From contig NZ_JQMV01000003.1 in the NCBI RefSeq assembly GCF_000744885.1, positions 434,001 to 498,000 of the forward strand: 64,000 nucleotides of DNA, written 5' to 3'. Source of the stretch: Thermus amyloliquefaciens (lineage in GTDB: Bacteria; Deinococcota; Deinococci; Deinococcales; Thermaceae). This document shows positions 1 to 64,000 of the stretch, one piece after another. Numbering within the stretch: the stretch's first letter is position 1; each line of letters opens with the position of its first letter. The notes under the pieces were generated by a model, which was not told the origin of the DNA, made no database searches, and worked only from the letters and a program-made list of their open reading frames with translations. Made by a program: the position numbers and the translations under genes.

Positions 1-403
1 GGCTCATGGAAAGGGTGTCCAAAAGGCTATTTTTTCTCACCGCCGCCAGGATGCCCACGGGGATGCCGAAGACCACGGCCACCAAGGTGGCGGCCAGGGC
101 CAACTCAAAGGTGGCGGGCCAGCGCCTTTTTAGCTCCTCGGCCACGGGGATGGTGGACACGGCGCTGGTGCCCAGGTCCCCGGTGAGAATGTTCCTGACG
201 AAGGTGAAGTACTGGACGTGGAGGGGCTTGTTGAGGCCTAGCTTTTCCCGAAGGGCCGCCAGCTGCTCCGGGGTACCCCGTTCCCCCAGGATGGCCTGGG
301 CGGGGTCGCCGGGGATGAGTTGCAGGAAGAGGAAGACCAAAAGGGTGATCCCGAAAAGCACCGGGATCAGGCCGATGAGTCTTCGCAAAACATAGCTCCA
401 CAT
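1..403 (-). CDS. peptide/nickel-type ABC transporter permease, C-terminus off window
   Basis: This is an inner-membrane permease of the DppB/OppB family, which imports peptides or related solutes together with the binding protein encoded just upstream. The 134 visible codons start at an ATG. They show the family's N-terminus: a first membrane helix at residues 9-27 ending in LIPGDP, a periplasmic stretch with the LREKLGL motif typical of OppB-type proteins, and the start of a second helix near residue 100. The stop codon lies outside the window. It follows the binding-protein gene by 53 nt and is separated from it by a strong hairpin. The substrate cannot be read from this fragment. Confidence 0.88.
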   Translation of the reverse strand, partial: MWSYVLRRLIGLIPVLFGITLLVFLFLQLIPGDPAQAILGERGTPEQLAALREKLGLNKPLHVQYFTFVRNILTGDLGTSAVSTIPVAEELKRRWPATFELALAATLVAVVFGIPVGILAAVRKNSLLDTLSMS

Positions 404-414
404 TTTTTCGCCTC

Positions 415-446
415 AAAAATCCCGGACCCCCCGTAGGGGGTCCGGG
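415..446 (-). terminator. hairpin plus U-tract between binding-protein and permease genes
   Basis: An 11-bp perfect stem (421-431 with 436-446, loop 432-435) is followed on the minus strand by five T residues. It sits between the binding-protein stop and the permease start, so it probably works as a partial terminator that lowers permease expression relative to the binding protein. Confidence 0.75.
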
Positions 447-456
447 GCCCAAGGGC

Positions 457-2040
457 CTAGCGCTTCTCTATGGTTTCAAAGGACTCGGAGCCCAAGGGGC
501 TTGGCACCCAGCCGGAGATGTTCTTGCGCTTGGCCAGGAGGGGCTGGGAGTGGACGATGGGCACGCGCAGGGCCAGGTTGAAGGTGAGCTCGTCCGCCTG
601 TTGGTAGAGGCGCTTGCGCTCCTCGAGGTTCGGGGTGGTGGCGGCCTTGGTGAGGATATCCCCCAGTTCCTTCACGCAGAGGGGCTTCCCGGTGCCGTCA
701 AAGAGGTCGGCGATGGGGCAGGCGAAGTGGGGGTCGTAGAAGTTCTGGGGATCGCCGTAGTCCCCGGTCCAGCCCAGCATGTAGGCCTGGAAGCCGGGGG
801 CCTTCTTCCGGTCCGCCAGGTAGCTGGCCCAGTCCTTGGTCTGGAGCTTAACCCGGATGCCCAGGGCGGAGAGGTCGGCGGCCATGGCCTCGGCGATCTC
901 CTTGGGGGTGGGGAAGTAGGGCCGGGAGACGGGCATGTACCAAAGCTCCAGGTCAAACCCGTTGGGATACCCGGCCTCCGCCAATAGCGCCTTGGCCTTT
1001 TGGGGGTTGAACTCGTAGTCCGTGACCTTGGGAGATTGGAAGGCCTTCATGGAAGGCGGGGTGAAGTGGCCGTCGGTGAGCCCCAGTTTGCCCCAGAAGG
1101 CCTGGACGATGGCCTTCTTGTTGATGGCCATGGCGATGGCCTGCCTGACCCGAGGGTCGGAGAGGGGTTTGTGGGAGGGGTTCAGGGCCAAATAGCCCAC
1201 GTTGAAGGAGGGGCGGAAGACCGCGTCCAGGTTGCGGTCCGCCTCGAGGTCCTTGAGGTTGGCGGGCGGAATGTCGGTGGTGAAGTCAATGGTCCCCGCC
1301 TTCAGGGCCGCCAGACGGGCGGCGGGGTCCTTGATGACCCGGAAGACCACCCGGTCCACCTTAGGGAAGCCCTTTTTCCAGTAGGTGGGGTTCTTTTCCA
1401 GGACCACCTGTTCCCCAGGCCGCCACTCCACCAGGCGGAAGGGCCCCGTGCCCACGGCGCTCCCCGTGGGGGAGCCGTACTTGGCCCCGTCCTTCTTTAT
1501 GGCGGCGGGGCTTGCGATGCCGAAGTAGCCGGAGCCGATGGCGGCGGGGAAGGCGGGGAAGGGTTGGTTAAGGACGAAGCGGATGGTGTACTTGTCCACC
1601 ACCTGGACTTCTTTGAGGATGGAGCCGGGGTCGCCCTTGAAGCCGCCGAAGAGCTCGGGCCAGATCTCGTAGCGGGCGGCGGCGTCAATGCGGGTGGGGT
1701 TCTTGGGGTCCCACCAGCGCTCCACGTTAAACTTCACCGCCTCCGCATCCAGCTCGGTGCCGTCTTGGAACTTCACCCCTTGGCGCAGGCGGAAGGTCCA
1801 GACCTTGCCGTCTTGGGAGCTGAACCAGCTGGTGGCCAGGCCCGCGGTCACCTCGGTGGAGCCCGGCTTGAAATCCACCAGGGTGTCGTAGATCTGCCGC
1901 TGCACGTAGATGGAGATGCCGTCGGTGATGTTGCCCGGCTCGAGGCTCACCGGCTCCCCGTTGGCGCCAAAAACCAAGGTCTTTTGGGCAAAACCCAGGC
2001 CCAAAGCGACCAGTAAACCCAGCAAGATTTTTCTCTTCAT
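457..2040 (-). CDS. ABC transporter substrate-binding protein, family 5 (peptide/nickel type)
   Basis: This is a 527-aa periplasmic solute-binding protein of the SBP_bac_5 (DppA/OppA) family that delivers its ligand to the permease encoded downstream. Residues 1-19 (MKRKILLGLLVALGLGFAQ) form a signal peptide. The mature part has family hallmarks such as YDTLVDF, the GTGPFRLVEW block and the DPRVRQAIAMAINK block. The ATG at 2040 was chosen because AAAGGAG lies 5 nt upstream and the signal peptide begins there; a 23-codon longer reading frame has neither. A promoter and a palindrome lie just upstream. The ligand is not evident from the sequence. Confidence 0.9.
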   Translation of the reverse strand: MKRKILLGLLVALGLGFAQKTLVFGANGEPVSLEPGNITDGISIYVQRQIYDTLVDFKPGSTEVTAGLATSWFSSQDGKVWTFRLRQGVKFQDGTELDAEAVKFNVERWWDPKNPTRIDAAARYEIWPELFGGFKGDPGSILKEVQVVDKYTIRFVLNQPFPAFPAAIGSGYFGIASPAAIKKDGAKYGSPTGSAVGTGPFRLVEWRPGEQVVLEKNPTYWKKGFPKVDRVVFRVIKDPAARLAALKAGTIDFTTDIPPANLKDLEADRNLDAVFRPSFNVGYLALNPSHKPLSDPRVRQAIAMAINKKAIVQAFWGKLGLTDGHFTPPSMKAFQSPKVTDYEFNPQKAKALLAEAGYPNGFDLELWYMPVSRPYFPTPKEIAEAMAADLSALGIRVKLQTKDWASYLADRKKAPGFQAYMLGWTGDYGDPQNFYDPHFACPIADLFDGTGKPLCVKELGDILTKAATTPNLEERKRLYQQADELTFNLALRVPIVHSQPLLAKRKNISGWVPSPLGSESFETIEKR

Positions 2041-2066
2041 AGCGCTCCTTTCCGGGGTGTTCCCCT

Positions 2067-2109
2067 TTGGTCCGGACCAAGTATAAAGCGCTCCCTTACG
2101 GGAGCGCAA
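2067..2109 (-). promoter_or_regulatory. promoter and 14-bp palindrome upstream of the family 5 binding protein
   Basis: On the minus strand TTGCGC (2104-2109) and TATACT (2080-2085) are 18 nt apart. A perfect 14-bp palindrome, TTGGTCCGGACCAA (2067-2080), begins right at the -10 box and covers the expected transcription start. That is a typical position for a repressor operator. The protein that would bind it is unknown. Confidence 0.55.
2088..2107 (-). terminator. intrinsic terminator of the liv operon
   Basis: An 8-bp GC-rich stem (2088-2095 with 2100-2107) reads with a GTAA loop on the minus strand and is followed by TTTATAC. It lies 20 nt after the livF stop. The same bases contain part of the promoter of the next gene. 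Confidence 0.6.
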
Positions 2110-2127
2110 GCCCAGGTATCCGGCGCC

Positions 2128-2837
2128 CTAGCCCTCCCCCAGGTAGGCCTTCTGCACCTCGGGGTTTTGCGCCAGGTCGCGGGCCGGGCCTTCCAGGGTG
2201 ATCTCCCCGGTGGCCAGCACATACCCGCGATGGGCGATCTGCAGGGCCAGGCGGGCGTTTTGCTCCACCAGCAAGATGGTGCGCCCTTCCCGGTTGAGCT
2301 TCTGGATGATCTCAAAGATGAAGTCCACCAGCACGGGGGCGAGGCCCATGGAGGGCTCGTCCATGAGGAGGATCTTGGGGTTTTGCATCAGGGCCCGGCC
2401 GATGGCCAGCATCTGCTGTTCCCCCCCGGAAAGGGTGCCTCCTTTTTGGGAACGGCGCTCGTAGAGCCGGGGGAAGAGGGCGAAGACCTCCTCCTTGCGC
2501 TCTTTCACCACCTTGCGGTCGTTTTCCAGGTAGGCCCCGATCTCCAGGTTCTCCTCCACGGTGAGGCGGGGGAAGATCTTCCGGCCCTCGGGCACGTGGC
2601 CTACCCCCAGGGCCACGATCTGGTGGGCGGGGAGGCGGTGGATGGGTCTTCCCTGGAAGCGCACCTCCCCCTGCCGGGGCCTTACCAGGCCGCTGATGGT
2701 GCGCAAGGTGGTGCTCTTGCCGGCCCCGTTGGAGCCGATGAGGGTCACGATCTCCCCCTCCTCCACCCTCAAGGAGATGCCCTTTAGGGCGTGGATGTGG
2801 CCGTAGTAGGTGTGGACATCCCGCAGCTCCAGGAGGC

Positions 2838-2841
<4 letters not shown>
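2128..2841 (-). CDS. livF: branched-chain amino-acid ABC transporter ATPase LivF
   Basis: One of the two cytoplasmic ATPases of the high-affinity branched-chain amino-acid importer. The 237-aa protein has Walker A GSNGAGKST (36-44), the signature LSGGEQQ (137-143) and Walker B ILLMDE (157-162), and the shorter length of LivF compared with LivG. Its ATG overlaps the livG stop by 4 nt, so the two are translationally coupled. It is the last gene of the five-gene liv operon and is followed by a terminator. Confidence 0.95.
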
Positions 2842-3613
<772 letters not shown>

Positions 3614-3617
<4 letters not shown>

Positions 3618-4945
3618 GCTCCCTCCTCCATCTCCGCCCGGTGGCGTTTCTCGGGGATGAGGCCTTCCGGGCGGAAGATCATCATCAAGACCAGGATCAG
3701 GCCGAAGACCAGGCGCTCGTACTTGGCGGGGTCCACCTGGTTGGGGATCTGGGGGAGGCTGGTGCGCACGAACTCGCTGAAGGTCTTGAGCACGTCCAGG
3801 TTCAGGATGGTGAGGGCTGCCGCCCCCAGGATAGCCCCGGGGATGGAACCCATTCCCCCCAGGATCACCATGCCCAGGATGGTGATGGAGGCCAGGAGGG
3901 TGAAGGACTCGGGGGAGACGAAGGTGCGCTGGGCGGCGAAGATCACCCCCATCACCCCGGAGAAGGCGGCCCCGGTCATGAAGGCCAGGAGCTTGGTGGG
4001 GAGGAGGGGGATGCCCATGGAGCGGGCGGCGATCTCGTCCTCCCGGATGGCCACCCAGGCCCGGCCAAAGCGGGAGTTGGCCAGGTTCAGGTTCACCAGC
4101 ACCACCAGGCCGATCATCAGGAGCACCAGGAGGTAGAAGAAAAGCTGGTAGTCCGTGGTCTGGTCCAGGCGCACGCCCAGGCTTGCCATCAGCTCCCGGA
4201 ACCAGTCGATGGGGGGGCGCTGCACGGGGGTGATCCCCTGGGGGCCGTTGGTGAAGTTGATGGGGTGGTCCAGGTTGTTGGCCAGGATGCGGACCACTTC
4301 CCCCAGGCCCAGGGTGACGATGGCCAAATAGTCCCCCCGCAAGCGCAAGGCGGGCAGGCCGATGAGGAGGCCGGTGAGGGCGGTGGTGACGATGGCGATG
4401 CCCATGAAGAGGTACATGTACTCGCCGGGCAAGGGGAAGTTCCCCTGCATGAAGTTCTTGGCCTGCTCGGAGCCGAAGATGGCCCAGGTGTAGGCTCCCA
4501 CGGCGAAGAAGGCGGCGTAGCCCAGGTCCAATAGGCCCGCCATCCCCACCACCACGTTGAGCCCCAAGGCCATGGCCGCATAGATGCCGATCTGGATGCC
4601 CAGCTCAAAGATGAAGGTATTGGCGAAGCCCGCCAGGGGCACGCTGAGGAGGAGGATGGCCAGGCTTAGGAGGGCCCGCACCCAGGTGGGGATCCGGGGG
4701 AGGGTGGTGAGGGCCACCAGGATGCCCACCAGGCCGATAAGCCCCAAGGTGTTCCCCGAGCGCATAAGGCCCAGGGTGAAGGCCAGGGTGAGGAGGGCCA
4801 GATTCAGGGTGCGCGCCTGGGGAGCGAGCCGGGCGAAGGCGGCCACCGCCAGGGCCCCTAGGCCGAAGAGGTTGGCCAGGGCCCCCGGGGCCAAAAAGAC
4901 CAGGGCCAGGTAGGCCAGGCTGAGGAGGAAGGCGAGGGCGCTCAT
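3614..4945 (-). CDS. livM: branched-chain amino-acid ABC transporter permease LivM
   Basis: A membrane subunit of the branched-chain amino-acid importer, 443 aa. The first 130 residues are a series of hydrophobic helices that precede the conserved LivM core, which includes GLLDLGYAAFFAVGAY, GLPALRLRGDYLAIVTLG and the cytoplasmic loop REDEIAARSMGI that couples to the ATPases. The C-terminus RPEGLIPEKR is typical. Four-base overlaps on both sides tie it to livH and livG. Confidence 0.94.
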
Positions 4946-5910
4946 ACTTTCTCCTTGACCACCTGCCCCAAGAGGCCTTGGGGCCTAACCAGGAGGATGA
5001 AGATCAGGATGAGGAAGGCCACCACGTCCTTGTACTCGGTGCCGAAGTTTCCGTTTGTCAGAATGGGCAGGTAGGTACCGAAGAAGTTTTCCAGCTGGCC
5101 CAGCACCAGCCCGCCCACCATGGCCCCGGGGATGTTGCCGATGCCCCCCAAAACGGCGGCGGTGAAGGCCTTGACGCCGGGCAGGAAGCCCACGTAGGGG
5201 GTGATGGTGGTGTACTGCAGGGCGAAGAGCACCCCGGCCACACCCCCCAGGGAGCCCCCGATCAGGAAGGTGCGGGAGATGATGCGGTCGGGGTCAATGC
5301 CCATGAGGCTGGCGGTGGAGAGGTCCTGGGCCACGGCGCGGATGGCCACCCCCAGCTTGGTGCGGTTCACCAGGTAGGTGAGGCCCAGCAGCATGAGGAT
5401 GGAAACCCCCATGAGGATGAAGGACTTGCTCTGGGCGAAGATGGCCCCACCGAAGAGCTCCACCGAGCCCTCCAGGTCTTCCACGGTGCGCATGCGCAGG
5501 AAGAACTCGTTGTGCCAAAGGCCCTCGAGGAGGCGGACCAGGTCCTGGAGGATGAAGGAAACCCCGATGGCGGTGATGAGGGGAACCAGCCGGTTGGTGG
5601 TGCCCCGCTTGCGCAAGGGGCGGTAGGCGAAGCGCTCCACCAAAATGGCGGTGATCCCCGCCACCACCCCGCCCAGGACCAGGGCGATAAAAAGGAGGAG
5701 AAGGCCATTTCCCACCTGAGGGGCTAGGTAGCGGAAGACCTCCACCCCCACCACCGCCCCGATCATGAAGATCTCGGAGTGGGCGAAGTTGATGAGTTCC
5801 AAGACGCCGTAGACCATGGTGTACCCCAGGGCCACCATGGCGTAGACGAAACCCAGGATAAGCCCGTCAAAGATCACCTGGGGCAACAGGGCTAGGATCT
5901 GCTCCAGCAA
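4942..5910 (-). CDS. livH: branched-chain amino-acid ABC transporter permease LivH
   Basis: The partner permease of LivM, 322 aa. It begins with the typical LivH helix (GFVYAMVALGYTMVYGVLELINFAHSE in the first 50 residues) and ends RPQGLLGQ. It starts with TTG at 5910, supported by AAAGGAGG 6 nt upstream; no ATG lies nearby. The stop overlaps the livM ATG. A 14-bp stem-loop separates it from the binding-protein gene upstream. Confidence 0.94.
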   Translation of the reverse strand: MLEQILALLPQVIFDGLILGFVYAMVALGYTMVYGVLELINFAHSEIFMIGAVVGVEVFRYLAPQVGNGLLLLFIALVLGGVVAGITAILVERFAYRPLRKRGTTNRLVPLITAIGVSFILQDLVRLLEGLWHNEFFLRMRTVEDLEGSVELFGGAIFAQSKSFILMGVSILMLLGLTYLVNRTKLGVAIRAVAQDLSTASLMGIDPDRIISRTFLIGGSLGGVAGVLFALQYTTITPYVGFLPGVKAFTAAVLGGIGNIPGAMVGGLVLGQLENFFGTYLPILTNGNFGTEYKDVVAFLILIFILLVRPQGLLGQVVKEKV

Positions 5911-5929
5911 GCTGCCTCCTTTCTCCGGG

Positions 5930-5961
5930 CCAAGGGGGTGGCCCTAAGGCCACCCCCTTGG
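5930..5961 (-). terminator. 14-bp stem-loop between livJ and livH
   Basis: A perfect 14-bp stem (5930-5943 with 5948-5961, loop 5944-5947) starts 14 nt after the livJ stop. There is no U-tract, so it may act by protecting the livJ message or by partial attenuation rather than as a full terminator. Confidence 0.6.
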
Positions 5962-5975
5962 TGGGGAATGCCCAA

Positions 5976-7148
5976 CTACTTCGAGCCTGGGGCGGCCATC
6001 TCGATGACGCGGATCAGCTTGTTGTCCGCCCAGTTGCCGGTGGAGGCCACCTGCATGACAAAGTACTTGGCCTTCTTGTTGTCGCCCTTGTCGTCAAACT
6101 CGATGGTGCCGGTCAGGCCTTCCATCTTCACCTGGCGCACCGCCTGGGCCACCTGCTCCCGGGTGGGCTTCTTGCCGCCCGCGGCCTTGATGGCGTTCTC
6201 CAAGGCGGCGAGGATCACGTTGGCGGAGTCATAGGCGTAGATGCCGAAGCCCTCCATGTCCTTGCCGTACTTCTGCTTGAAGCGTTGGGCCACGGCCTTG
6301 GCCTTGGGGAAGGCGGAAACCGGGCCGGCCACCGTGGTGTAGAAGGTGCCGGCGGCGTTCTGCGCCCCGGCCAGGCGCAGGAACTCGCTGGAGTCAAGCC
6401 CGTCCCCGCCCATGAGCCGGGTCTTGACCCCCCGCTCGCGGAGTTGCTTCACGAAGGGGCCGATCTGGCTGTAGATCCCGCCGAAGTAGATGAGCTCGGG
6501 CACGGGCCGGGCCGCCCGGATCTGGTTGATGATGGGTACGAAGTTGGAGGTTTCCTCGGTGCCCACGAAGGCCACCGCCTTGCCGCCCAGGGCCTCGAGG
6601 CGCTTCTTGAACTCCTCCGCCAGGCCCTGGCCGTAGGCGGTCTTGTCGTGGATGACGAAGACGTTCCTCACCTTGAGGTTTTTGAAGGCGTACTCGGCGC
6701 CCACGGGTCCCTGCACGTCGTCGCGCCCGCAGATGCGGTTCACGTTGGGGAGCTTGCGGTCGGTGACCCGGGGGTTGGTGTTGGCGGGGGAGACCATGAC
6801 CAGGTTCACCCGGGCGTACACCTCGCTGGAGGGGATGGCCACGCCGGAGTTCAGGTGGCCCACCACCCCCAGGATGTCGGGGTCGTTGATGATGCGGTTG
6901 GCGTTGGCCACGCCCACGTCGGGGTTGGCCTGGTCGTCGTAGGGCACCAGGACAAGGTCAAAGCCCAAGGCTTTGAACTTGGCCTTGGCCTCCTCAATGG
7001 CCAGCTCCGCCCCCAGCTTGATCTGCTCCCCCAGGGCGGCCTGGGGGCCGGAAAGGGGGGACTGGGTGGCGATCTTGATGACGTTGGCCTGGCCCAGGGC
7101 CATACCCAGGGCGGCCACACCTGCTACCAGCATCCCGATTTTCCTCAT
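5976..7148 (-). CDS. livJ: branched-chain amino-acid ABC transporter binding protein LivJ/LivK
   Basis: A 390-aa periplasmic receptor for branched-chain amino acids (Peripla_BP_6 family). A signal peptide occupies about residues 1-19 (MRKIGMLVAGVAALGMALG). The mature part starts with IKIATQSPLSGPQAALGEQ, the usual start of the ligand-binding lobe, and later has VVGHLNSGVAIPSSEVY, a conserved ligand-contact region. AAGGAGG lies upstream of the ATG. It is the first gene of livJHMGF, with a consensus-like promoter upstream. Confidence 0.93.
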   Translation of the reverse strand: MRKIGMLVAGVAALGMALGQANVIKIATQSPLSGPQAALGEQIKLGAELAIEEAKAKFKALGFDLVLVPYDDQANPDVGVANANRIINDPDILGVVGHLNSGVAIPSSEVYARVNLVMVSPANTNPRVTDRKLPNVNRICGRDDVQGPVGAEYAFKNLKVRNVFVIHDKTAYGQGLAEEFKKRLEALGGKAVAFVGTEETSNFVPIINQIRAARPVPELIYFGGIYSQIGPFVKQLRERGVKTRLMGGDGLDSSEFLRLAGAQNAAGTFYTTVAGPVSAFPKAKAVAQRFKQKYGKDMEGFGIYAYDSANVILAALENAIKAAGGKKPTREQVAQAVRQVKMEGLTGTIEFDDKGDNKKAKYFVMQVASTGNWADNKLIRVIEMAAPGSK

Positions 7149-7187
7149 ACGTACCTCCTTAAGCGCACGCGTTCACGTTGCGGCCCC

Positions 7188-7218
7188 ATTCTAAGGGGGG
7201 GGTACCGGTTCTTGTCAA
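7188..7218 (-). promoter_or_regulatory. livJ operon promoter
   Basis: On the minus strand a perfect -35 TTGACA (7213-7218) is followed after 19 nt by TAGAAT (7188-7193); TTAGAA, one base further upstream, gives 18 nt. The livJ ATG is about 40 nt downstream. Confidence 0.6.
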
Positions 7219-7254
7219 TGCCCCCTCGTAACTTTATGCCCGACCCATGGGTCA

Positions 7255-7280
7255 GCCCCTCCCCCTCCGGGGGGAGGGGC
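7255..7280 (-). terminator. glnA hairpin terminator candidate
   Basis: An 11-bp G/C stem (7255-7265 with 7270-7280) lies 13 nt after the glnA stop on the minus strand. No U-run follows, so termination strength is uncertain. A 12-bp palindrome GACCCATGGGTC lies just beyond. Confidence 0.5.
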
Positions 7281-7293
7281 GCCATACCCACCC

Positions 7294-8634
7294 TCAGTAC
7301 GTGGCCAGGTACTGGTCCAGCTCCCACTGGTGGACCGTGACCCGGTAGTCGTCCCACTCCATCTGCTTGGCCTGGAGGAAGTGGGTGTAGACGTGCTCCC
7401 CCAGGGCCTCGCGGATCACCGGGTCCTTCTTCAGGGCCTCGAGGGCCTCCCTGAGGGTCCCGGGGAGCTCGCGGATCTTGTGTTTCCGCCTTTCCCGCAC
7501 GCTCATCTGGTAGATGTTGCGCTGGATGGGGGGCGGGGGCAGGAGCTTGCGCTCAATCCCGTCGATGGCGGCGGCGGCCATGACCGCCAGGGCCAGGTAG
7601 GGGTTGGCGGAAGGATCGGGCATCCTAAGCTCCGCCCGGGTGCCCACGCCCCTGCGGGCGGGCACCCGGATCATGGCCGAGCGGTTGGCCGCCGACCAGG
7701 CGATGTTGGTGGGGGCCTCGTACCCGGGGGTGAGGCGCTTGTAGGAGTTCACCAGGGGGTTGGTGATGGCCACCATGCCCTCCGCGTGCTCCAGGAGGCC
7801 GGCGATGAAGTGGAGGGCGGTCTTGGAAAGCTGGTACTCGGCCTTGGGATCATAGAAGGCGTTTTCCCCATTCTTGAAGAGGGAGAGGTGGGTGTGCATG
7901 CCGCTGCCGTTGATCCCCCGGATGGGCTTGGGCAGGAAGGTGGCGTGGAGGCCGTGGTTTAGAGCCACCTTCTTCACCACCCACTTGAAGGTGGCGATGT
8001 TGTCGGCGGTGGTGAGGGCGTCCGCGTACTTGAAGTCGATCTCGTGCTGCCCCGGGGCCACCTCGTGGTGGGAGGCCTCGATCTCAAAGCCCATGGCCAC
8101 CAGGATGTTCACCATGTCCCGCCGGGCCTCCTCCCCCTTGTCGATGGGGGCCAGGTCGAAGTAGCCCGCCCGGTCATGGGTCTCCACGGTGGGAAGCCCC
8201 TCCGGGGTTCTGAGGAAGAGGAAGAACTCCGGCTCGGGCCCGGCGTACATGGTGTCAAAGCCTAGCTTCTTAAGGCGCTCCACCTGGCGCTTCAACACGT
8301 ACCGGGGATCCCCCTCAAAGGGACGGCCATCGGGGTAAGCCACATCGCAGATGAGCCGGGCCACCCGGCCCCGCCCGGGGTCTTCCAGGGCCTCGGGCAG
8401 GATGACGAAGGTGTTGTAGTCCGGCTTGAGGAGCATGTCCGACTCCTCGATGCGGGTGAAGCCCTCAATGGAGGAGCCGTCAAACATGATCTCCCCGTCC
8501 AAGGCCTTCTCAAACTGGGACTCGGGGATCTCCACGTTCTTCACCACGCCCAGGATGTCGGTGATCTGGAGCCTGAGGAACTTGACCTTCTCCGCCTTGA
8601 GCGCCTTGAGGATCTCCGCCTTGGTGTACGCCAT
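7294..8634 (-). CDS. glnA: glutamine synthetase, type I
   Basis: Makes glutamine from glutamate, ammonia and ATP in the cytoplasm. The 446-aa length fits the GSI-alpha type. Visible family motifs are [10 protein letters not shown], the ammonium/metal site block [25 protein letters not shown] and the substrate loop NRSAMIRVP. The ATG at 8634 ([10 protein letters not shown]) is used because GGGAGG precedes it and the family starts there; a longer frame up to 8748 runs through the promoter and is not supported. The adenylylation loop of GSI-beta is not obvious. Confidence 0.95.
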
Positions 8635-8696
8635 TTTTGGCCTCCCTGCCCTGCTGGGTCCCGGGATTCGCCCGTTTTCCCCAGCAGATTGCGCAA

Positions 8697-8726
8697 AGTG
8701 TACGGCAAGTATATGCACATTGTCAA
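8697..8726 (-). promoter_or_regulatory. glnA promoter
   Basis: TTGACA (8721-8726) and TACACT (8697-8702) on the minus strand are 18 nt apart, about 60 nt upstream of the glnA ATG. Confidence 0.7.
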
Positions 8727-8734
8727 GGTAATAT

Positions 8735-8749
8735 GGTGCATCTTGCACC
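8735..8749. promoter_or_regulatory. inverted repeat GGTGCA-TCT-TGCACC upstream of glnA
   Basis: A perfect 6-3-6 inverted repeat lies 8 bp upstream of the glnA -35 box and between glnA and the divergent nucleotidase gene. The position suits a regulator site. The binding protein is unknown. Confidence 0.4.
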
Positions 8750-8819
8750 CTAGGCGGGCTCGAGGGCCTTGACCCTAACCTGACCGTCCCTTGGGTAGAC
8801 TGGAGCCTGGAGGTCGGGT

Positions 8820-10478
8820 ATGTACAAGCGGCGCGAGGTATTGAAGGCAGGAGCGGCCTTAGGCTTGGCGGGCCTGGGCTGGGGGCGGGCCCAAGGGGGG
8901 TTTACCCTTACCCTGGTGCACACCAACGACACCCATGCCCACCTGGAGCCCATGGAGCTCACCCTTTCCGGCAAGAAGGTGCAGGTGGGGGGTGTGGCCC
9001 AGCGCATCGCCTTCTTTGACCGGCTTAGGGCGGGCCGGAAAAACCTCCTCTTCCTGGACGCGGGGGATGTCTTCCAGGGCACCCTTTACTTCAACCAGTA
9101 CCGGGGGCTGGCGGACCGGTACTTCATGCACCGGGCCCTCTACCGGGTCATGGCCTTGGGCAACCACGAGTTTGACCTGGGGCCTGGTCCCCTGGCGGAG
9201 TTTCTGAAGGGGGCCCGGTTCAAGGTGGTCTCCGCCAACGTGGGGGTGGAGCGGGAGCCCAAGCTGAAGGGGCTCTTTGCCCCCTATGCCATCGTGGCGG
9301 TGGGTGGGGAGAAGGTGGGGGTGATCGGCCTCACCACCCCGGACACCCGGGAGATCGCCAACCCCGGGCCCACCGTGGACTTTCTGGACCCCTACGAGAG
9401 CGCCCAGAAGGCGGTCTACGAGCTCCTCCGGCGGGGGGTCAACAAGATCGTGCTCCTCTCCCACCTGGGCTATGGGGAGGACCTGAAGCTGGCCCGGAGG
9501 CTCGTGGGGGTGCAGGTGATCGTGGGCGGGCACTCCCACACCCTTTTGGGGAGCTTCCCCCACAAGGAGCTGAACCCGGCAGGGCCCTACCCCACGGTGG
9601 TGAAGAACCCCGAGGGCAAGGATGTGCTGGTGGTCCAGGCCTGGGAGTGGGGGAAGGTGGTGGGCCTCTTGGAGGTCACCTTCAACGAGAAGGGGGAGGT
9701 GGTGGCCTACAAGGGCGAGCCCTTCCTCATGACCCCCGAGGTCTCCCCCGAGGACTTCTTCGCCAAGGAGGCTCTATTGGCCTACGCCCAGCCGGTGATG
9801 GCCCTCATGGGCCAGGTGATCGCCCAGGCCAGGGTGGACCTGGTGGGCGAAAGGGCCATCGTGCGCAAGCGGGAGAGCAACCTGGGGAACCTCATCGCGG
9901 ACGGCATGGTGTGGAAGACCAAAAACGCCGGGGTGCAGATCGCCCTGCAAAACGGCGGCGGCATCCGGGCCTCCATCCCCAAGGGTCCCATCACCGTGGG
10001 CAAGGTCTACGAGGTCCTGCCCTTCGGCAACACCCTGGTGGTGATGGACCTGAAGGGCAAGGAGATCAAGGCGGCCCTGGAGAACGGGGTTTCCCAGTGG
10101 GAGCAGGGGGCGGGCCGCTTCCTGCAGGTTTCCGGCCTGCGCTATGCCTTTGACCTCTCCAGGGCCCCCGGGGACCGGGTGGTGCGGGTGGAGGTGAAAA
10201 CCGATAAGGGTTTCGTGCCCCTGGACCTGGAGGCCACCTACCGGGTGGTGGTGAACAACTTCATCGCCGCCGGGGGGGATGGTTTCACCGTCTTAAAGGA
10301 AGCCCAGGGCTACCGGGTGGACACGGGCTTCAGCGACGCCGAGAGCTTCATGGACTACCTGAGGGAACTCAAGGAGGTGGAGGCGGGCCTCGAGGGGCGG
10401 ATTGAGGTGCTGAACGAGCCCAAAGGGGAAAGGCCCGCCTACTGGGCCTTCCAGGTGCCGGGCCTGGTGGGGGCCTGA
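8820..10478 (+). CDS. exported 5'-nucleotidase / 2',3'-cyclic phosphodiesterase family protein
   Basis: A 552-aa UshA-like enzyme that dephosphorylates nucleotides outside the cytoplasm. The N-terminus has KRREVLK followed by a hydrophobic stretch, a twin-arginine signal. The metallophosphatase domain shows [11 protein letters not shown] (metal ligands D and H), [14 protein letters not shown] and GGHSHT. The C-terminal nucleotide-binding domain shows [23 protein letters not shown] and the conserved [17 protein letters not shown] precedes the ATG and a strong terminator follows. SoxB-like enzymes share the fold but none of the Sox context is here. Confidence 0.9.
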
Positions 10479-10491
10479 GGCTAGGCGAAGG

Positions 10492-10522
10492 AGAGGCCCC
10501 GGGGGCTTCCCCCGGGGCCTCT
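10492..10522 (+). terminator. nucleotidase terminator
   Basis: A 14-bp perfect stem (10492-10505 with 10509-10522, 3-nt loop) is followed by TTCCCTT. It lies between the nucleotidase stop and the convergent MOSC gene stop, and may serve both strands. Confidence 0.75.
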
Positions 10523-10534
10523 TTCCCTTGGGCG

Positions 10535-10975
10535 CTAGGAGATCTCCACCAGCACCCTCACCAGGTCCCCCACCCGCACCAGGCCCCCTTCTACCACCCG
10601 GGCGTAGAGGCCCCGGCCCCCGTAGAGGAGCTTGGGAAGCCTGAGGTCAAACTGGGAGAGGCTGTTGCAGACCGTGCACACCTGGGAAAGCTCCAGGAGG
10701 GCTTCCCCCACCTGTAGCCGGGTTCCTGGGGGAAGCTCGTGGGGGTCCAGGTCCAGGAGGAGGTTTTCCCCCAGGGCCCCCAGGGGCAGCTCTATGCCTG
10801 CCTCCTTGGCCTTTTGGTAGGCGGGGAGGCCCGCCACCAGCACGGCCCGGTCGGGGTCGCGCCCCGCGTGCCGGTCCCCCTTGGCCCCGAAGCCGGCCAC
10901 CAGTTCCAAAACCTCCACCCGGGGCTTGGGAAGCCCGGAGCCCAGGCCCAGGTGGAGGGAAACTACCCGGTTCAT
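10535..10975 (-). CDS. MOSC domain-containing protein
   Basis: A 146-aa stand-alone MOSC domain. The family binds or transfers sulfur for the molybdenum cofactor and is the C-terminal domain of eukaryotic Moco sulfurase. Visible features are GFGAKGDRHAGRD near residue 30, the GALGENLLLD block and a CTVCNS segment carrying the conserved cysteine region. Its ATG overlaps the stop of the cytochrome gene by 4 nt, so it belongs to the sulfite oxidase operon. A role in delivering or maturing that enzyme's cofactor is an inference from this context. Confidence 0.85.
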   Translation of the reverse strand: MNRVVSLHLGLGSGLPKPRVEVLELVAGFGAKGDRHAGRDPDRAVLVAGLPAYQKAKEAGIELPLGALGENLLLDLDPHELPPGTRLQVGEALLELSQVCTVCNSLSQFDLRLPKLLYGGRGLYARVVEGGLVRVGDLVRVLVEIS

Positions 10976-11376
10976 TGCTTGCGCGTCTGGGGGGTGTAGT
11001 AGGCTTGGAGGTAAGCGAGGATCTTCTCCGCAGCCTCAGCGGGGATGAACTTTTCCCCTCCGTAGGTCTTCATCATCTTGTCCATGGTGGGCTTCCAGTT
11101 GGCCAGGGGAGGTTGCATGGTGATGTAGGTCACGCTGTGGCAAATGGAGCAGTAGCCCATGACCAGTTCTTTGCCTTCCCCGTCGGCCAGCTCCGCCGTG
11201 TACATGGGAAGGGCCCCGATCTTTATGGTTGCGCCCTCGCCTGCGGCCGCAGGGGCGGGTTGCAGAATCACTCCAAGGGTGCCCTGGGTCCACTGGCCAG
11301 CCACCGTTCCCGGCACCTCAGCCACCACCAAGCCTACAGCCATAAGAAGGGCCACCAGGATCAGAATCCTTTTCAT
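10972..11376 (-). CDS. cytochrome c subunit of sulfite dehydrogenase (SorB-like)
   Basis: A 134-aa exported monohaem cytochrome. Residues 1-19 form a signal peptide (MKRILILVALLMAVGLVVA). The haem site CSICH lies near residue 75, and a methionine-rich helix (TMDKMMKTY) may supply the distal ligand. It lies 10 nt downstream of the molybdopterin oxidoreductase gene, the arrangement of sorAB, where the cytochrome accepts electrons from sulfite oxidation and passes them to the respiratory chain. The pairing is from context. Confidence 0.82.
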   Translation of the reverse strand: MKRILILVALLMAVGLVVAEVPGTVAGQWTQGTLGVILQPAPAAAGEGATIKIGALPMYTAELADGEGKELVMGYCSICHSVTYITMQPPLANWKPTMDKMMKTYGGEKFIPAEAAEKILAYLQAYYTPQTRKQ

Positions 11377-11386
11377 CTGCCGCCTC

Positions 11387-12667
11387 CTATTTGGCTGCCA
11401 GGACTACCACTTCCTGGCGCTCAATCTTGTTCCACAGGTAACCACCGGGGTTCCACACAGGGGTGTCGGGCTGGGTGTTGCCCTTCTCGTCCGTAGCCCG
11501 CACCGCGATCACGTACTTCCCGGGTGCGCTGGGCCGCCAGGTGAACTCAAAGGTGCGGAAGGAGTACTTGCCGTAGTCCGGCCCCAGCAAGGCGGTGCGC
11601 CAGGTGTTGCCGTCGTCGGTGGAAACCTCCACCTTTACCACCTTCCCGTGCCCGCTGAAGGCCACGCCCCTCACCTTTACCGGCAAGCCCACCACCAGGG
11701 GGCTTGAGCCGTCGGGGTCGATGATGAAGGAGCGCACGGGCATATTGAAGTGGCCGATGGGCACGGTCTTGACCTTGCCAGCGGCCACGTCCTCGGGGGT
11801 CGTGGAGCCGTTGGGGGTGTCGGGCACTTTGTAGGCGGTGGCCATCCAGAAGTTCTTGTCCTCCTCGGTGAGGGCCCGGATCCAGGTGACGTGTTTCAGC
11901 CAATAGGTGGCGAACTTGCCGGGCACCACCAGGCGCACGGGGAAGCCGTTGAGCATGGGCAGGGGCTCCCCGTTCATGGCATAGGCCAGGATGGTTTCCT
12001 CCAGCACCGGATCATTCAGGTCCAGGGACTTTATGAAGCGTCCCGACCCCAGGTTCTCAGGCCCCTTGCCCCGGTCCAGGCCCTCAAACTGGATCTGGAC
12101 GGTGCCCGGCTTTACGCCCGCGGCGTCCAAGAGGTCCTTGAGCCGGACGCCTGTCCAAAGGGCATTCCCCATGGCCCCGTTGCCCCATTGGCCGCCGGAT
12201 ACCCGGGGCTGGAAGCGGCTGCGGGAGTTGCCGGAGCACTGGTTGACGGCGGCGATGGAAACGGGCTTGAACTGGGTGAGGAGGTCCTCGAGGCTCAGCT
12301 CCAGGGGCCGCTCAAAATTGCCTTCCAGCTTGAGCCGCCACTTGGAGAGGTCGATCTCGTTGGGGATCTCGTCCAGGTGGTAACGCACATAGAAGGCCTC
12401 GTTGGGGGTAAAGGCGGTGCGGAAGTAGTGCCGGGGGGTTTCCAGCTGGACGGGGCGGTCGGTCATGCGGAGAAGGGGAAGCTTCTGGGGGTAGACAGCG
12501 TAGGGGTGCACCCCGTTCCAGTAGGGGTTGGGGCCGGGCCCCGTAAAGGAAGGCAGGGGGGTTTCGGCCTGAGAGGAGGTCTGGGCCAGGCTGGGGCGCA
12601 AGGTCGCCAGGGCCCCTCCAGCACCCAGCAGCTTCAGCAATAACCGACGATTGATGGATTTCTCCAT
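11387..12667 (-). CDS. sulfite oxidase-type molybdopterin oxidoreductase (SorA-like)
   Basis: A 426-aa periplasmic Mo enzyme of the sulfite oxidase family. The N-terminus NRRLLLK plus hydrophobic core is a Tat signal, as expected for a cofactor-loaded protein. The Moco domain shows [16 protein letters not shown], whose cysteine is the Mo ligand of the family, and [24 protein letters not shown]. The C-terminal half ([20 protein letters not shown]) is the Ig-like dimerization domain. The ATG at 12667 has GGGAGGGTGAT upstream and a TTGACA promoter; a longer frame to 12760 is not supported. The substrate may be sulfite, but other S-oxide chemistry cannot be excluded. Confidence 0.87.
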
Positions 12668-12746
12668 ATCACCCTCCCGAATCGAGGGCAGGGAAGAAAC
12701 AAGTGGAAAGGGAACACAGGACTTTTGTCCCTGGCCTCGTGCCCCA

Positions 12747-12776
12747 ATGTTAGAAGGCAAACCCTACCCGTGTCAA
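12747..12776 (-). promoter_or_regulatory. promoter of the sulfite oxidase operon
   Basis: TTGACA (12771-12776) and TAACAT (12747-12752) on the minus strand are 18 nt apart, 80 nt upstream of the SorA-like start. Confidence 0.65.
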
Positions 12777-12851
12777 GTTAGGGCAAGGGGCTATTTATAC
12801 CATCACTGATGGGTGTATTAGGGAGGGCTTTTCCCGGGGTATGCCGGGGTT

Positions 12852-15290
12852 ATGATAAAGGTCATGCTCAAGGGCGAAGGCCCCGGTCCCCTGCCCCCCC
12901 TTTTGCAGCAGTACGTGGAGCTCCGGGACCGCTACCCGGACTACCTCCTCCTTTTCCAGGTGGGGGATTTCTACGAGTGCTTCGGCGAGGATGCGGAGAG
13001 GTTGGCCCGCGCCCTGGGCCTGGCCCTCACCCACAAGTCCAGCAAGGACTTCACCACCCCCATGGCGGGGATTCCCCTCCGGGCCTTTGACGCCTATGCG
13101 GAGCGGCTTCTCAAGATGGGCTTCCGCTTGGCGGTGGCCGACCAGGTGGAGCCGGCGGAGGAGGCGGAGGGCCTGGTGCGCCGGGAGGTGACCCAGCTCC
13201 TCACCCCGGGCACCCTGGTGCAGGAAACCCTCCTGCCCAAGGAGGCCAACTACCTGGCGGCGGTGGCCACCGGGGACGGCTGGGGGGTGGCCTTCTTGGA
13301 CGTGTCCACGGGGGAGTTCAAGGGGACGGTTTTGAAGAGCAAAAGCGCCCTTTACGACGAGCTCTTCCGCCACCGCCCCGCCGAGGTGCTCCTGGCGCCG
13401 GAGTTGCGGGAGAACGGGGAGTTTGTGGAGGAGTTTCGGAAGCGCTTCCCCGTCATGCTCTCCGAGGCCCCCTTTGAGCCCCTGGGGGAAGGCCCCTTGG
13501 CCTTGCGCCGGGCCCAGGGGGCGCTCCTTTGGTACGCCCGCTGGACCCAAGGGGAAGGGTTTTCCCCAAGGCCCTTCCGCCCCTACGACCCCGGGGCCTT
13601 CATGCGCCTGCCCGAGGCCACCCTAAGGGCCCTGGAGGTCTTTGAGCCCATCCGGGGCCAGGATACCCTCTTCGGGGTCCTGGACGAGACCCGCACCGCC
13701 CCCGGCAGGCGGCTCCTCCAGGCCTGGCTCCGCCATCCCCTCCTGGACCGGGGTCCTTTGGAGGCCCGGCTTGACCGGGTGGAGCGCTTGGTGAGGGAAG
13801 GCGCCCTGCGGGAAGGGGTGAGGCGGCTCCTTTTCCGCCTGGCGGACCTGGAGCGCCTCGCCACCCGCCTGGAGATGGGGCGGGCAGGCCCGCGGGACCT
13901 GGCGGCCTTGAGGCGTAGCCTTGAGGTCCTGCCGGAGCTGAAGGCCCTTCTGGGGGAGGAGGTGGCCCTGCCCGACCTGAGGCCCCTTTGGGAGGAGCTG
14001 CGGGCGGCTTTGGTGGACGACCCTCCCCTAAAAGTCTCCGAAGGGGGGCTCATCCGGGAAGGGTACGATGCCCACCTGGACGCCCTGCGCCAGGCCCACC
14101 GGGAAGGGGTGGCCTACTTCTTGGATCTGGAGGAAAGGGAGAAGGCCAGGACCGGCATCCCCACCCTGAAGGTGGGCTACAACGCCGTCTTCGGCTACTA
14201 CCTGGAGGTGACCCGGCCCTACTACGAGAGGGTGCCTTCCGAGTACAAGGCCATCCAGACCCTCAAGGACCGGCAGCGCTACACCCTGCCGGAGATCAAG
14301 GAGCGCGAAAGGGAGCTCTACCGCCTCGAGGCCCAGATCCGCCGCCGGGAGGAGGAGGTTTTTTGGGAGCTCAGGGAGAAGGCCAAAGGGGAGGCGGAGG
14401 CCCTGAGGGAGGCGGCCAGGGTCCTGGCGGAGCTGGACGTCTACGCCGCCTTGGCGGAGGTGGCGGTGCGCCACGGCTACACCCGTCCCCGCTTCGGCGA
14501 GGGGCTTTTCATCCGCGCTGGGCGGCACCCGGTGGTGGAAAGGCGCACCGGCTTCGTCCCCAACGACCTGGAGATGGCCCACGAGCTCGTGCTGGTCACG
14601 GGGCCCAACATGGCGGGGAAGAGCACCTACCTTCGCCAGACGGCCCTCATCGCCCTCCTGGCCCAGATTGGGAGCTTTGTGCCCGCGGAGGAGGCTATCC
14701 TCCCCCTCTTTGACCGGATCCTGACCCGCATCGGGGCCTCCGACGACCTGGCGGGGGGCAAGAGCACCTTCATGGTGGAGATGGAGGAGGTGGCCCTGAT
14801 CCTCAAGGAGGCCACGGAGAGGAGCCTGGTGCTTCTGGACGAGGTGGGCCGGGGCACCTCCAGCCTGGACGGGGTGGCCATCGCCACCGCCGTGGCCGAG
14901 GCCCTGCACGAGAGGCGGTGCTACGCCCTTTTCGCCACCCACTACTTTGAGCTCACCGCCCTGCCCCTGCCCCGGCTCAAGAACCTGCACGTGGCCGCCA
15001 AGGAGGAGGAGGGGGGCCTCACCTTCTACCACCAGGTGCTCCCTGGACCCGCCTCCAAGAGCTACGGGGTGGAGGTGGCCCGCATGGCCGGGCTGCCCCC
15101 GGAGGTGGTGGAGCGGGCCAAGGCCCTCCTCCAGGCCATGGCCGCCAGGCGGGAGGGCCCGGTGGAGGCGGTGCTGGAGAGGCTTCTCGCCCTGGACCCC
15201 GACCGCCTCACCCCCCTCGAGGCCCTCCGCCTCCTCCACGAGCTCAAGGCCTTGGCCCTGGGCACCCCCTTGGGTACCATAAAGGGGTGA
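12852..15290 (+). CDS. mutS: DNA mismatch repair protein MutS
   Basis: Recognizes mismatches and small loops in DNA and recruits MutL. At 812 aa it matches the Thermus MutS1 size, and the sequence resembles T. aquaticus MutS closely. The mismatch-reading Phe-X-Glu motif is at F40-Y-E42, Walker A GPNMAGKST near residue 586, and Walker B LVLLDEVGRGTSS with the ATHYFEL switch further on. The ATG at 12852 is used (MIKVMLKGEG); a second ATG at 12864 corresponds better to the MLKGEG start of homologues and has AAAGG just before it. The stop overlaps the mutL start by 4 nt. Confidence 0.96.
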   Translation: MIKVMLKGEGPGPLPPLLQQYVELRDRYPDYLLLFQVGDFYECFGEDAERLARALGLALTHKSSKDFTTPMAGIPLRAFDAYAERLLKMGFRLAVADQVEPAEEAEGLVRREVTQLLTPGTLVQETLLPKEANYLAAVATGDGWGVAFLDVSTGEFKGTVLKSKSALYDELFRHRPAEVLLAPELRENGEFVEEFRKRFPVMLSEAPFEPLGEGPLALRRAQGALLWYARWTQGEGFSPRPFRPYDPGAFMRLPEATLRALEVFEPIRGQDTLFGVLDETRTAPGRRLLQAWLRHPLLDRGPLEARLDRVERLVREGALREGVRRLLFRLADLERLATRLEMGRAGPRDLAALRRSLEVLPELKALLGEEVALPDLRPLWEELRAALVDDPPLKVSEGGLIREGYDAHLDALRQAHREGVAYFLDLEEREKARTGIPTLKVGYNAVFGYYLEVTRPYYERVPSEYKAIQTLKDRQRYTLPEIKERERELYRLEAQIRRREEEVFWELREKAKGEAEALREAARVLAELDVYAALAEVAVRHGYTRPRFGEGLFIRAGRHPVVERRTGFVPNDLEMAHELVLVTGPNMAGKSTYLRQTALIALLAQIGSFVPAEEAILPLFDRILTRIGASDDLAGGKSTFMVEMEEVALILKEATERSLVLLDEVGRGTSSLDGVAIATAVAEALHERRCYALFATHYFELTALPLPRLKNLHVAAKEEEGGLTFYHQVLPGPASKSYGVEVARMAGLPPEVVERAKALLQAMAARREGPVEAVLERLLALDPDRLTPLEALRLLHELKALALGTPLGTIKG

Positions 15291-16919
15291 TCCGTCCCCT
15301 CCCCGAGGAGCTCCGGGGCCTTCTGGCCCGGGGCGAGGTGCTCCTTTCCGTGCGGGACGCGGTGCGGGAGCTTTTGGAGAACGCCCTGGACGCGGGGGCC
15401 CGGCGGGTGAGGGTGGAGCTGTGGGGCGGGGGCATGGAACGGCTTGTGGTGGAGGACGACGGGGCGGGGATCCCCCTGGAGGACCTGCCCCTGGCGGTGG
15501 AGCCCTTCGCCACCAGCAAGCTGCAGGACCCTGGGCGCATCGCCACCTTGGGCTTCCGTGGCCAGGCCCTTTATGCCCTGCGCCAGGCCGCCACCTTGCG
15601 CTTGCGCTCCCGCCCCCGGGGCCAGGTGGGGGGAGGGCTTCTCCTGGTCCAGGGGGGCACGGTGGCCCTCAAGGAGGTGCCCGCGCCCCCCGGCACCCGG
15701 GTGGAGGTGGTGGGCCTCTTCCAGGGGGAGGGGAGGGACCCGGCCAGGGAGGTGCGGGGGGTCTTGGAGCTCCTAAGGCGCTACCTTCTCCACCACCCCA
15801 CCCTTTCCCTGGCCCTCTTTGTGGAGGGGGAGGCCCGGCTCCTCTTCCCTGGGTCGGGCCTAAGGGAGGCCGCCCGGATCGCCTTCGGCCGGGTGCTTTC
15901 GGAGAGGCTCTTTCCCCTGGAGGAGGCGGCGGGGGAGGTGCGCCTTTTGGGCCTCCTTTCCGGTCCCCAAGCCTCCCGCACCCGGCCCGACCTCCTCTTC
16001 CTCGCGGTGAACGGGCGGCCCGTGGCCTGGCCCGAGGGGCTCCTAAGGGCCCTCCGGCGGGCCTACCGTGAGCTCCTTCCCGAGGGGCACTTCCCCGTGG
16101 GGGTGGTCAACCTCGCCTTGCCCCCTGGGCTTTTCCGCCTGCGCCTGGACGCCCGCAAGGAGGAGGTGGCGGTGGCCCAGGAGGTGGAGGGCCTTCTGGA
16201 GGAGGCGGTGCGGAGCGCCTTCCGGCGCCACGGCCTGGCCCGTAGCCTGCCGGAGCCTACCCCTCTTCCCGTCCTGAGCCCCCCACCCCCTCGGGCCTGC
16301 CCGCCTGCGCTACCTGGGCCAGTTCCGGGAAAGCTACCTCCTGGCGGAGGCGGGGGAGGCCCTCTTTGTGGTGGACCAGCATGCCGCCCACGAGCGGGTC
16401 ATCTACGAGGAGTTTTGGCGGCGCCTTCGGGAGGAGGGGCTGAAGCCCCTGCCGTACCCGGTGCTGGTGGAGCTTACCCCGGAGGAGGAGGGCCTCCTCG
16501 GGGGGGAGGCCCTCGCGGCCCTTTTCGCTTACGAAGCCTTCGGGCCGGGGAGGGTGCGGGTGCTGGCCGCTCCCCCTTTCCTGCACCCCTACCCCCTCCT
16601 GATCCCCCAGGCCTTCCTCGAGGCCCTCCGGGGGGAGGGGCGGAGCCTGGGGGAAGTTCTGGGCCGCCTGGCCTGCCTCCCCGCGGTGAAGGCGGGCCAT
16701 CCCTTGAACGGGGCCCAGGGGCAAGCCCTTCTGGACGCCCTCCTGGCCTGTGAGACCCCCTGGGTCTGCCCCCACGGGAGGCCCACCTTCTTGGTGCTGA
16801 AGGAGGAGGAGCTTATCCGCCGCTTTGGCCGCCGCTCGGGGGCGCGGGCAGGAGAAGAAGCCCGTCCTCGTCCGCAATCAGGTAATGCCCCGGAAGCACC
16901 TGGGCCCCGAAGAGGCTAA
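15287..16919 (+). CDS. mutL: DNA mismatch repair endonuclease MutL, +1 frameshift near 16279-16290
   Basis: MutL couples mismatch recognition to nicking and excision. The first frame (15287 to about 16285) carries the GHL ATPase: ELLENALDAGA, DDGAGIP and GFRGQAL. The second frame, open from 16278 to 16919, carries the C-terminal endonuclease domain with DQHAAHERVIYEE, matching the DQHA(X)2E(X)4E nuclease motif. Joining the frames needs the loss of one base; the second frame is closed by TGA at 16275-16277, so the shift lies in or after the C6-A-C5 tract at 16279-16290, inside the Pro-rich linker. Unshifted, translation would end at 16753 without the nuclease domain. The corrected protein is 543 aa. 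A sequencing error is possible. Its last 107 nt overlap rraA on the other strand. Confidence 0.88.
16279..16290 (+). repeat. C6-A-C5 tract at the mutL frame change
   Basis: The run CCCCCCACCCCC is the probable site of the one-base difference between the two mutL frames. The frames are offset by +1, as expected for one extra C. Confidence 0.7.
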
Positions 16920-17307
16920 GGGGCACGTCCACCTCCCCCCGGCCCGCCTTGGCGCTCCTGCGGGGGGTGGCCGCCAGGGCCAGGAGGCCGATGGGCACCT
17001 CCTTGAGCTCCAGCACATCCCGCACCGCCCCGTGGACCACCACCCCGGCCCAGCCCCGCTCCCAGGCCAGGCGGGCCAGGTTGCCCCCGAGGAGGGCGGT
17101 GCGCAAGGAGCCCCCGCCGTCCACCACCAGGACCTGGCCATGGCCCTCCTCCTCCAGCACCCTTCGCACCAGGGCGTTGTCCTCAAAGACCCTGAGGGTG
17201 CGCACCCGCCCGGCGAAGCGGGCCGTGCCGCCAAAGCTCCTAAAGACCATGGGCAGGGTCTCCCCTTCGGGCCAGAGGTCGGAGAGGTCTGTTGTGCGCC
17301 CTTCCAT
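16813..17307 (-). CDS. rraA: RraA family protein
   Basis: A 164-aa protein of the RraA / 4-hydroxy-4-methyl-2-oxoglutarate aldolase family. Members either inhibit RNase E or are divalent-metal aldolases and oxaloacetate decarboxylases; sequence alone does not separate them. The core shows DNALVRRVLEEEGHGQVLVVDGGGS and GWAGVVVHGAVRD; G-x20-R-D-like metal/substrate residues fall in this block. The ATG at 17307 is used; a longer frame to 18381 is only the antisense of purU. A -10 box TACTAT lies 6 nt upstream, so the message looks leaderless. The 3' end overlaps mutL by 107 nt. Confidence 0.9.
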   Translation of the reverse strand: MEGRTTDLSDLWPEGETLPMVFRSFGGTARFAGRVRTLRVFEDNALVRRVLEEEGHGQVLVVDGGGSLRTALLGGNLARLAWERGWAGVVVHGAVRDVLELKEVPIGLLALAATPRRSAKAGRGEVDVPLSLFGAQVLPGHYLIADEDGLLLLPAPPSGGQSGG

Positions 17308-17325
17308 GGGAATATAGTAGCCCCC
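17308..17325. promoter_or_regulatory. 18-bp divergent promoter, overlapping -10 boxes for rraA and purU
   Basis: Only 18 bp separate the two start codons. TATAGT (17313-17318, plus) stands 7 nt before the purU ATG and TACTAT (17314-17319, minus) stands 6 nt before the rraA ATG. The two boxes share 5 bp, so both genes appear leaderless and cannot be initiated at the same moment. Confidence 0.6.
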
Positions 17326-18183
17326 ATGGACGAGGCGCGGCTCCTCATCACCTGCCCGGACCGGCCTGGGATCGTGGCGGCGGTCTCGGGCTTCCTCTAC
17401 GCCCACGGGGCCAACATCACCGATTTGCAGCAGTACTCCACGGACCCCGAAGGGGGCACCTTCTTCATGCGCCTGGCCTTCACCACCCCCCATCTGGACC
17501 TCTCCCGCCCGGCCCTGGAGCGGGCCTTTCAGGACGTGGTGGCCAGCCGTTTCCAGATGGAGTGGCGCCTGGCCTATGCCTCGGAGAGGAAGCGGGTGGC
17601 CATCCTGGTCTCCAAGCCGGCCCATGCCCTTTTGGAACTCCTCTGGCGCTACCGGGTGGGGGAGTTGCCCATGGACCTGCGCCTGGTGATCTCCAACCAC
17701 CCGGACCACCGGGAGGAGGTGGAGCGCTTCGGCGTGCCCTACCACCACGTGCCCGTGGAGAAGGGGCGGAAGGAGGAGGCGGAGGAGCGCATCCTGGGCC
17801 TCCTCGAGGGGGAAGGGGTGGAGGTGGTGGTCCTGGCCCGGTACATGCAGGTCCTCTCCCCGGGGTTTGTGGCCCGTTACCCCATGCGCATCCTCAACAT
17901 CCACCACTCCTTCTTGCCGGCCTTTGCCGGGGCCGACCCTTACCGCCAGGCCCACGAGCGGGGGGTGAAGCTCATCGGGGCCACGGCCCACTACGTCACC
18001 GAGGAGTTGGACGGGGGCCCCATCATCGAACAGGATGTGGTGCGGGTATCCCACCGCCACACGGTGGCGGAGATGCGGAGGCTCGGGCGGGAGCTGGAGC
18101 GCACGGTCCTGGCCCGGGCGGTGCGCTGGCACCTGGAGGACCGCATCCTGGTCCACGGGAACAAAACCGTGGTCTTTGTTTAA
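17326..18183 (+). CDS. purU: formyltetrahydrofolate deformylase
   Basis: Hydrolyses 10-formyl-THF to formate and THF, balancing one-carbon pools and feeding formate to PurT. The 285-aa protein has an N-terminal ACT domain (LLITCPDRPGIVAAVSGFLY, residues 6-25) and a C-terminal formyltransferase domain with SNHPDHR, the catalytic block LNIHHSFLPAF and GATAHYVTEELDGGPIIEQ. The ACT domain separates it from PurN. It starts 18 bp from the divergent rraA start and is probably leaderless. Confidence 0.94.
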   Translation: MDEARLLITCPDRPGIVAAVSGFLYAHGANITDLQQYSTDPEGGTFFMRLAFTTPHLDLSRPALERAFQDVVASRFQMEWRLAYASERKRVAILVSKPAHALLELLWRYRVGELPMDLRLVISNHPDHREEVERFGVPYHHVPVEKGRKEEAEERILGLLEGEGVEVVVLARYMQVLSPGFVARYPMRILNIHHSFLPAFAGADPYRQAHERGVKLIGATAHYVTEELDGGPIIEQDVVRVSHRHTVAEMRRLGRELERTVLARAVRWHLEDRILVHGNKTVVFV

Positions 18184-18229
18184 TCTCGGCCTAACCGGAA
18201 GGGCGTAAGGTGGGACCAGGAGGTGGCGC

Positions 18230-19447
18230 ATGAACCTGGCCCGTTCCTTCGTGGGTTTTCTGGTCCTCTCCTTGATGGCGGGTGCGGTGCTCTGGTGGGG
18301 TTTGAGCAACGGCCAGACCCAGCGTTCCCAGCCTGCTCCTCCACCTGCCGAGGCGGGGCTTTTGGAGTACGAGCGCAACACCGTGGAGATCGTGGAAAAG
18401 TACGGGGATGGGGTGGTCTACGTGGCGGTGGTGACCCGTCCCCAAAACGTCCAACTCCCCCCAGGGTTTGAGTTTTTTGCTCCGTTTTTGCAGATGCCCC
18501 CTCAGGAGGGGACGGGTTCGGGCTTCGTGATCGATAAGGATGGGCATATCCTCACCAACCATCACGTGGTGGAGGGAGCCAGCCAGATCACGGTGAAGTT
18601 CCACGGCGACCCCAAGGAGTACCGCGCCCGCCTGGTGGGGGCGGCGCCGCCCTTGGATCTGGCCCTTTTGAAGGTGGAGGCCCCCAAGGAGAAGCTGGTG
18701 CCCCTGGTCCTGGGGGATTCCGACCGCATCAGGGTGGGGCAGAAGGCCATCGCCATGGGGAACCCCTTTGGCTTGGAGTTCACCGTGACCCAGGGGATCG
18801 TCTCCGCCATCCGGGAAAACCCCGGGGCCATTGGGGATGAGTCGGGCCTGGTGCCCCAGGTGATCCAGACGGATGCCGCCATCAACCCCGGGAACTCCGG
18901 GGGGCCCCTTCTCAACTCCCGCGGGGAGGTGATCGGCATCAACACCGCCATCTTCACCCCCACCGGCCAGTTTGGGGCCGCCCAGTTCGCGGGGGTGGGG
19001 TTTGCCCTGCCCATCAACCTGGTGAAGCAGTACCTGCCCGAGCTCAAGGCGGGGAAGACCCTGACCGCAGAGGAGATCATCAAAAACCGCCCCCGGCTTG
19101 GCGTCTCCCTTATCCCCCTTTCCGTCTACCCGGAAAGGCTGCGCCAGCAGTACGGGCTTCCCGCCTCTGGCCTCATGGTGCAGGAGGTGGAAAGGAATAG
19201 CCCGGCCGCCCGGGCGGGCCTAAGGCCACCCAGCCGCTTCGCCTACCTGCAACTGCCCACGGGGGAGACCCTGCAGGTGGGGGTGGACGGGGATGTGCTC
19301 CTCAAGGCGGACGGGGTGCCCCTAGGCTCCATCGCCCAGCTCCGGCAGGTGCTATACGGCAAGAAGCCGGGGGAGGCGGTGAGCCTCGAGGTCTGGCGCC
19401 AGGGCCGTACCTTCACCCTGAAGGTGGTGCCCCAGGTGTTGCGCTAA
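18230..19447 (+). CDS. HtrA/DegP-type serine protease with PDZ domain
   Basis: A 405-aa envelope protease for misfolded proteins. Residues 6-25 are a membrane anchor or uncleaved signal. The trypsin-like domain has the triad in TNHHVV (His), PPLDLALLK (Asp) and NPGNSGGPLL (Ser). One PDZ domain follows, with SGLMVQEVERNSPAARAGL as its peptide-binding start. AGGAGGT lies upstream of the ATG. Its stop overlaps the convergent DUF1850 stop by 4 nt. The length fits DegS/HhoA-like members with one PDZ. Confidence 0.92.
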   Translation: MNLARSFVGFLVLSLMAGAVLWWGLSNGQTQRSQPAPPPAEAGLLEYERNTVEIVEKYGDGVVYVAVVTRPQNVQLPPGFEFFAPFLQMPPQEGTGSGFVIDKDGHILTNHHVVEGASQITVKFHGDPKEYRARLVGAAPPLDLALLKVEAPKEKLVPLVLGDSDRIRVGQKAIAMGNPFGLEFTVTQGIVSAIRENPGAIGDESGLVPQVIQTDAAINPGNSGGPLLNSRGEVIGINTAIFTPTGQFGAAQFAGVGFALPINLVKQYLPELKAGKTLTAEEIIKNRPRLGVSLIPLSVYPERLRQQYGLPASGLMVQEVERNSPAARAGLRPPSRFAYLQLPTGETLQVGVDGDVLLKADGVPLGSIAQLRQVLYGKKPGEAVSLEVWRQGRTFTLKVVPQVLR

Positions 19448-19872
19448 GGGGGCCAGAGGAGCCTTAGGCGTAGGCACCCCCCTTCCGCCCGGAACCAGGT
19501 GCCCCCAAGGCGCAGGGCCAGGCCCATCTCGGAGCAGTAGGCCAGGGCCCTCCGCCGCTCCTTGGCCAGGGCCTGGTTCCAGGGGTACTCCCCTGCGGTG
19601 TAGTAGGCTTCGGTTTCGGGGTCGGTGAAGGCCCGGAAACCTTGGAAGGCCCAAGGCATGCCGAATTCCAGGAGCACAGGCCTTCCGGTCACGGAGTTCA
19701 CGAACTCCACCCGTCCCTCGTCCCAGGCGGTGAGGAGGAGGTAACGGCGCCCTTCGTCCCCCTCCACCTCCACCACCCGCACCAGGGCCAAGGCGAGGAG
19801 GAAGAACCAAAAGGCCCAGCTCAGGAGGAGCCGGGCCCCTTGGATTAGGGGAGCCGGGGCTTTCGTAGCCAC
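19444..19872 (-). CDS. DUF1850 domain-containing protein
   Basis: A 142-aa protein starting at GTG 19872, with one N-terminal membrane helix (residues 15-32) and a globular domain outside. The motif VEFVNSVTGRPVLLEF near residue 55 is characteristic of DUF1850 (proteins that typically read F.HSV...P). DUF1850 genes are commonly found beside TAXI-type TRAP transporters, as here, where it lies 16 nt downstream of a TAXI receptor gene. Its function is unknown; an accessory role in transport or receptor handling is an inference from this linkage. Confidence 0.75.
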   Translation of the reverse strand: MATKAPAPLIQGARLLLSWAFWFFLLALALVRVVEVEGDEGRRYLLLTAWDEGRVEFVNSVTGRPVLLEFGMPWAFQGFRAFTDPETEAYYTAGEYPWNQALAKERRRALAYCSEMGLALRLGGTWFRAEGGCLRLRLLWPP

Positions 19873-19888
19873 GTCAAGGGGCTGGGCC

Positions 19889-20866
19889 TCACTTCAAGGC
19901 CCCGGCCTCGCGGAAGTAACGCAGGGCCCCCTCGTGGTAGGGGATGGTGCCGCCCACGAAGCGCACCGCGTTCTCCAGGCTGGTATCCCTGGCGGCGGCC
20001 ACCGCCTGGCGCAGGGTGGCCAGGTTCTCAAAGGTGGCCTTGGTGAGGGCATACGCGGCCTCCTCGGGTAGGCTCTGAGGGCAGACGAAAAGGTTCCAGA
20101 AGGTGAGGGTGGGGGTGTCGGCCCGGGTGCCGTAGGTGGCCTTGGGGATCACCCCGGGGCCTGCCAGGCCAGGGAAGCGCTTCTGGAAGGTCTGGACCAC
20201 GGTGCTCTTGGGGTCCAGGGGAACCAGGTAGATCCTTTGCCCCTTCCGGGCCAAGGAGGCGGCGAGCTCGGTGATGGCGCCCGTGGGCAGGCCCCCCGAC
20301 CAGAAGAAGGCGTCCAGGTTGCCCTCCGCCAGGGCGTTGGCGCTCTCCTGGGCTCCCAGGCGCTCCTGTTTGGCGAAGTCCTTGGGGGAAAGCCCCGCCG
20401 CCTGGAGCACCAAGAGGGCCTCCACCTCCGTGCCCGAGCCCGGGGCCCCGGTGGACACCCGCTTGCCCTTCAGGTCCTGCACCACCCGGATGCCCGCGCC
20501 TTCCCGGGTGACGATGTGCAGGAAGTTGGGGTACATGGCGAAGAGGATGCGGACGTTTTTGGCGGCCCTGTCCTTGAAGCGCTCGTGCTGGCCGGTAAAG
20601 GCCAGGTAGGCGGAGTCGGGGAGCACGGTGGCGCAGTAGTAGGTGCCGCCCCCCGTGCGGTTTTCCAAAAGGAGGAGGTTGTCGATGGAGGCAGCGGTTT
20701 GGATGGCCTGGGCCTCGGCCACCCCGGCCTTGTTCCAGATCTCCGCCAGGGTGGTGCCGTAGTAGAAGTAAACGCCTCCCACACCCCCCGTGGCCACCAC
20801 CACCTTGGGTTTTTGGGCCACGGCCAAACCCGTCAAGGCCAGGAGGGCCAAAAGGACTCTCTTCAT
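19889..20866 (-). CDS. TAXI family TRAP transporter solute receptor (copy 2)
   Basis: A 325-aa periplasmic receptor for a secondary TRAP importer. Residues 1-17 are a signal peptide (MKRVLLALLALTGLAVA). The mature start KPKVVVATGGVGGVYFYYGT and the NRTGGGTYYCATVLPDSAYLAF block are TAXI-family features. It follows the fused permease gene and is a paralogue of the receptor encoded upstream of that permease. TAXI receptors have been linked to dicarboxylate or glutamate-type ligands; the ligand here is not known. Confidence 0.9.
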   Translation of the reverse strand: MKRVLLALLALTGLAVAQKPKVVVATGGVGGVYFYYGTTLAEIWNKAGVAEAQAIQTAASIDNLLLLENRTGGGTYYCATVLPDSAYLAFTGQHERFKDRAAKNVRILFAMYPNFLHIVTREGAGIRVVQDLKGKRVSTGAPGSGTEVEALLVLQAAGLSPKDFAKQERLGAQESANALAEGNLDAFFWSGGLPTGAITELAASLARKGQRIYLVPLDPKSTVVQTFQKRFPGLAGPGVIPKATYGTRADTPTLTFWNLFVCPQSLPEEAAYALTKATFENLATLRQAVAAARDTSLENAVRFVGGTIPYHEGALRYFREAGALK

Positions 20867-20895
20867 AACCTTACCCCCTTTCCTTCGGCTTTACC

Positions 20896-23013
20896 CTAAG
20901 CCCCCTTTTGGCTTTTCGTCAACCCCTTGCGGAAGAAGGGAAGCCCCAGGAGGAAGGCCACCAGGTTGAGCCATCCCTGGGGCACGAAGAGCAGGGCGGC
21001 CAGGATCCCCAGGGCCCAGGCTTCCCAGCGGGCGAGGGGCCTGCGGGTGTAGCCCGCGGCGGAGGCGGAAAGGTAGATGATACCGGCCGCCACGGAAAGG
21101 AAGCGCTCCAGAACCATCCCCCAGGCCTCGCCAGGGGGGGAGTTCTCCAAAACGGGCACGATGAGAAGGGCGGTACCCGAATAGGAGAGCAGGAAGAAAA
21201 AGCCCACCAGGTACTTGGACAGGGCCACCCGCGCCGCATAAACCCCGGTGACCAGGGGGTTGGTGCCAAAGACGCTGCTGGCGGCGTAGGCGGAGAGGGC
21301 CACGGGGGGCGTCACATCCGCCAGCACCGCATAGTAGAAGAGGAACATGTGGGTGGCGAGGACGGCGGCGGAGTCGGGGATGCCGTTTTGCTTGGCCAGG
21401 GCGATGATGGCAGGGGCGGTGAGGGCCGAGGTGAGCACGTAGGTGGCGGTGGGGGGCACCCCCATGCCCAGCACCAGGCTGAAGAGGGCGGTGATGAGGG
21501 TGGCGAGGAGGAGGCTTTCCCCCGAGACCTGCTGCAACAGCTGGCTGAACTTGGAGGGGAGGCCGCTGATCACCATCATGGCGAAGATGAGGTTGGCGGC
21601 GGTCACCGCGGTTCCGATGGGCAAGAGGGTGCGGAAGCCCTCGGCCAGGCCCTGGAAGATGGGGGCTGCGCCCTTGGGCCTTAGCGTGGGGTCCAAGTAG
21701 GTGATGAAGATGAAGAAGAGGAGGGCCAGGCTGGCCGCGGTGCGCACCTCGTAGCCCAGGTAGAGCATGGCCACGATGAGGAGGATGGGCAGGAAGAGGA
21801 TGGAGTAGCGCAAGGTATAGGTCCCCCGGCTCATGCCCAGCTCCGCCCCCACCGGGGGGAGGCCCGCCTTGCGGGAGTAGAACTCGTTGAAGGCCAGCAC
21901 CGCGGTCAGGTACAAAAGGGCCGGCCCCAGGGCCATGACGATCACCTTCAGGTAGGGAATCTGGAGGATCTCCACCATGATGAAGGCGATGGAGCCCATG
22001 ACCGGGGGGGTGATGAGGGCGATGGTGCCGGCGGTGGCCACCAGGCCCGCGGCCACCAGGCGGTCGTAGTTGGCCCTTTCAAAAAGCGGCTTGGTGAGGG
22101 CGGCCACGAACTGGGTGTCCGCGGCCCCGGAGCCGGAGAACATGCCCATGAAGACGCTGGCCAGGCCCGTGACCCGCCCTGGGGTGGCGGGGTGCTTGCC
22201 CACCAGGGCCAGGGCCAGGTTGGCCACCACCTTCCCCAGGCCCAAGGCCCCGATCATGCCGGAGAGCAAGGTGAAGTAGACCAGGTACTTGGCGGAAACC
22301 CCGGTGATGAGCCCGTAGATGCCGGCCTCGGTCTCGTTGTAGGTCTTGCCCAAGAGGAGGTCAATGCTTTGGCGGCTTCCCTTAAAGGCCCCGGGGAAGA
22401 GGTCGGCGTAGAGGTTATAGCTGAAGAAGAAGAGGACCAGCACCGGCATCACCGGGCCCAAAAGGCGGTAGACCAGGCCCAGGACCAGCATGATGAGGCC
22501 GAAGGACATGGCCATGTCCCAGGGCTCGGGGAGCACCGCCCGGTAGACCAGCTCCTCAAAGTACCGGAGCTGGTAGAGGGTGGGGAAGAAGGCCAGGAAA
22601 ACCGCCAGCAGGTCGGCGGGTCCTTTTAGGCTCGGAAGGACCGCGGGCAGAACCGCCACCGCCCAGTAGAGGAGGCCCACCGCCTTGGCCTCAGGGGGCA
22701 GGCTCAACCCCGGGACGCCGGGAAAGAGGAAGTTGTAGAGGGGGATCAAGGTGAAGGCGAAGTACACCCAGGCCCCTAGGGTGCGCTTCCTGGGGAGGTG
22801 GAAGGAAACGAGATACCCCCCCAGGAGGAGGAAGAGGACGTGGGTGCTTCGCTGTAGCTGTACGATGTCCAGGATGGGGATCTCGGCCTTGGCCAGGGGG
22901 GTGAAGGGGTGGAGCACCAGGTAAAGGCTGTAAAGGGCCCCCAGGATCAGGATCCAGTGGGTGAGCCGGGCCAGGGGGGTGGAGGGTTGGGTCTGAGGGC
23001 GTTCTAGCTCCAT
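20896..23013 (-). CDS. TRAP transporter permease, fused 4TM-12TM subunits
   Basis: A 705-aa membrane protein that joins the small DctQ-like part (helices in the first 180 residues) with the large DctM-like channel part. This is the usual form for TAXI systems. Family motifs include GKVVANLALALVGKHPA, GSGAADTQFVAALTKP, GVPPTATYVLTSALTAPA and ADVTPPVALSAYAASS. The ATG at 23013 was chosen because GGAGG lies 5 nt upstream; the longer frame begins at a TTG. It is flanked by two receptor genes and should use ion-gradient-driven import. Confidence 0.92.
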   Translation of the reverse strand: MELERPQTQPSTPLARLTHWILILGALYSLYLVLHPFTPLAKAEIPILDIVQLQRSTHVLFLLLGGYLVSFHLPRKRTLGAWVYFAFTLIPLYNFLFPGVPGLSLPPEAKAVGLLYWAVAVLPAVLPSLKGPADLLAVFLAFFPTLYQLRYFEELVYRAVLPEPWDMAMSFGLIMLVLGLVYRLLGPVMPVLVLFFFSYNLYADLFPGAFKGSRQSIDLLLGKTYNETEAGIYGLITGVSAKYLVYFTLLSGMIGALGLGKVVANLALALVGKHPATPGRVTGLASVFMGMFSGSGAADTQFVAALTKPLFERANYDRLVAAGLVATAGTIALITPPVMGSIAFIMVEILQIPYLKVIVMALGPALLYLTAVLAFNEFYSRKAGLPPVGAELGMSRGTYTLRYSILFLPILLIVAMLYLGYEVRTAASLALLFFIFITYLDPTLRPKGAAPIFQGLAEGFRTLLPIGTAVTAANLIFAMMVISGLPSKFSQLLQQVSGESLLLATLITALFSLVLGMGVPPTATYVLTSALTAPAIIALAKQNGIPDSAAVLATHMFLFYYAVLADVTPPVALSAYAASSVFGTNPLVTGVYAARVALSKYLVGFFFLLSYSGTALLIVPVLENSPPGEAWGMVLERFLSVAAGIIYLSASAAGYTRRPLARWEAWALGILAALLFVPQGWLNLVAFLLGLPFFRKGLTKSQKGA

Positions 23014-23023
23014 GGCTTCCTCC

Positions 23024-23062
23024 AAAAAAGCCCGGGGCCTGGAGGGTTCCAGGGCACCCGGG
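23024..23062 (-). terminator. hairpin and T6 between TAXI receptor 1 and permease
   Basis: A two-part stem (CCCGGG 23057-23062 with 23031-23036, and TCCAGG/CCTGGA inside) is followed on the minus strand by six T (23029-23024). It ends right before the permease Shine-Dalgarno, so it likely lets only part of the transcripts continue. Confidence 0.7.
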
Positions 23063-23074
23063 CGGGTTCATGGC

Positions 23075-24058
23075 TTACTTGATCAGCCCTTTTTCCTTCA
23101 AGTACCGCTCGGCTCCCGGGTGGAAGGGGATGGGTAGCTTTCCGTAGAGCTTGGCGGTGGCCTCGAGGCTCGTGTCCTTGGCGGCGGCCACCGCGGTGCG
23201 CAGGGTGTCCAGGTTCTCAAAGACCGCCTTCATGATGGCGTACCCGGTTTCCGCCGGGAGGCTTTCCGGGCAGACCACGATGTTGCCCGTGGCCAGGCCG
23301 CGCACGTCGGTGCGGGTGTTGTAGACGCTCTTGGGCACGGTGTAGGGGTCCACCAGGCCTGGGAACTTCTTCATGGCCACCTGGGCGGTGGTGCTCTTGG
23401 GGTCGATGGGCACCAGGTAGATGCGGTCCCCCTTGCGGGCCAGGGTCTGGGAGAGTTCCACGATGGAGCTGGTGGGCACACCCCCCACCCAGAAGAAGGC
23501 GTCCAGGGTGCCCTCCGCCAGGGCCTTCGCCCCCTCGGCCACGGGCAGGCGCTCCCGCTTGGCGAAGCTTTCCGGTTTCACCCTGGCCCCCTGGAGGACC
23601 AGAAGGGCCAGGTTCTCGGTGCTGGAGCCGGGCTGGCCGGTGGAGACCCGTTTGCCCTTGAGGTCCTGCACCACCTTGATGCCGGTTTTTTCCGTGGTCA
23701 CCAGGTGGATGAAGGAGGGGTACATGTAGAAGAGGACCCGCTGGGTCTTGGCGGGCCGATCCTTGAAGCGGGGTTCCTCTCCGGTGTAGGCCACGTAGGC
23801 GGAGTCGGTGGTGGTGAGGGCGCAGTAGTAGGTGGTGCCCGCGGTGCGGTCCCGCAGGAGCTGGAGGTTGTCGTAGGAGCCCCCCGTCTGCACCGGCTGG
23901 GCCTCCGCCGCCCCCGCCTTGTTCAGGATGTCCGCCAGGGCGGTGCCGTAGTAGAAGAAGACCCCTCCGGTGCTTCCCGTGCCGATCACCACCTTGGGCT
24001 TTTGGGCCAGGGCCAGTCCTAGGGCGAGCAAACCGATGAGGATAAGGGCTCTTTTCAT
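23075..24058 (-). CDS. TAXI family TRAP transporter solute receptor (copy 1)
   Basis: A 327-aa periplasmic receptor, first gene of the operon. The signal peptide is MKRALILIGLLALGLALA, followed by KPKVVIGTGSTGGVFFYYGT. It is clearly paralogous to the receptor at 19889-20866 across the whole length, with matching blocks such as GKRVSTG, EGTLDAFFW and YLVPIDPKSTTAQV. The ATG at 24058 has GGGAGGCGACC before it; five extra upstream codons in the frame are not needed. A TTGACA promoter lies upstream. Confidence 0.9.
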   Translation of the reverse strand: MKRALILIGLLALGLALAQKPKVVIGTGSTGGVFFYYGTALADILNKAGAAEAQPVQTGGSYDNLQLLRDRTAGTTYYCALTTTDSAYVAYTGEEPRFKDRPAKTQRVLFYMYPSFIHLVTTEKTGIKVVQDLKGKRVSTGQPGSSTENLALLVLQGARVKPESFAKRERLPVAEGAKALAEGTLDAFFWVGGVPTSSIVELSQTLARKGDRIYLVPIDPKSTTAQVAMKKFPGLVDPYTVPKSVYNTRTDVRGLATGNIVVCPESLPAETGYAIMKAVFENLDTLRTAVAAAKDTSLEATAKLYGKLPIPFHPGAERYLKEKGLIK

Positions 24059-24087
24059 GGTCGCCTCCCGCATACTTTTGCGTCCCT

Positions 24088-24116
24088 AACCTACCCCACC
24101 ACCCTACGCCTGTCAA
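24088..24116 (-). promoter_or_regulatory. promoter of the TAXI transporter operon
   Basis: TTGACA (24111-24116) and TAGGTT (24088-24093) on the minus strand are exactly 17 nt apart, 30 nt upstream of the first receptor ATG. The -35 box overlaps the stop codon of the site-2 protease gene. Confidence 0.7.
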
Positions 24117-25204
24117 GGCGAAGAATGCCCCAGCATGCGCACCTGGAAGGCCCTCAGGAGGTCCGTTTTGCTGAGGATGCCCACCAGCCGGCCCTCTTCC
24201 ATGACCAGGGCCCGGACATACCCCCGCTCGGCCATCCGCTCCAAGGCGGTGAGGGCGTCCACCTCCGGGGGGAGGACCAGGGGTTCTTGGAGGTGGTGGA
24301 CCACGGGGGCCAGGGGGTTGGCCCCCTCCAGCCCCTCGAGGCCCACCACCCCCAGGACCCGCCCCTCCTCCACCACGGGGAAGCCGGAAACCTTATGCGC
24401 CAAGGCCAGTTCCAGGACCTCCTGGACGGAAAGGGAGGGGGGGATGACCAAGGGGTTTGGGGTCATGAGGTCCTTGACCTTGAGCCCGCTTAAGGCCTGG
24501 GCCAGGAGGGCGGCCTCGGCCTCGGCCCTCGAGGCCATGTACACGAAAAAGGCGATGAGGATCAGGAAGGGGTTGAAGACCAGAAGGCCGAAAAGCCCCA
24601 AGGCCCAGGCCACCGCCTGGCTCAGGGCCAAGGCCTGCCGGGTGGCCTGGAGGTAGGGTTTCCTGAAGGCCAAAAGGGCCCGGTAAACCCGCCCCCCATC
24701 CAGGGGTAGGGCGGGGAGGAGGTTGAAAAGCCAAAGCATCAGGTTCACCAGGGCCAGGTAGTGGGTGAGAAACCCCAAGACCCCAGCCTCCATCTGGAAC
24801 CCGCGCAGGAGCAAGGCCAAGGCGAAGCTCACCGCCGGGCCCGCCAGGGCGATCCAGAGCTCCTTCTGGGGTTCTTGCGGGATGCGCTCCAGCTGGGCCA
24901 CCCCACCCAAAAGCCAAAGGGTGATGCGCTTGGTCTCAATGCCAAAGCGGCGGGCGGTGAGGGCATGGCCCAGCTCGTGCAGGAGCACGGAGAGGAAAAG
25001 CCCCAAGGCGGCCATGAGGCCCAGGAGAAAGGGCCAGGGGCCTTGGAGGAGGGTGGGGTCTTGCGGCAGGCCGAACCACTTCAGGTAAATGGGCAGGTTG
25101 CCCCCGATGAGAAAGGCCAGAAGGGGCAGGAAGAGGAGAAAGGAAAAGTCCAGCTGAACGGGGATGCCCAGGATGCGAAAAAGGGTCAGGCCCCGCTGGA
25201 ACAT
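24113..25204 (-). CDS. site-2 protease (M50) with C-terminal CBS domain pair
   Basis: A 363-aa intramembrane zinc metalloprotease of the SpoIVFB-like group. The zinc motif HELGH is at residues 76-80 in a membrane helix and the third ligand lies in LPALPLDGGRVY near residue 170. Two CBS repeats fill about residues 240-360 (VKDLMTPNPLVI and the SKTDLLRAF end), which in this family sense adenine nucleotides. The PDZ domain of RseP is absent. A -10 box TATACT stands 6 nt before the ATG, so the message is probably leaderless. Its substrate is unknown; such proteases often release membrane-bound regulators. Confidence 0.9.
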   Translation of the reverse strand: MFQRGLTLFRILGIPVQLDFSFLLFLPLLAFLIGGNLPIYLKWFGLPQDPTLLQGPWPFLLGLMAALGLFLSVLLHELGHALTARRFGIETKRITLWLLGGVAQLERIPQEPQKELWIALAGPAVSFALALLLRGFQMEAGVLGFLTHYLALVNLMLWLFNLLPALPLDGGRVYRALLAFRKPYLQATRQALALSQAVAWALGLFGLLVFNPFLILIAFFVYMASRAEAEAALLAQALSGLKVKDLMTPNPLVIPPSLSVQEVLELALAHKVSGFPVVEEGRVLGVVGLEGLEGANPLAPVVHHLQEPLVLPPEVDALTALERMAERGYVRALVMEEGRLVGILSKTDLLRAFQVRMLGHSSP

Positions 25205-25210
25205 GCGCCC

Positions 25211-25216
25211 AGTATA
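25211..25216 (-). promoter_or_regulatory. -10 box of leaderless site-2 protease gene
   Basis: TATACT on the minus strand with 6 nt to the ATG at 25204. No -35 consensus is clear. Confidence 0.5.
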
Positions 25217-25237
25217 GACCGGGGGCCCGGGGCGGCC

Positions 25238-25268
25238 TTGATAATGACCGGTCAGTCAGCCTTAGGAT
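25238..25268 (+). promoter_or_regulatory. MFS gene promoter with palindromic operator TGACCGGTCA
   Basis: TTGATA (25238-25243) and TAGGAT (25263-25268) are 19 nt apart, with 6 nt to the GTG start, so the gene looks leaderless. A perfect 10-bp palindrome TGACCGGTCA (25245-25254), extended by GTCA to 25258, occupies the spacer, as a repressor site of a TetR-type regulator would. Confidence 0.5.
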
Positions 25269-25274
25269 GGAAGG

Positions 25275-26477
25275 GTGCTGGCCTTGGCCCTGCTTCGGGA
25301 TCCCCTCTACCGCTCCTACTGGCTCGCCCTTTTTACCTCCCAGATGGGCACCTGGATGCAGGCGGCCGCCCAGGGCTGGTTGGTGCTCCTCCTCACGGGG
25401 AGCGCCGAGCGGCTTGGGCTGGTGGTGGCCTTGCAGTTCCTGCCCTCCCTTCTTTTTTCCCTTCCCGCCGGGGTTTTGGCGGACCGGTATCCCAAGCGAA
25501 ACCTCCTCCTCTTCACCCAAGGGGGCATGATGCTCCTGGCCCTTCTCATGGCGCTTTTCATCCTCACGGGATGGGTGCGCTACGGCCACGTGCTCCTCTT
25601 CGCCTTCCTCTACGGGGCCCTTAACGCCATGGACCTCCCCGTGCGCCAGAGCTTCACCGTGGAGCTGGCGGGGCGGGACCGCTACCCCGGGGCCATCGCC
25701 TTGAACTCCTTTGGCTTCAACCTGAGCCGGCTTGTGGGGCCGGCCCTGGCCGGCGTTCTCATCGCCCTCTTCGGCGTGGAGGCGGCCTATCTGGCCAACG
25801 CCCTTTCCTTCCTGCCCCTCCTTTTTGTTCTCCGCCGGGTCCCCCCGGGTTCCAGGGGGGAGGAGGGGGACGGCCGCTGGTGGCGGGAGGCCCTGGAGGG
25901 GGTGCGGTTTGTCCTGGAGAACCCCGTGGTGCGCCGGGTGGTGGGGCTGGTGCTCTTCGCAAGCCTCTTGGGCATGAACTTCCAGACCCTGGTCCCCGCC
26001 TATGCCCGGCTGGTCCTGGGGCTTTCCGCCACCGGGTATGGCGCCTTGCTCTCCAGCGTGGGGCTTGGGGCCTTGGGGGCGGCTTTGGTCATGGCCTTTA
26101 CCGGCAGGCCCAAGCCAAAGAGGCTCCTCTTGGGGGTCTTTTCCCTCTCCCTGGCCCATCTGGGGCTTTACCTCCCCCAGGCTTCCTTGGCCCCTTTCTT
26201 CCTGGCCCTGGGGGGGTTTGGCATGATCTCCGTGCTCATCAACGCCAACACCCTGGTGCAGCTCTCGGTCCCCGACCGGATCCGGGGCCGGGTGATGGCG
26301 GTGTACAGCCTGGTGATGCTGGGCACCGGTCCCCTTGGGGCCTACCTCACCGGCTTCCTTTTTGAACAACTGGGGGGGCGGCTCGCCGCCTTGGTCCTGG
26401 GGGGGCGGTCCTCCTGGTGGGAGCCTACCAGCTGCGCTCCTGGCCTACGGAACCCAGTCCTCCGGCCTAGGGCCTAG
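25275..26477 (+). CDS. MFS transporter, frameshift near the C-terminus
   Basis: A multi-helix major facilitator, probably an exporter of the enterobactin/MFS_3 type: it opens with [23 protein letters not shown] and has [14 protein letters not shown] between helices 2 and 3. The last helix breaks after LAALVLGG. In the frame one base back the sequence continues [13 protein letters not shown] and ends at TAG 26468-26470, which is a natural end of a 12th helix. The shift falls in the G7 run at 26399-26405, where one G appears to be missing. Start is GTG 25275 with a -10 box 6 nt upstream. The corrected end overlaps wecB by 26 nt on the other strand. Confidence 0.85.
26399..26405 (+). repeat. G7 run at the MFS frame change
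   Basis: The seven-G run sits exactly where the helix-12 reading moves to the other frame; eight G would restore one continuous frame. Confidence 0.65.
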
Positions 26478-27563
26478 GCCCAGCCGCCAGGCTACCCCTT
26501 GGGCCACGCGGACGCCCGCCTTGCCGTCCCCATAGGGGTTCTTGGCCTGGCGCATGCGGGCCAGTTCCTCAGGGCTTTCCAAAAGCCCCGCCACCACCCG
26601 GTACACCCTTTCGGGATCCGTTCCCGCCAGCTTGAGGATGCCCGCCTCCAGGCCTTCCGGCCTTTCGGTGACGTTCCTGAGCACCACCACCGGCACCCCC
26701 AAGGCCGCTCCCTCCTCCTGAAGCCCCCCGGAGTCGGTGACGAGGAGGAGGCTTTCCCGCATCAGGGCGGCCATGGGCCCGTACTCCAGGGGGTCCAGGA
26801 GGACGAAGTTCCTCACCCCCTTCAGCACCGGGAAGACCGCCTCCCGCACCACGGGGTTGAGGTGCACGGGGTAGACGAAGGTGAGGTGGGGGAAGGCCTC
26901 CGCCACCTTTCTCAGGGCCCGGGCCAGGTCAGGGAGGATGGGCCAGTTTTCCCGGCGGTGCATGGTGACCGTGACGTAGGGGCCGGGAGGGAGGCCTTGG
27001 GGAAGCCGGCCCATCCGGGCGGCGAGAAGCACGGCATCCACCCCGGTTTGGCCGGTGACCAGGACGGTTTCCGCGGGCTTGCCCTCCCTTAGCAGGTTTT
27101 CCCGGGCAAGGGGGGTGGGGGCGAAGTCCAGGTCCGTGAGGGCGTCGGTGAGGCGGCGGTTGGCCTCCTCGGGGAAGGGCTCCTTGAGGTTGCCGCTCCT
27201 TAGGCCGGCTTCCACGTGCCCCACGGGAAGCCCCACCAGAAAGGCGGCCCAGGCCACGGCGAAGGTGGTGAGGGTGTCCCCGTGCACCAGGACGTAGTCG
27301 GCCCGCATCTCCTCGAGGGCCCGGGCGGCCTGGGGCAGGATGCGGGCCGCCAGGTCGGGCAAGGCCTGGCGTTCTTGCATCACGTCCAGGTTTCGGTCCT
27401 CCTGGATGCCGAATAGCCCCAGGGCCTGCCGAAGCTGCTCCCGGTGCTGGCCGGTGAGGAGGACGAGGGGCTTGATGTGGGGGTGTTCCTTCAGGGCCAG
27501 GTAGACCGGGGCCATCTTGGTGGCTTCAGGCCGCGTTCCGAAGGCTAGAACCACCCGCTTCAT
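26445..27563 (-). CDS. wecB: UDP-N-acetylglucosamine 2-epimerase (non-hydrolysing)
   Basis: Interconverts UDP-GlcNAc and UDP-ManNAc for cell-surface polysaccharides. The 372-aa protein starts [13 protein letters not shown] and has [26 protein letters not shown] with [16 protein letters not shown] and the SGGLQEE block, all parts of the active site. It lies 1 nt downstream of the wecA-like transferase gene, which uses the same UDP-GlcNAc pool, so the two probably serve the same glycan. Confidence 0.94.
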
Positions 27564-27564
27564 G

Positions 27565-28650
27565 CTACTCTCCCCTCCAAAGGGCCCTTAAGCGCCGGTA
27601 GGTTACCCACCCCAGGCCCAAAACCGTGGCCCCTAGGCTTGCCAGGATGGCCTCCTGGGGCATGCCCAGGTAGGCCATGGCCAAAAGGTTAAAGAGGAGG
27701 GCCAGCCCCCAAAGGAGGAAGGCCACCCGCCTTTGCGATAACCCCCGGGCCAGGAGCCGGTGGTGGATGTGGTCCTTGCCGGGGGTGGAGAGGGGGTTCT
27801 GCCCCCGCAAAAGCCTGCGCACCACCACCTGGGTGGTGTCCAGGATGGGGAGGAGGAGGAAGAGGGCCGGGGGCAGGAGGCCCAGAAAGGTGGTGAGCTT
27901 CAGGTTGCCAAGAAGCGCCGTGGCCGCCAGGGTGTAGCCCAGGAAGTAGGCCCCGGCATCCCCCAGGATGATGCGGCTGGGGTGGAGGTTGTGGCGCAGA
28001 AAACCCAGGGCGGCCCCGGCCAGGGCCGCCAGGACCAAGGTGCCCGCCGCCCAGTAGGGAAACTGGGCGCTCACGAAGAGGAGGCTCATGGCGCTGATGT
28101 ACGCCACCCCGCCCGCCAGGCCGTCCAGGCCGTCCATGAGGTTCAGGGCGTTGGTGATCCCCACCACCCAGAGCCAGGTGAGGAAAAGGCCCAAGGCGGG
28201 GTCCAGGGGGGTGCCGAAGGCGGCCTCAAACCGCACCCCCACCGCCATCAGGAGCAGGGCGGCCAGGGTTTGCACGAAGAGGCGGAAAAGGGGAGGAAGG
28301 CCGAACTGATCGTCAATGAAGCCCACCAGCACCAACCAAGCCCCTCCCAAGAGGATGGCCAGGATCTGGATGAGGACTTGTTCCACCAGGATGGGCCTCA
28401 GGAAGGCCGCCGCCACCAGGGCCAGCACCACGCCCGCATAGACCGCAAGGCCCCCGGCGTTGGGGAGGGGCTCCCGATTGAGCCGCCTCTCGTTGGGCAG
28501 GTCCGCCCACCCCACCTTGAGGGCGAAGCGGCGGACATGGGGCAAAAAGCGCCAGGTGAAGAAAAGGGCCAGCAGGAAGGCGAAGGCCACGGTGAGCCAG
28601 CCCGTGCCCGTGGGCTCAGCGATGCCGACCCTCTTCAGGAGTTCGCTCAT
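27565..28650 (-). CDS. polyprenyl-phosphate glycosyl-1-phosphate transferase (WecA/MraY family)
   Basis: A 361-aa integral membrane enzyme that moves a sugar-1-phosphate from a UDP-sugar to undecaprenyl phosphate, starting a surface polysaccharide. Motifs seen are [18 protein letters not shown] (the DD metal site), [15 protein letters not shown] and [23 protein letters not shown], then [11 protein letters not shown], the HXHH-like motif of WecA-type enzymes. The ATG at 28650 overlaps the upp stop by 4 nt. A longer frame upstream is antisense noise. WecA is the likely subtype because of its wecB neighbour. Confidence 0.88.
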
Positions 28651-29273
28651 TTGGTCCCGTAGATCCGGTCCCCGGCGTCTCCCAGGCCGGGAACGATGTA
28701 ACCGTGCTCGTTCAGGCGCTCGTCGATGGCCGCCACCACCACCTCCGTCTCCGGGTGGTCCTGGGCGATGCGCTCCAGGCCCTCGGGGGCAGCGATAAGG
28801 CACATGAGCTTGATCCCCGTGGCTCCCTTTTCCTTAAGAAGGGTAAGGGCATGGCTGGCGCTTCCCCCCGTGGCCAGCATGGGGTCCAGGAGGAAGACCC
28901 GGCGCTCGTGGATATCCGGGGGTAGCTTGGCGTAGTACTGCACGGGCTTTAGGGACTCGGGATCCCGGTAGAGGCCGATGTGCCCCACGCGGGCGTGGGG
29001 CACCAGCTTAAGGATGCCCTCCGCCATGACCAAACCGGCCCGCAAAATGGCCACCAGGGCCAGCTTCTTCCCGGAAAGCACCTTGACCCGGGCGGGGGCC
29101 ACGGGGGTTTCCACGGTGGTTTCCGTAAGCTCCAGGTCGCGCATGGCCTCATAGGCCATGAGGAGGGATACCTCCTCGGCCAGCTCGCGGAAGTCCTTGG
29201 CGCCGGTGCGCTTGTCGCGAAGGTGGGCCAGCTTGTGCTGGACCAGGGGATGGTCCACCAGGGTGATCCTCAT
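28647..29273 (-). CDS. upp: uracil phosphoribosyltransferase
   Basis: Salvages uracil with PRPP to give UMP. The 208-aa protein has the usual start [15 protein letters not shown], the ILRAGLVM loop, the PRPP motif [14 protein letters not shown] and the C-terminal uracil-binding [12 protein letters not shown]. It is translationally coupled to the wecA-like gene downstream and follows a phosphotransferase gene by 10 nt. Confidence 0.97.
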
Positions 29274-29283
29274 CCCCCAAAGC

Positions 29284-30135
29284 CTAACACGCCCGGTTTC
29301 TTGGGGGAAAGCAGTCTTGGAAGAAGCTCAGGGCCCGGGGGAGTTTGTCCGCCAGGGCCTCGAGGAAGCCCTCGGGCTTTTTCGTGCGGAACCAGTGGAG
29401 GTCGTGGAGGTAGGTGAGGGGTACGTAAAAGGCCAGGCGCTCCCGCACCTCCTTGGGGTAGAACCGCGCCAGGCGGAAAAGGGCCTCCCGGGCCGCCCCT
29501 TCCCCCAGAAGGTCCAGGCTTCCCGTCTTGAGGAGGGCCAGGTCCCGGGCGGGATCGTCCCCGCCGGAGCGGACCCAGTCCACCAGGAGCACCTCGGGGT
29601 CGTCCGGGGAGGGGTGTTCCTGGGTTTTCAGGAGGAGGTTTCCCGCCCAGGCGTCCCGGTGGCAGAAGCGCTTCTCCACCCCCGCCACCCAGGGGACCTC
29701 CCGCAGGAGGGCCTTGGCGAGGGTGAGGGCTTCGGGCACGGAGGCCAGGCTTTCCGCGAAGCGCTCTAGCCTCTCCGCCAGCTCCTTCCCCTCCACGTAC
29801 CCCGGCTCGGGGAGGCGGTGCAGGGAGAGGAAAAGGTGGGAGAGGTCGGCCAGGGCCTTGGGGGTAAAGGTCTCGGGGCTGAAGGGCTTTCCGGGAAAAT
29901 GGCGGATCACCAGGACCCCTTGCCCCGCCACCTGCTCCACCCCTAGGACGAAGCTCCCCAGCCCGGCGCGGGCCATCCTTTGCGCCTCGAGGGCCGCCAG
30001 GTGGGCCTCGCCGGGCCGGTATACCTTGTAGACCCTTTCCCCATCCGTGTACACCCGGGCTTCAAAACCGCCCAAGGGAGTGAGGCGAGGGAGGGTCTCG
30101 GGGGAGAGGAGGCCCTTCAGGGCCGAGAGCGCCAC
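29284..30135 (-). CDS. aminoglycoside phosphotransferase-like kinase
   Basis: A 283-aa protein of the APH/choline kinase fold. The catalytic loop is [12 protein letters not shown] (HxDxxxxN) near residue 185 and the metal site is [10 protein letters not shown]. The ATP lobe holds [21 protein letters not shown]. The GTG at 30135 was chosen because the protein fold starts there and TAGAAT stands 7 nt upstream, indicating a leaderless message; the longer frame to 30711 is antisense of the radical SAM gene. The acceptor is unknown; small metabolites such as amino sugars, homoserine or fructosamines are typical. Confidence 0.8.
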
Positions 30136-30142
30136 GGGGCTT

Positions 30143-30148
30143 ATTCTA
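30143..30148 (-). promoter_or_regulatory. -10 box of leaderless phosphotransferase gene
   Basis: TAGAAT on the minus strand, 7 nt before the GTG at 30135. Confidence 0.5.
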
Positions 30149-30246
30149 AGGGCCTCGAGGGGGCTGAGGTGTCCCTCTGGCCTCGTCTGGGGGGCTTTGG
30201 GCAAATCCGCCCCCACCGCATCCTTGGCCACGGATAACCTAAGGGC

Positions 30247-31320
30247 GTGGAGCTCTTGCGCCCGGAGGCTACGGTCCTCTCCCTGGGGGAGAGGGTGCTT
30301 TCCTTTGACCGGGAGGGACGGCCCTACCACTACTTCCGCCAGGGGCTCACCTATAAGCGGGCCCTGGACGGCAGCCTGCACCTGCGCTACCGGGAGGGGG
30401 CGAGGAGGAGGCGGCGCTTGGGGGAGGAGGAGGCCTTGGCGGTCTATGGGGAGATCCTGGGGCTGGCGGAGGCCCACCTGCGCGATCCCGAACGCCGGGC
30501 CGAGGTCCTCCGCTGGACCCCTGAGGCCCTTTGGGATCCCACCCCTTACCGCAGGGCCTACCCCTGGCCCGTGAGCATCCTTCCCCCGGATGCCTACCTT
30601 TCCGTGGTCCTCCAGGCCACCACGGGATGCACCTGGAACCGGTGCGCCTTCTGCTCCTTTTACCAGGACCGCCCCTTTCAGAAGCGCTCTCCGAGCGCTT
30701 TTCAGGAGCATGTGGAGCGGGTTTTGGAACTCCTGGGAAGGGGAAGGCTTCTAAGGCGAGGGGTTTTCCTGGGGGATGGCAACGCCCTGGCCCTGGGGGA
30801 ACCCCTTCTTCCCCTTATGGAAACGGTCCAGCGGACTTTCCCGGGGGAGCCCGTCCTGGGCTTTTTGGACCTTTTTACGGGGATGAAGAAGGAGGTTTCC
30901 TGGTGGGCCAGGCTTGGGGCCCTGGGGCTTAGGCGGGTGTACCTGGGCCTGGAGACCGGGCATGCGCCCTTGCTGGCCCTTCTCAATAAACCCGGGCACC
31001 CCCGGGAGGCCCTCTCCCTGGTGAGCGCCTTGAAGGAAGCGGGGCTTTCCGTGGGGGTGATCCTCATGGTGGGGGCTGGGGGCGCGGCCTACGCGGAGGC
31101 CCACCGCCGGGAGAGCCTCTGGCTTTTGGCCGAGCTCCCCTTGGACCGGGAGGATGTGGTCTATCTCTCCCCTTTCCAAGAGCAGCCGGGCACCCCTTAC
31201 GCCGCCTTGGGCCTCGAGGGCCTTCCCGATCTGGAGGCGGAGCTGGCCGCCTGGGCCGAGGCGCTTCGCCGCATGGGGCTGCGGGTGGCCCGGTACGACA
31301 TCCGGGAGTTCCTCTATTAG
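30247..31320 (+). CDS. radical SAM protein of unknown substrate
   Basis: A 357-aa radical SAM enzyme. Cysteines C128, C133 and C136 in TTGCTWNRCAFCSF form a CX4CX2C cluster site rather than the common CX3CX2C, a variant seen in uncharacterized radical SAM groups. A glycine-rich SAM-binding region (FLGDGNALALG) and a conserved YLGLETGHAPLL follow. The N-terminal 100 residues are an extra domain with an Arg-rich patch. Start is GTG 30247 with TAACCT 6 nt upstream. No neighbour suggests a pathway. Confidence 0.82.
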   Translation: MELLRPEATVLSLGERVLSFDREGRPYHYFRQGLTYKRALDGSLHLRYREGARRRRRLGEEEALAVYGEILGLAEAHLRDPERRAEVLRWTPEALWDPTPYRRAYPWPVSILPPDAYLSVVLQATTGCTWNRCAFCSFYQDRPFQKRSPSAFQEHVERVLELLGRGRLLRRGVFLGDGNALALGEPLLPLMETVQRTFPGEPVLGFLDLFTGMKKEVSWWARLGALGLRRVYLGLETGHAPLLALLNKPGHPREALSLVSALKEAGLSVGVILMVGAGGAAYAEAHRRESLWLLAELPLDREDVVYLSPFQEQPGTPYAALGLEGLPDLEAELAAWAEALRRMGLRVARYDIREFLY

Positions 31321-31335
31321 GCCGGGAAGGGTTGG

Positions 31336-31341
31336 TATACT
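31336..31341 (+). promoter_or_regulatory. -10 box of leaderless hypothetical gene
   Basis: TATACT, 6 nt before the ATG at 31348. Confidence 0.55.
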
Positions 31342-31347
31342 CAGGCC

Positions 31348-31733
<386 letters not shown>

Positions 31734-31737
<4 letters not shown>

Positions 31738-32132
31738 ACCTTGGCGATGGTGCCCTGGCCCAAGGCCACCCGCTTGGGCTCGGGCTCCTCGCTGTAAACC
31801 TCACCCTGGACCACGGCCAGGCGCTGGCCCGCCTGCACCACCCGCGCGCGGGCCAAAAGCCTTTTCCCCTTGGCGGGGCGGAGGAAGTTCACCTTGAACT
31901 CCACGGTGAGCACCTCCGGGCCCAAGGCCAGGCCGCCGGCGAAGGTGAGGGCGTTGTCCAGCAGGGCGGCGATGACGCCCCCTTGAACCACCCCTAGGTG
32001 CTGGTAGAACTCCGGGCGGACGCTTAGGGCCAGCTCCACCCCTTCCTCCCCTGCGGATAGGAGCTCCATCCCCAGGTACTGGCTGAAGGGCTGGGCCTTT
32101 AGCACCTCTTTCCCCAGCTGGCTTAGGTCCAT
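31734..32132 (-). CDS. PaaI-type hotdog thioesterase
   Basis: A 132-aa acyl-CoA thioesterase of the 4HBT/PaaI group. The family core is QHLGVVQGGVIAALLDNALTFAGG, with the conserved HGG-like turn here written as VQGG, then VEFKVNFLRPAKGKRLLARARVV. AAAGGAGG precedes the ATG. A perfect inverted repeat, TTTGAC-TAG-GTCAAA, covers the bases just upstream and shares its last bases with the Shine-Dalgarno region. It lies 20 nt downstream of hemW. Confidence 0.88.
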
Positions 32133-32142
32133 GGCTTCCTCC

Positions 32143-32157
32143 TTTGACTAGGTCAAA
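32143..32157. promoter_or_regulatory. inverted repeat TTTGAC-TAG-GTCAAA before the thioesterase gene
   Basis: A perfect 6-3-6 inverted repeat abuts the ribosome-binding site of the thioesterase gene. A very similar repeat sits in the same place before the fatty-acyl-CoA ligase gene (52882-52896). Confidence 0.45.
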
Positions 32158-33292
32158 GGATATCACCCTTGGGGCTTTGGGAGGCCTCGAGGGCCCCCCA
32201 GAGCTTCAAGACCACCTGGTGCAGGAGGGGAAAGGCCTTGCGGGTGGGGATGAGGCGGGGGCCCTTCACCTCCAGGAAGCCCGCTTCCGCTAGGGTTCCG
32301 GCCACGGGTCTTAGGCGGGGCCAGAGGCTTAGCCCTGTTCGCCGCTCCAAGGCCCCCACATCCACCCCCTCCCTGAGGCGCAGGCCCAGCATCAGGCTTT
32401 CCTTGGCGTGCTCCAGGGGGGGGATGGCCTCCTCCTGCGGGGGCTCCCCGGCCAGCCAGCGGGGGAGGGGAGGATGGGTGCGGCGGAAGGCGTAGACCGG
32501 CCCCGTGCCCGGGTACTGGCCTGCGGCGCTGGGACCCAGGGCGAGCCAGAAGCCATTCCGCCAGTAGACCAGGTTGTGCCGGGCCTCCTCCCCCGGCCGG
32601 GCGAAGTTGGAGACCTCGTAGCGCAAAAGGCCCGCCTCCCCCAAGACCTCCTCCGCCCTTTCCATGGCCCAGCCTTCCCTCTCCGGGTCCTCCTTCAGGC
32701 CCAGGAGGGCGAAGGGGGTACCCTTCTCCACCTGCAGGGTGTAGGCGGACACGTGCCCCACCCCCAGGGAGGCGGCCTCGGCCAGGTCCTGTTCCACTTC
32801 CTGCATGGGAAGGCCCAGGATGAGGTCCAGGGAAACCCTAAACCCCCCCTCCAAGGCCAGCTCCACCGCCTTCAGGGCCCCCTTGCGCCCATGGGCCCGG
32901 CCCAGGAACCGCAGCACCCGGTCCTGGAAGCTCTGCACCCCTAGGGAGAGGCGGTTGACCCCCAAGCCCTTCAAGAGGGCAAGCCGTTCCCGGTTTAGGG
33001 TGCCGGGGTTGGCCTCGAGGGTCACCTCCGCCCCCTGTTCCAGCCTCCAGGGAAGGGCCCCGAAGAGGGCCACCAGCTCCCGGTCCCTGAGAAAGCTCGG
33101 GGTGCCCCCGCCCAGGTAGAGGGTTTTGAGGGGCCCGGGGTAGGCCTCGTAGAGCCTTTGGGCCTCCTCCTTCAGGCGCTTCAGGTAGGCCTCCACCCAC
33201 CCCGCTCCCCGGCGCACCACGTGGAAGTCGCAGTAGGGGCACAGGGTGGGGCAGAAGGGGACGTGCACGTAGAGGCTCAGCGCTTCCCGCAA
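32153..33292 (-). CDS. hemW: radical SAM haem chaperone HemW
   Basis: A 379-aa HemN-like protein. C14, C18 and C21 (CPTLCPYCDF) form the CX3CX2C cluster site; the next position is Phe rather than the fourth Cys of true HemN, which marks the HemW class that binds haem and passes it to target proteins. GGGTPSFL, EANPGT and SLGVQSFQDRVL follow the family. It starts with TTG at 33292 with GGGGGAG upstream. The C-terminal HemN_C-like region is present. Confidence 0.9.
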   Translation of the reverse strand: MREALSLYVHVPFCPTLCPYCDFHVVRRGAGWVEAYLKRLKEEAQRLYEAYPGPLKTLYLGGGTPSFLRDRELVALFGALPWRLEQGAEVTLEANPGTLNRERLALLKGLGVNRLSLGVQSFQDRVLRFLGRAHGRKGALKAVELALEGGFRVSLDLILGLPMQEVEQDLAEAASLGVGHVSAYTLQVEKGTPFALLGLKEDPEREGWAMERAEEVLGEAGLLRYEVSNFARPGEEARHNLVYWRNGFWLALGPSAAGQYPGTGPVYAFRRTHPPLPRWLAGEPPQEEAIPPLEHAKESLMLGLRLREGVDVGALERRTGLSLWPRLRPVAGTLAEAGFLEVKGPRLIPTRKAFPLLHQVVLKLWGALEASQSPKGDIL

Positions 33293-33576
33293 GCGATCTC
33301 TCCCCCGGGCCCTAGGGTATCACGTTTCCCTGCGCTGCCTTGTTTTCCAAAGTTGCGGCTTAACCAAGAGGGGGTTTGGCGATCCTCGGGCCAGGGCCTT
33401 AGGATGCCGGGAAAGGAAGTAGGCCAAGGGGAGGTGGTTTGAAGCCGGGTACCGGTGCATGGGGGGTTGCCGCAAGGTGCGGGCTTCGCCCGTGGCCAAG
33501 GGGCGGGGAATAGGGACATGGCCACGGCCACGGCTTTTCTAGGGCCCTCGTGGTGGCGCAAGCCACCACGGGGTGC
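33293..33576. other. 284-nt intergenic region with several hairpins
   Basis: No gene is supported here. The region holds the hemW upstream sequence, a short hairpin CGGGC-TTC-GCCCG around 33485-33497, the shared sequence GGGGGTTGCCGCAAG (also found inverted near 58332), and at its end a hairpin that recurs at 52941. Confidence 0.5.
33549..33570 (-). terminator. hairpin CGTGGTGGC/GCCACCACG after the beta-propeller gene
   Basis: A 9-bp perfect stem (33549-33557 with 33562-33570) with a 4-nt loop lies 7 nt beyond the lipoprotein gene stop. The identical stem, inverted, occurs at 52941-52962. Confidence 0.5.
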
Positions 33577-34503
33577 TTAGGGAGAGGTGAGCACTACCCC
33601 TCCCCTGCCAACAACCACGAATTGCCCATTGGCGAAGGTAACTCCCTCTAGCCACACGCTGACCCCGGAGGTCTGGCTGGAAATGCTGCTGCCGTCTCGG
33701 GAGGTGAGGATGGTGCCATCTTCCCCGACCACTACGAACAGGTTGGCTCCGAAGGTTACGCTTGTGAGATACTTGGTGGTGCCCGAGTTTAGCGGGGTCC
33801 AGGAGGTTCCGTCCGAAGAGGTTAGCAACACGCCGCCACCTCCTGCCACCAGCCAGCGATTGTTTCCCCAGGCGATGCTCTCTAGCGGAGGGGACACGTT
33901 GGTGGCGACCTGGGACCAACGGGTGCCGTCTTGGGAGACGAGTATGGTGCCGCTGCTCCCCACCGCTATAAAGCGGTTGTTAGCGAACAGAACGCCTTCA
34001 AGGTCGTTCGGGGTTCCGGAGGTCTGACTGGTCCAGGTGCTCCCATCGCTGGATGTTAGAATGGTGCCCTCGCGGCCCACAGCCACATATTGGCCGTTTC
34101 CGTAGGTAACCCCCAGGAGTTCTTTGGTCGTACCGGAAGCTTTAGCGCTCCAGCTGGTTCCGTTGGGGGAGGTAAGGATGGTACCGCCACCGCCCACTGC
34201 CACAAAGCGGTTATTGGCAAAGATCACGCCACGGAGGAGGGCTGTGGTTCCAGAGCTTGCGTTGGACCAGGTGATGGCGTCAGCAGAGGTGAGGATGGTA
34301 CCGTTGGCACCCACGGACACATACTTGCCGTTGCCAAAGGTGACGCTGAAAAGGTGATAGGTGGTTCCAGATTGCCTGAGCGTCCAACGGGTTCCGATGG
34401 CTTCGTTGGTAGGTGGGGTTCCGCAAGCCACCAGGATGAGGACCCAAAGCGAAAGGCCCAACCACAACCTTCCCTGTTTTGTGATAAGGGTGTGCTTGAC
34501 CAT
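33577..34503 (-). CDS. lipoprotein with seven beta-propeller-type repeats
   Basis: A 308-aa surface protein. The N-terminus has a basic stretch, a hydrophobic helix and the lipobox LVAC near residue 27, so it is probably a lipid-anchored protein. The rest is seven repeats of about 40 residues with the pattern VxF.N..xVxVGxxGTILTSxDG, consistent with a seven-bladed BNR/kelch-like propeller. Such proteins usually bind partners or glycans; no catalytic residues are evident. Codon use is less GC-rich than in neighbours (many NNT/NNA codons) and Ser/Thr/Asn are abundant, which suggests transfer from another lineage. No partner gene is adjacent. Confidence 0.8.
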   Translation of the reverse strand: MVKHTLITKQGRLWLGLSLWVLILVACGTPPTNEAIGTRWTLRQSGTTYHLFSVTFGNGKYVSVGANGTILTSADAITWSNASSGTTALLRGVIFANNRFVAVGGGGTILTSPNGTSWSAKASGTTKELLGVTYGNGQYVAVGREGTILTSSDGSTWTSQTSGTPNDLEGVLFANNRFIAVGSSGTILVSQDGTRWSQVATNVSPPLESIAWGNNRWLVAGGGGVLLTSSDGTSWTPLNSGTTKYLTSVTFGANLFVVVGEDGTILTSRDGSSISSQTSGVSVWLEGVTFANGQFVVVGRGGVVLTSP

Positions 34504-34849
34504 GGTTCATTCACCCCCTTCACCCTTGAGCTTATGCCTGGGCCCTTACACCCTTCTTAAACCTCCCCTGGCCTAGGGTGGCCGGCCTTTACCCAAGCTC
34601 CCCTCCGCCTCCTGGGGCCGAGCAAACGTCCTTCTGGCTAAAGGTTTCCCTTTAGGGGCTTTCATGCCTTAGGGCCCACCTTGGCCTCGCGGGGGTTGGG
34701 CCGCCCAAGCTCAAAGAGGGTGGCGGGTTTCACCCGAAGGTGGGGACGATATGGGCAGTCCGCCCGTGTGCAAAACCTGGCCTTTTCCTTACAAGGCAGG
34801 CGAGTACAAGGGAGTAACCCAAGGTGGGAGTTCCTTATGGAGAGCGCCT
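34504..34849. other. 346-nt stretch without a recognised gene
   Basis: No convincing coding region is seen. Short frames on both strands do not resemble known proteins. The stretch contains small stem-loop-forming pieces (for example CGGGTTTCACCCG around 34726-34738) and must hold the promoter of the lipoprotein gene. I saw no tRNA signature. Confidence 0.4.
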
Positions 34850-36100
34850 TTATTCCACAAAGAGGAGGCGGAAGTCGTTGAGGTTGGTGCCGGTGGGGCC
34901 GGTCTTCAGAAGGGTACCCGCCTTCTGGAAAAAGCCCAGGCTATCGTTTTCCGCCAGGAAGGGCCTGGGGTCTAGACCCAGGTCCCAGACCTCCGGGGTG
35001 AGGAGGGCCCCCGCGGCGCCCGAAGGCCCATCCAGCCCGTCGGAGTCGGCGGCCAGGGCGTAAAGGGGAGCCTTGAGGTGGGCATATAGGGAAAGGAGAA
35101 ACTCCAGGTTCCGGCCCCCCTGGCCCTTTCCCCTCACCTGGACCTGGGCCTCGCCCCCGGAGAGGAGGAAAAGGGGGGGTTTGAAGGGAAGCCCATGGGT
35201 GCGGATGGTTTCCACCAGCTCCGCATGGAAACGGGCCAAGGCCCGGGCCTCGCCGCCGAAGCGGTCGGAAAGGATCACCGCCCGGTGGCCTTGCCCCCTT
35301 AGGAACCTTTGGGCGGCCTCGAGGAGGTCAAGGTTGCGCCCCACGATCCGGTGGGATAGGCGCTTTAGGGCGGGGTCTTGGGGCTTCAGGGTTTCGGGAA
35401 GCCGGCCTCGGGCTCCCTCCTCCAGCACCCGCCTGGCCTCGGGGAAGGCCAGGCGGTAGCGGTCCAGGACGGCCAAGGCGTCCGCATAGGTGGTGGGATC
35501 GGGGTGGAAGGGCCCAGAGGCGATGACCCCGGGATCATCCCCCGGCACGTCGGAAAGGAGGAGCGCCTGGACCCGGGCCGGGGTGGCCAAAAGAAGCCTG
35601 CCCCCTTTCACCCGGGAGAGGTGCTTGCGCACGGTGTTGATCTCCCCGATGCTGGCCCCGCTTCTTAGGAGGGCTTCCGTCAGCGCCCGTTTTTCCTCCA
35701 GGGAGATCCCTAGGGGCAGGCACCACAGGGCGCTTCCCCCACCCGAGACCAAGGCCAAAACCCGGGCCTTGGGGGGAAGCCCCTTGAGGAGTCCCAGGAC
35801 CTCCTGGGCCGCCCTTTGGCTTTCCCCATCGGGCAGGGGGTGACCGGCGAAGACCGCCCGTAGCCCCAAGGCCTCCTGCCCCTGGGGCAGGGTGAGGTGG
35901 TAGTGCACCTCCCCGTAGCGATCCAGGGCCGCCCGCAGCATCCAGGCGGCGCCCTTGCCCACCGCCAGGATCAGGTGGGGCTTGGCCTTGGGAAGGGCCC
36001 TTAGGGTGAGGCGGTAGGGGTGGGCTTCCTCCAGGGCCTGACGGAAGGCGGTGAGGAGGAGGGACTTTGCTTCTGGGCCAGGTGCCTTGGACCAGGCCAT
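34850..36100 (-). CDS. glycerate 2-kinase (DUF4147/MOFRL type)
   Basis: A 416-aa kinase that phosphorylates glycerate to 2-phosphoglycerate. It has AVGKGAAWMLRAAL at the N-terminal domain, the SGGGSALW loop, NTVRKHLSRVKGG and the C-terminal MOFRL-like part GGRNLEFLLSLYAHL with ADSDGLDGPSGAAGA. It starts 7 nt after the glcF stop, so it is likely the last gene of the glycolate operon, where it would send glyoxylate-derived glycerate into glycolysis. Confidence 0.92.
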   Translation of the reverse strand: MAWSKAPGPEAKSLLLTAFRQALEEAHPYRLTLRALPKAKPHLILAVGKGAAWMLRAALDRYGEVHYHLTLPQGQEALGLRAVFAGHPLPDGESQRAAQEVLGLLKGLPPKARVLALVSGGGSALWCLPLGISLEEKRALTEALLRSGASIGEINTVRKHLSRVKGGRLLLATPARVQALLLSDVPGDDPGVIASGPFHPDPTTYADALAVLDRYRLAFPEARRVLEEGARGRLPETLKPQDPALKRLSHRIVGRNLDLLEAAQRFLRGQGHRAVILSDRFGGEARALARFHAELVETIRTHGLPFKPPLFLLSGGEAQVQVRGKGQGGRNLEFLLSLYAHLKAPLYALAADSDGLDGPSGAAGALLTPEVWDLGLDPRPFLAENDSLGFFQKAGTLLKTGPTGTNLNDFRLLFVE

Positions 36101-36106
36101 CGCCCT

Positions 36107-37387
36107 TTATGGAGGAGGGGTATCCCCTCCGCTTCCCCCTTGACCGGCATAGAGCATCTCCAAAAGCTCCGCGGTGTGCAGCACGGGGATGCCCCGGTCC
36201 AGGTAGGCCTGGATCTGGGTGAGGCAGCCGATGTTGCCCGTGACCACCAGGTCGGGCTGGGTGGCCATGAGGTTCTCCGCCTTCCTCCGGCCCAAGGCCT
36301 TGGCGATCTCCGGTTGGAAGAGGTTGTAGGTGCCGGCGGACCCGCAACAGAGCTCCCACTCCTTGGGCTCCACGACCTCGAGGCCCGCCGCCCTTAAGAG
36401 CCTCCTGGGGGCTTCCCGCACCCCTTGGGCGTGGGCCAGGTGGCAGGCGTCATGGTAGGCCACCCTGAGGGGGGTTCTGGGGGGTGGGGGCGGGGTGAAG
36501 CCGAGCTCGTCCAGGAGGACCGTGAGGTCCTTGACCTTGGCCGCCAAGGCCCGGGCCTCCTCCTCCTCGGGCTCCCCCAGGAAGAGGAGGGGGTACTCCT
36601 TCATCCCCGAGCCGCAGCCGGCGGCGTTGCTGACCACGTAGTCCACATCTTGGAAGGCCTTTAGGTTCTTTCGGGCCAGGGCCCTTGCCCCCTCCTTGTC
36701 CCCAGCGTGGAGGTTTAAGGCCCCACAGCAGGCCTGCTCCTTGGCCACCACCACCTCCACCCCGTTTTCCTGCAGGACCCGGAGGGTGGCCCGGTTGATG
36801 GAGGGCCTCAGGACCTGCTGGGCGCAGCCCAGGAGGATGCCCACCCGGGCCCGCCTTGGGCCTTTGGCGGGGTAGACCTCCTGGTGGGAGGCCCTTTCCG
36901 GCAGGCGGTCGGGGAGGAGGGCGAGGGGGGCCTTAAGGGCCTTGGGCAGGGGAAGGGGTTGGAGAAGGGGTTTGAGCCGGCTTCCCAGCTCGGCCAGGGG
37001 CCGGAAGCGCTCCGGGTGGGGGAGGGTGCGCAGGAGCCCCAGGCGGTAGACCCGCTCCAAGGGGTAGCGGTGGCGCTTGCCCTCGGTGTGAAGGCGGAAG
37101 GTGGCGATGAGCTCGCCGTAGGGGACGCCGCTGGGGCAGGCGGTGACGCAGGCCTGGCAGGCCAGGCAACGGTCCAGGTAGGGGAGGGCCTCCTCCAGGG
37201 GGAGGTTTCCCTCCAGCACCTCCTTCATGAGGAAGATGCGCCCCCGGGGGGAGTCCATCTCCTCCTGCAGGACCACATAGGTGGGGCAGGTGGGGAGGCA
37301 GAAGCCGCAGTGGACGCAGGCCTCGATGGCGTGGGCCATCACCTCCCCTTCCTTGCCCAGGGCTTCCACGGGTATCCGGTGCTGCAT
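36107..37387 (-). CDS. glcF: glycolate oxidase iron-sulfur subunit GlcF
   Basis: A 426-aa subunit that passes electrons from glycolate oxidation to the membrane. Two 4Fe-4S motifs are visible, CVHCGFCLPTCP (about 24-35) and CLACQACVTACP (about 75-86), followed by two CCG-type cysteine-rich domains (ACCGALNLHAGD and LCCGSAGTYN). It follows glcE by 4 nt and precedes the glycerate kinase. Confidence 0.94.
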   Translation of the reverse strand: MQHRIPVEALGKEGEVMAHAIEACVHCGFCLPTCPTYVVLQEEMDSPRGRIFLMKEVLEGNLPLEEALPYLDRCLACQACVTACPSGVPYGELIATFRLHTEGKRHRYPLERVYRLGLLRTLPHPERFRPLAELGSRLKPLLQPLPLPKALKAPLALLPDRLPERASHQEVYPAKGPRRARVGILLGCAQQVLRPSINRATLRVLQENGVEVVVAKEQACCGALNLHAGDKEGARALARKNLKAFQDVDYVVSNAAGCGSGMKEYPLLFLGEPEEEEARALAAKVKDLTVLLDELGFTPPPPPRTPLRVAYHDACHLAHAQGVREAPRRLLRAAGLEVVEPKEWELCCGSAGTYNLFQPEIAKALGRRKAENLMATQPDLVVTGNIGCLTQIQAYLDRGIPVLHTAELLEMLYAGQGGSGGDTPPP

Positions 37388-37391
37388 GCTC

Positions 37392-38438
37392 TCACCCTAA
37401 GGGAAAGCGGCCCCTGGGGTCCAGGGCCTGTTTGACCTTGCGGAAAAAGGCCTCGGGTGGGGGTGGGAAAAGGGCCTCCTCGGCCCCCTTCAGGACCAGG
37501 TGGGGGATCCCCGCCCGCCTCAGGGCGTGGAGCCCTTCGGGTTCCAGGCCGGCATAGAGGAGCTCCCCGCCCGCCATGTACCGCCTGGGCCCCAGGGGCA
37601 GGCCCTCGAGGATGGGGATGAGGTCCAGGCGCGAGGGGACCTTGGCCCAGATGGGGCTTCCCTCCAGGAAGGAGAGGTCCCGCACCCCTTCCCAGTGGGC
37701 CTCGTCCTCGAGGAGGACCTCCCCTTCCCGTCCCAGGAGCTCCTGGAGCCGCCGAAGGCGCCCCTCCAGGCTCCCGGGAAAGCCCCCCAGGCGGATCTCC
37801 AGGGTGGCCGGGGGGATCAGGTCCAGGGCCAGGAGGTCCAAGGGAAGCCCCCGGAGGCGCTCCAGGGCCGAAAGGGCCTCTTCCAGGGTCCCGTACCCGG
37901 TCCGCAGGGTCCTGGTGGCCCGGGGGTAGGGGAAGACCTTGAAGGAGAGCTCCACCATGACCCCAAAGGCCCCCAGGGAGCCCACCATGAGGCGGTGGAA
38001 GGGAAAGCCGGCGGCGTTTTTCACCACCTTGCCCCCGCCCCGCACCAGCCTCCCTTCCCCATCCACGAAGCGCACCCCCAGGATGAAGTCCCTTAGGCCC
38101 CCAAACCGTTCCCGCATGGGGCCGGAAAGCCCCGCCGCCACCGTGCCCCCCAGGGTGGCCCCTTGCCCCACCAGGGGCGGGTGGAAGGGCAGGTACTGGC
38201 CGTGGGCCCGCAAGGCGGCCTCGATCTCCATAAGGGGCGTGCCCGCGTAGGCGGTGAAGACGAACTCCTCAGGGGTGTACTCCAGGATGCCCCTAAGCCC
38301 CGAGAGGTCCAGGAGGACCTCCCCCTCCTTGGGGGTGGAAAGGGCCGGTTTGCTCCCCCCTCCCTTGGGGCGCAGGCGGGGGTGGGCGCGCACGGCGTTC
38401 TGGACTTCTTCCAGGGAGCTCGCGCGAACCTCAGGCAT
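37392..38438 (-). CDS. glcE: glycolate oxidase FAD-binding subunit GlcE
   Basis: A 348-aa FAD_binding_4 protein that accompanies GlcD. The FAD region shows [42 protein letters not shown] and [22 protein letters not shown]. The ATG at 38438 fits homologues and overlaps the glcD stop by 8 nt; a longer frame is not needed. Confidence 0.92.
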
Positions 38439-39810
38439 AAACCTCTTCCGGTAGCACCTTGCCCCGGTTGGCAAGGCCTTGGGGGTCCAGGGCTTCCTTG
38501 ACCCGCTCCATGGCCTCGAGGTCCCCCGGGGCGAACATTTCGGGCATGTAGCCCTTCTTTTCCACCCCGATGCCGTGCTCCCCGGTGAGGGAGCCCCCTA
38601 AGCGCACGCAAAGCCTGAGGATCTCCCCGGCCAGGGCCTCGGCCCGCTCCAGCTCCCCCGGCTTCTTGCCGTCGTAGAGGACCAGGGGGTGGAGGTTCCC
38701 GTCCCCGGCGTGGAAGACGTTGGCCACCCGGAGGCCAAAGGCCTGGGAAAGCCTTCCGATCTCCCTCAGGGCCTCGGCGAGGCGGCTTCGGGGCACCACC
38801 CCGTCCTGGACGAGGTAGTCGGGGGAGAGCCTCCCCACGGCGCTGAAGGCGGCCTTGCGCCCCTTCCAGATGGCCTGGCGTTCCGCCTCGCTTTGGGCGA
38901 TGCGCACCTCCAAGGCCCCGCTTTCCCGGATGACCTCGCTCAGGAGCTTGGCCTCCTCCGCCACCTCCTCCTTGGGGCCCTCCAGCTCCACGATGAGGAG
39001 GGCCTCGGCCTGGGGGTAGCCGGCCTTCACCGCGGCCTCGGCGGCCTCAATGGCGAGCCGGTCCATGATCTCCATGGCCCCCGGGAGAAGCCCGCTTCGG
39101 ATCACCTGGCTCACGGCGTTCCCCGCGGCCTCGAGGCTCCCGTAGGCCGCCAGGAGGGTGTGGTAGGCCTCGGGCTTGGGGAGAAGCCTCAGGGTGATCT
39201 CCAAGGCCACCCCCAAAAGCCCCTCGGTGCCCACGAAGAAGCCGTGGAGGTCGGGCCCCGCGCCCTCGAGGCCTTCCCCGCCCAGGCGCACCACCTCCCC
39301 CTGGGGCGTGACCACCTCGAGGGCCAGGACGTGGCCTGCCGTCATCCCGTACTTCAGGCAGTGGGCCCCCCCGGAGTTGAAGGCCACGTTGCCCCCCAGG
39401 GTGGAGACGGGCTGGCTGCTGGGGTCGGGGGCGTAGTAGAGGCCAAAGGGGGCCGCTTGCCGGGAGACCTCCAGGTTCACCACCCCCGGCTCTACCACGG
39501 CGATGCGGGCCTTGGGGTCCAGGCGCAGGATGCGGTTCATGCGGTTGAGGGCCAGGACCAGGCCTCCCTCCACGGGCAAGGAGCCCCCCGAGAGGCTGGT
39601 GCCGCTACCCCGGGCCACGAAGGGGACGCCATAGCGGTGGCAGAGCCTGACCGCCTCCACCACCTCCTCCTTGCGCTCGGGGAGCACCACGGCCAAGGGG
39701 CGCCTGCGGTAGGCGGTGAGGGCGTCGGACTCGTAAGGGGCAAGCTCCGCCTCCCGGGTGAGGAGCCTCCCCGGGGGGAACAGGGCCTTGAGCTCCTGCA
39801 AAAACCCCAT
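38431..39810 (-). CDS. glcD: glycolate oxidase subunit GlcD
   Basis: The 459-aa FAD-dependent subunit that oxidizes glycolate (or D-lactate) to the 2-oxo acid. It has [12 protein letters not shown] and [13 protein letters not shown] in the FAD site and [12 protein letters not shown] plus [15 protein letters not shown] in the C-terminal substrate domain. The ATG at 39810 has GGAGG 5 nt upstream; an earlier start 21 nt upstream is less likely. Together with GlcE and GlcF it forms the complex. D-lactate dehydrogenase is the main alternative, but the GlcEF partners and malate synthase favour glycolate. Confidence 0.93.
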
Positions 39811-39839
39811 CGTGGCCTCCTTGCCTCCCACTTTACCCC

Positions 39840-39865
39840 AAGGGGCAGGCCTTGGCCTGCCCCTT
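39840..39865 (-). terminator. hairpin between aceB and glcD
   Basis: A 12-bp stem (39840-39851 with 39854-39865) lies 10 nt after the aceB stop. On the minus strand it is followed by GGGGT rather than a U-run, so partial read-through into glcDEF is likely. Confidence 0.6.
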
Positions 39866-39875
39866 TCTCATGGGG

Positions 39876-41438
39876 CTAATCTATGTAATCGTAGGCCACC
39901 AGGGTGAGGAACTCGGTGAACTCCTGGGAAAGCACCAGCTTGTCCAGGATCTCCTCCGCCTCCCGGTAGCGGCCCACCTCCCGCCCCCCCAGCTTGGCGA
40001 GCTCCTCCTCCTTGATCTTTTGGTAGAGCTCCGGCGTCACCGTGCGCCCGTCCTCCAGGGTGGCCCCCCGGTGCACCCACTGCCAGAGCTGGGCCCGGCT
40101 GATCTCCGCGGTGGCGGCGTCCTCCATGAGGTTGAAGATGGCCGCGGCCCCGTTGCCGAGAAGCCACTGGTTCAGGTACTGCAGGGCCACGGAGACGTTG
40201 TTCCTGAGGCCCGCCTCCGTCACCTTGCCCCCCGGGACCTCAAAGTTCAGGAGGTCTTCCGCCCCCACCCGCACGTCCTCCCGCTTCACGTGCTTCTGGT
40301 GGGGCCTATCCCCCAGGTGGCGGTCAAAGACCTCCATGGCCACGGGCACCAGGTCGGGGTGGGCCACCCAGGTGCCGTCAAAGCCCTGCCCGGCTTCCCG
40401 CTCCTTGTCGGCCCGCACCTGCTTTAGGGCGCGCTCGTTCACCTCGGGGTCCTTGCGGCTTGGGATGAAGGCGGCCATGCCCCCGATGGCGTGGGCCCCG
40501 TGGATGTGGCAGGACTTCACCAGAAGTTCGGTGTAGGCCTTCATGAAGGGCACGGTCATGGTCACCTGGGCCCGGTCGGGGAAGATGGGGGCGGTGGTGG
40601 CGAACTTCTTGATGCAGCTGAAGATGTAGTCCCACCGCCCGGCGTTGAGGCCGGCGGCGTGCTCCTTGAGCTCGTAAAGGATCTCCTCCATCTCAAAGGC
40701 CGCCAGGATGGTCTCAATGAGGACGGTGGCCCGGATGGTCCCCCGGGGGAGGCCCAGGTAGTCCTGGGCGAAGTTGAAGACCTCGTTCCAGAGGCGGGCT
40801 TCCAGGTGGCTTTCCAGCTTGGGCAGGTAGAAGTAGGGTCCGCTTCCCCGCCTCAGGAGCTCGTGGGCGTTGTGGAAAAAGTAGAGGCCGAAGTCAAAGA
40901 GGCTTGCCGATATGGGCTCCCCGTCCACCCGCACGTGCTTCTCCACCAGGTGCCACCCTCGAGGCCGCACCACCAGGGTGGCCACCTCTTCCTTGAGCCG
41001 GTACTCCTTGCCTTCGGGGCTCACGAAGTCAATCTGGCGGCGGACGGCGTCATAGAGGTTCTTCTGCCCCCCGATCACGTTGTCCCAGGTGGGGGAAAGG
41101 GCATCTTCAAAGTCGGCCATGAAGACCTTGGCCCCGGAGTTCAGGGCGTTGATGATCATCTTGCGGTCGGTGGGGCCGGTGATCTCCACCCGGCGGTCTT
41201 GCAGGTCGGGCGGGGCCTCGGCCACCTGCCAGGACCCCCCCCGCACAAAGGCGGTTTCCTCGAGGAAGTTGGGTTTTTCCCCCGCCTTAAACCTTTCCCA
41301 AAGGGCTTTCCGCCGCTCAAGAAGCGCCTTGCGCACGGGGTTGAACTCCCGGTGCAGGGCCACCACGAACCTCAAGGCCTCCTCCGTGAGCACCTCTCCC
41401 AAGAGGGGATGGTCTTTCAGGATTTCCACGCCCTTCAT
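39876..41438 (-). CDS. aceB: malate synthase A
   Basis: Condenses glyoxylate with acetyl-CoA to malate. The 520-aa length is that of the A isoform. Visible parts are [13 protein letters not shown], the [20 protein letters not shown] block with the acidic metal ligand, [15 protein letters not shown] and the C-terminal [22 protein letters not shown] promoter with a -10 box 9 nt upstream of the ATG precedes it and overlaps the IclR palindrome. Downstream lie glcDEF and glycerate kinase, so glyoxylate from glycolate has two exits. Confidence 0.96.
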
Positions 41439-41447
41439 GGTGGCTTG

Positions 41448-41476
41448 AGCTTAAGGGAGGGACCCCGATTTGTCAA
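41448..41476 (-). promoter_or_regulatory. aceB promoter
   Basis: TTGACA (41471-41476) and TAAGCT (41448-41453) are exactly 17 nt apart; the aceB ATG is 9 nt beyond the -10 box. Confidence 0.7.
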
Positions 41477-41503
41477 TAAACAAAACAGTTTTTTGCTTAT
41501 TGA
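41473..41503. promoter_or_regulatory. 31-bp palindrome, probable IclR operator
   Basis: TCAATAA (41473-41479) and TTATTGA (41497-41503) flank an AT-rich centre with further symmetry (CAAAA/TTTTG). It overlaps the -35 boxes of aceB on one side and iclR on the other, so one regulator could control both. Confidence 0.65.
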
Positions 41504-41528
41504 AAAACTGGCCCAGGGGTGCTAGCCT
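41500..41528 (+). promoter_or_regulatory. iclR promoter, leaderless
   Basis: TTGAAA (41500-41505) and TAGCCT (41523-41528) are 17 nt apart; 7 nt separate the -10 box from the ATG at 41536. Confidence 0.6.
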
Positions 41529-41535
41529 TAGACCC

Positions 41536-42294
41536 ATGCCACGGCCCAGGAGGAAGGGAGCCGAGGAGGTGAAGACCCTGGAGCGGGGCCTAGCCGTGCT
41601 CCAGGCTTTGGCGGAGTTAAGGGAGGCCGGTCTTTCCTCCCTGGCGCAACGAACGGGGCTTACCAAGAGCACCCTTTACCGCTTCCTCCAGACCCTGGTC
41701 CGCCACGGTTTCGTGGAGGAGGAAAAGGGGGTCTACCGGGTGGGCCCCAAGGCCTTCGCCGTGGGCCAGGTCTATCCGAGGCGGAACCTGCTTCTTGCGG
41801 TGCGTCCGGAGATGGAGGCCCTGGCGGCGGAAACCGGGGAGAGCGTGAACCTGGCGGTGCTGGCGGGCAAGGAGGCCCTTTACCTGGACCAGGCGGAGGG
41901 AAGAAGGCTGGTCCGCCTCTTCACCGCTCCGGGGAGCCGGGCCCCCCTGCACGCCACCGGGGTGGGAAAGGTCTTCCTGGCTTTCCTGGGTCTTCCCGAG
42001 GGGGTTTCCCTAACCCCTTACACCCCCTACACCCTCACCCGCCGGGAGGACCTGGAGCGGGAGCTCGCCGGGGTGAGGGCGAAGGGCTACGCCCTGGACA
42101 ACGAGGAGAGGGAGCTGGGGGTGCGGTGCGTGGCCGCGCCGGTTTTCGGCCCCGGGGGGGAGGTGGTGGCGGCCCTTTCCCTTTCCGCCCCCGCAAGCCG
42201 CCTTTCCCTGGAGGAGGCCCACCGCCTGGCCCCCCGGGTGGTGGAGGCGGCCAGGAAAGCTTCCTTGCGCTTAGGTTTTGTGCCCCCCTTGTAG
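41536..42294 (+). CDS. IclR family transcriptional regulator
   Basis: A 252-aa regulator with an N-terminal winged helix (LERGLAVLQALAEL, SLAQRTGLTKSTLYRFLQTLVRHGFV) and a C-terminal GAF-like effector domain (GESVNLAVLAGKEALYLDQ, LHATGVGKVFLAFL). It is divergent from malate synthase and shares the palindrome with it. IclR itself and AllR respond to glyoxylate or pyruvate; sensing of glyoxylate here is an inference from context. The ATG at 41536 was preferred over an upstream start inside the palindrome. Confidence 0.92.
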   Translation: MPRPRRKGAEEVKTLERGLAVLQALAELREAGLSSLAQRTGLTKSTLYRFLQTLVRHGFVEEEKGVYRVGPKAFAVGQVYPRRNLLLAVRPEMEALAAETGESVNLAVLAGKEALYLDQAEGRRLVRLFTAPGSRAPLHATGVGKVFLAFLGLPEGVSLTPYTPYTLTRREDLERELAGVRAKGYALDNEERELGVRCVAAPVFGPGGEVVAALSLSAPASRLSLEEAHRLAPRVVEAARKASLRLGFVPPL

Positions 42295-42335
42295 TAGGAT
42301 AGGTTAGGAGGGTTTAGCGGAGGGAGCTAAAGGCC

Positions 42336-43034
42336 ATGGACAAGGACCGTCCCGTGTACGTGATCTCGGTGGCGGCGGAGCTTTTGGAGATGCACCCGCA
42401 GACCCTGAGGCTGTACGAGCGGAAGGGTTTGATCAAGCCGAAGCGGTCGGGCGGGAAGACCCGGCTTTACTCGGAGCGGGACATTGAGAAGCTGAGGGAG
42501 ATCCGCCGCCTGACGCAGGAGCTTGGGGTGAACCTGGCGGGGGTGGAGGAGATCATGCGGCTTCGGGCGGAGCTGGAGGCCCTGCAGGCCCGGTTTGAGG
42601 CCGAGGTGGCCCGGCTGAAGCAGGAGATCGGGGCCCGCTTTGAGGAGCTGGAGCGCCCGGCCCTTCCTCCTCCCGGGGCCACGGCCAAGCCCTCCCCCAA
42701 GGACCGTCCCGTGTACGTGATCTCGGTGGCGGCGGAGCTTTTGGAGATGCACCCGCAGACCCTGAGGCTGTACGAGCGGAAGGGTTTGATCAAGCCGAAG
42801 CGGTCGGGCGGGAAGACCCGGCTTTACTCGGAGCGGGACATTGAGAAGCTGAGGGAGATCCGCCGCCTGACGCAGGAGCTTGGGGTGAACCTGGCGGGGG
42901 TGGAGGAGATCATGCGGCTTCGGGCGGAGCTGGAGGCCCTGCAGGCCCGGTTTGAGGCCGAGGTGGCCCGGCTGAAGCTCCTTCTCCTGGAGGAGGGTAA
43001 GGCGCTTTCCGAAGGGAGTAGCATGGGGGCGTGA
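42336..43034 (+). CDS. hspR: HspR-like MerR family repressor, tandem duplicated
   Basis: A 232-aa protein that contains two copies of a complete HspR-like domain. Each copy starts [14 protein letters not shown], has the MerR helix-turn-helix [14 protein letters not shown] and ends in a coiled-coil helix ([19 protein letters not shown]). Copy 1 spans residues about 3-95 and copy 2 about 122-214, joined by a Pro-rich linker ([11 protein letters not shown]). HspR normally acts as a single-domain repressor of dnaK/clpB-type heat-shock genes at HAIR inverted repeats. The two copies are identical in DNA as well as protein. AAAGG precedes the ATG. The stop overlaps the peptidase GTG start. No heat-shock gene is adjacent. 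An assembly artefact must be excluded. Confidence 0.85.
42341..42621 (+). repeat. 281-bp direct repeat, copy 1 (hspR)
   Basis: Identical, base for base as I read it, to 42698-42978. The offset is 357 bp, which is 119 codons, so the frame is kept. Confidence 0.9.
42698..42978 (+). repeat. 281-bp direct repeat, copy 2 (hspR)
   Basis: Second copy of the repeat at 42341-42621. A 76-bp unique linker separates the two. After the repeat the sequences differ at once. Confidence 0.9.
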
Positions 43035-44341
43035 AGACGCTAGCGCCCCTTTTGGAGTTCTTGTCCATCCCTTCGGTATCCACCGACCCCGCCCACAGGG
43101 AAGACGTCCGCAAGGCGGCCCGGTGGCTAGCGGCCAAGCTCCAAGCCCTGGGTTTCCGCACCGAGCTCCACGAGACCCCCCTCCACCCCATCCTCTACGC
43201 GGAGCGCCTCCTGGACCCCAAGGCCCCCACGGTCCTGGTCTACGGGCACTACGACGTCCAGCCCCCGGATCCCCTGGAGCTTTGGGAAAGCCCGCCCTTT
43301 AGCCCCACCCTGCGGGACGGGCGGATCTACGCCCGGGGGGCCTCGGACGACAAGGGGCAGCTTTGGGCCCACGTGGCGGCCCTCGAGGACCTCCCCGCCC
43401 GGGTGAACGTGAAGTTTTTGGTGGAAGGGGAGGAGGAGATCGGAAGCCCAAACCTCCTCCCCTTCGTGCGGGCCCACCGGGAGAAGCTGAAGGCCGACGT
43501 GGTCCTCATCTCCGACGGGGCCATGTTCGCCCCCCACACCCCCACCCTCACCTACGGCCTGAGGGGCCTCTGCTACCTGGAGGTGCGGCTAAAGGGGGCC
43601 AGGCGGGACCTCCACTCCGGGGCCTTCGGCGGGGTGGCCCCAAACCCCATCCAGGCCCTGGGCTGGCTTTTGGCCAAGCTGAAGGACGAGAAGACGGGGA
43701 AGGTGCGCATCCCGGGCTTCTACCAACGGGTGCGCCCCGTTTCCGAGGAGGAGCGCCGCCTCTGGCCCCCCTTGGACGAGGCGGCCCTGAAGGCGGAGCT
43801 GGGGGTGGAGGTTTTGCCGGGGGAGGAGGGGTACTCTCCCCTGGAGCGGCTTTGGACCCGGCCCACCCTGGACCCGAACGGCATCTGGGGCGGTTACCAG
43901 GGGGAGGGCTCCAAGACGGTGATCCCCGCCGAGGCGGGGATGAAGCTCTCCATGCGCCTGGTGCCGGACCAGGACCCGGAGGAGGTGGCGGCCTTGGCGG
44001 AGGCTTACCTGAAGGAGGTCTGCCCCCCCGGATACCGCCTGGAGGTCCTTCGCCTCCACGGGGGCAAGCCCGTGCTCACCGACCCCCATAGCCCCCCCAT
44101 GCGCCTCATGGCCAAGGCCTTGGAGGAGGTCTGGGGCCGTCCGCCGGTCTATGCCCGGGAAGGGGGCACCATCCCCGTGGTGGCGGAGCTCCAGGAGGCC
44201 CTGGGGGCGCCCGTGGTCCTCCTGGGCCTGGGCCTTCCCGACGACAACCTGCACGCCCCCAACGAGAAGCTGGACCTGGTGAACCTGGAGAGGGGGATCG
44301 CCGCCATCAGGCGCTTTTACGAGCTCCTGGCGGGGGGCTAG
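43031..44341 (+). CDS. M20 family dipeptidase/deacylase
   Basis: A 436-aa zinc peptidase of the M20 family (CNDP/ArgE-like). The metal motif [10 protein letters not shown] (His and downstream Asp), [10 protein letters not shown] and the catalytic EGEEEIGS are in order, and the dimerization domain begins near LHSGAFGGV. The C-terminal histidine lies in [13 protein letters not shown]. Start is GTG 43031, overlapping the hspR TGA by 4 nt, so it is co-translated with the repressor gene. The natural substrate is probably a dipeptide. Confidence 0.92.
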
Positions 44342-44433
44342 GGCTTGCTGGTCCTGCGCCCCCATGGGTTTCTGGCCTTCCCCCACCTGGGCCAGGGGGG
44401 CCCTGCCGGGGCGGGGCTCCTGGGTCTTGGCGC

Positions 44434-45165
44434 CTAGCCCGCCTGCCCGGGGAGGGCCCGCTTGAAGATGAGGGCCTCCCCCACCCGGCCCGTGAGGATG
44501 GGCACCACGGCGCTTTTGGCCACCTGGGCGCAGAAGGGGACGTCGGCCTCGAGGCCCACCCCCCTCAGGGCCTGGGCGGCGGCGGAGAGGGAGAGGGCCT
44601 CCAGGGGGTCCTGGTAGGTGCGCTTCACCGCCAAGGCGATCCTGGCCCCGTCCTCGGGCTCCACCTCCCCCAAAAGCCCCAGGTACTCCGCCAAGACCCC
44701 AGCGGTGTAGAGGTCGTCCAGCCCCACCCGCCCCTCCTTGCCCGCACAGAGGATGGCCACCTCCTCGGTGGCCAGCTCCCGGGCCAATCGGGCGGCGGCG
44801 TGGGCGTTAAAGAGGGAGGCCAATAGCACGTGCTTGGCGGTTTTGGCCGCGGCGTGGGCGGCCTTGGTCCCGTTGGTGGTGCTCATCACCACCACCTTGC
44901 CCCCCACCGAGGCCTCCAGGGCTTCCCGGGGGGAGTTCCCCAGGTCAAACCCTGGGGGCTTCAGCCCCCCCACCTCCCCCGCCAGGAGCACGTCCCGGTC
45001 CTTGAAGGCCCGGGCGGCCTCGAGGCCCGCCACCAGGTACAGGGCTTCCGCCCCCGCCTCCAGGAAGCAGACGGCGGTGGTGGTGGAGCGGATCACATCC
45101 ACCACCAGGACCACATCGGGGTAGACCAAGGCCTCCGTGGGCAGAACATCCACCTTCAGGCGCAT
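44434..45165 (-). CDS. 2-phosphosulfolactate phosphatase family protein (ComB)
   Basis: A 243-aa Mg-dependent phosphatase family member. ComB makes sulfolactate in coenzyme M synthesis, but relatives occur in many bacteria that lack CoM. Motifs are [15 protein letters not shown] near the start, [17 protein letters not shown] and STTNGTKA. The N-terminal DV.RSTTT block forms the active site. No other sulfolactate gene is nearby, so the substrate in Thermus is open. Confidence 0.88.
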
Positions 45166-45189
45166 GGAAGTCCCTCCGACGCGCTTGCC

Positions 45190-45840
45190 TCAGACCAGGC
45201 CAAAGGCCACCTCCTCCAAAAGCCCGGGGTCCGTCACCTCCACCATCCCCGCGAAGACCTGCAGGATGCCTTGGTCCTTGAGCTGGTGGAGGACCCGGGT
45301 GGTGGTTTCCCGGCTCACCCCGGCCAGGGCCGCCAGGTCCTGGTGGCGGAGCTGGAACTGGGGTCCGTGCCCTTGGCGAAGGAGCTTTAGGAGGGCGTAG
45401 GCCACGCGGCTTCTGGCCTCCTCAAAGGCCATGAGGTCCAGCTCCAAGTTGAGTTCCCTTAGGCGGCGGGCCAGGATGCGGGCCAGGTTGTGGGCGAAGA
45501 GGGGGAGGCGGCGGATGAGCCCAAGGTAGGCCTCCTGGTAAAGGGCCAGGAGGCAGGTATCCTCCTCGGCCACGGCGCTGGCGCTTCGTTCCCCTCCGTC
45601 CAAAAGGCTCATCTCCCCGAAGACCTCCCCGGGTCCCAGGAACCCCAGGATCTTCTCCTGGCCTCCCAGATGGGTGCGGTAGAGGCGCACCCTACCCTCC
45701 TCCACCAGGTAGAGGGCCTGGCCCAGGTCCCCCTGGTGGAAGATGGGTTTGCCCTTGGGGTAGAACAAGGGTTGGAAGTAGGAGCGGGCCAGGCGGGTTT
45801 CCTCCGGGCCCATATCCTGGAAAAGAGGGGATGCGGGCAT
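45190..45840 (-). CDS. crp: Crp/Fnr family transcriptional regulator, probably cAMP receptor protein
   Basis: A 216-aa regulator with an N-terminal cyclic-nucleotide-binding barrel. The phosphate-binding cassette reads FGEMSLLDGGERSASA, with the GE...RSA pattern needed for cAMP, which favours Crp over Fnr types; no Fe-S cysteines are present. The C-terminal helix-turn-helix is LAALAGVSRETTTRVLHQL. The -10 box TAGAGT (45848-45853) lies 7 nt before the ATG. It is divergent from the ABC ATPase gene, so the 48-bp gap may be under its own control. Confidence 0.87.
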   Translation of the reverse strand: MPASPLFQDMGPEETRLARSYFQPLFYPKGKPIFHQGDLGQALYLVEEGRVRLYRTHLGGQEKILGFLGPGEVFGEMSLLDGGERSASAVAEEDTCLLALYQEAYLGLIRRLPLFAHNLARILARRLRELNLELDLMAFEEARSRVAYALLKLLRQGHGPQFQLRHQDLAALAGVSRETTTRVLHQLKDQGILQVFAGMVEVTDPGLLEEVAFGLV

Positions 45841-45847
45841 CGGCCTT

Positions 45848-45853
45848 ACTCTA
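45848..45853 (-). promoter_or_regulatory. -10 box of leaderless crp
   Basis: TAGAGT on the minus strand, 7 nt upstream of the ATG. No -35 consensus was seen. Confidence 0.45.
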
Positions 45854-45888
45854 ACCGAGGCTTCATCTTTTGCCTAGAGGATTAGAAG

Positions 45889-46518
45889 GTGGACCCGGTT
45901 TTGGAGGCGGTGGGCCTGGGGTTCTCCTACGGGAACGGTTACCTTTTCCGGGGGGTTTCCTTAAGGCTCTACCCCGGGGAGGCCCTGGCGGTCTTGGGGC
46001 CTTCGGGAAGCGGCAAAACCACCCTCCTCCACCTCCTGGCGGGCCTTTTGCCCCTGCAGGAGGGGGAGGTGTACTGGGAGGGAACCCCCATCCGGGGCCT
46101 TCCCGAGGGGGTTCTGGCCAGGAGGCGGCTTCGCTTTATGGGCCTTGTGTTTCAGCACCACTTCCTCTTCCCTGAGCTCACCGCCTTGGAGAACGTCCTG
46201 GCCCCCGGCTACCTGGTGGGCCGGGTGGACCGGGGCCATGCCCTTTGGTTCCTTTCCCGGCTGGGCCTTAGGGAACGGGCGGACTTCCTTCCCCAGAGGC
46301 TTTCGGGTGGGGAGCGGCAGCGGGTGGCGGTGGCCCGGGCCCTTTACCTCAGGCCCCGCCTTCTCCTGGCCGACGAACCCACGGCCAGCCTGGACCGCAC
46401 CCAGGCCAGGAACGTGCTCGGGCTCATGCAGGAGCTGGCCCGGGAAGTGGGGGCGGCCCTTCTTTTCTCCACCCACGACGAGGCCTTGGTGGAAGGCCTT
46501 TCCGTCTTGCGGCTTTAA
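45889..46518 (+). CDS. ABC transporter ATPase, LolD/FtsE type
   Basis: A 209-aa ATPase with Walker A GPSGSGKTT (about 38-46), Q-loop VFQHHFLFPELTALENV, signature LSGGERQRVAVARAL and Walker B LLLADEPTASLD. The pattern is that of the LolD/MacB/FtsE group, which works with FtsX-like membrane proteins. No permease gene is adjacent, so its partner must be elsewhere. Start is GTG 45889. It lies between crp and deoD. Confidence 0.88.
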   Translation: MDPVLEAVGLGFSYGNGYLFRGVSLRLYPGEALAVLGPSGSGKTTLLHLLAGLLPLQEGEVYWEGTPIRGLPEGVLARRRLRFMGLVFQHHFLFPELTALENVLAPGYLVGRVDRGHALWFLSRLGLRERADFLPQRLSGGERQRVAVARALYLRPRLLLADEPTASLDRTQARNVLGLMQELAREVGAALLFSTHDEALVEGLSVLRL

Positions 46519-46521
46519 AAT
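46516..46521 (+). promoter_or_regulatory. -10 box of deoD
   Basis: TAAAAT overlaps the stop of the ATPase gene and stands 8 nt before the deoD ATG. Confidence 0.4.
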
Positions 46522-46529
46522 GGGGCGGT

Positions 46530-47237
46530 ATGAGTCCCATTCACGTGCGGGGCAAAAGGGGGGAGGTGGCGGAAAGGGTGCTCCTGCCTGGGGATCCCGG
46601 CCGGGCGGAGTGGATCGCCACCACCTTCCTTGAGGAACCCCGGCTCTACACCTCCCACCGGGGCCTTTTGGGCTTTACCGGGCGGTACCGGGGGGTGCCG
46701 GTTTCCGTGCAGACCACGGGCATGGGGGCTCCTTCGGCCAGCATCGTGGCCGAGGAGTTGGTGAGCCTGGGGGCCAGGGTGCTCCTCAGGGTGGGCACCT
46801 GTGGGGCGGTGGACGAGGGCCTGGCCCCGGGGGACCTGGTGATCGCCCAGGGGGCCGTGCCCCTGGACGGGGCCACCCGGCAGTACCTGGAGGGCCGCCC
46901 CTATGCGCCGGTGCCCGATGCCGACCTCTTCCGCGCCCTTTGGAACCAGGCGGAGCGAAGGGGTTACCCCCACCACGTGGGCCTTGTGGCCACCGAGGAT
47001 GCCTTTTACGCCACCACCCCTGAGGGCGCCAGGGCCTGGGCCCGGTACGGGGTTCTGGCCTTTGAGATGGAGGCCAGCGCCCTTTTCCTCCTGGGTAAGA
47101 TGCGGGGGGTGCGGGTAGGGACCATCCTTGCGGTTTCCAACCGCATCGGGGACCCGGAGTTGGCCCCTCCCGAGGTGCTGCAAGAAGGCGTAAGGCGCAT
47201 GGTGGAGGTGGCCCTCGAGGCCCTTTTGGAGGTGTAG
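46530..47237 (+). CDS. deoD: purine-nucleoside phosphorylase DeoD type
   Basis: Splits purine nucleosides with phosphate for salvage. The 235-aa protein has LLPGDPGRAEWIA, QTTGMGAPSASIVAEEL, LLRVGTCGAV and FEMEASALF, all from the hexameric NP-I family, and resembles the T. thermophilus enzyme along its length. No Shine-Dalgarno is clear and a -10 box lies 8 nt upstream. Confidence 0.96.
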   Translation: MSPIHVRGKRGEVAERVLLPGDPGRAEWIATTFLEEPRLYTSHRGLLGFTGRYRGVPVSVQTTGMGAPSASIVAEELVSLGARVLLRVGTCGAVDEGLAPGDLVIAQGAVPLDGATRQYLEGRPYAPVPDADLFRALWNQAERRGYPHHVGLVATEDAFYATTPEGARAWARYGVLAFEMEASALFLLGKMRGVRVGTILAVSNRIGDPELAPPEVLQEGVRRMVEVALEALLEV

Positions 47238-47238
47238 C

Positions 47239-48060
47239 ATGGCCCACGAGCACGAAGGCGAGCACGAGTTCATCCTGGAGATCCCCGAGTTTGAGCACCT
47301 TTCCTACGAGGTGGAGGAGGGCATCGCCCTGGTTACCCTAAGGCGCCCCGAGGCCCTAAACGCCCTCTCCCAGGACCTCCTGCGGGAGCTGGCCGAGGTG
47401 GCCGAGGTCATCCACCAAGACCCCGAGGTGCGGGTGGCCATCTTCACCGGGGAGGGCAAGGCCTTCGCCGCCGGGGCGGACCTGAAGGAGATCGCCGCCC
47501 TGAAGGATCCCTTCATGGCCCGGGAGTACGCCCTTTTGGGGCAGCAGGTCTTCGCCGAGATCGCCGCCTTGCCCCTTCCCACCATCGCCGCCATCCACGG
47601 GTATGCCCTGGGGGGAGGGTTGGAGCTGGCCTTGGCGTGCGACCTGAGGGTGGCCTCCAAGGGGGCCAAGCTGGGCTTGCCCGAGGTGGGGCTTGGCCTT
47701 ATCCCGGGCTTTGGCGGCACCCAACGCCTTCCCCGGCTCATCGGGCGGGGCCGGGCCCTGGACCTGATCTTCACCGGGCGGCATGTGCCTGCGGAGGAGG
47801 CCCTCGCCCTTGGCCTGGTGAACCGGGTGGCGGACGATGCCCTGGAGGAGGCCAAGCAGCTGGCCCGGAAGATCATGAAAAACGCTCCCATCGCCCTGGC
47901 CCTGGCCAAGGAGAGCGTGGTGCGGGGCGAGGGGCTGGACCTGGCGGAGGCCTTGGAGATCGAGGCGGACCTTTTCGGCTACGCCTCCGCCACCGAGGAC
48001 ATGAAGGAGGGGGTGCGGGCCTTCTTGGAGAAGCGGGCGCCAAACTTCAAGGGGGAGTAG
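47239..48060 (+). CDS. enoyl-CoA hydratase/isomerase family protein
   Basis: A 273-aa crotonase. The CoA-binding region KAFAAGADLKEIAAL and the oxyanion-hole/active block HGYALGGGLELALACDLRVAS are present, with catalytic Glu candidates in PEVGLGLIPGFGGTQRL, so hydratase activity is likely. The first 30 residues (MAHEHEGEHEF and an acidic stretch) are an extension beyond the usual start. It follows deoD by 1 nt without functional link. Confidence 0.92.
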   Translation: MAHEHEGEHEFILEIPEFEHLSYEVEEGIALVTLRRPEALNALSQDLLRELAEVAEVIHQDPEVRVAIFTGEGKAFAAGADLKEIAALKDPFMAREYALLGQQVFAEIAALPLPTIAAIHGYALGGGLELALACDLRVASKGAKLGLPEVGLGLIPGFGGTQRLPRLIGRGRALDLIFTGRHVPAEEALALGLVNRVADDALEEAKQLARKIMKNAPIALALAKESVVRGEGLDLAEALEIEADLFGYASATEDMKEGVRAFLEKRAPNFKGE

Positions 48061-48106
48061 CCGCCACCTTCTGCCCGCGGGGGGTGGTGTAAGGTAAGGG
48101 GTGCCC

Positions 48107-48979
48107 ATGACGGGAGAGCGCGTGGTCCACGTTGCCAGTCCCAAGGCCAAGCTCTACATGGAGGCGGACCAGGCCATTCGGGAGCGCCTGAAGTCCTTTC
48201 CCAAGGCCCTTAAGGCCTACGAGCTCCTCATTCAGGACCCCGAGGCCCGCGCGGGTTGGAACATGGCCAACTACCTCACCATGCGCAAGCTGGGCTACAA
48301 CGACCACGGCCGGGTCCACGCCCTCCTCACGGGGGCGGCCAGCGTGGCCATTCTGGCCCTCCTGGCTGAGGCGGGGGTGCGCCTGGACACGGTGGAGTCG
48401 GGGGCCGGGGAGCTGGAGGACGCTTACGTGGTGGTGCTCCTTTCCACCATGCTCCACGACCTGGGCAACCAGGTGCACCGGGACCACCACGAGGCCTTTG
48501 GCGTCACCCTGGCCCTACCCATCCTGAACCGCATCCTGGAGAAGATTTACCCCGACCCCGAGCAACGCACCGCCCTCAGGGCCCTCATCCTCCACGGCAT
48601 CTACAGCCACGACCTCTCCCCGGAGCCCCTCACCCTCGAGGCGGGGGTCACCGCCGTGGCCGACGGCACCGACATCACCAAGGGCCGGGGGCGGAAGGCC
48701 TTCGCCCTGGGGAGCATTGACATCCACTCCATCAGCGCCTTGGCGGTGGACGAGGTGCGCATCCTCAAAGGGGAGAAGGTGCCCGTGGAGATCCAGGTGA
48801 CCATGAACAACTCCGCGGGCATCTTCCAGGTGGAGGAGACCCTTACCAAGAAGGTGCTCCGTAGCCCCCTAAGGCCCTACGTGAGCGTGGTGGCCATGAC
48901 CGAGGGGAACGGCGGGGACCAACGCATCGTCCACCGGGTGCGCCTCCACGAGAGCGAGGACCGCTTCGTCCTGGACTAA
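48107..48979 (+). CDS. HD domain phosphohydrolase
   Basis: A 290-aa metal-dependent phosphohydrolase. The HD motif is in STMLHDLGNQVHRDHHEAFG; an upstream histidine lies in DHGRVHALLTG and later ligands in LILHGIYSHD and AVADGTDIT. The C-terminal 80 residues form a beta-rich domain of unknown role. The ATG at 48107 has AAGGGG upstream; a GTG at 48101 is an alternative start. The substrate is unknown; the family includes nucleotide and alarmone hydrolases. Confidence 0.85.
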   Translation: MTGERVVHVASPKAKLYMEADQAIRERLKSFPKALKAYELLIQDPEARAGWNMANYLTMRKLGYNDHGRVHALLTGAASVAILALLAEAGVRLDTVESGAGELEDAYVVVLLSTMLHDLGNQVHRDHHEAFGVTLALPILNRILEKIYPDPEQRTALRALILHGIYSHDLSPEPLTLEAGVTAVADGTDITKGRGRKAFALGSIDIHSISALAVDEVRILKGEKVPVEIQVTMNNSAGIFQVEETLTKKVLRSPLRPYVSVVAMTEGNGGDQRIVHRVRLHESEDRFVLD

Positions 48980-48982
48980 GGT

Positions 48983-49435
48983 TCAGCCTTGGGGCCAAAG
49001 CTCCCGGATCTCCTTGGGGAGGAGGTTTATCACGTCTTGCACCTCGCCTTTCGAGACCTTTTCCTTAAGCACCCGGAAAACCGCCCGCGCCGCGGTCTCG
49101 GGGTCCAGGGCAGGGCCCGAGGGAGTCTTGAGCTCCCGAGCCACGTGGGCCAGGAAGTCCTCCTTGTGCCGCTCCTTGAGGGGCTTGCCTGTGGGGTCCC
49201 AGCCCTCCTAGAAGAGGCCCCGAAGGAGCATGGGTAGACCCGCGGCCAGCTGGGCGGCCTCCTCCACGGTGAGGCGGTCCCGCAGGGCGTGGAGCACCGC
49301 CCTCAGGGCCATGTAGGCCCGGTGGCGGTCCTCGGTGCCCAGGGCCTCCATGGCGGCCTTGAGCCAGGCATGGGTCTTGTGGAGGGTGGTATCGAACACC
49401 TGGTCAACTCTAGCCACCACTACCCACCTCTTCAC
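48983..49435 (-). pseudogene. DUF2267 protein gene broken by an in-frame amber codon and an insertion
   Basis: Read through, this frame gives a 150-codon DUF2267-like protein: DTTLHKTHAWLKAAMEALGT, ALRAVLHALRDRLTVEEAAQL and LPMLLRGLF, then TAG (49208-49210), then EGWDPTGKPLKERHKEDFLAHV and a DxETAARAVFRVLKEKVSKGE end. Homologues have Tyr where the TAG stands, so one base change explains it. The first 11 codons come from the right end of the tnpB element; the native start is probably GTG 49399. The insertion also separates the gene from its likely promoter beyond 51094. The function of DUF2267 proteins is unknown. Confidence 0.82.
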
Positions 49436-49640
49436 GAGGAGATGTTTTCATGGCAGCCGGCCCACCACCGTCATGGGCGAAGCCCATACCTTGCGGATGT
49501 GGACCTGAGCCTCCCTTCCACCCCTCCCACGATCCCAGTAGGATGGGCTTGAGCGGCGACAGGTCTCTTGGCACTCTTCGCCCAAGGAGGGGAAGGAAGG
49601 TGCCTACCCTCAGGGCTCGCCAGGGATTATTGCCCTGGGG
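49385..49640 (-). ncRNA. possible omega RNA from the tnpB 3' end
   Basis: In TnpB systems the guide RNA comes from the 3' part of the element and its last 15-20 nt from the flank beyond the right end. Here the last 90 codons of the tnpB frame look non-protein-like (Gly/Pro-rich) and include a GGGCTTCGCCC stem. The flank that would act as guide is the start of the DUF2267 gene. This is inference, not seen directly. Confidence 0.3.
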
Positions 49641-51089
49641 GTTCCTTCCATTGGTTGACCCCTTTGGACTCCCCGGCTCACCCTGTGAGCTCAAAATCAT
49701 GGCGAGAGCCCGCTTGGCCTCCTTAAGCTCCCGCCCAAGTCTGCGCTTGAGGTAGGGGTTCCTCTCCCGGCGGTATTTGTCTTGAAGCTCCGCTATCCGC
49801 TCCCCGTAGAAACGCCGGGCGTGTTGGTGGAAAGTGGAGTCTCCTAAGAGGGCCCTGAGGTTCTTGGGTATCTCCTCCTTGAACCCCAAGGCCCTCCTGC
49901 CGATCACGTAAGCGGCGGCCACGTCCTTGGAGAGGGAAAGGAGAGGCGCGTACTTCAGCATCCCGATGGTGGAGGTGTCCTTGGGGTTCACCTCCAGGCT
50001 TTGGATGCCCTTTCTCCTGGCCAAGGTGTGCACTTTCTTGAGGAGGGAGCGGTAGGCAAAGCGGTGGGCTTTGCGGCGAAAGTGTCGTCCAGAGCCGTCT
50101 CCTCTCCTTCCCTTGGGTAAGTGCTTCAGTCTTTCCGTGGCAATGGCGACTTCCTCTTCCATGGCGATACCCACCACCTGGTGGGCGATCTGCCAAAGGA
50201 GGATTTCCTTGGCTCCTCGGTTAGGAGCTTTATCAACTTCCTCAAGAGAGAGGGTCAGGTACCGCCTCAGGTTCCCATCGGGGTTGACGATGGCCAGGGC
50301 TAGATGGTAGGGATCGGAGTTGATGTCCAAGGCCAGGATGCCCTGCTCCTTCGTAACCCTCAGGGGTGGAAGTTCCTCTTCCCAGGAGAACAGGGCGTAG
50401 ACCTTTCCTTTCCTCAGGCTGAGCTCCACGTTGTACGGATCTCCGGCGTACACCCTCCCCAGAAGTTCCTGGAGTCTGGGGTGGCTCGTCTTCACCAGGG
50501 CATGGGCGTAGCGGTCCACCAGGTTGATGCGAAGGCAAAGGCTTCCGTTCCCGATCACCAGGCGCAGGTTGAGGTTGCCGCCCTTCGTCTTGTCTCCCCT
50601 GGCATAGAGCATGCCTTTGCGCCGTTCCTCCCATTCCGCCTTCTTCTCCCTGTAAAGGGGCCGGTTGCTCCTTGAGAAACGGGAGAGCTCCTGGTGGAGC
50701 TTTCTGCCCCCGGTCAGCCCCGTAGGGGCTATCTTGCAGACCACCTTGCGGGGGTCTTCACCCCGTTCCTTCAGGGAGGAGATGAGGCTTTGGGCTTTGA
50801 GGAGGGCGTCGTCTGCGTAACGGGTGTTGAGGCGGAAGAGGTTGCACAAGAGGCCGTCTTCCCTCTTCAAGGCCTTGCGGTCCTTTCCTTCCAGGAGTCT
50901 TTGGTACCCGTAGCGAAGGGCTGAGGAAAACCGGCGCATGAGGTCTACGGTGTCCTTGTGGTCCTCATGGTTTGGGAAGACCAGGAGGGCTTCTAGGCCG
51001 GTGTAGGTCTTGGGTTGCTTCTCAGCTGCTTTGCCCATGGGTGTATTGGCTCCAAAACTAAGCCTAGTGTAGCTTGATGGTGGCAAGGG
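49403..51089 (-). mobile_element. solo tnpB element (IS605/IS1341 type)
   Basis: The element carries only a tnpB-like gene and no tnpA. The pentamer TTGAC occurs on the minus strand both just outside the left end (51090-51094) and at the right end (49403-49407), as expected for the cleavage or insertion sites of IS200/IS605 elements, which make no target duplication. A short hairpin CCTC-GTGAA-GAGG lies near the right end. Exact ends are an inference. Confidence 0.6.
49410..51038 (-). CDS. tnpB: TnpB-related protein without zinc ribbon
   Basis: A 542-aa RuvC-like protein, related to the RNA-guided nuclease TnpB, the ancestor of Cas12. RuvC motifs are LALDINSD (D238), IATERLKHL (E302) and LSKDVAAAY (D372), so the DED triad looks intact. 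Between E302 and D372 the CXXC...CXXC zinc ribbon of ordinary TnpB is absent, replaced by TSTIGMLKYAPLLSL. This fits the group annotated as TnpB-related in several thermophiles. The C-terminal tail after residue 450 is probably the RNA scaffold read as protein. The ATG at 51038 was chosen; a TTG at 51086 is possible. Confidence 0.85.
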   Translation of the reverse strand: MGKAAEKQPKTYTGLEALLVFPNHEDHKDTVDLMRRFSSALRYGYQRLLEGKDRKALKREDGLLCNLFRLNTRYADDALLKAQSLISSLKERGEDPRKVVCKIAPTGLTGGRKLHQELSRFSRSNRPLYREKKAEWEERRKGMLYARGDKTKGGNLNLRLVIGNGSLCLRINLVDRYAHALVKTSHPRLQELLGRVYAGDPYNVELSLRKGKVYALFSWEEELPPLRVTKEQGILALDINSDPYHLALAIVNPDGNLRRYLTLSLEEVDKAPNRGAKEILLWQIAHQVVGIAMEEEVAIATERLKHLPKGRRGDGSGRHFRRKAHRFAYRSLLKKVHTLARRKGIQSLEVNPKDTSTIGMLKYAPLLSLSKDVAAAYVIGRRALGFKEEIPKNLRALLGDSTFHQHARRFYGERIAELQDKYRRERNPYLKRRLGRELKEAKRALAMILSSQGEPGSPKGSTNGRNPQGNNPWRALRVGTFLPLLGRRVPRDLSPLKPILLGSWEGWKGGSGPHPQGMGFAHDGGGPAAMKTSPREEVGSGG

Positions 51090-51158
51090 GTCAACTGTTC
51101 AGAACCTCCTCACGTAAAGCCTATAACTCTTGAGCCCAGGCATGTAAGGAAAGGGCGA

Positions 51159-51191
51159 GTCCCCAGGCGGCAGGGGCTTCCGCCTGGGGAC
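51159..51191 (-). terminator. terminator hairpin of the fatty-acyl-CoA ligase gene
   Basis: A perfect 12-bp stem (51159-51170 with 51180-51191, 9-nt loop) lies 34 nt after the ligase stop, followed by CGCCCTTT on the minus strand. Confidence 0.55.
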
Positions 51192-51225
51192 CTTCTCCCT
51201 AGGGGCTTGCTCTGGCGTCAGCGGG

Positions 51226-52872
51226 CTACCGCCTGGTCCCCACCTCCTTGGTGAGCTCCCGCTTGAGGATCTTGCCCACGCTGGATTTGGGGAGGCTATC
51301 GCGGAACTGGATGATGCGGGGGACCTTGTAGGCGGCGAGGTTTTGCCGGCAGAAGGCCTCGAGGTCCTTTTCCGTGACCTTGCCCTTATAGGCTTCCTTG
51401 AGGACGATGAAGGCGGCCACGGTTTCCCCGCGGTAGGGGTCGGGCACGCCCACCACGGCGGCCTCCTGGACGGCCTCGTGCTGGTAGAGGACCTCTTCCA
51501 CCTCGCGGGGGTAGATGTTGTAGCCGCCGGCGATGATCATGTCCTTTTTGCGGTCCACGATGTAGAAGTAGCCGTCTTGGTCCATTCTGGCCATGTCGCC
51601 GGTGAAGAGCCAGCCTTCCTTGAGGGTCCTTTGGGTTTCCTCGGGGCGGTTCCAGTAGCCTTTCATGACGTTGGGGCCTTTGACGATGAGCTCCCCCACC
51701 TCGCCCACGGGGACCTCCTGGCCCTCCTCGTCCACCACCTTGGCCTCCACCCCCGGGAAGGGCAGGCCCACGCTCCCCAGTTTGCGGGGCCCGTGGAGAG
51801 GGTTGCAGTGGGTCACGGGGCTCGCCTCCGTGAGGCCGTAGCCCTCCACCAGCTTGGCCCCGGTGAGCGCCTCAAAGCGTTCGGCCACCTCGAGGGGCAA
51901 GGGGGCGGAGCCCGAGATGCAGGCCCGGATGCTCTTGAGGTTTCGTTTTTCAATGCCCGGGAAGGTGTTGAAGGCCACGTAGAGGGTGGGCACCCCGGGG
52001 AAGAGGGTGACCTGGTGTTTCTCAATGGCCTCCACGATGGGCTTAATCTCCGGCCTGGGCAGGAGGACCAGCTTGGCGGCCCCCAAAAGGGCCAGGTTCA
52101 TGGCCACGGTCATGCCGTAGACGTGGAAGAAGGGGATGGCTCCCAGCACCACCTCCTTCCCCTCTTGGAAGTCGGGGATCCAGGCGCGGACCTGCAGGGC
52201 GTTGCTGGAGAGGTTGCGGTGGGTGAGCATGGCCCCCTTGGCCACCCCGGTGGTGCCCCCCGTGTACTGCAAAAGGGCCAGGTGGTCCAGGTCCAGGGGG
52301 ACGGGATGGGGCTTGCCCGGTTTGAGAAAGGCCCGCCAAGGGATGCCTTCCAGGCGTTTGGGCGCCTGGCCCTTGCGCCGCAGCATGAGGGGGTAGAGGA
52401 GGTTCTTGGGGAAGGGCAGGTAGTCCTGGATCCCGGTGCGCACCAGCACCTCCACCGGGGCCTCGGCCTTCACCTCCTGGTAGCGGGGCAGGAGGAGGTC
52501 CAGGATGACCAGGGCCTTGGCTCCCGAGTCCAGGAGCTGGTGCCGTAGCTCCCGCGGGGTGTACATGGGGTTGGTGTTCACCGCCACGCCCCCCGCCAGG
52601 AGGGTGCCGTAGAAGGCGATGACGAACTGGGGGGAGTTGGGGAGCATGATGGCCACCCGGTCCCCGGGTTTTAGGCCCGCCTCCTGGAGGCCCTTGGCGA
52701 AGGCCTCCACCTGTTGCCAGAGGCTTTGGTAGCTAAGACTTCGCCCCAGGAACTCCAGGGCCACCTTGTGGGGGTAGCGGCGGGCGTTTTCCCGCAAGAG
52801 CTCCGTCAGGAGCCAAGGCTTCGGGGCTTCCTTGGGGACCCCAGGGTCGTAGTGGGCGTACCAGGGATGCAT
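51226..52872 (-). CDS. fadD: long-chain fatty-acid-CoA ligase
   Basis: A 548-aa adenylate-forming enzyme that activates fatty acids to acyl-CoA. Motifs are YTGGTTGVAKGAMLTH (P-loop), GYGLTEASPV, GWLFTGDMARMDQDGYFYIVDRKKDMI (with the linker hinge) and the catalytic Lys in KSSVGKILKRE. GGAGG is 4 nt upstream of the ATG at 52872; the longer frame up to 53088 has no support. A TTGAACCGGGTCAA repeat adjoins the ribosome-binding site, similar to that before the thioesterase gene. Confidence 0.93.
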   Translation of the reverse strand: MHPWYAHYDPGVPKEAPKPWLLTELLRENARRYPHKVALEFLGRSLSYQSLWQQVEAFAKGLQEAGLKPGDRVAIMLPNSPQFVIAFYGTLLAGGVAVNTNPMYTPRELRHQLLDSGAKALVILDLLLPRYQEVKAEAPVEVLVRTGIQDYLPFPKNLLYPLMLRRKGQAPKRLEGIPWRAFLKPGKPHPVPLDLDHLALLQYTGGTTGVAKGAMLTHRNLSSNALQVRAWIPDFQEGKEVVLGAIPFFHVYGMTVAMNLALLGAAKLVLLPRPEIKPIVEAIEKHQVTLFPGVPTLYVAFNTFPGIEKRNLKSIRACISGSAPLPLEVAERFEALTGAKLVEGYGLTEASPVTHCNPLHGPRKLGSVGLPFPGVEAKVVDEEGQEVPVGEVGELIVKGPNVMKGYWNRPEETQRTLKEGWLFTGDMARMDQDGYFYIVDRKKDMIIAGGYNIYPREVEEVLYQHEAVQEAAVVGVPDPYRGETVAAFIVLKEAYKGKVTEKDLEAFCRQNLAAYKVPRIIQFRDSLPKSSVGKILKRELTKEVGTRR

Positions 52873-52881
52873 GGCACCTCC

Positions 52882-52896
52882 TTGAACCGGGTCAAA
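52882..52896. promoter_or_regulatory. inverted repeat before fadD, similar to the thioesterase site
   Basis: TTGAACC/GGGTCAA is an imperfect inverted repeat directly next to the Shine-Dalgarno. It aligns with the site at 32143-32157 base for base over most of its length. Confidence 0.45.
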
Positions 52897-52937
52897 GTTT
52901 ACCCCCCTCCCCGCGTTGGGGCAAGGGGTATGAAGTA

Positions 52938-52965
52938 CCCCGTGGTGGCTTGCGCCACCACGGGG
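52938..52965 (-). terminator. hairpin after the MBL-fold gene, twin of 33549-33570
   Basis: The stem CGTGGTGGC/GCCACCACG (52941-52949 with 52954-52962) with a GCAA loop on the minus strand lies 38 nt past the MBL gene stop. Flanking CCC/GGG lengthens it. Confidence 0.55.
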
Positions 52966-52999
52966 GCCCCAATCTGGCCTCTGGGACCCCGCCCCCGCC

Positions 53000-53953
53000 T
53001 TAGGCGCGGAAGTAGCGGTAGGGGGGGCCTTCCCGCCCCACCTGCCCCTCCTGGCGTAGGTACTCCAGGTGGGCCAGGGTTTCCGCAAAGGCGAAGCGCC
53101 TCCCCGCGGCGTCCAGCTCCTGGGGGAAGAGGAGCAAGGAGAGCTCCCAGGCGGTCTTGGGGGTTTCCAGGTGACCGAGGAGGGCCAGGAGGCGCTCCTC
53201 GTGGTGGGCGGTGAGTTCCCGGGCCCTTTGGGCCACGTCCTCCAGGGGGCCGAAGTGGCCGGCGTGGGCTATCCGGGCGGGGACCTCTTCCAGGCGCTTC
53301 AAGGAGGCGAGGAAGTCCTTCAAGGGGTTCGGCCGGGTGTAGGCCCAGAGGCCCACGTTGGGGGAGACCCGCTCCAAGAGGGCGTCCCCCGTCAGCAGGA
53401 CCCCTTCCTCCTCCAGGAAGAAGGCCACGTGCCCGTCCGCATGCCCCGGGGTCCAGAGGACCCTAAGGCGCCGCCCGGCCACCTCCAGCACCTCCCCGTC
53501 CTGGAGGGGGGTGGGGTTTTGCGGAGGATGGACCCGCTCCCGGGTTTTGGCCATGGTCTCCCGGATGCCCCAAAGGGCCTCCTCCGGGGTGCCGTGCTCC
53601 CGGAAAAGCCGCCAGCTTTCCTCCTCAAAGGCCTCGGGCTCCAGCCAGAAGCGGTGGCCCCGCGAGAGCTCCTCCTCGTGCAGGTAAACCCTTGCCCCAA
53701 GCCCTTCAAAGAAGCCCGCCAGGCCGTAGTGGTCCGGGTGGTGGTGGGTGAGGAGGACCACCTTCACGTCCTGGAAGCAAAGGCCCAGCTCCGCCAGGTA
53801 AAGCTCCAGGGTGCCCCGGGCGGTGCGGGTGCCCAAGGCGGTGTCCAGGAGGGCCACCTCCCCGTTGCCCCGGAAAAGGTAGAGGTTCACCCTTTTCAAG
53901 GGGTAGGGGATGGGCACGGGGAGGAGGAAAAGACCGGGAAGAAGCTCCTTCAT
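53000..53953 (-). CDS. MBL-fold metallohydrolase (LACTB2-like)
   Basis: A 317-aa protein. The zinc motif LTHHHPDHYG lies at about residues 68-77, further ligands in TPGHADGHVAFF and LLTGDALLE, and the last in HAGHFGP. A C-terminal winged-helix-like part follows (ETLAHLEYLRQEGQV). This architecture resembles LACTB2-type hydrolases, some of which act on RNA, others on thioesters. Its ATG overlaps the phosphohexomutase stop by 4 nt. Confidence 0.88.
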   Translation of the reverse strand: MKELLPGLFLLPVPIPYPLKRVNLYLFRGNGEVALLDTALGTRTARGTLELYLAELGLCFQDVKVVLLTHHHPDHYGLAGFFEGLGARVYLHEEELSRGHRFWLEPEAFEEESWRLFREHGTPEEALWGIRETMAKTRERVHPPQNPTPLQDGEVLEVAGRRLRVLWTPGHADGHVAFFLEEEGVLLTGDALLERVSPNVGLWAYTRPNPLKDFLASLKRLEEVPARIAHAGHFGPLEDVAQRARELTAHHEERLLALLGHLETPKTAWELSLLLFPQELDAAGRRFAFAETLAHLEYLRQEGQVGREGPPYRYFRA

Positions 53954-54846
53954 AGGAGGACCCGCAGGAGGAGAAGGGCGGCCAAAAAGGGATCCTTTTC
54001 CGGGAGGTGCCAGGGGAAGAGGTAGCCGCCTTCGCCGTCCGCCTGGACCTCCCTCCCGCCCAGGGCTTGTCTAAGCCTTTCCAGGGTTTCCTCCGGGGGG
54101 AGCGCCTCGCCACCGGGCAGGACCACGCCAAGGCGGTCCGCGTCCCCATCCAGGGCGAAGCCCACCGCCGGGGCCTCCGCGGCCTTCATGAGGGCGAGGA
54201 GGGTGGGGAGGTTTTCCGGCTTGGGGTCGGGGTCTACCCCGTAGAAGAGGGGGTGGGGTAGGGGATGGAGTTCCCTAAGCTCCGCCTCGAGGCCCAAAAG
54301 CTTAAAGACCCCCGGCAAAAGGCCCCCCCCTGCGCCCCCCAAGGCATCCAGGTAGACCACGCCCTTTTTCCCCTGGAAGCCCTCGCCCGCGCTCCCTGCC
54401 AGGTGCTCCAGGTAGGCCTTCTTCCGGTCCAGGATTTGGAAGCTTCCCCTCACACCGGGGGGTTCTTCCGGCAAGGGGAGCCCCGCGGGCGGGAGGGGCC
54501 TTCCTGGGCCCAGGCGGAGCTTGACCCCTTGGTAACGGGCGGGCCTACGGCTGGCGGTGAGGTAAAACCCCGCCGCTTCCAGTTCCCTTAGGGCGAAGGC
54601 GAAAAGGGGCCAGGGGGAAGGGCCCTTCAGGAGAAGGGTCTCCAGGCCCAGCCCCCCGAGGACCCCCGCCGCCTCCTCCGCCATCTCCTTGGCCAGGAAA
54701 CGGGCATCGTGGGCCACCACCACCTGGGTGATCCCCTCCGCCTTAACCCTTTCGCCAAACCCAGCGGCCAAGCGGGCCACCTGGGCGAAGGTGAAGCCCT
54801 TGGCGATCTCTCCCAGAAAGCCGTCTTGGGTGGGGTAGAGCTCCAT
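53950..54846 (-). CDS. shortened phosphohexomutase-like protein
   Basis: A 298-aa relative of phosphoglucomutase/phosphomannomutase, which are usually about 450 aa. The phosphoserine loop reads YLTASRRPARYQGVKL instead of TASHNP..YNG.K: the Ser is kept but the following His and Asn are Arg. The metal loop FALDGDADRLGVV is intact and a remnant sugar-binding GEGGYLFPWH follows. Domain 4 is missing and domain 3 is compressed. It may be an inactive or repurposed enzyme. TAGACT (54854-54859) lies 7 nt before the ATG, so the message looks leaderless. Confidence 0.75.
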   Translation of the reverse strand: MELYPTQDGFLGEIAKGFTFAQVARLAAGFGERVKAEGITQVVVAHDARFLAKEMAEEAAGVLGGLGLETLLLKGPSPWPLFAFALRELEAAGFYLTASRRPARYQGVKLRLGPGRPLPPAGLPLPEEPPGVRGSFQILDRKKAYLEHLAGSAGEGFQGKKGVVYLDALGGAGGGLLPGVFKLLGLEAELRELHPLPHPLFYGVDPDPKPENLPTLLALMKAAEAPAVGFALDGDADRLGVVLPGGEALPPEETLERLRQALGGREVQADGEGGYLFPWHLPEKDPFLAALLLLRVLL

Positions 54847-54853
54847 GCCCTAA

Positions 54854-54873
54854 AGTCTACCCCGTGGTACACT
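54854..54873. promoter_or_regulatory. divergent leaderless -10 boxes of the hexomutase-like gene and uvrD
   Basis: TAGACT on the minus strand (54854-54859) is 7 nt before the ATG at 54846; TACACT on the plus strand (54868-54873) is 7 nt before the GTG at 54881. Confidence 0.55.
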
Positions 54874-54880
54874 CTCCCCC

Positions 54881-57019
54881 GTGGAAGGGGAGGGTCAGCG
54901 CGGGTTCTCGGGGACGCATGGGCCCCAAGGCGGCCATCCCGGCGATGGGCTCCTGGGCCCCCTGAACGAGGCCCAGCGCCAGGCGGTCTTGCACTTTGAG
55001 GGGCCGGCCCTGGTGGTGGCGGGGGCGGGGAGCGGCAAGACCCGGACCGTGGTCCACCGGGTGGCCTACCTCATCGCCCAAAGGGGCGTCTTCCCCTCGG
55101 AGATCCTGGCGGTCACCTTCACCAACAAGGCCGCCGAGGAGATGAGGGAGCGCCTTAGGCGGATGGTGAAGGGGGCAGGGGAGCTTTGGGTCGCCACCTT
55201 CCACTCCGCCGCCTTGCGGATTCTTAGGGTCTACGGGGAGAGGGTGGGGTTGAGGCCGGGGTTTGTGGTCTACGACGAGGACGACCAGACCGCCCTTATC
55301 AAGGAGGTGTTGAAGGAGCTCGGGCTGGCCGCCAGGCCTGGGCCCCTCAAGGCCCTGTTGGATCGGGCCAAGAACCAGGGGGTGGCCCCGGAGGCCCTCC
55401 TTGCGGAGCTTCCCGAATACTATGCGGGCCTTAGCCGGGGGAGGCTTCAAGACGTGCTCCAGCGCTACCAGGAGGCCCTAAAGGCCCAGGGGGCCTTGGA
55501 CTTCGGGGACATCCTCCTTTACGCCCTGCGCCTTTTGGAGGAGGACCCGGAGGTGTTGAAGCGGGTCAGGAAGCGGGCCCGCTTCATCCACGTGGACGAG
55601 TACCAGGACACGAACCCCGTGCAGTACCGCTTCACCAAGCTCCTGGCGGGGGAGGAGGCCAACCTCATGGCCGTGGGGGACCCGGACCAGGGGATTTATT
55701 CCTTCCGCGCCGCCGACATCCGGAACATCCTGGACTTCACCCGCGACTTCCCCGGGGCCAAGGTGTACCGCCTCGAGGAGAACTACCGCTCCGCCGAGGC
55801 CATCCTGCGCTTCGCCAACGCCCTCATCGTCCACAACGCCCTGCGCCTGGAAAAGACCTTGAGGCCCGTGAAGCCTGGGGGGGAGCCCGTGCGCCTCTAT
55901 AGGGCCCGGGATGCCCGGGACGAGGCCCGCTTCGTGGCCGAGGAGATCGGGCGCCTAGGGCCCCCCTTTGACCGGGTGGCGGTGCTTTACCGCACCAACG
56001 CGCAAAGCCGCCTCCTGGAGCAGGCCTTGGCCTCCCGGGGGATCCCGGCCCGGGTGGTGGGCGGGGTGGGGTTTTTTGAGCGGGCGGAGGTGAAGGACCT
56101 TTTGGCCTACGCCCGCCTTGCCCTGAACCCCCTGGACGGGGTGAGCCTGAAGCGGGTGCTGAACACGCCTCCCCGGGGCATCGGCCCCGCCACGGTCGAG
56201 CGGCTTGCCCGCATCGCCCAGGAGCAGGGGCTTCCCCTCTTTGAGGCCCTGAAGGTGGGGGCGGAAACCCTGCCCCGGCCCGAGCCCCTGCGCCATTTCC
56301 TGGCCCTCATGGAGGAACTCCAGGACCTGGCCATGGGCCCGGCGGAGGGGTTTTTCCGCCACCTCCTCGAGGCCACCGATTACCTCGCCTACCTGCGCGA
56401 GGCCTACCCCGAGGACCTGGAGGACCGTCTGGAGAACGTGGAGGAGCTCTTGAGGGCGGCCAAGGAGGCGGAGGGGCTTATGGAGTTTCTGGACAAGGTG
56501 GCCCTCACCGCTAAGGCGGAGGAACCCGCCGAGCCTGCGGGCAAGGTGGCCCTCATGACCCTGCACAACGCCAAGGGGCTGGAGTTCCCCGTGGTCTTTG
56601 TGGTGGGGGTGGAGGAAGGGCTTTTGCCCCACCGCTCCTCCTTGAACACCCTGGAGGGCCTGGAGGAGGAGCGCCGCCTCTTCTACGTGGGGGTGACCCG
56701 CGCCCAGGAGAGGCTCTACCTCTCCTATGCGGAGGAAAGGGAGGTCTATGGGCGCACCGAGGCCAGCCGGCCAAGCCGCTTCCTGGAGGAGGTGGACGGG
56801 GGGCTTTACGAGGAGTACGACCCCTACCGGCTTCCCGCCAAGACCCCCCCAGCCCACCGGCCCAAGCCGGGGGCCTTCAAGGGGGGGGAAAGGGTGGTCC
56901 ACCCCCGCTTCGGCCCGGGCACGGTGGTGGCGGCCATGGGGGACGAGGTGACCGTGCACTTTGAGGGGGTGGGCCTGAAGCGCTTCTCCCTGAAGTACGC
57001 GGACCTCCGTCCCGCCTGA
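54881..57019 (+). CDS. uvrD: DNA helicase UvrD/PcrA
   Basis: A 712-aa superfamily 1 helicase for nucleotide excision and mismatch repair. The motifs are VVAGAGSGKTRTVVHR (I), VTFTNKAAEEM (Ia), VDEYQDTN (II), VGDPDQGIYSFRAAD (III), YRLEENYRS (IV), LMTLHNAKGLEF (V) and YVGVTRAQERL (VI). The C-terminal Tudor-like end (VVHPRFGPGTVV) binds RNA polymerase in relatives. Start is GTG 54881, the only one in frame near the homologous start (PLNEAQ...), giving about 22 extra residues; TACACT 7 nt upstream supports it. Confidence 0.95.
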   Translation: MEGEGQRGFSGTHGPQGGHPGDGLLGPLNEAQRQAVLHFEGPALVVAGAGSGKTRTVVHRVAYLIAQRGVFPSEILAVTFTNKAAEEMRERLRRMVKGAGELWVATFHSAALRILRVYGERVGLRPGFVVYDEDDQTALIKEVLKELGLAARPGPLKALLDRAKNQGVAPEALLAELPEYYAGLSRGRLQDVLQRYQEALKAQGALDFGDILLYALRLLEEDPEVLKRVRKRARFIHVDEYQDTNPVQYRFTKLLAGEEANLMAVGDPDQGIYSFRAADIRNILDFTRDFPGAKVYRLEENYRSAEAILRFANALIVHNALRLEKTLRPVKPGGEPVRLYRARDARDEARFVAEEIGRLGPPFDRVAVLYRTNAQSRLLEQALASRGIPARVVGGVGFFERAEVKDLLAYARLALNPLDGVSLKRVLNTPPRGIGPATVERLARIAQEQGLPLFEALKVGAETLPRPEPLRHFLALMEELQDLAMGPAEGFFRHLLEATDYLAYLREAYPEDLEDRLENVEELLRAAKEAEGLMEFLDKVALTAKAEEPAEPAGKVALMTLHNAKGLEFPVVFVVGVEEGLLPHRSSLNTLEGLEEERRLFYVGVTRAQERLYLSYAEEREVYGRTEASRPSRFLEEVDGGLYEEYDPYRLPAKTPPAHRPKPGAFKGGERVVHPRFGPGTVVAAMGDEVTVHFEGVGLKRFSLKYADLRPA

Positions 57020-57027
57020 GGTGGCCC

Positions 57028-57753
57028 ATGCGGCCGGAGTACCACAAGACCCGCCCCCTGGTCTTCCTCCACTGGAAGCCCTCCCCCCTCTTTGATCGGC
57101 TGGTGGCCGAGGTGGCCACGGCCAAGCTTCCCCTCTTCCCCTACCCCGTGGAGACGGAGGACCCCTGGAAGGTGCTTTTCTGCCTGGCCCCCTTGGGGCT
57201 GGCAGGGGCGGTGCTAGGGGAGGCCTTGCCGCCTCCTCTGGACGTGGCCCCGGGCCTTTTCCTGGAGGCGGAGGCCCGGGAGGCGGGGCTTGTGGACCTT
57301 TTGCTGCCCCGGGTGGGGGGGGTGGCCGGGCAGTACACGGAAGGGGTGGCCCTGGAACGCTTTCTCTCCGCCCACTTTCCCGGGGCCAGGGGGCTTTGGC
57401 TTGGGCCCTTACGGCCTGCCCTGGCCCCTTTCCTCAGGCCCTTGGCCCAGGTTTCCGTGGTGGCCGGAAGCTTCGCCGAGGGGGATAGCTTCCTGGCCCG
57501 CCTGCCGGAGCGGGCCCGGGGGCACGTGGGGCTGAGGCCGGAGGAGGTGAGGGCCCTTGCCCTAAGGGCGGACGTCCTCCTCTATGCGGGGGGACGGCTT
57601 GGCCTGGATCTTCTCCAACCCTTCCACGCCCTCCTGGCCCTTGCCCCCGTGGACCGGGGGGTTTGGGAAAGGGTGCAGGTGGTCTACCCCCCGGAGGACC
57701 TCCTGGGCTACAGGGTGCGGGCGGTCCTCGAGGGCCTCGGCTACCCCCTTTGA
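57028..57753 (+). CDS. hypothetical protein, possibly a degenerate AroE-like protein
   Basis: A 241-aa cytoplasmic protein, 8 nt downstream of uvrD. I do not recognise it with confidence. The order [39 protein letters not shown] and GQYTEGVALERFL loosely follows the N-terminal domain of shikimate dehydrogenase (SP..HN, G.NVT.P.K, GA.N, G.NTD), but the catalytic Lys and Asp are not evident and the NADP glycine motif is unclear. It may be a non-catalytic relative. It overlaps dsbB by 13 nt. Confidence 0.65.
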   Translation: MRPEYHKTRPLVFLHWKPSPLFDRLVAEVATAKLPLFPYPVETEDPWKVLFCLAPLGLAGAVLGEALPPPLDVAPGLFLEAEAREAGLVDLLLPRVGGVAGQYTEGVALERFLSAHFPGARGLWLGPLRPALAPFLRPLAQVSVVAGSFAEGDSFLARLPERARGHVGLRPEEVRALALRADVLLYAGGRLGLDLLQPFHALLALAPVDRGVWERVQVVYPPEDLLGYRVRAVLEGLGYPL

Positions 57754-58151
57754 CGGGCCTCCCGGGCCAGAAGCCCCATGCTTAGGGCGATCAAGATGAA
57801 GGCGATCAGGGCCTGCAAGGGGATGGGAAACTGGGGGATGTACTCCACGGAACAAGGCACCGGGGGCTTGCAGGCCAGGGTGAAGAGGTCGGGGAACCTC
57901 TGTTCCAGGAGGTGCAGGGTGCTGAGGCTCCCGCCGATGAGGGAGAGGGCCAGGCTGTAGGGCCAGATGGCGAAATCCTGCCGCCAAAGGGCCAGGCCCA
58001 GCACCACCGCCTGGGGGTACATGAAGATGCGCTGGTACCAGCAGAGCTCGCAGGGCAAGAAAAGCCGCACCTCGGAGTAGTAAAGGCTTCCTAAGGTGGC
58101 CACCAGGGCCACCAGCCAGGCAAAGGCGAGGAGAAAAGGGGCGCGCTGCAT
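57741..58151 (-). CDS. disulfide bond formation protein DsbB/BdbC
   Basis: A 136-aa inner-membrane protein with four helices that reoxidizes a DsbA-type thioredoxin with quinone. The first redox pair is in PCELCWYQRIFMYP and the second pair is Cys in LACKPPVPCSVEYI in the second periplasmic loop. The ATG at 58151 is preferred over that at 58163 because TATGCT lies 7 nt upstream, giving a leaderless message. No DsbA-like gene is in the window. Confidence 0.92.
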   Translation of the reverse strand: MQRAPFLLAFAWLVALVATLGSLYYSEVRLFLPCELCWYQRIFMYPQAVVLGLALWRQDFAIWPYSLALSLIGGSLSTLHLLEQRFPDLFTLACKPPVPCSVEYIPQFPIPLQALIAFILIALSMGLLAREARQRG

Positions 58152-58158
58152 GGAGCAA

Positions 58159-58164
58159 AGCATA
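58159..58164 (-). promoter_or_regulatory. -10 box of leaderless dsbB
   Basis: TATGCT on the minus strand, 7 nt before the ATG at 58151. Confidence 0.5.
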
Positions 58165-58354
58165 CCCCTAAACGGACTTTTACTGGGAAGAGGGACGGAG
58201 GGTGTTCGCCGGGGCCTACCGCCCCAAGCGGGGTGCCGCCACTATCCGTGGCGCCGGGGGAGAGGAGGGCTAGGTGCCCCATGGGGGGCCCCAAAAAGGC
58301 TATGGCCCTTCCTTCCCGAGGGGCGTGTCTTGCGGCAACCCCCTGCGCCGGCCC

Positions 58355-59269
58355 TTAAGCCTCCAACAGCGCTTCCACAAAGGCCTCCGCGTCAAAGGGC
58401 TGGAGGTCCTCCGGGCCTTCCCCCACCCCGATGAAGCGGATGGGCACCTTCAGGGTGCGCACGATGGGCACCAGGACCCCGCCCTTGGCGGTGCCGTCCA
58501 GTTTGGTGACGATGACCCCGGTGAGCCCCACCGCCTCGTGGAAGCGCTTGGCCTGCTCCAGGCCGTTTTGCCCGGTGACGGCGTCCAGCACCAGCCAGAC
58601 CTCCTTGGGCTCCTCGGGGTCGGCCTTGGCGATGGCCCGCTTCACCTTCTTCAGCTCCTCCATGAGGTTGTGCTTGGTGTGGAGGCGGCCCGCGGTGTCC
58701 ACCAGGAGGAGGTCGTAGCCCCGGGCCTTGCGGGCCTGGGCGGCGTCAAAGGCCAAGGCGGCGGGGTCGGCCCCTTCGGGCCCCTGGATCACGGGGATGG
58801 AGAGGCGCTTCCCCCACTCGGCAAGCTGGGCGCCCCCGGCGGCGCGGAAGGTGTCCCCCGCGCAGAACATCACCTTCTTGCCCAAGTTCTGGTAATAGCG
58901 GCCCAGTTTGGCGATGGTGGTGGTCTTGCCCACCCCGTTCACCCCCACCACCAGGACCACGTGGCCTTTGGGCTCCACGGGCTTGGGGGCCTGGGGGCGG
59001 AAGCCCAGCTTGCGGAGCGTGGCCCGGCGCTCGTCCGGCTCCAGCATCTGGACGAGTTTCTCCTTGACCGCCTCCTTCAGGTCCCTTCGCCTCGAGGCCC
59101 GCACCTCGGCCAGGAGCTCCTCGGTGGCGGGCAGGCCCACGTCGGCGGCGAGGAGGGCCATTTCCAGCTCCTCCAGCACCTCCTCGGGGTCGGCCCCCCA
59201 GGGGATGGCCCCAAGGAGCCTTTCCCGGGTCTTGGAGAGGCCGGCCTTGAGGCGCTCAAAAAACCCCAT
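58355..59269 (-). CDS. ftsY: signal recognition particle receptor FtsY
   Basis: The 304-aa SRP receptor GTPase that docks ribosomes at the membrane. It lacks the long acidic A domain and starts directly with the N domain, as in other thermophiles. GTPase motifs are GVNGVGKTTTIAKL (G1), DTFRAAGGAQL, DTAGRLHT (G3) and TKLDGTAKGG (G4), with GVGEGPEDLQPF at the C-terminus. It follows the small exported-protein gene by 9 nt. Confidence 0.96.
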   Translation of the reverse strand: MGFFERLKAGLSKTRERLLGAIPWGADPEEVLEELEMALLAADVGLPATEELLAEVRASRRRDLKEAVKEKLVQMLEPDERRATLRKLGFRPQAPKPVEPKGHVVLVVGVNGVGKTTTIAKLGRYYQNLGKKVMFCAGDTFRAAGGAQLAEWGKRLSIPVIQGPEGADPAALAFDAAQARKARGYDLLLVDTAGRLHTKHNLMEELKKVKRAIAKADPEEPKEVWLVLDAVTGQNGLEQAKRFHEAVGLTGVIVTKLDGTAKGGVLVPIVRTLKVPIRFIGVGEGPEDLQPFDAEAFVEALLEA

Positions 59270-59278
59270 GGCTAACCC

Positions 59279-59719
59279 CTAGCGGAAGTTGACCCCCAGG
59301 GCGAAGCGCCAGACCTTGGGGAAGTCGGCGAAGCCGTAGACGTAGCTGCCCTCCGCGAAGAGGCCGGTGTAGGGGTCCAAAAGCCCTTCCATCCCCAGGG
59401 TGAAGCTCACCCCCGCGGTGAGGCTTGGTCCCACCACGGCGCTCAGGCCCCCGCCGAAGTAGGGGAGGAGGCCCTTGAGGCTTGGGTCGTACTGGCCCAG
59501 GTCGGGTTTGAAGAGGAGGGCGGCCTCGAGGGCCACCCCGGGGGCCGCGGGGGCAAGCTCCGCGGCCAGGCGGCCAAAGAGGTTCTGCCGCAGGCGGCTT
59601 TCCACCCCCGCCCCAAAGGTGAGGCCCAGGCCCTCCCCATAGCCAAAGCGCATCTCTATGGCGCTTTGCGCGCCCGCCAATCCGAGAAGGAGCGCAAGAA
59701 GCGGAAGAAGACGCCTCAT
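59279..59719 (-). CDS. small exported protein, possibly outer-membrane beta-barrel
   Basis: A 146-aa protein with a signal peptide [17 protein letters not shown]. The mature 125 residues are rich in alternating Gly/aromatic strands ([41 protein letters not shown]) and end in [10 protein letters not shown], a C-terminal aromatic close to the end, as in small outer-membrane barrels. No family was recognised. The ATG at 59719 has TATACT 7 nt upstream. It may share a transcript with ftsY. Confidence 0.7.
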
Positions 59720-59726
59720 GACGACC

Positions 59727-59732
59727 AGTATA
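59727..59732 (-). promoter_or_regulatory. -10 box of the leaderless exported-protein gene and ftsY
   Basis: TATACT on the minus strand, 7 nt before the ATG at 59719; it lies 21 nt from the gltX stop. Confidence 0.55.
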
Positions 59733-59753
59733 GCCCCTTTGCGCCGCTTTTCC

Positions 59754-61166
59754 CTAGCTCCCCTCCAGGGCCCGGTCCAGTCGGGAAAGCGTCCTCTTTT
59801 TGCCCAGGAGGGCCATGATCTCAAAAAGCCCCGGGGTCTCCAGGCTCCCCGTGAGGGCGGCCCTAAGGGGCTGGGCCACCTGCCCGAGCTTCAGGCCCCT
59901 TTCCTGGGCGAAGCCCCGAAGGAGGCCCTCCAGGGCGCTTTCGCTCCAGTCCTCCTGGGCCTCGAGGAGGGGCCTTGCCTCCCGCAGAAGGGAAAGGCCC
60001 TCCCGCAGCTTCTCCTGGGCCCTTTCCGAAAAGGGGTAGTCCTCGCGGAAGAGGTAGGGGGCTTTTTCCGGAAGCTCCTTCAGGGTGTCAAACCGGGGGC
60101 GCATGAGCTCCACCGCCCGATGCAGGTAGGCCTCATCCGGCCAGGAGCATCCCGCGGCCTCCAAGAAGGGCTTCGCCCTTTCCGCCACCTCCTCCAAGGG
60201 AAGCACCTCGCGGATGTACTTGCCGTTCATCCAGCGGAGCTTCTCCAGGTCAAAGACCGGGCCTCCCAAGGAAACCCGCTCCCAGGTGAAGGCCTGGATG
60301 AGCTCCTCCAGGGTGAAGATCTCCCGCCCATCGGGCATGGAGAAGCCCATCAGGGCCAGGTAGTTCCTCAAGGCCTCGGGCAAAAACCCTTCCGCCTTGT
60401 ACCACTCCAAGGAGGTGTGGCTTTTGCGCTTGCTGATCTTGGTCTTGTCGGGGTTGCGCAAAAGGGGCATGTGGTAGAACTTGGGCACCGCCCAGCCGAA
60501 GGCCCGGTAGAGCAGGACGTGAATGGGGGTGGAGACCAGCCACTCCTCGGCCCGGATCACGTCCGTGACCCCCATGAGGTGGTCGTCCACCACGTTGGCC
60601 AGGTGGTAGGTGGGGTAGCCATCGGACTTGAGGAGGACCACGTCGGGGATCTCGGCGTTGTCGTAGGTTACCACCCCCCGGAGCTCGTCCCTCACCTCCG
60701 TGGTGCCGGGCCGGGGAACCTTGAGGCGGATCACGTGGGGCTCGCCCCTGCGCGCCCGTTCCTCGGCCTCCTCGGGGGGGATGTGGCGGGCGCGGCCGTC
60801 GTAGCCGCCCTTTTCCTTGCGGATTCTTTCCAGCTCCTCTGGGGTCTCAAAGGCCCGGTAGGCCCAACCTCGCTTCAGGAGCTCCTCCGCGTGCTTCTGG
60901 TAAAGGGGAAGCCTTTCCGACTGCCGGTAAGGGCCCCTAGGCCCCCCGATGTCCGGCCCCTCGTCGTAGGGGATGCCCAGCCACTTGAGGGCGGCCAGGA
61001 TGCGCTCCTCCGCCCCGGGCACGTAGCGGGCGCGGTCGGTGTCCTCAATGCGCACCAGGAAACGGCCCCCGTTCTTCCTGGCCCACACGTAGTTGAAGAG
61101 GGCGATGTAGGCCGTGCCCACGTGGGGGTCCCCCGTGGGGCTTGGGGCGATGCGGGTCACCACCAT
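59754..61166 (-). CDS. gltX: glutamyl-tRNA synthetase
   Basis: A 470-aa class I synthetase that charges tRNA-Glu. The HIGH-type motif is [13 protein letters not shown] at the N-terminus and the KMSKS-type motif is [12 protein letters not shown] near residue 245. It resembles the T. thermophilus enzyme across its length, including the C-terminal anticodon-binding domains. It stands alone, with lptB divergent. Confidence 0.97.
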
Positions 61167-61220
61167 ACCTCGCCCATTATCTCACCCGGGGCTAAAGGTT
61201 GGGGCTTAGGCTTTAGGGTA

Positions 61221-61949
61221 ATGAACGGGGAGCTTCAGGCCCAGGGCTTGCGCAAGCGCTACGGTCCCAAGGAGGTGGTGCGGGGGGTGGACCTGCACCT
61301 GAAAAGGGGGGAGATCGTGGCCCTCTTCGGCCCCAACGGGGCAGGGAAGACCACCACCTTCTACATGATGGTGGGCTTCATAAGGCCCACGGGAGGGCGC
61401 ATCTTCCTGAAGGGGCAGGAGGTGAGCCGCCTGCCCATGTACCGCCGGGCCCAGCTGGGCCTCGGCTACCTGCCCCAAGAGCCCTCCGCCTTCCGCCGCA
61501 TGACGGTGTTGGAGAACCTTCTGGCCATCCTGGAGTTCCAGCCCCTTTCCAAGGGGGAACGCCTGGAAAAGGCCAAGGCGTTATTGGAGGAGCTTGCCAT
61601 CTACCACCTCAAGGACCGCATGGCCTACGCCCTTTCCGGCGGGGAAAGGCGCAGGCTGGAGATGGCCCGCGCCCTTTGCACGGACCCGGACTTTATCCTC
61701 CTGGACGAGCCCTTCACCGGGGTGGACCCCAAGAACGTCAAGGAGATCCAAAAGGTCATCGCCGAGCTACGGGAGAGGCGGGGGGTGGGGGTCTTCATCA
61801 CCGACCACGCGGTGCGGGAGACCCTGGCCATCACCGACCGGGTGTACGTGATGTACGACGGCCAGATCCTCTTCCACGGGGACCCCGATACCTTCGCCCG
61901 GGACCAAGGGGTGAGGCGGCACTACCTGGGGGAAGACTACGAGCTTTAG
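61221..61949 (+). CDS. lptB: LPS export-type ABC ATPase LptB
   Basis: A 242-aa ATPase of the LptB family, which powers transport of envelope lipids across the periplasm with LptFG. Walker [11 protein letters not shown] (about 34-43), the LptB-type Q-loop [18 protein letters not shown], signature [15 protein letters not shown] and Walker [14 protein letters not shown] are present. In the LivG-like branch the C-terminal [15 protein letters not shown] is distinctive. A 3-nt gap leads to the DUF3084 gene. Thermus lacks classical LPS, so the cargo is uncertain. Confidence 0.92.
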
Positions 61950-61952
61950 GCC

Positions 61953-63338
61953 ATGACCTTCTGGGCCCTCCTCATCCTCATCCTCCTCCTCGCGGCTTTG
62001 GTGGCCTATTTGGGGGACAAGGTGGCCAAGTGGGCGGGGAAGCGCCACTACCGCCTCTTCGGCCTTCGGCCCCGGCAGACCGCCACCCTGATTGCCGTCC
62101 TCACGGGGGTGGGGATCGCCCTTTTCAGCTACCTGGGCTTCCTGTTGGTCTTTCGGGAGGCCAGGGAGGTGATCCTCGAGGCCCAGGCCATCCGGGCCGA
62201 GCGGGACCAGCTGAAGCGGGAGCAACTCCTCCTCTTAGAGGCCAAGGCCGCCATGGAGGCCGAGGCCAGTAGGGCCCTGGCGGAGCTCAACGCCCTACGG
62301 GAGGAAAGGCGAACCCTGGTCCAGGCCCTGGAGCAGGCCGGGGTGGTGAGAAGCCGCCTGGAGGAGGAGGCCAAGGCCCTGGCCGCCCAGGTGAAGGTCC
62401 TGGAGAGGGAGAAGGAGGCCCTGGCCCGGCTTCTCCAGGAAAGAAGCCAAGAGCTGAACAAGAAGACGGCGGAGCTTGCGGAGAAGGTTCGGGCGCTTCA
62501 AGGCTTGGAAGGGCGCTTGGCCGCCCTCCAGGAGGCGGCCAAACGGGCGGAGGCGGAAAAAGCCCGGCTCACCGAGGAGAAAAAGCGCCTGCAGGCTGAG
62601 GTGCTTCAGGCCCTCGCCCGCCTGGAGGAAGCCCGGGGGCAGCGCCAGGCCCTGGCCCAGGAGGTGGAGGCCCTCAAGGCCAACCTGGGCAAGGCCCGGG
62701 AGGAGCTTCGCCAAACGGAGGAAAGGGTAAGGAGCCTCCTGGTGCAGGCGGAGGTGCTCCAGGGGGAGAAGGGGCAGCTTTCCCAGAGCCTCATCCGGCT
62801 TAGCCAAGGCCTCTACCTGGGGGAGGTGCGCCTGGGGGCGGAGGAGGGGAAGGCGGTTTTGGAACGGGTGGCCGAGCGCCGGGCCCTTCTCCAGGGCTTC
62901 CGGGGGGTGGAGGTCTTGGACGCCCCCTTGGGCCCGGGGCTTGCGGTGCTGGAGGGGGCGGGGTACCGGGAGGGGAGGCTTTTGGTGCGGGTGCGCTTCT
63001 ACCCCGAGCGCAAGGCCTTTGCCATGGGGGAGGTTCTGGCCGCCCGCACCCTGCTCCTTTCTACCCCGGCCCGCAACCAGGAGGCCCTGGAGGCCCTGGG
63101 GGAGGCTGTGCGGCAGAGGCTTTTGCAGGCGGGGTATCCCCCGGAGTACGCCACCTTCCCCTCCCCCGAGGAGCTCGCCCGGGGGCTTTCCCTCCTTCAG
63201 GGGAAGAGGGGGGTGGTGCGGGTGGAGGTGGTGGCGGCCAAGGATCTATGGACCACGGAGAGGCCCCTCCTCTTCTTCCAGCTCCTGGGGGGGCCTCCGG
63301 GCCCGGAGGTACCGGTCCCGACCCGAAAGGTCCCGTAG
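61953..63338 (+). CDS. DUF3084 membrane-anchored coiled-coil protein
   Basis: A 461-aa protein with two N-terminal helices (residues 3-20 and 45-68) around a conserved KRHYRLFGLRPRQTA loop, a coiled coil of about 190 residues (Leu/Glu/Arg/Ala heptads) and a C-terminal globular domain with the pattern GLAVLEGAGYREGRLLVRV. This is the DUF3084 architecture found mostly in Deinococcota and cyanobacteria. Function is unknown. It lies 3 nt after lptB, which hints at an envelope role. Its end overlaps prmC by 93 nt on the other strand. Confidence 0.88.
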   Translation: MTFWALLILILLLAALVAYLGDKVAKWAGKRHYRLFGLRPRQTATLIAVLTGVGIALFSYLGFLLVFREAREVILEAQAIRAERDQLKREQLLLLEAKAAMEAEASRALAELNALREERRTLVQALEQAGVVRSRLEEEAKALAAQVKVLEREKEALARLLQERSQELNKKTAELAEKVRALQGLEGRLAALQEAAKRAEAEKARLTEEKKRLQAEVLQALARLEEARGQRQALAQEVEALKANLGKAREELRQTEERVRSLLVQAEVLQGEKGQLSQSLIRLSQGLYLGEVRLGAEEGKAVLERVAERRALLQGFRGVEVLDAPLGPGLAVLEGAGYREGRLLVRVRFYPERKAFAMGEVLAARTLLLSTPARNQEALEALGEAVRQRLLQAGYPPEYATFPSPEELARGLSLLQGKRGVVRVEVVAAKDLWTTERPLLFFQLLGGPPGPEVPVPTRKVP

Positions 63339-64000
63339 CACCGCCACCTCTGCCCAGCCCTGGCCCTTGAGTTCCTCCGCCAGCAGGTGCACGTTTTCCG
63401 GGGCGAGCTCCAGGAGGAGGAACCCGCCCGGTTTGAGGGCCCGCCTGGCCTCCTGGGCCAGGGGCCGGGCCACGTCCAGCCCCTCCCTGCCCGCATAGAG
63501 GGCCTGGGGGTTTTCCCAGGCCAGCTCCCGGGGAGCCTGGGCCCGGTAGGCCTCGGGCAAATAGGGGGGGTTGGAGACGATGAGGTCCAGCCCCCTCAAC
63601 CCGCCGGTGAGGGGGGCTTGGAGAAAGGCCACCTCGAGGCCCAGCCCGCCGGCGTTCTCCTGGGCTAAGGCCAGGGCCTCGGGGTCGGTGTCCGTGGCCC
63701 ACACCTGGGCTTCCGGGAGGTGTGCCTTTAGGGCAAGGGCGATGGCCCCGGTGCCCGTGCCCACGTCCAGGATGCGGGGCCTTGGGGGTAAGGGCAGGCC
63801 CAGGGCCAGCTCCACCAGGCCTTCCGTTTCCGGGCGGGGAATGAGGACCCCCTCCGCCACCCGGAGGGGCAGGCCGAAGAACTCCACCTCCTTCAGAAGG
63901 TACTGGAGGGGGTAGCCCGCAAGGCGCTTCTCCAGGAGGGCCCGGGCCCTTTCGGCCGTGCCTGGGGGTGGGGGCTCGGGGAGGTGGAGGAGGAGCTCCT
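63246..64000 (-). CDS. prmC: release factor glutamine methyltransferase PrmC, N-terminus off window
   Basis: Methylates the Gln of the GGQ motif in release factors RF1/RF2. The visible 250 codons run in from the window edge. SAM-binding ILDVGTGTGAIALAL and the catalytic SNPPYLPEAY are clear, and the upstream stretch AGYPLQYLLKEVEFFGLPL is the conserved linker from the N-terminal domain. The last 15 residues (ARRPPQELEEEEGPLRGP) extend past the usual end and overlap the DUF3084 gene. Confidence 0.94.
   Translation of the reverse strand, partial: ELLLHLPEPPPPGTAERARALLEKRLAGYPLQYLLKEVEFFGLPLRVAEGVLIPRPETEGLVELALGLPLPPRPRILDVGTGTGAIALALKAHLPEAQVWATDTDPEALALAQENAGGLGLEVAFLQAPLTGGLRGLDLIVSNPPYLPEAYRAQAPRELAWENPQALYAGREGLDVARPLAQEARRALKPGGFLLLELAPENVHLLAEELKGQGWAEVAVLRDLSGRDRYLRARRPPQELEEEEGPLRGP

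Follow-up and report, generated by a model that had tools for sequence, protein, structure and literature searches.

How does a gene come to encode the same protein domain twice with no base difference between the copies, and what might two such copies do for the protein? The question is raised by hspR of Thermus amyloliquefaciens, which lies within the stretch of 64,000 nucleotides analysed here (the window, to which the positions below refer). An initial annotation read the gene as an HspR-type repressor made of two DNA-identical copies in one frame, and offered very recent origin, gene conversion or an assembly error as the cause of the identity. The reading we arrive at, and consider probable as a whole, is that of a fused HspR that would act as a covalent dimer to repress dnaK, the fusion being old and the halves homogenised within Thermus. 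Sequence comparisons show that the gene is a fusion, that the fusion is old, that its halves are homogenised and that an operator-like element stands at dnaK; these points are taken up in that order.

Architecture of the Double Gene

The gene and its parts are as follows.

42336..43034, + strand: hspR, fused-homodimer type, 232 aa, with ATG start and TGA stop (open reading frame; NF047377; Pfam MerR_1 in two stretches)
42341..42621, + strand: repeat copy A, a winged-helix MerR/HspR domain and the first part of a long helix (281 nt, 100% identity to copy B)
42622..42697, + strand: non-repeated 76 bp, the end of helix A and a Pro-rich linker (from the sequence; a low-confidence loop in the model; kept 357-bp copy spacing)
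42698..42978, + strand: repeat copy B, the second MerR/HspR domain (100% identity to copy A)
42979..43031, + strand: C-terminal tail, found only on copy B (from the sequence; model residues 225-232 of low confidence)

A repeat search finds one repeat family in hspR, consisting of 281 nt present twice at 100% identity, with no mismatch, at a spacing of 357 bp and in a single frame. The coordinates first given for a segment repeated down to its silent sites are thus exact, and the frame is indeed kept across the 76-bp Pro-rich linker, since 42336-43034 is open for 232 aa. The double gene has one full-length match in the T. amyloliquefaciens genome. Codon bias or chance as the source of the identity is ruled out: with codon usage as in ten genes nearby, the same 93 residues encoded twice independently would share all their codons with P ~10^-26.

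Residues 3-214 of the product align to positions 1-214 of the NCBIfam model NF047377 ("heat shock protein transcriptional repressor HspR, fused homodimer type"), with a score of 389.5 bits where the cut-off is 300. The single halves also pass the NCBIfam HspR model NF047375, at 126.3 and 125.7 bits for a cut-off of 105. The description of an HspR-type MerR protein with two domains on one chain is therefore confirmed, and both domains are complete. Dimers of the MerR superfamily are recognised by winged helices together with an antiparallel coiled coil of two long helices. In the predicted structure (pTM 0.67), a long helix comes after each of the two winged helices, at residues 67-105 in the first half and 186-227 in the second, and a low-confidence loop at residues 110-117 joins the halves. 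Compared with known folds, the prediction matches MerR-family DNA-binding domains, with a best Z of 9-10.5.

Assembly Quality and Occurrence in Thermus

Short-read assemblers have trouble with exact repeats of 281 bp. In seven Thermus drafts the sequence stops within hspR or is split at it, and one low-quality draft has a frame break there; short-read drafts can thus misreport this gene. The double gene of T. amyloliquefaciens YIM 77409T, however, sits in an assembly of 2,160,855 bp in 6 contigs that was made by HGAP from PacBio reads only, with a 10-kb library and 384.9x coverage (PMC4769583). The same double gene is found in 14 other Thermus genomes, including the PacBio genomes of T. brockianus GE-1 and T. 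parvatiensis RL, and the same structure occurs in genera whose halves differ too much to be confused with one another. An assembly error, one of the causes originally entertained for the identity, accordingly has virtually no chance of being the explanation. The comparison with related Thermus genomes that had been proposed as a check resolves the double gene in 15 of them, counting T. amyloliquefaciens, and returns a single copy in four assemblies, to which we come back below.

Distribution and Age of the Fusion

The two-headed repressor had been put forward as a new form of heat-shock control. That claim does not survive. By its profile matches, the two-headed HspR is not new: it is the already curated family NF047377, and several families of the class carry it. 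The fused-type cut-off is passed by 50 of the 111 genomes of the class, drawn from four families, and in a fifth family HspR is single-domain. Thermus hspR has the architecture and the taxonomic home of NF047377, with no structural difference from it. The literature searched yielded no publications on fused HspR, nor any on gene conversion within single genes for bacterial proteins.

All 15 Thermus double genes have the linker and the 357-bp copy spacing in common, and a similar linker region occurs at the same place in sister genera. Because the linker and spacing are common to all the Thermus doubles, the duplication is ancestral, and the comparison places the fusion before the origin of the genus Thermus. 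One could suppose instead that each Thermus lineage duplicated a single-domain hspR recently, and that too little time has passed for the copies to differ. The pairing of copies by genome in a tree and the single copy in four assemblies would both fit such a history, but a fresh duplication would not recreate a linker that all the doubles share, and the similar linker region of the sister genera and the fused genes in four families also speak against it. We regard it as very improbable, and independent recent duplications in Thermus were rejected on the common linker. With an ancestral duplication, identity at silent sites is not proof of the very recent origin that had been suggested: the duplication predates Thermus, and its halves have since been homogenised. 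The general lesson is that exact silent-site identity need not imply recent duplication.

Concerted Evolution of the Halves in Thermus

Across the 15 Thermus genes, copies A and B of the same gene differ at 0-15 of 279 bp, with a median of 3, while the same copy differs between Thermus genomes at a mean of 26.9 of 279 bp. At third positions, the differences are 2.3 between A and B within a gene versus 18.0 between genomes. In a tree of all halves, A and B of one gene form a sister pair in 15 of 15 cases with support of 0.79-0.999; the modest support of a few pairs, 0.79-0.86, is unsurprising among closely related species. A site that differs between two genomes does so in both copies in 2332 instances, versus about 260 expected under independent evolution. 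The mismatches that remain between A and B are unevenly placed: of 62, the 48 end bases hold 42 and the central 231 bp the other 20, seven of which come from one genome. Conversion tracts that rarely extend to the ends of the repeat would be expected to leave such clustering. Together, these patterns indicate that the halves of hspR have repeatedly been made equal within each Thermus lineage, which is concerted evolution. The novelty of the locus is this lineage-specific self-homogenisation inside one regulatory gene, not the two-headed form. As a detail, T. tenuipuniceus has RPVYG in place of RPVYV in copy B alone, a single change in a part of the domain where conservation is otherwise high.

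We propose that homologous recombination between the halves keeps rewriting them to match, so that both heads would stay alike. The route would be gene conversion, or else unequal crossing-over between the several chromosome copies of a cell. Gene conversion, which the initial annotation had listed among the possible causes, holds up as a candidate on the A/B sister pairs and the end-clustered mismatches, and in its non-reciprocal form is the simplest and most likely route. T. thermophilus is polyploid, with four to five or more chromosome copies, and this could favour either conversion or unequal exchange. In strain HB27 of that species, gene conversion has been ruled out as the cause of allele segregation between chromosome copies (PMC6469415). 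That result counts against conversion, but the assay concerned alleles on different chromosomes and not adjacent repeats.

One-Copy Assemblies

The four assemblies in which hspR has a single head are G003, T. brockianus YIM 77927, CCB_US3_UF1 and Thermus sp. 2.9. They are scattered over the tree. In each, the N-end of copy A is joined to the C-end of copy B, which is the exact product of recombination between the repeats. It had been predicted that such recombination could yield a gene shorter by 357 bp, and the predicted form does appear in these assemblies, but the same product results when an assembler collapses the repeat. CCB_US3_UF1 was assembled from 454 and Illumina reads, with PCR verification only for repeats above 3 kb (PMC4599208), and the PacBio genomes checked are two-copy in three out of three cases. 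A search for the linker in the one-copy assemblies did not find it, which is uninformative, since drafts broken at hspR lack it too. The one-copy alleles may be short-read collapses, and we do not count them as real.

These assemblies bear on whether homogenisation might proceed by repeated unequal crossing-over, by way of one-copy and three-copy alleles, in place of non-reciprocal conversion, so that the number of heads could change between one and two. Such exchange would leave precisely the one-copy form that these assemblies, dispersed over the tree, display. A three-copy gene, however, was not seen; a one-copy gene lacks the linker and could regain it only by DNA uptake; and the read types behind CCB_US3_UF1 and the uniform result from the three PacBio genomes weigh against it as well. 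We judge this route decidedly unlikely next to gene conversion. It is less probable still that the one-copy alleles are real products of recombination between the halves and that Thermus populations contain both one-headed and two-headed HspR. If that were true, a repeat kept by recombination would be a switch in the strength of heat-shock repression.

Diverged Halves in Meiothermus and Calidithermus

The fused HspR of Meiothermus and Calidithermus is an orthologue with the same two-head layout as in Thermus, but its halves are diverged, whereas those of Thermus are near-identical. In the tree, the halves of these genera group by position, A with A and B with B, and A differs from B at 34-81 of 270 bp. 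Over 16 Meiothermus genomes, head B has fixed or nearly fixed substitutions in the wing (K33->E, I36->V, K39->S/R, S41->T and G42->S/A, in aligned-unit numbering) and in the helix (W84->D, L86->Q, E87->Q and R91->E, in the same numbering). The grouping and the substitutions indicate that the two heads of Meiothermus are on separate paths. In both genera, homogenisation would have stopped or weakened, and head B would have gained a different wing. Identity of the halves at the DNA level is a property of the Thermus lineage and not of NF047377, whose Meiothermus members are diverged. Thermus and its sister genera constitute a natural experiment: a fused repressor that homogenisation at the DNA level has held symmetric in one genus has grown asymmetric in others, and dnaK carries a HAIR-like element on either side of the comparison. 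The contrast makes it directly testable whether the symmetry of a covalent dimer matters for the repressor.

A HAIR-Like Element at dnaK

Upstream of dnaK, the pattern (C/T)ATGA(T/C)A-N7-(A/G)CTCAA(C/G) is present in all 25 Thermus loci inspected, one of which departs from it at one position. The element has conserved arms and a variable 7-bp spacer. It precedes the dnaK start by about 50 bp and lies just upstream of a conserved CTTGAC, the -35 box. In a whole-genome search, 26 of 27 Thermus genomes contain the exact pattern YATGAYA-N7-RCTCAAS a single time each; the pattern was drawn from the dnaK promoters themselves, so that only its rarity elsewhere is independent evidence. With a loosened pattern, a related CTTGATA-N7-RCTCAAS-like element is found upstream of dnaK in 19 of 20 relatives from other genera. 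This loosened pattern has one match in 851 kb of background, and the reversed pattern has none at dnaK. The Thermus element agrees with the classical HAIR consensus (CTTGAGT-N7-ACTCAAG) at only 8-10 of 14 positions, its left arm being degenerate. Searching the whole genome with the strict consensus and up to 3 mismatches gives 51 matches versus 34 for a reversed-pattern control, and none of the matches inspected was near a recognisable chaperone gene. A second genomic match, at C3:1975566 and with 1 mismatch, is not accompanied by an evident heat-shock gene in the list of open reading frames. Since the HAIR-like element stands upstream of dnaK in Thermus and its relatives, repression of the dnaK operon is likely, and this operon is the likely target of Thermus HspR.

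In Streptomyces, hspR is inside the dnaK operon. Unlike this arrangement, Thermus hspR is far from dnaK (about 1.16 Mb in T. amyloliquefaciens), and a search of the 400 bp preceding hspR in 10 loci found no HAIR-like element. Autoregulation of the Streptomyces type, recognised by a HAIR element upstream of hspR or by hspR within the dnaK operon, is thus not apparent in Thermus, and it is not a defining feature of HspR. The loci of four hsp20-family matches contain no HAIR-like sites by the patterns used.

Three further observations concern the element itself. Most lineages share one form of asymmetry in it, with a left arm of CTTGATA or CATGAYA and a right arm that reads STTGAGY in reverse complement. 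Similar elements stand at dnaK in two genomes with single-domain HspR. The sequence CTCAASTCTCTTGAC upstream of Thermus dnaK is nearly invariant and links the right HAIR arm to the -35 box; it may be a second, overlapping inverted repeat.

Proposed Mode of Action

Single-domain HspR (NF047375; Streptomyces, Helicobacter, Campylobacter and Mycobacterium) shares the MerR-type domain and the HAIR-like element at dnaK with the Thermus protein, which differs in having two heads on one chain. From what is known of HspR in other bacteria, we infer DNA binding, repression and DnaK feedback for Thermus. One fused chain would do the work of an HspR dimer by dimerising intramolecularly. By way of the HAIR-like repeat that immediately precedes the -35 box, it would repress the dnaK operon, and repression would last until DnaK is occupied by unfolded protein.

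To our knowledge, the immunity repressor of mycobacteriophage belongs to a family unrelated to HspR. It is a monomer that likewise has two DNA-binding domains on one chain reading one site, an asymmetric one (PMC9283540); HAIR, by contrast, is an inverted repeat. In H. pylori, HspR is proposed to bind the HAIR motif as a dimer and covers more than 70 bp, proposed to reflect three dimers (PMC6102357). Such coverage would be in keeping with a different arrangement for the Thermus protein, in which the heads form no internal dimer and paired chains either bridge two operators or occupy a longer site. There is, however, only one strong inverted repeat of the HAIR-like kind per Thermus genome, and we think the pairing of chains unlikely compared with the covalent dimer.

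Neighbouring Genes

The genes on either side of hspR are the following.

41536..42294, + strand: IclR-type regulator gene, upstream of hspR (Pfam HTH_IclR and IclR_C; synteny)
43031..44341, + strand: M20-family dipeptidase gene (open reading frame; NCBIfam PRK08201)

The GTG start of the dipeptidase gene overlaps the TGA stop of hspR (GTGA), and from this overlap the translation of repressor and peptidase is probably coupled. The dipeptidase gene adjoins hspR in Thermus and in several other genera, including more distant ones. The IclR-type gene, 41 bp upstream of hspR, is a neighbour only in Thermus and one sister genus.

Elsewhere in the window, 49410-51086 on the minus strand holds an open reading frame of up to 558 aa, with a TTG start at the far end. 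It has no Pfam match and falls under the guided_TnpB cut-off. Weak signals of TnpB/IS605 type (TIGR01765, TIGR01766, guided_TnpB and the RuvC part of Cas12f2) point to a diverged TnpB-like protein as the predicted product.
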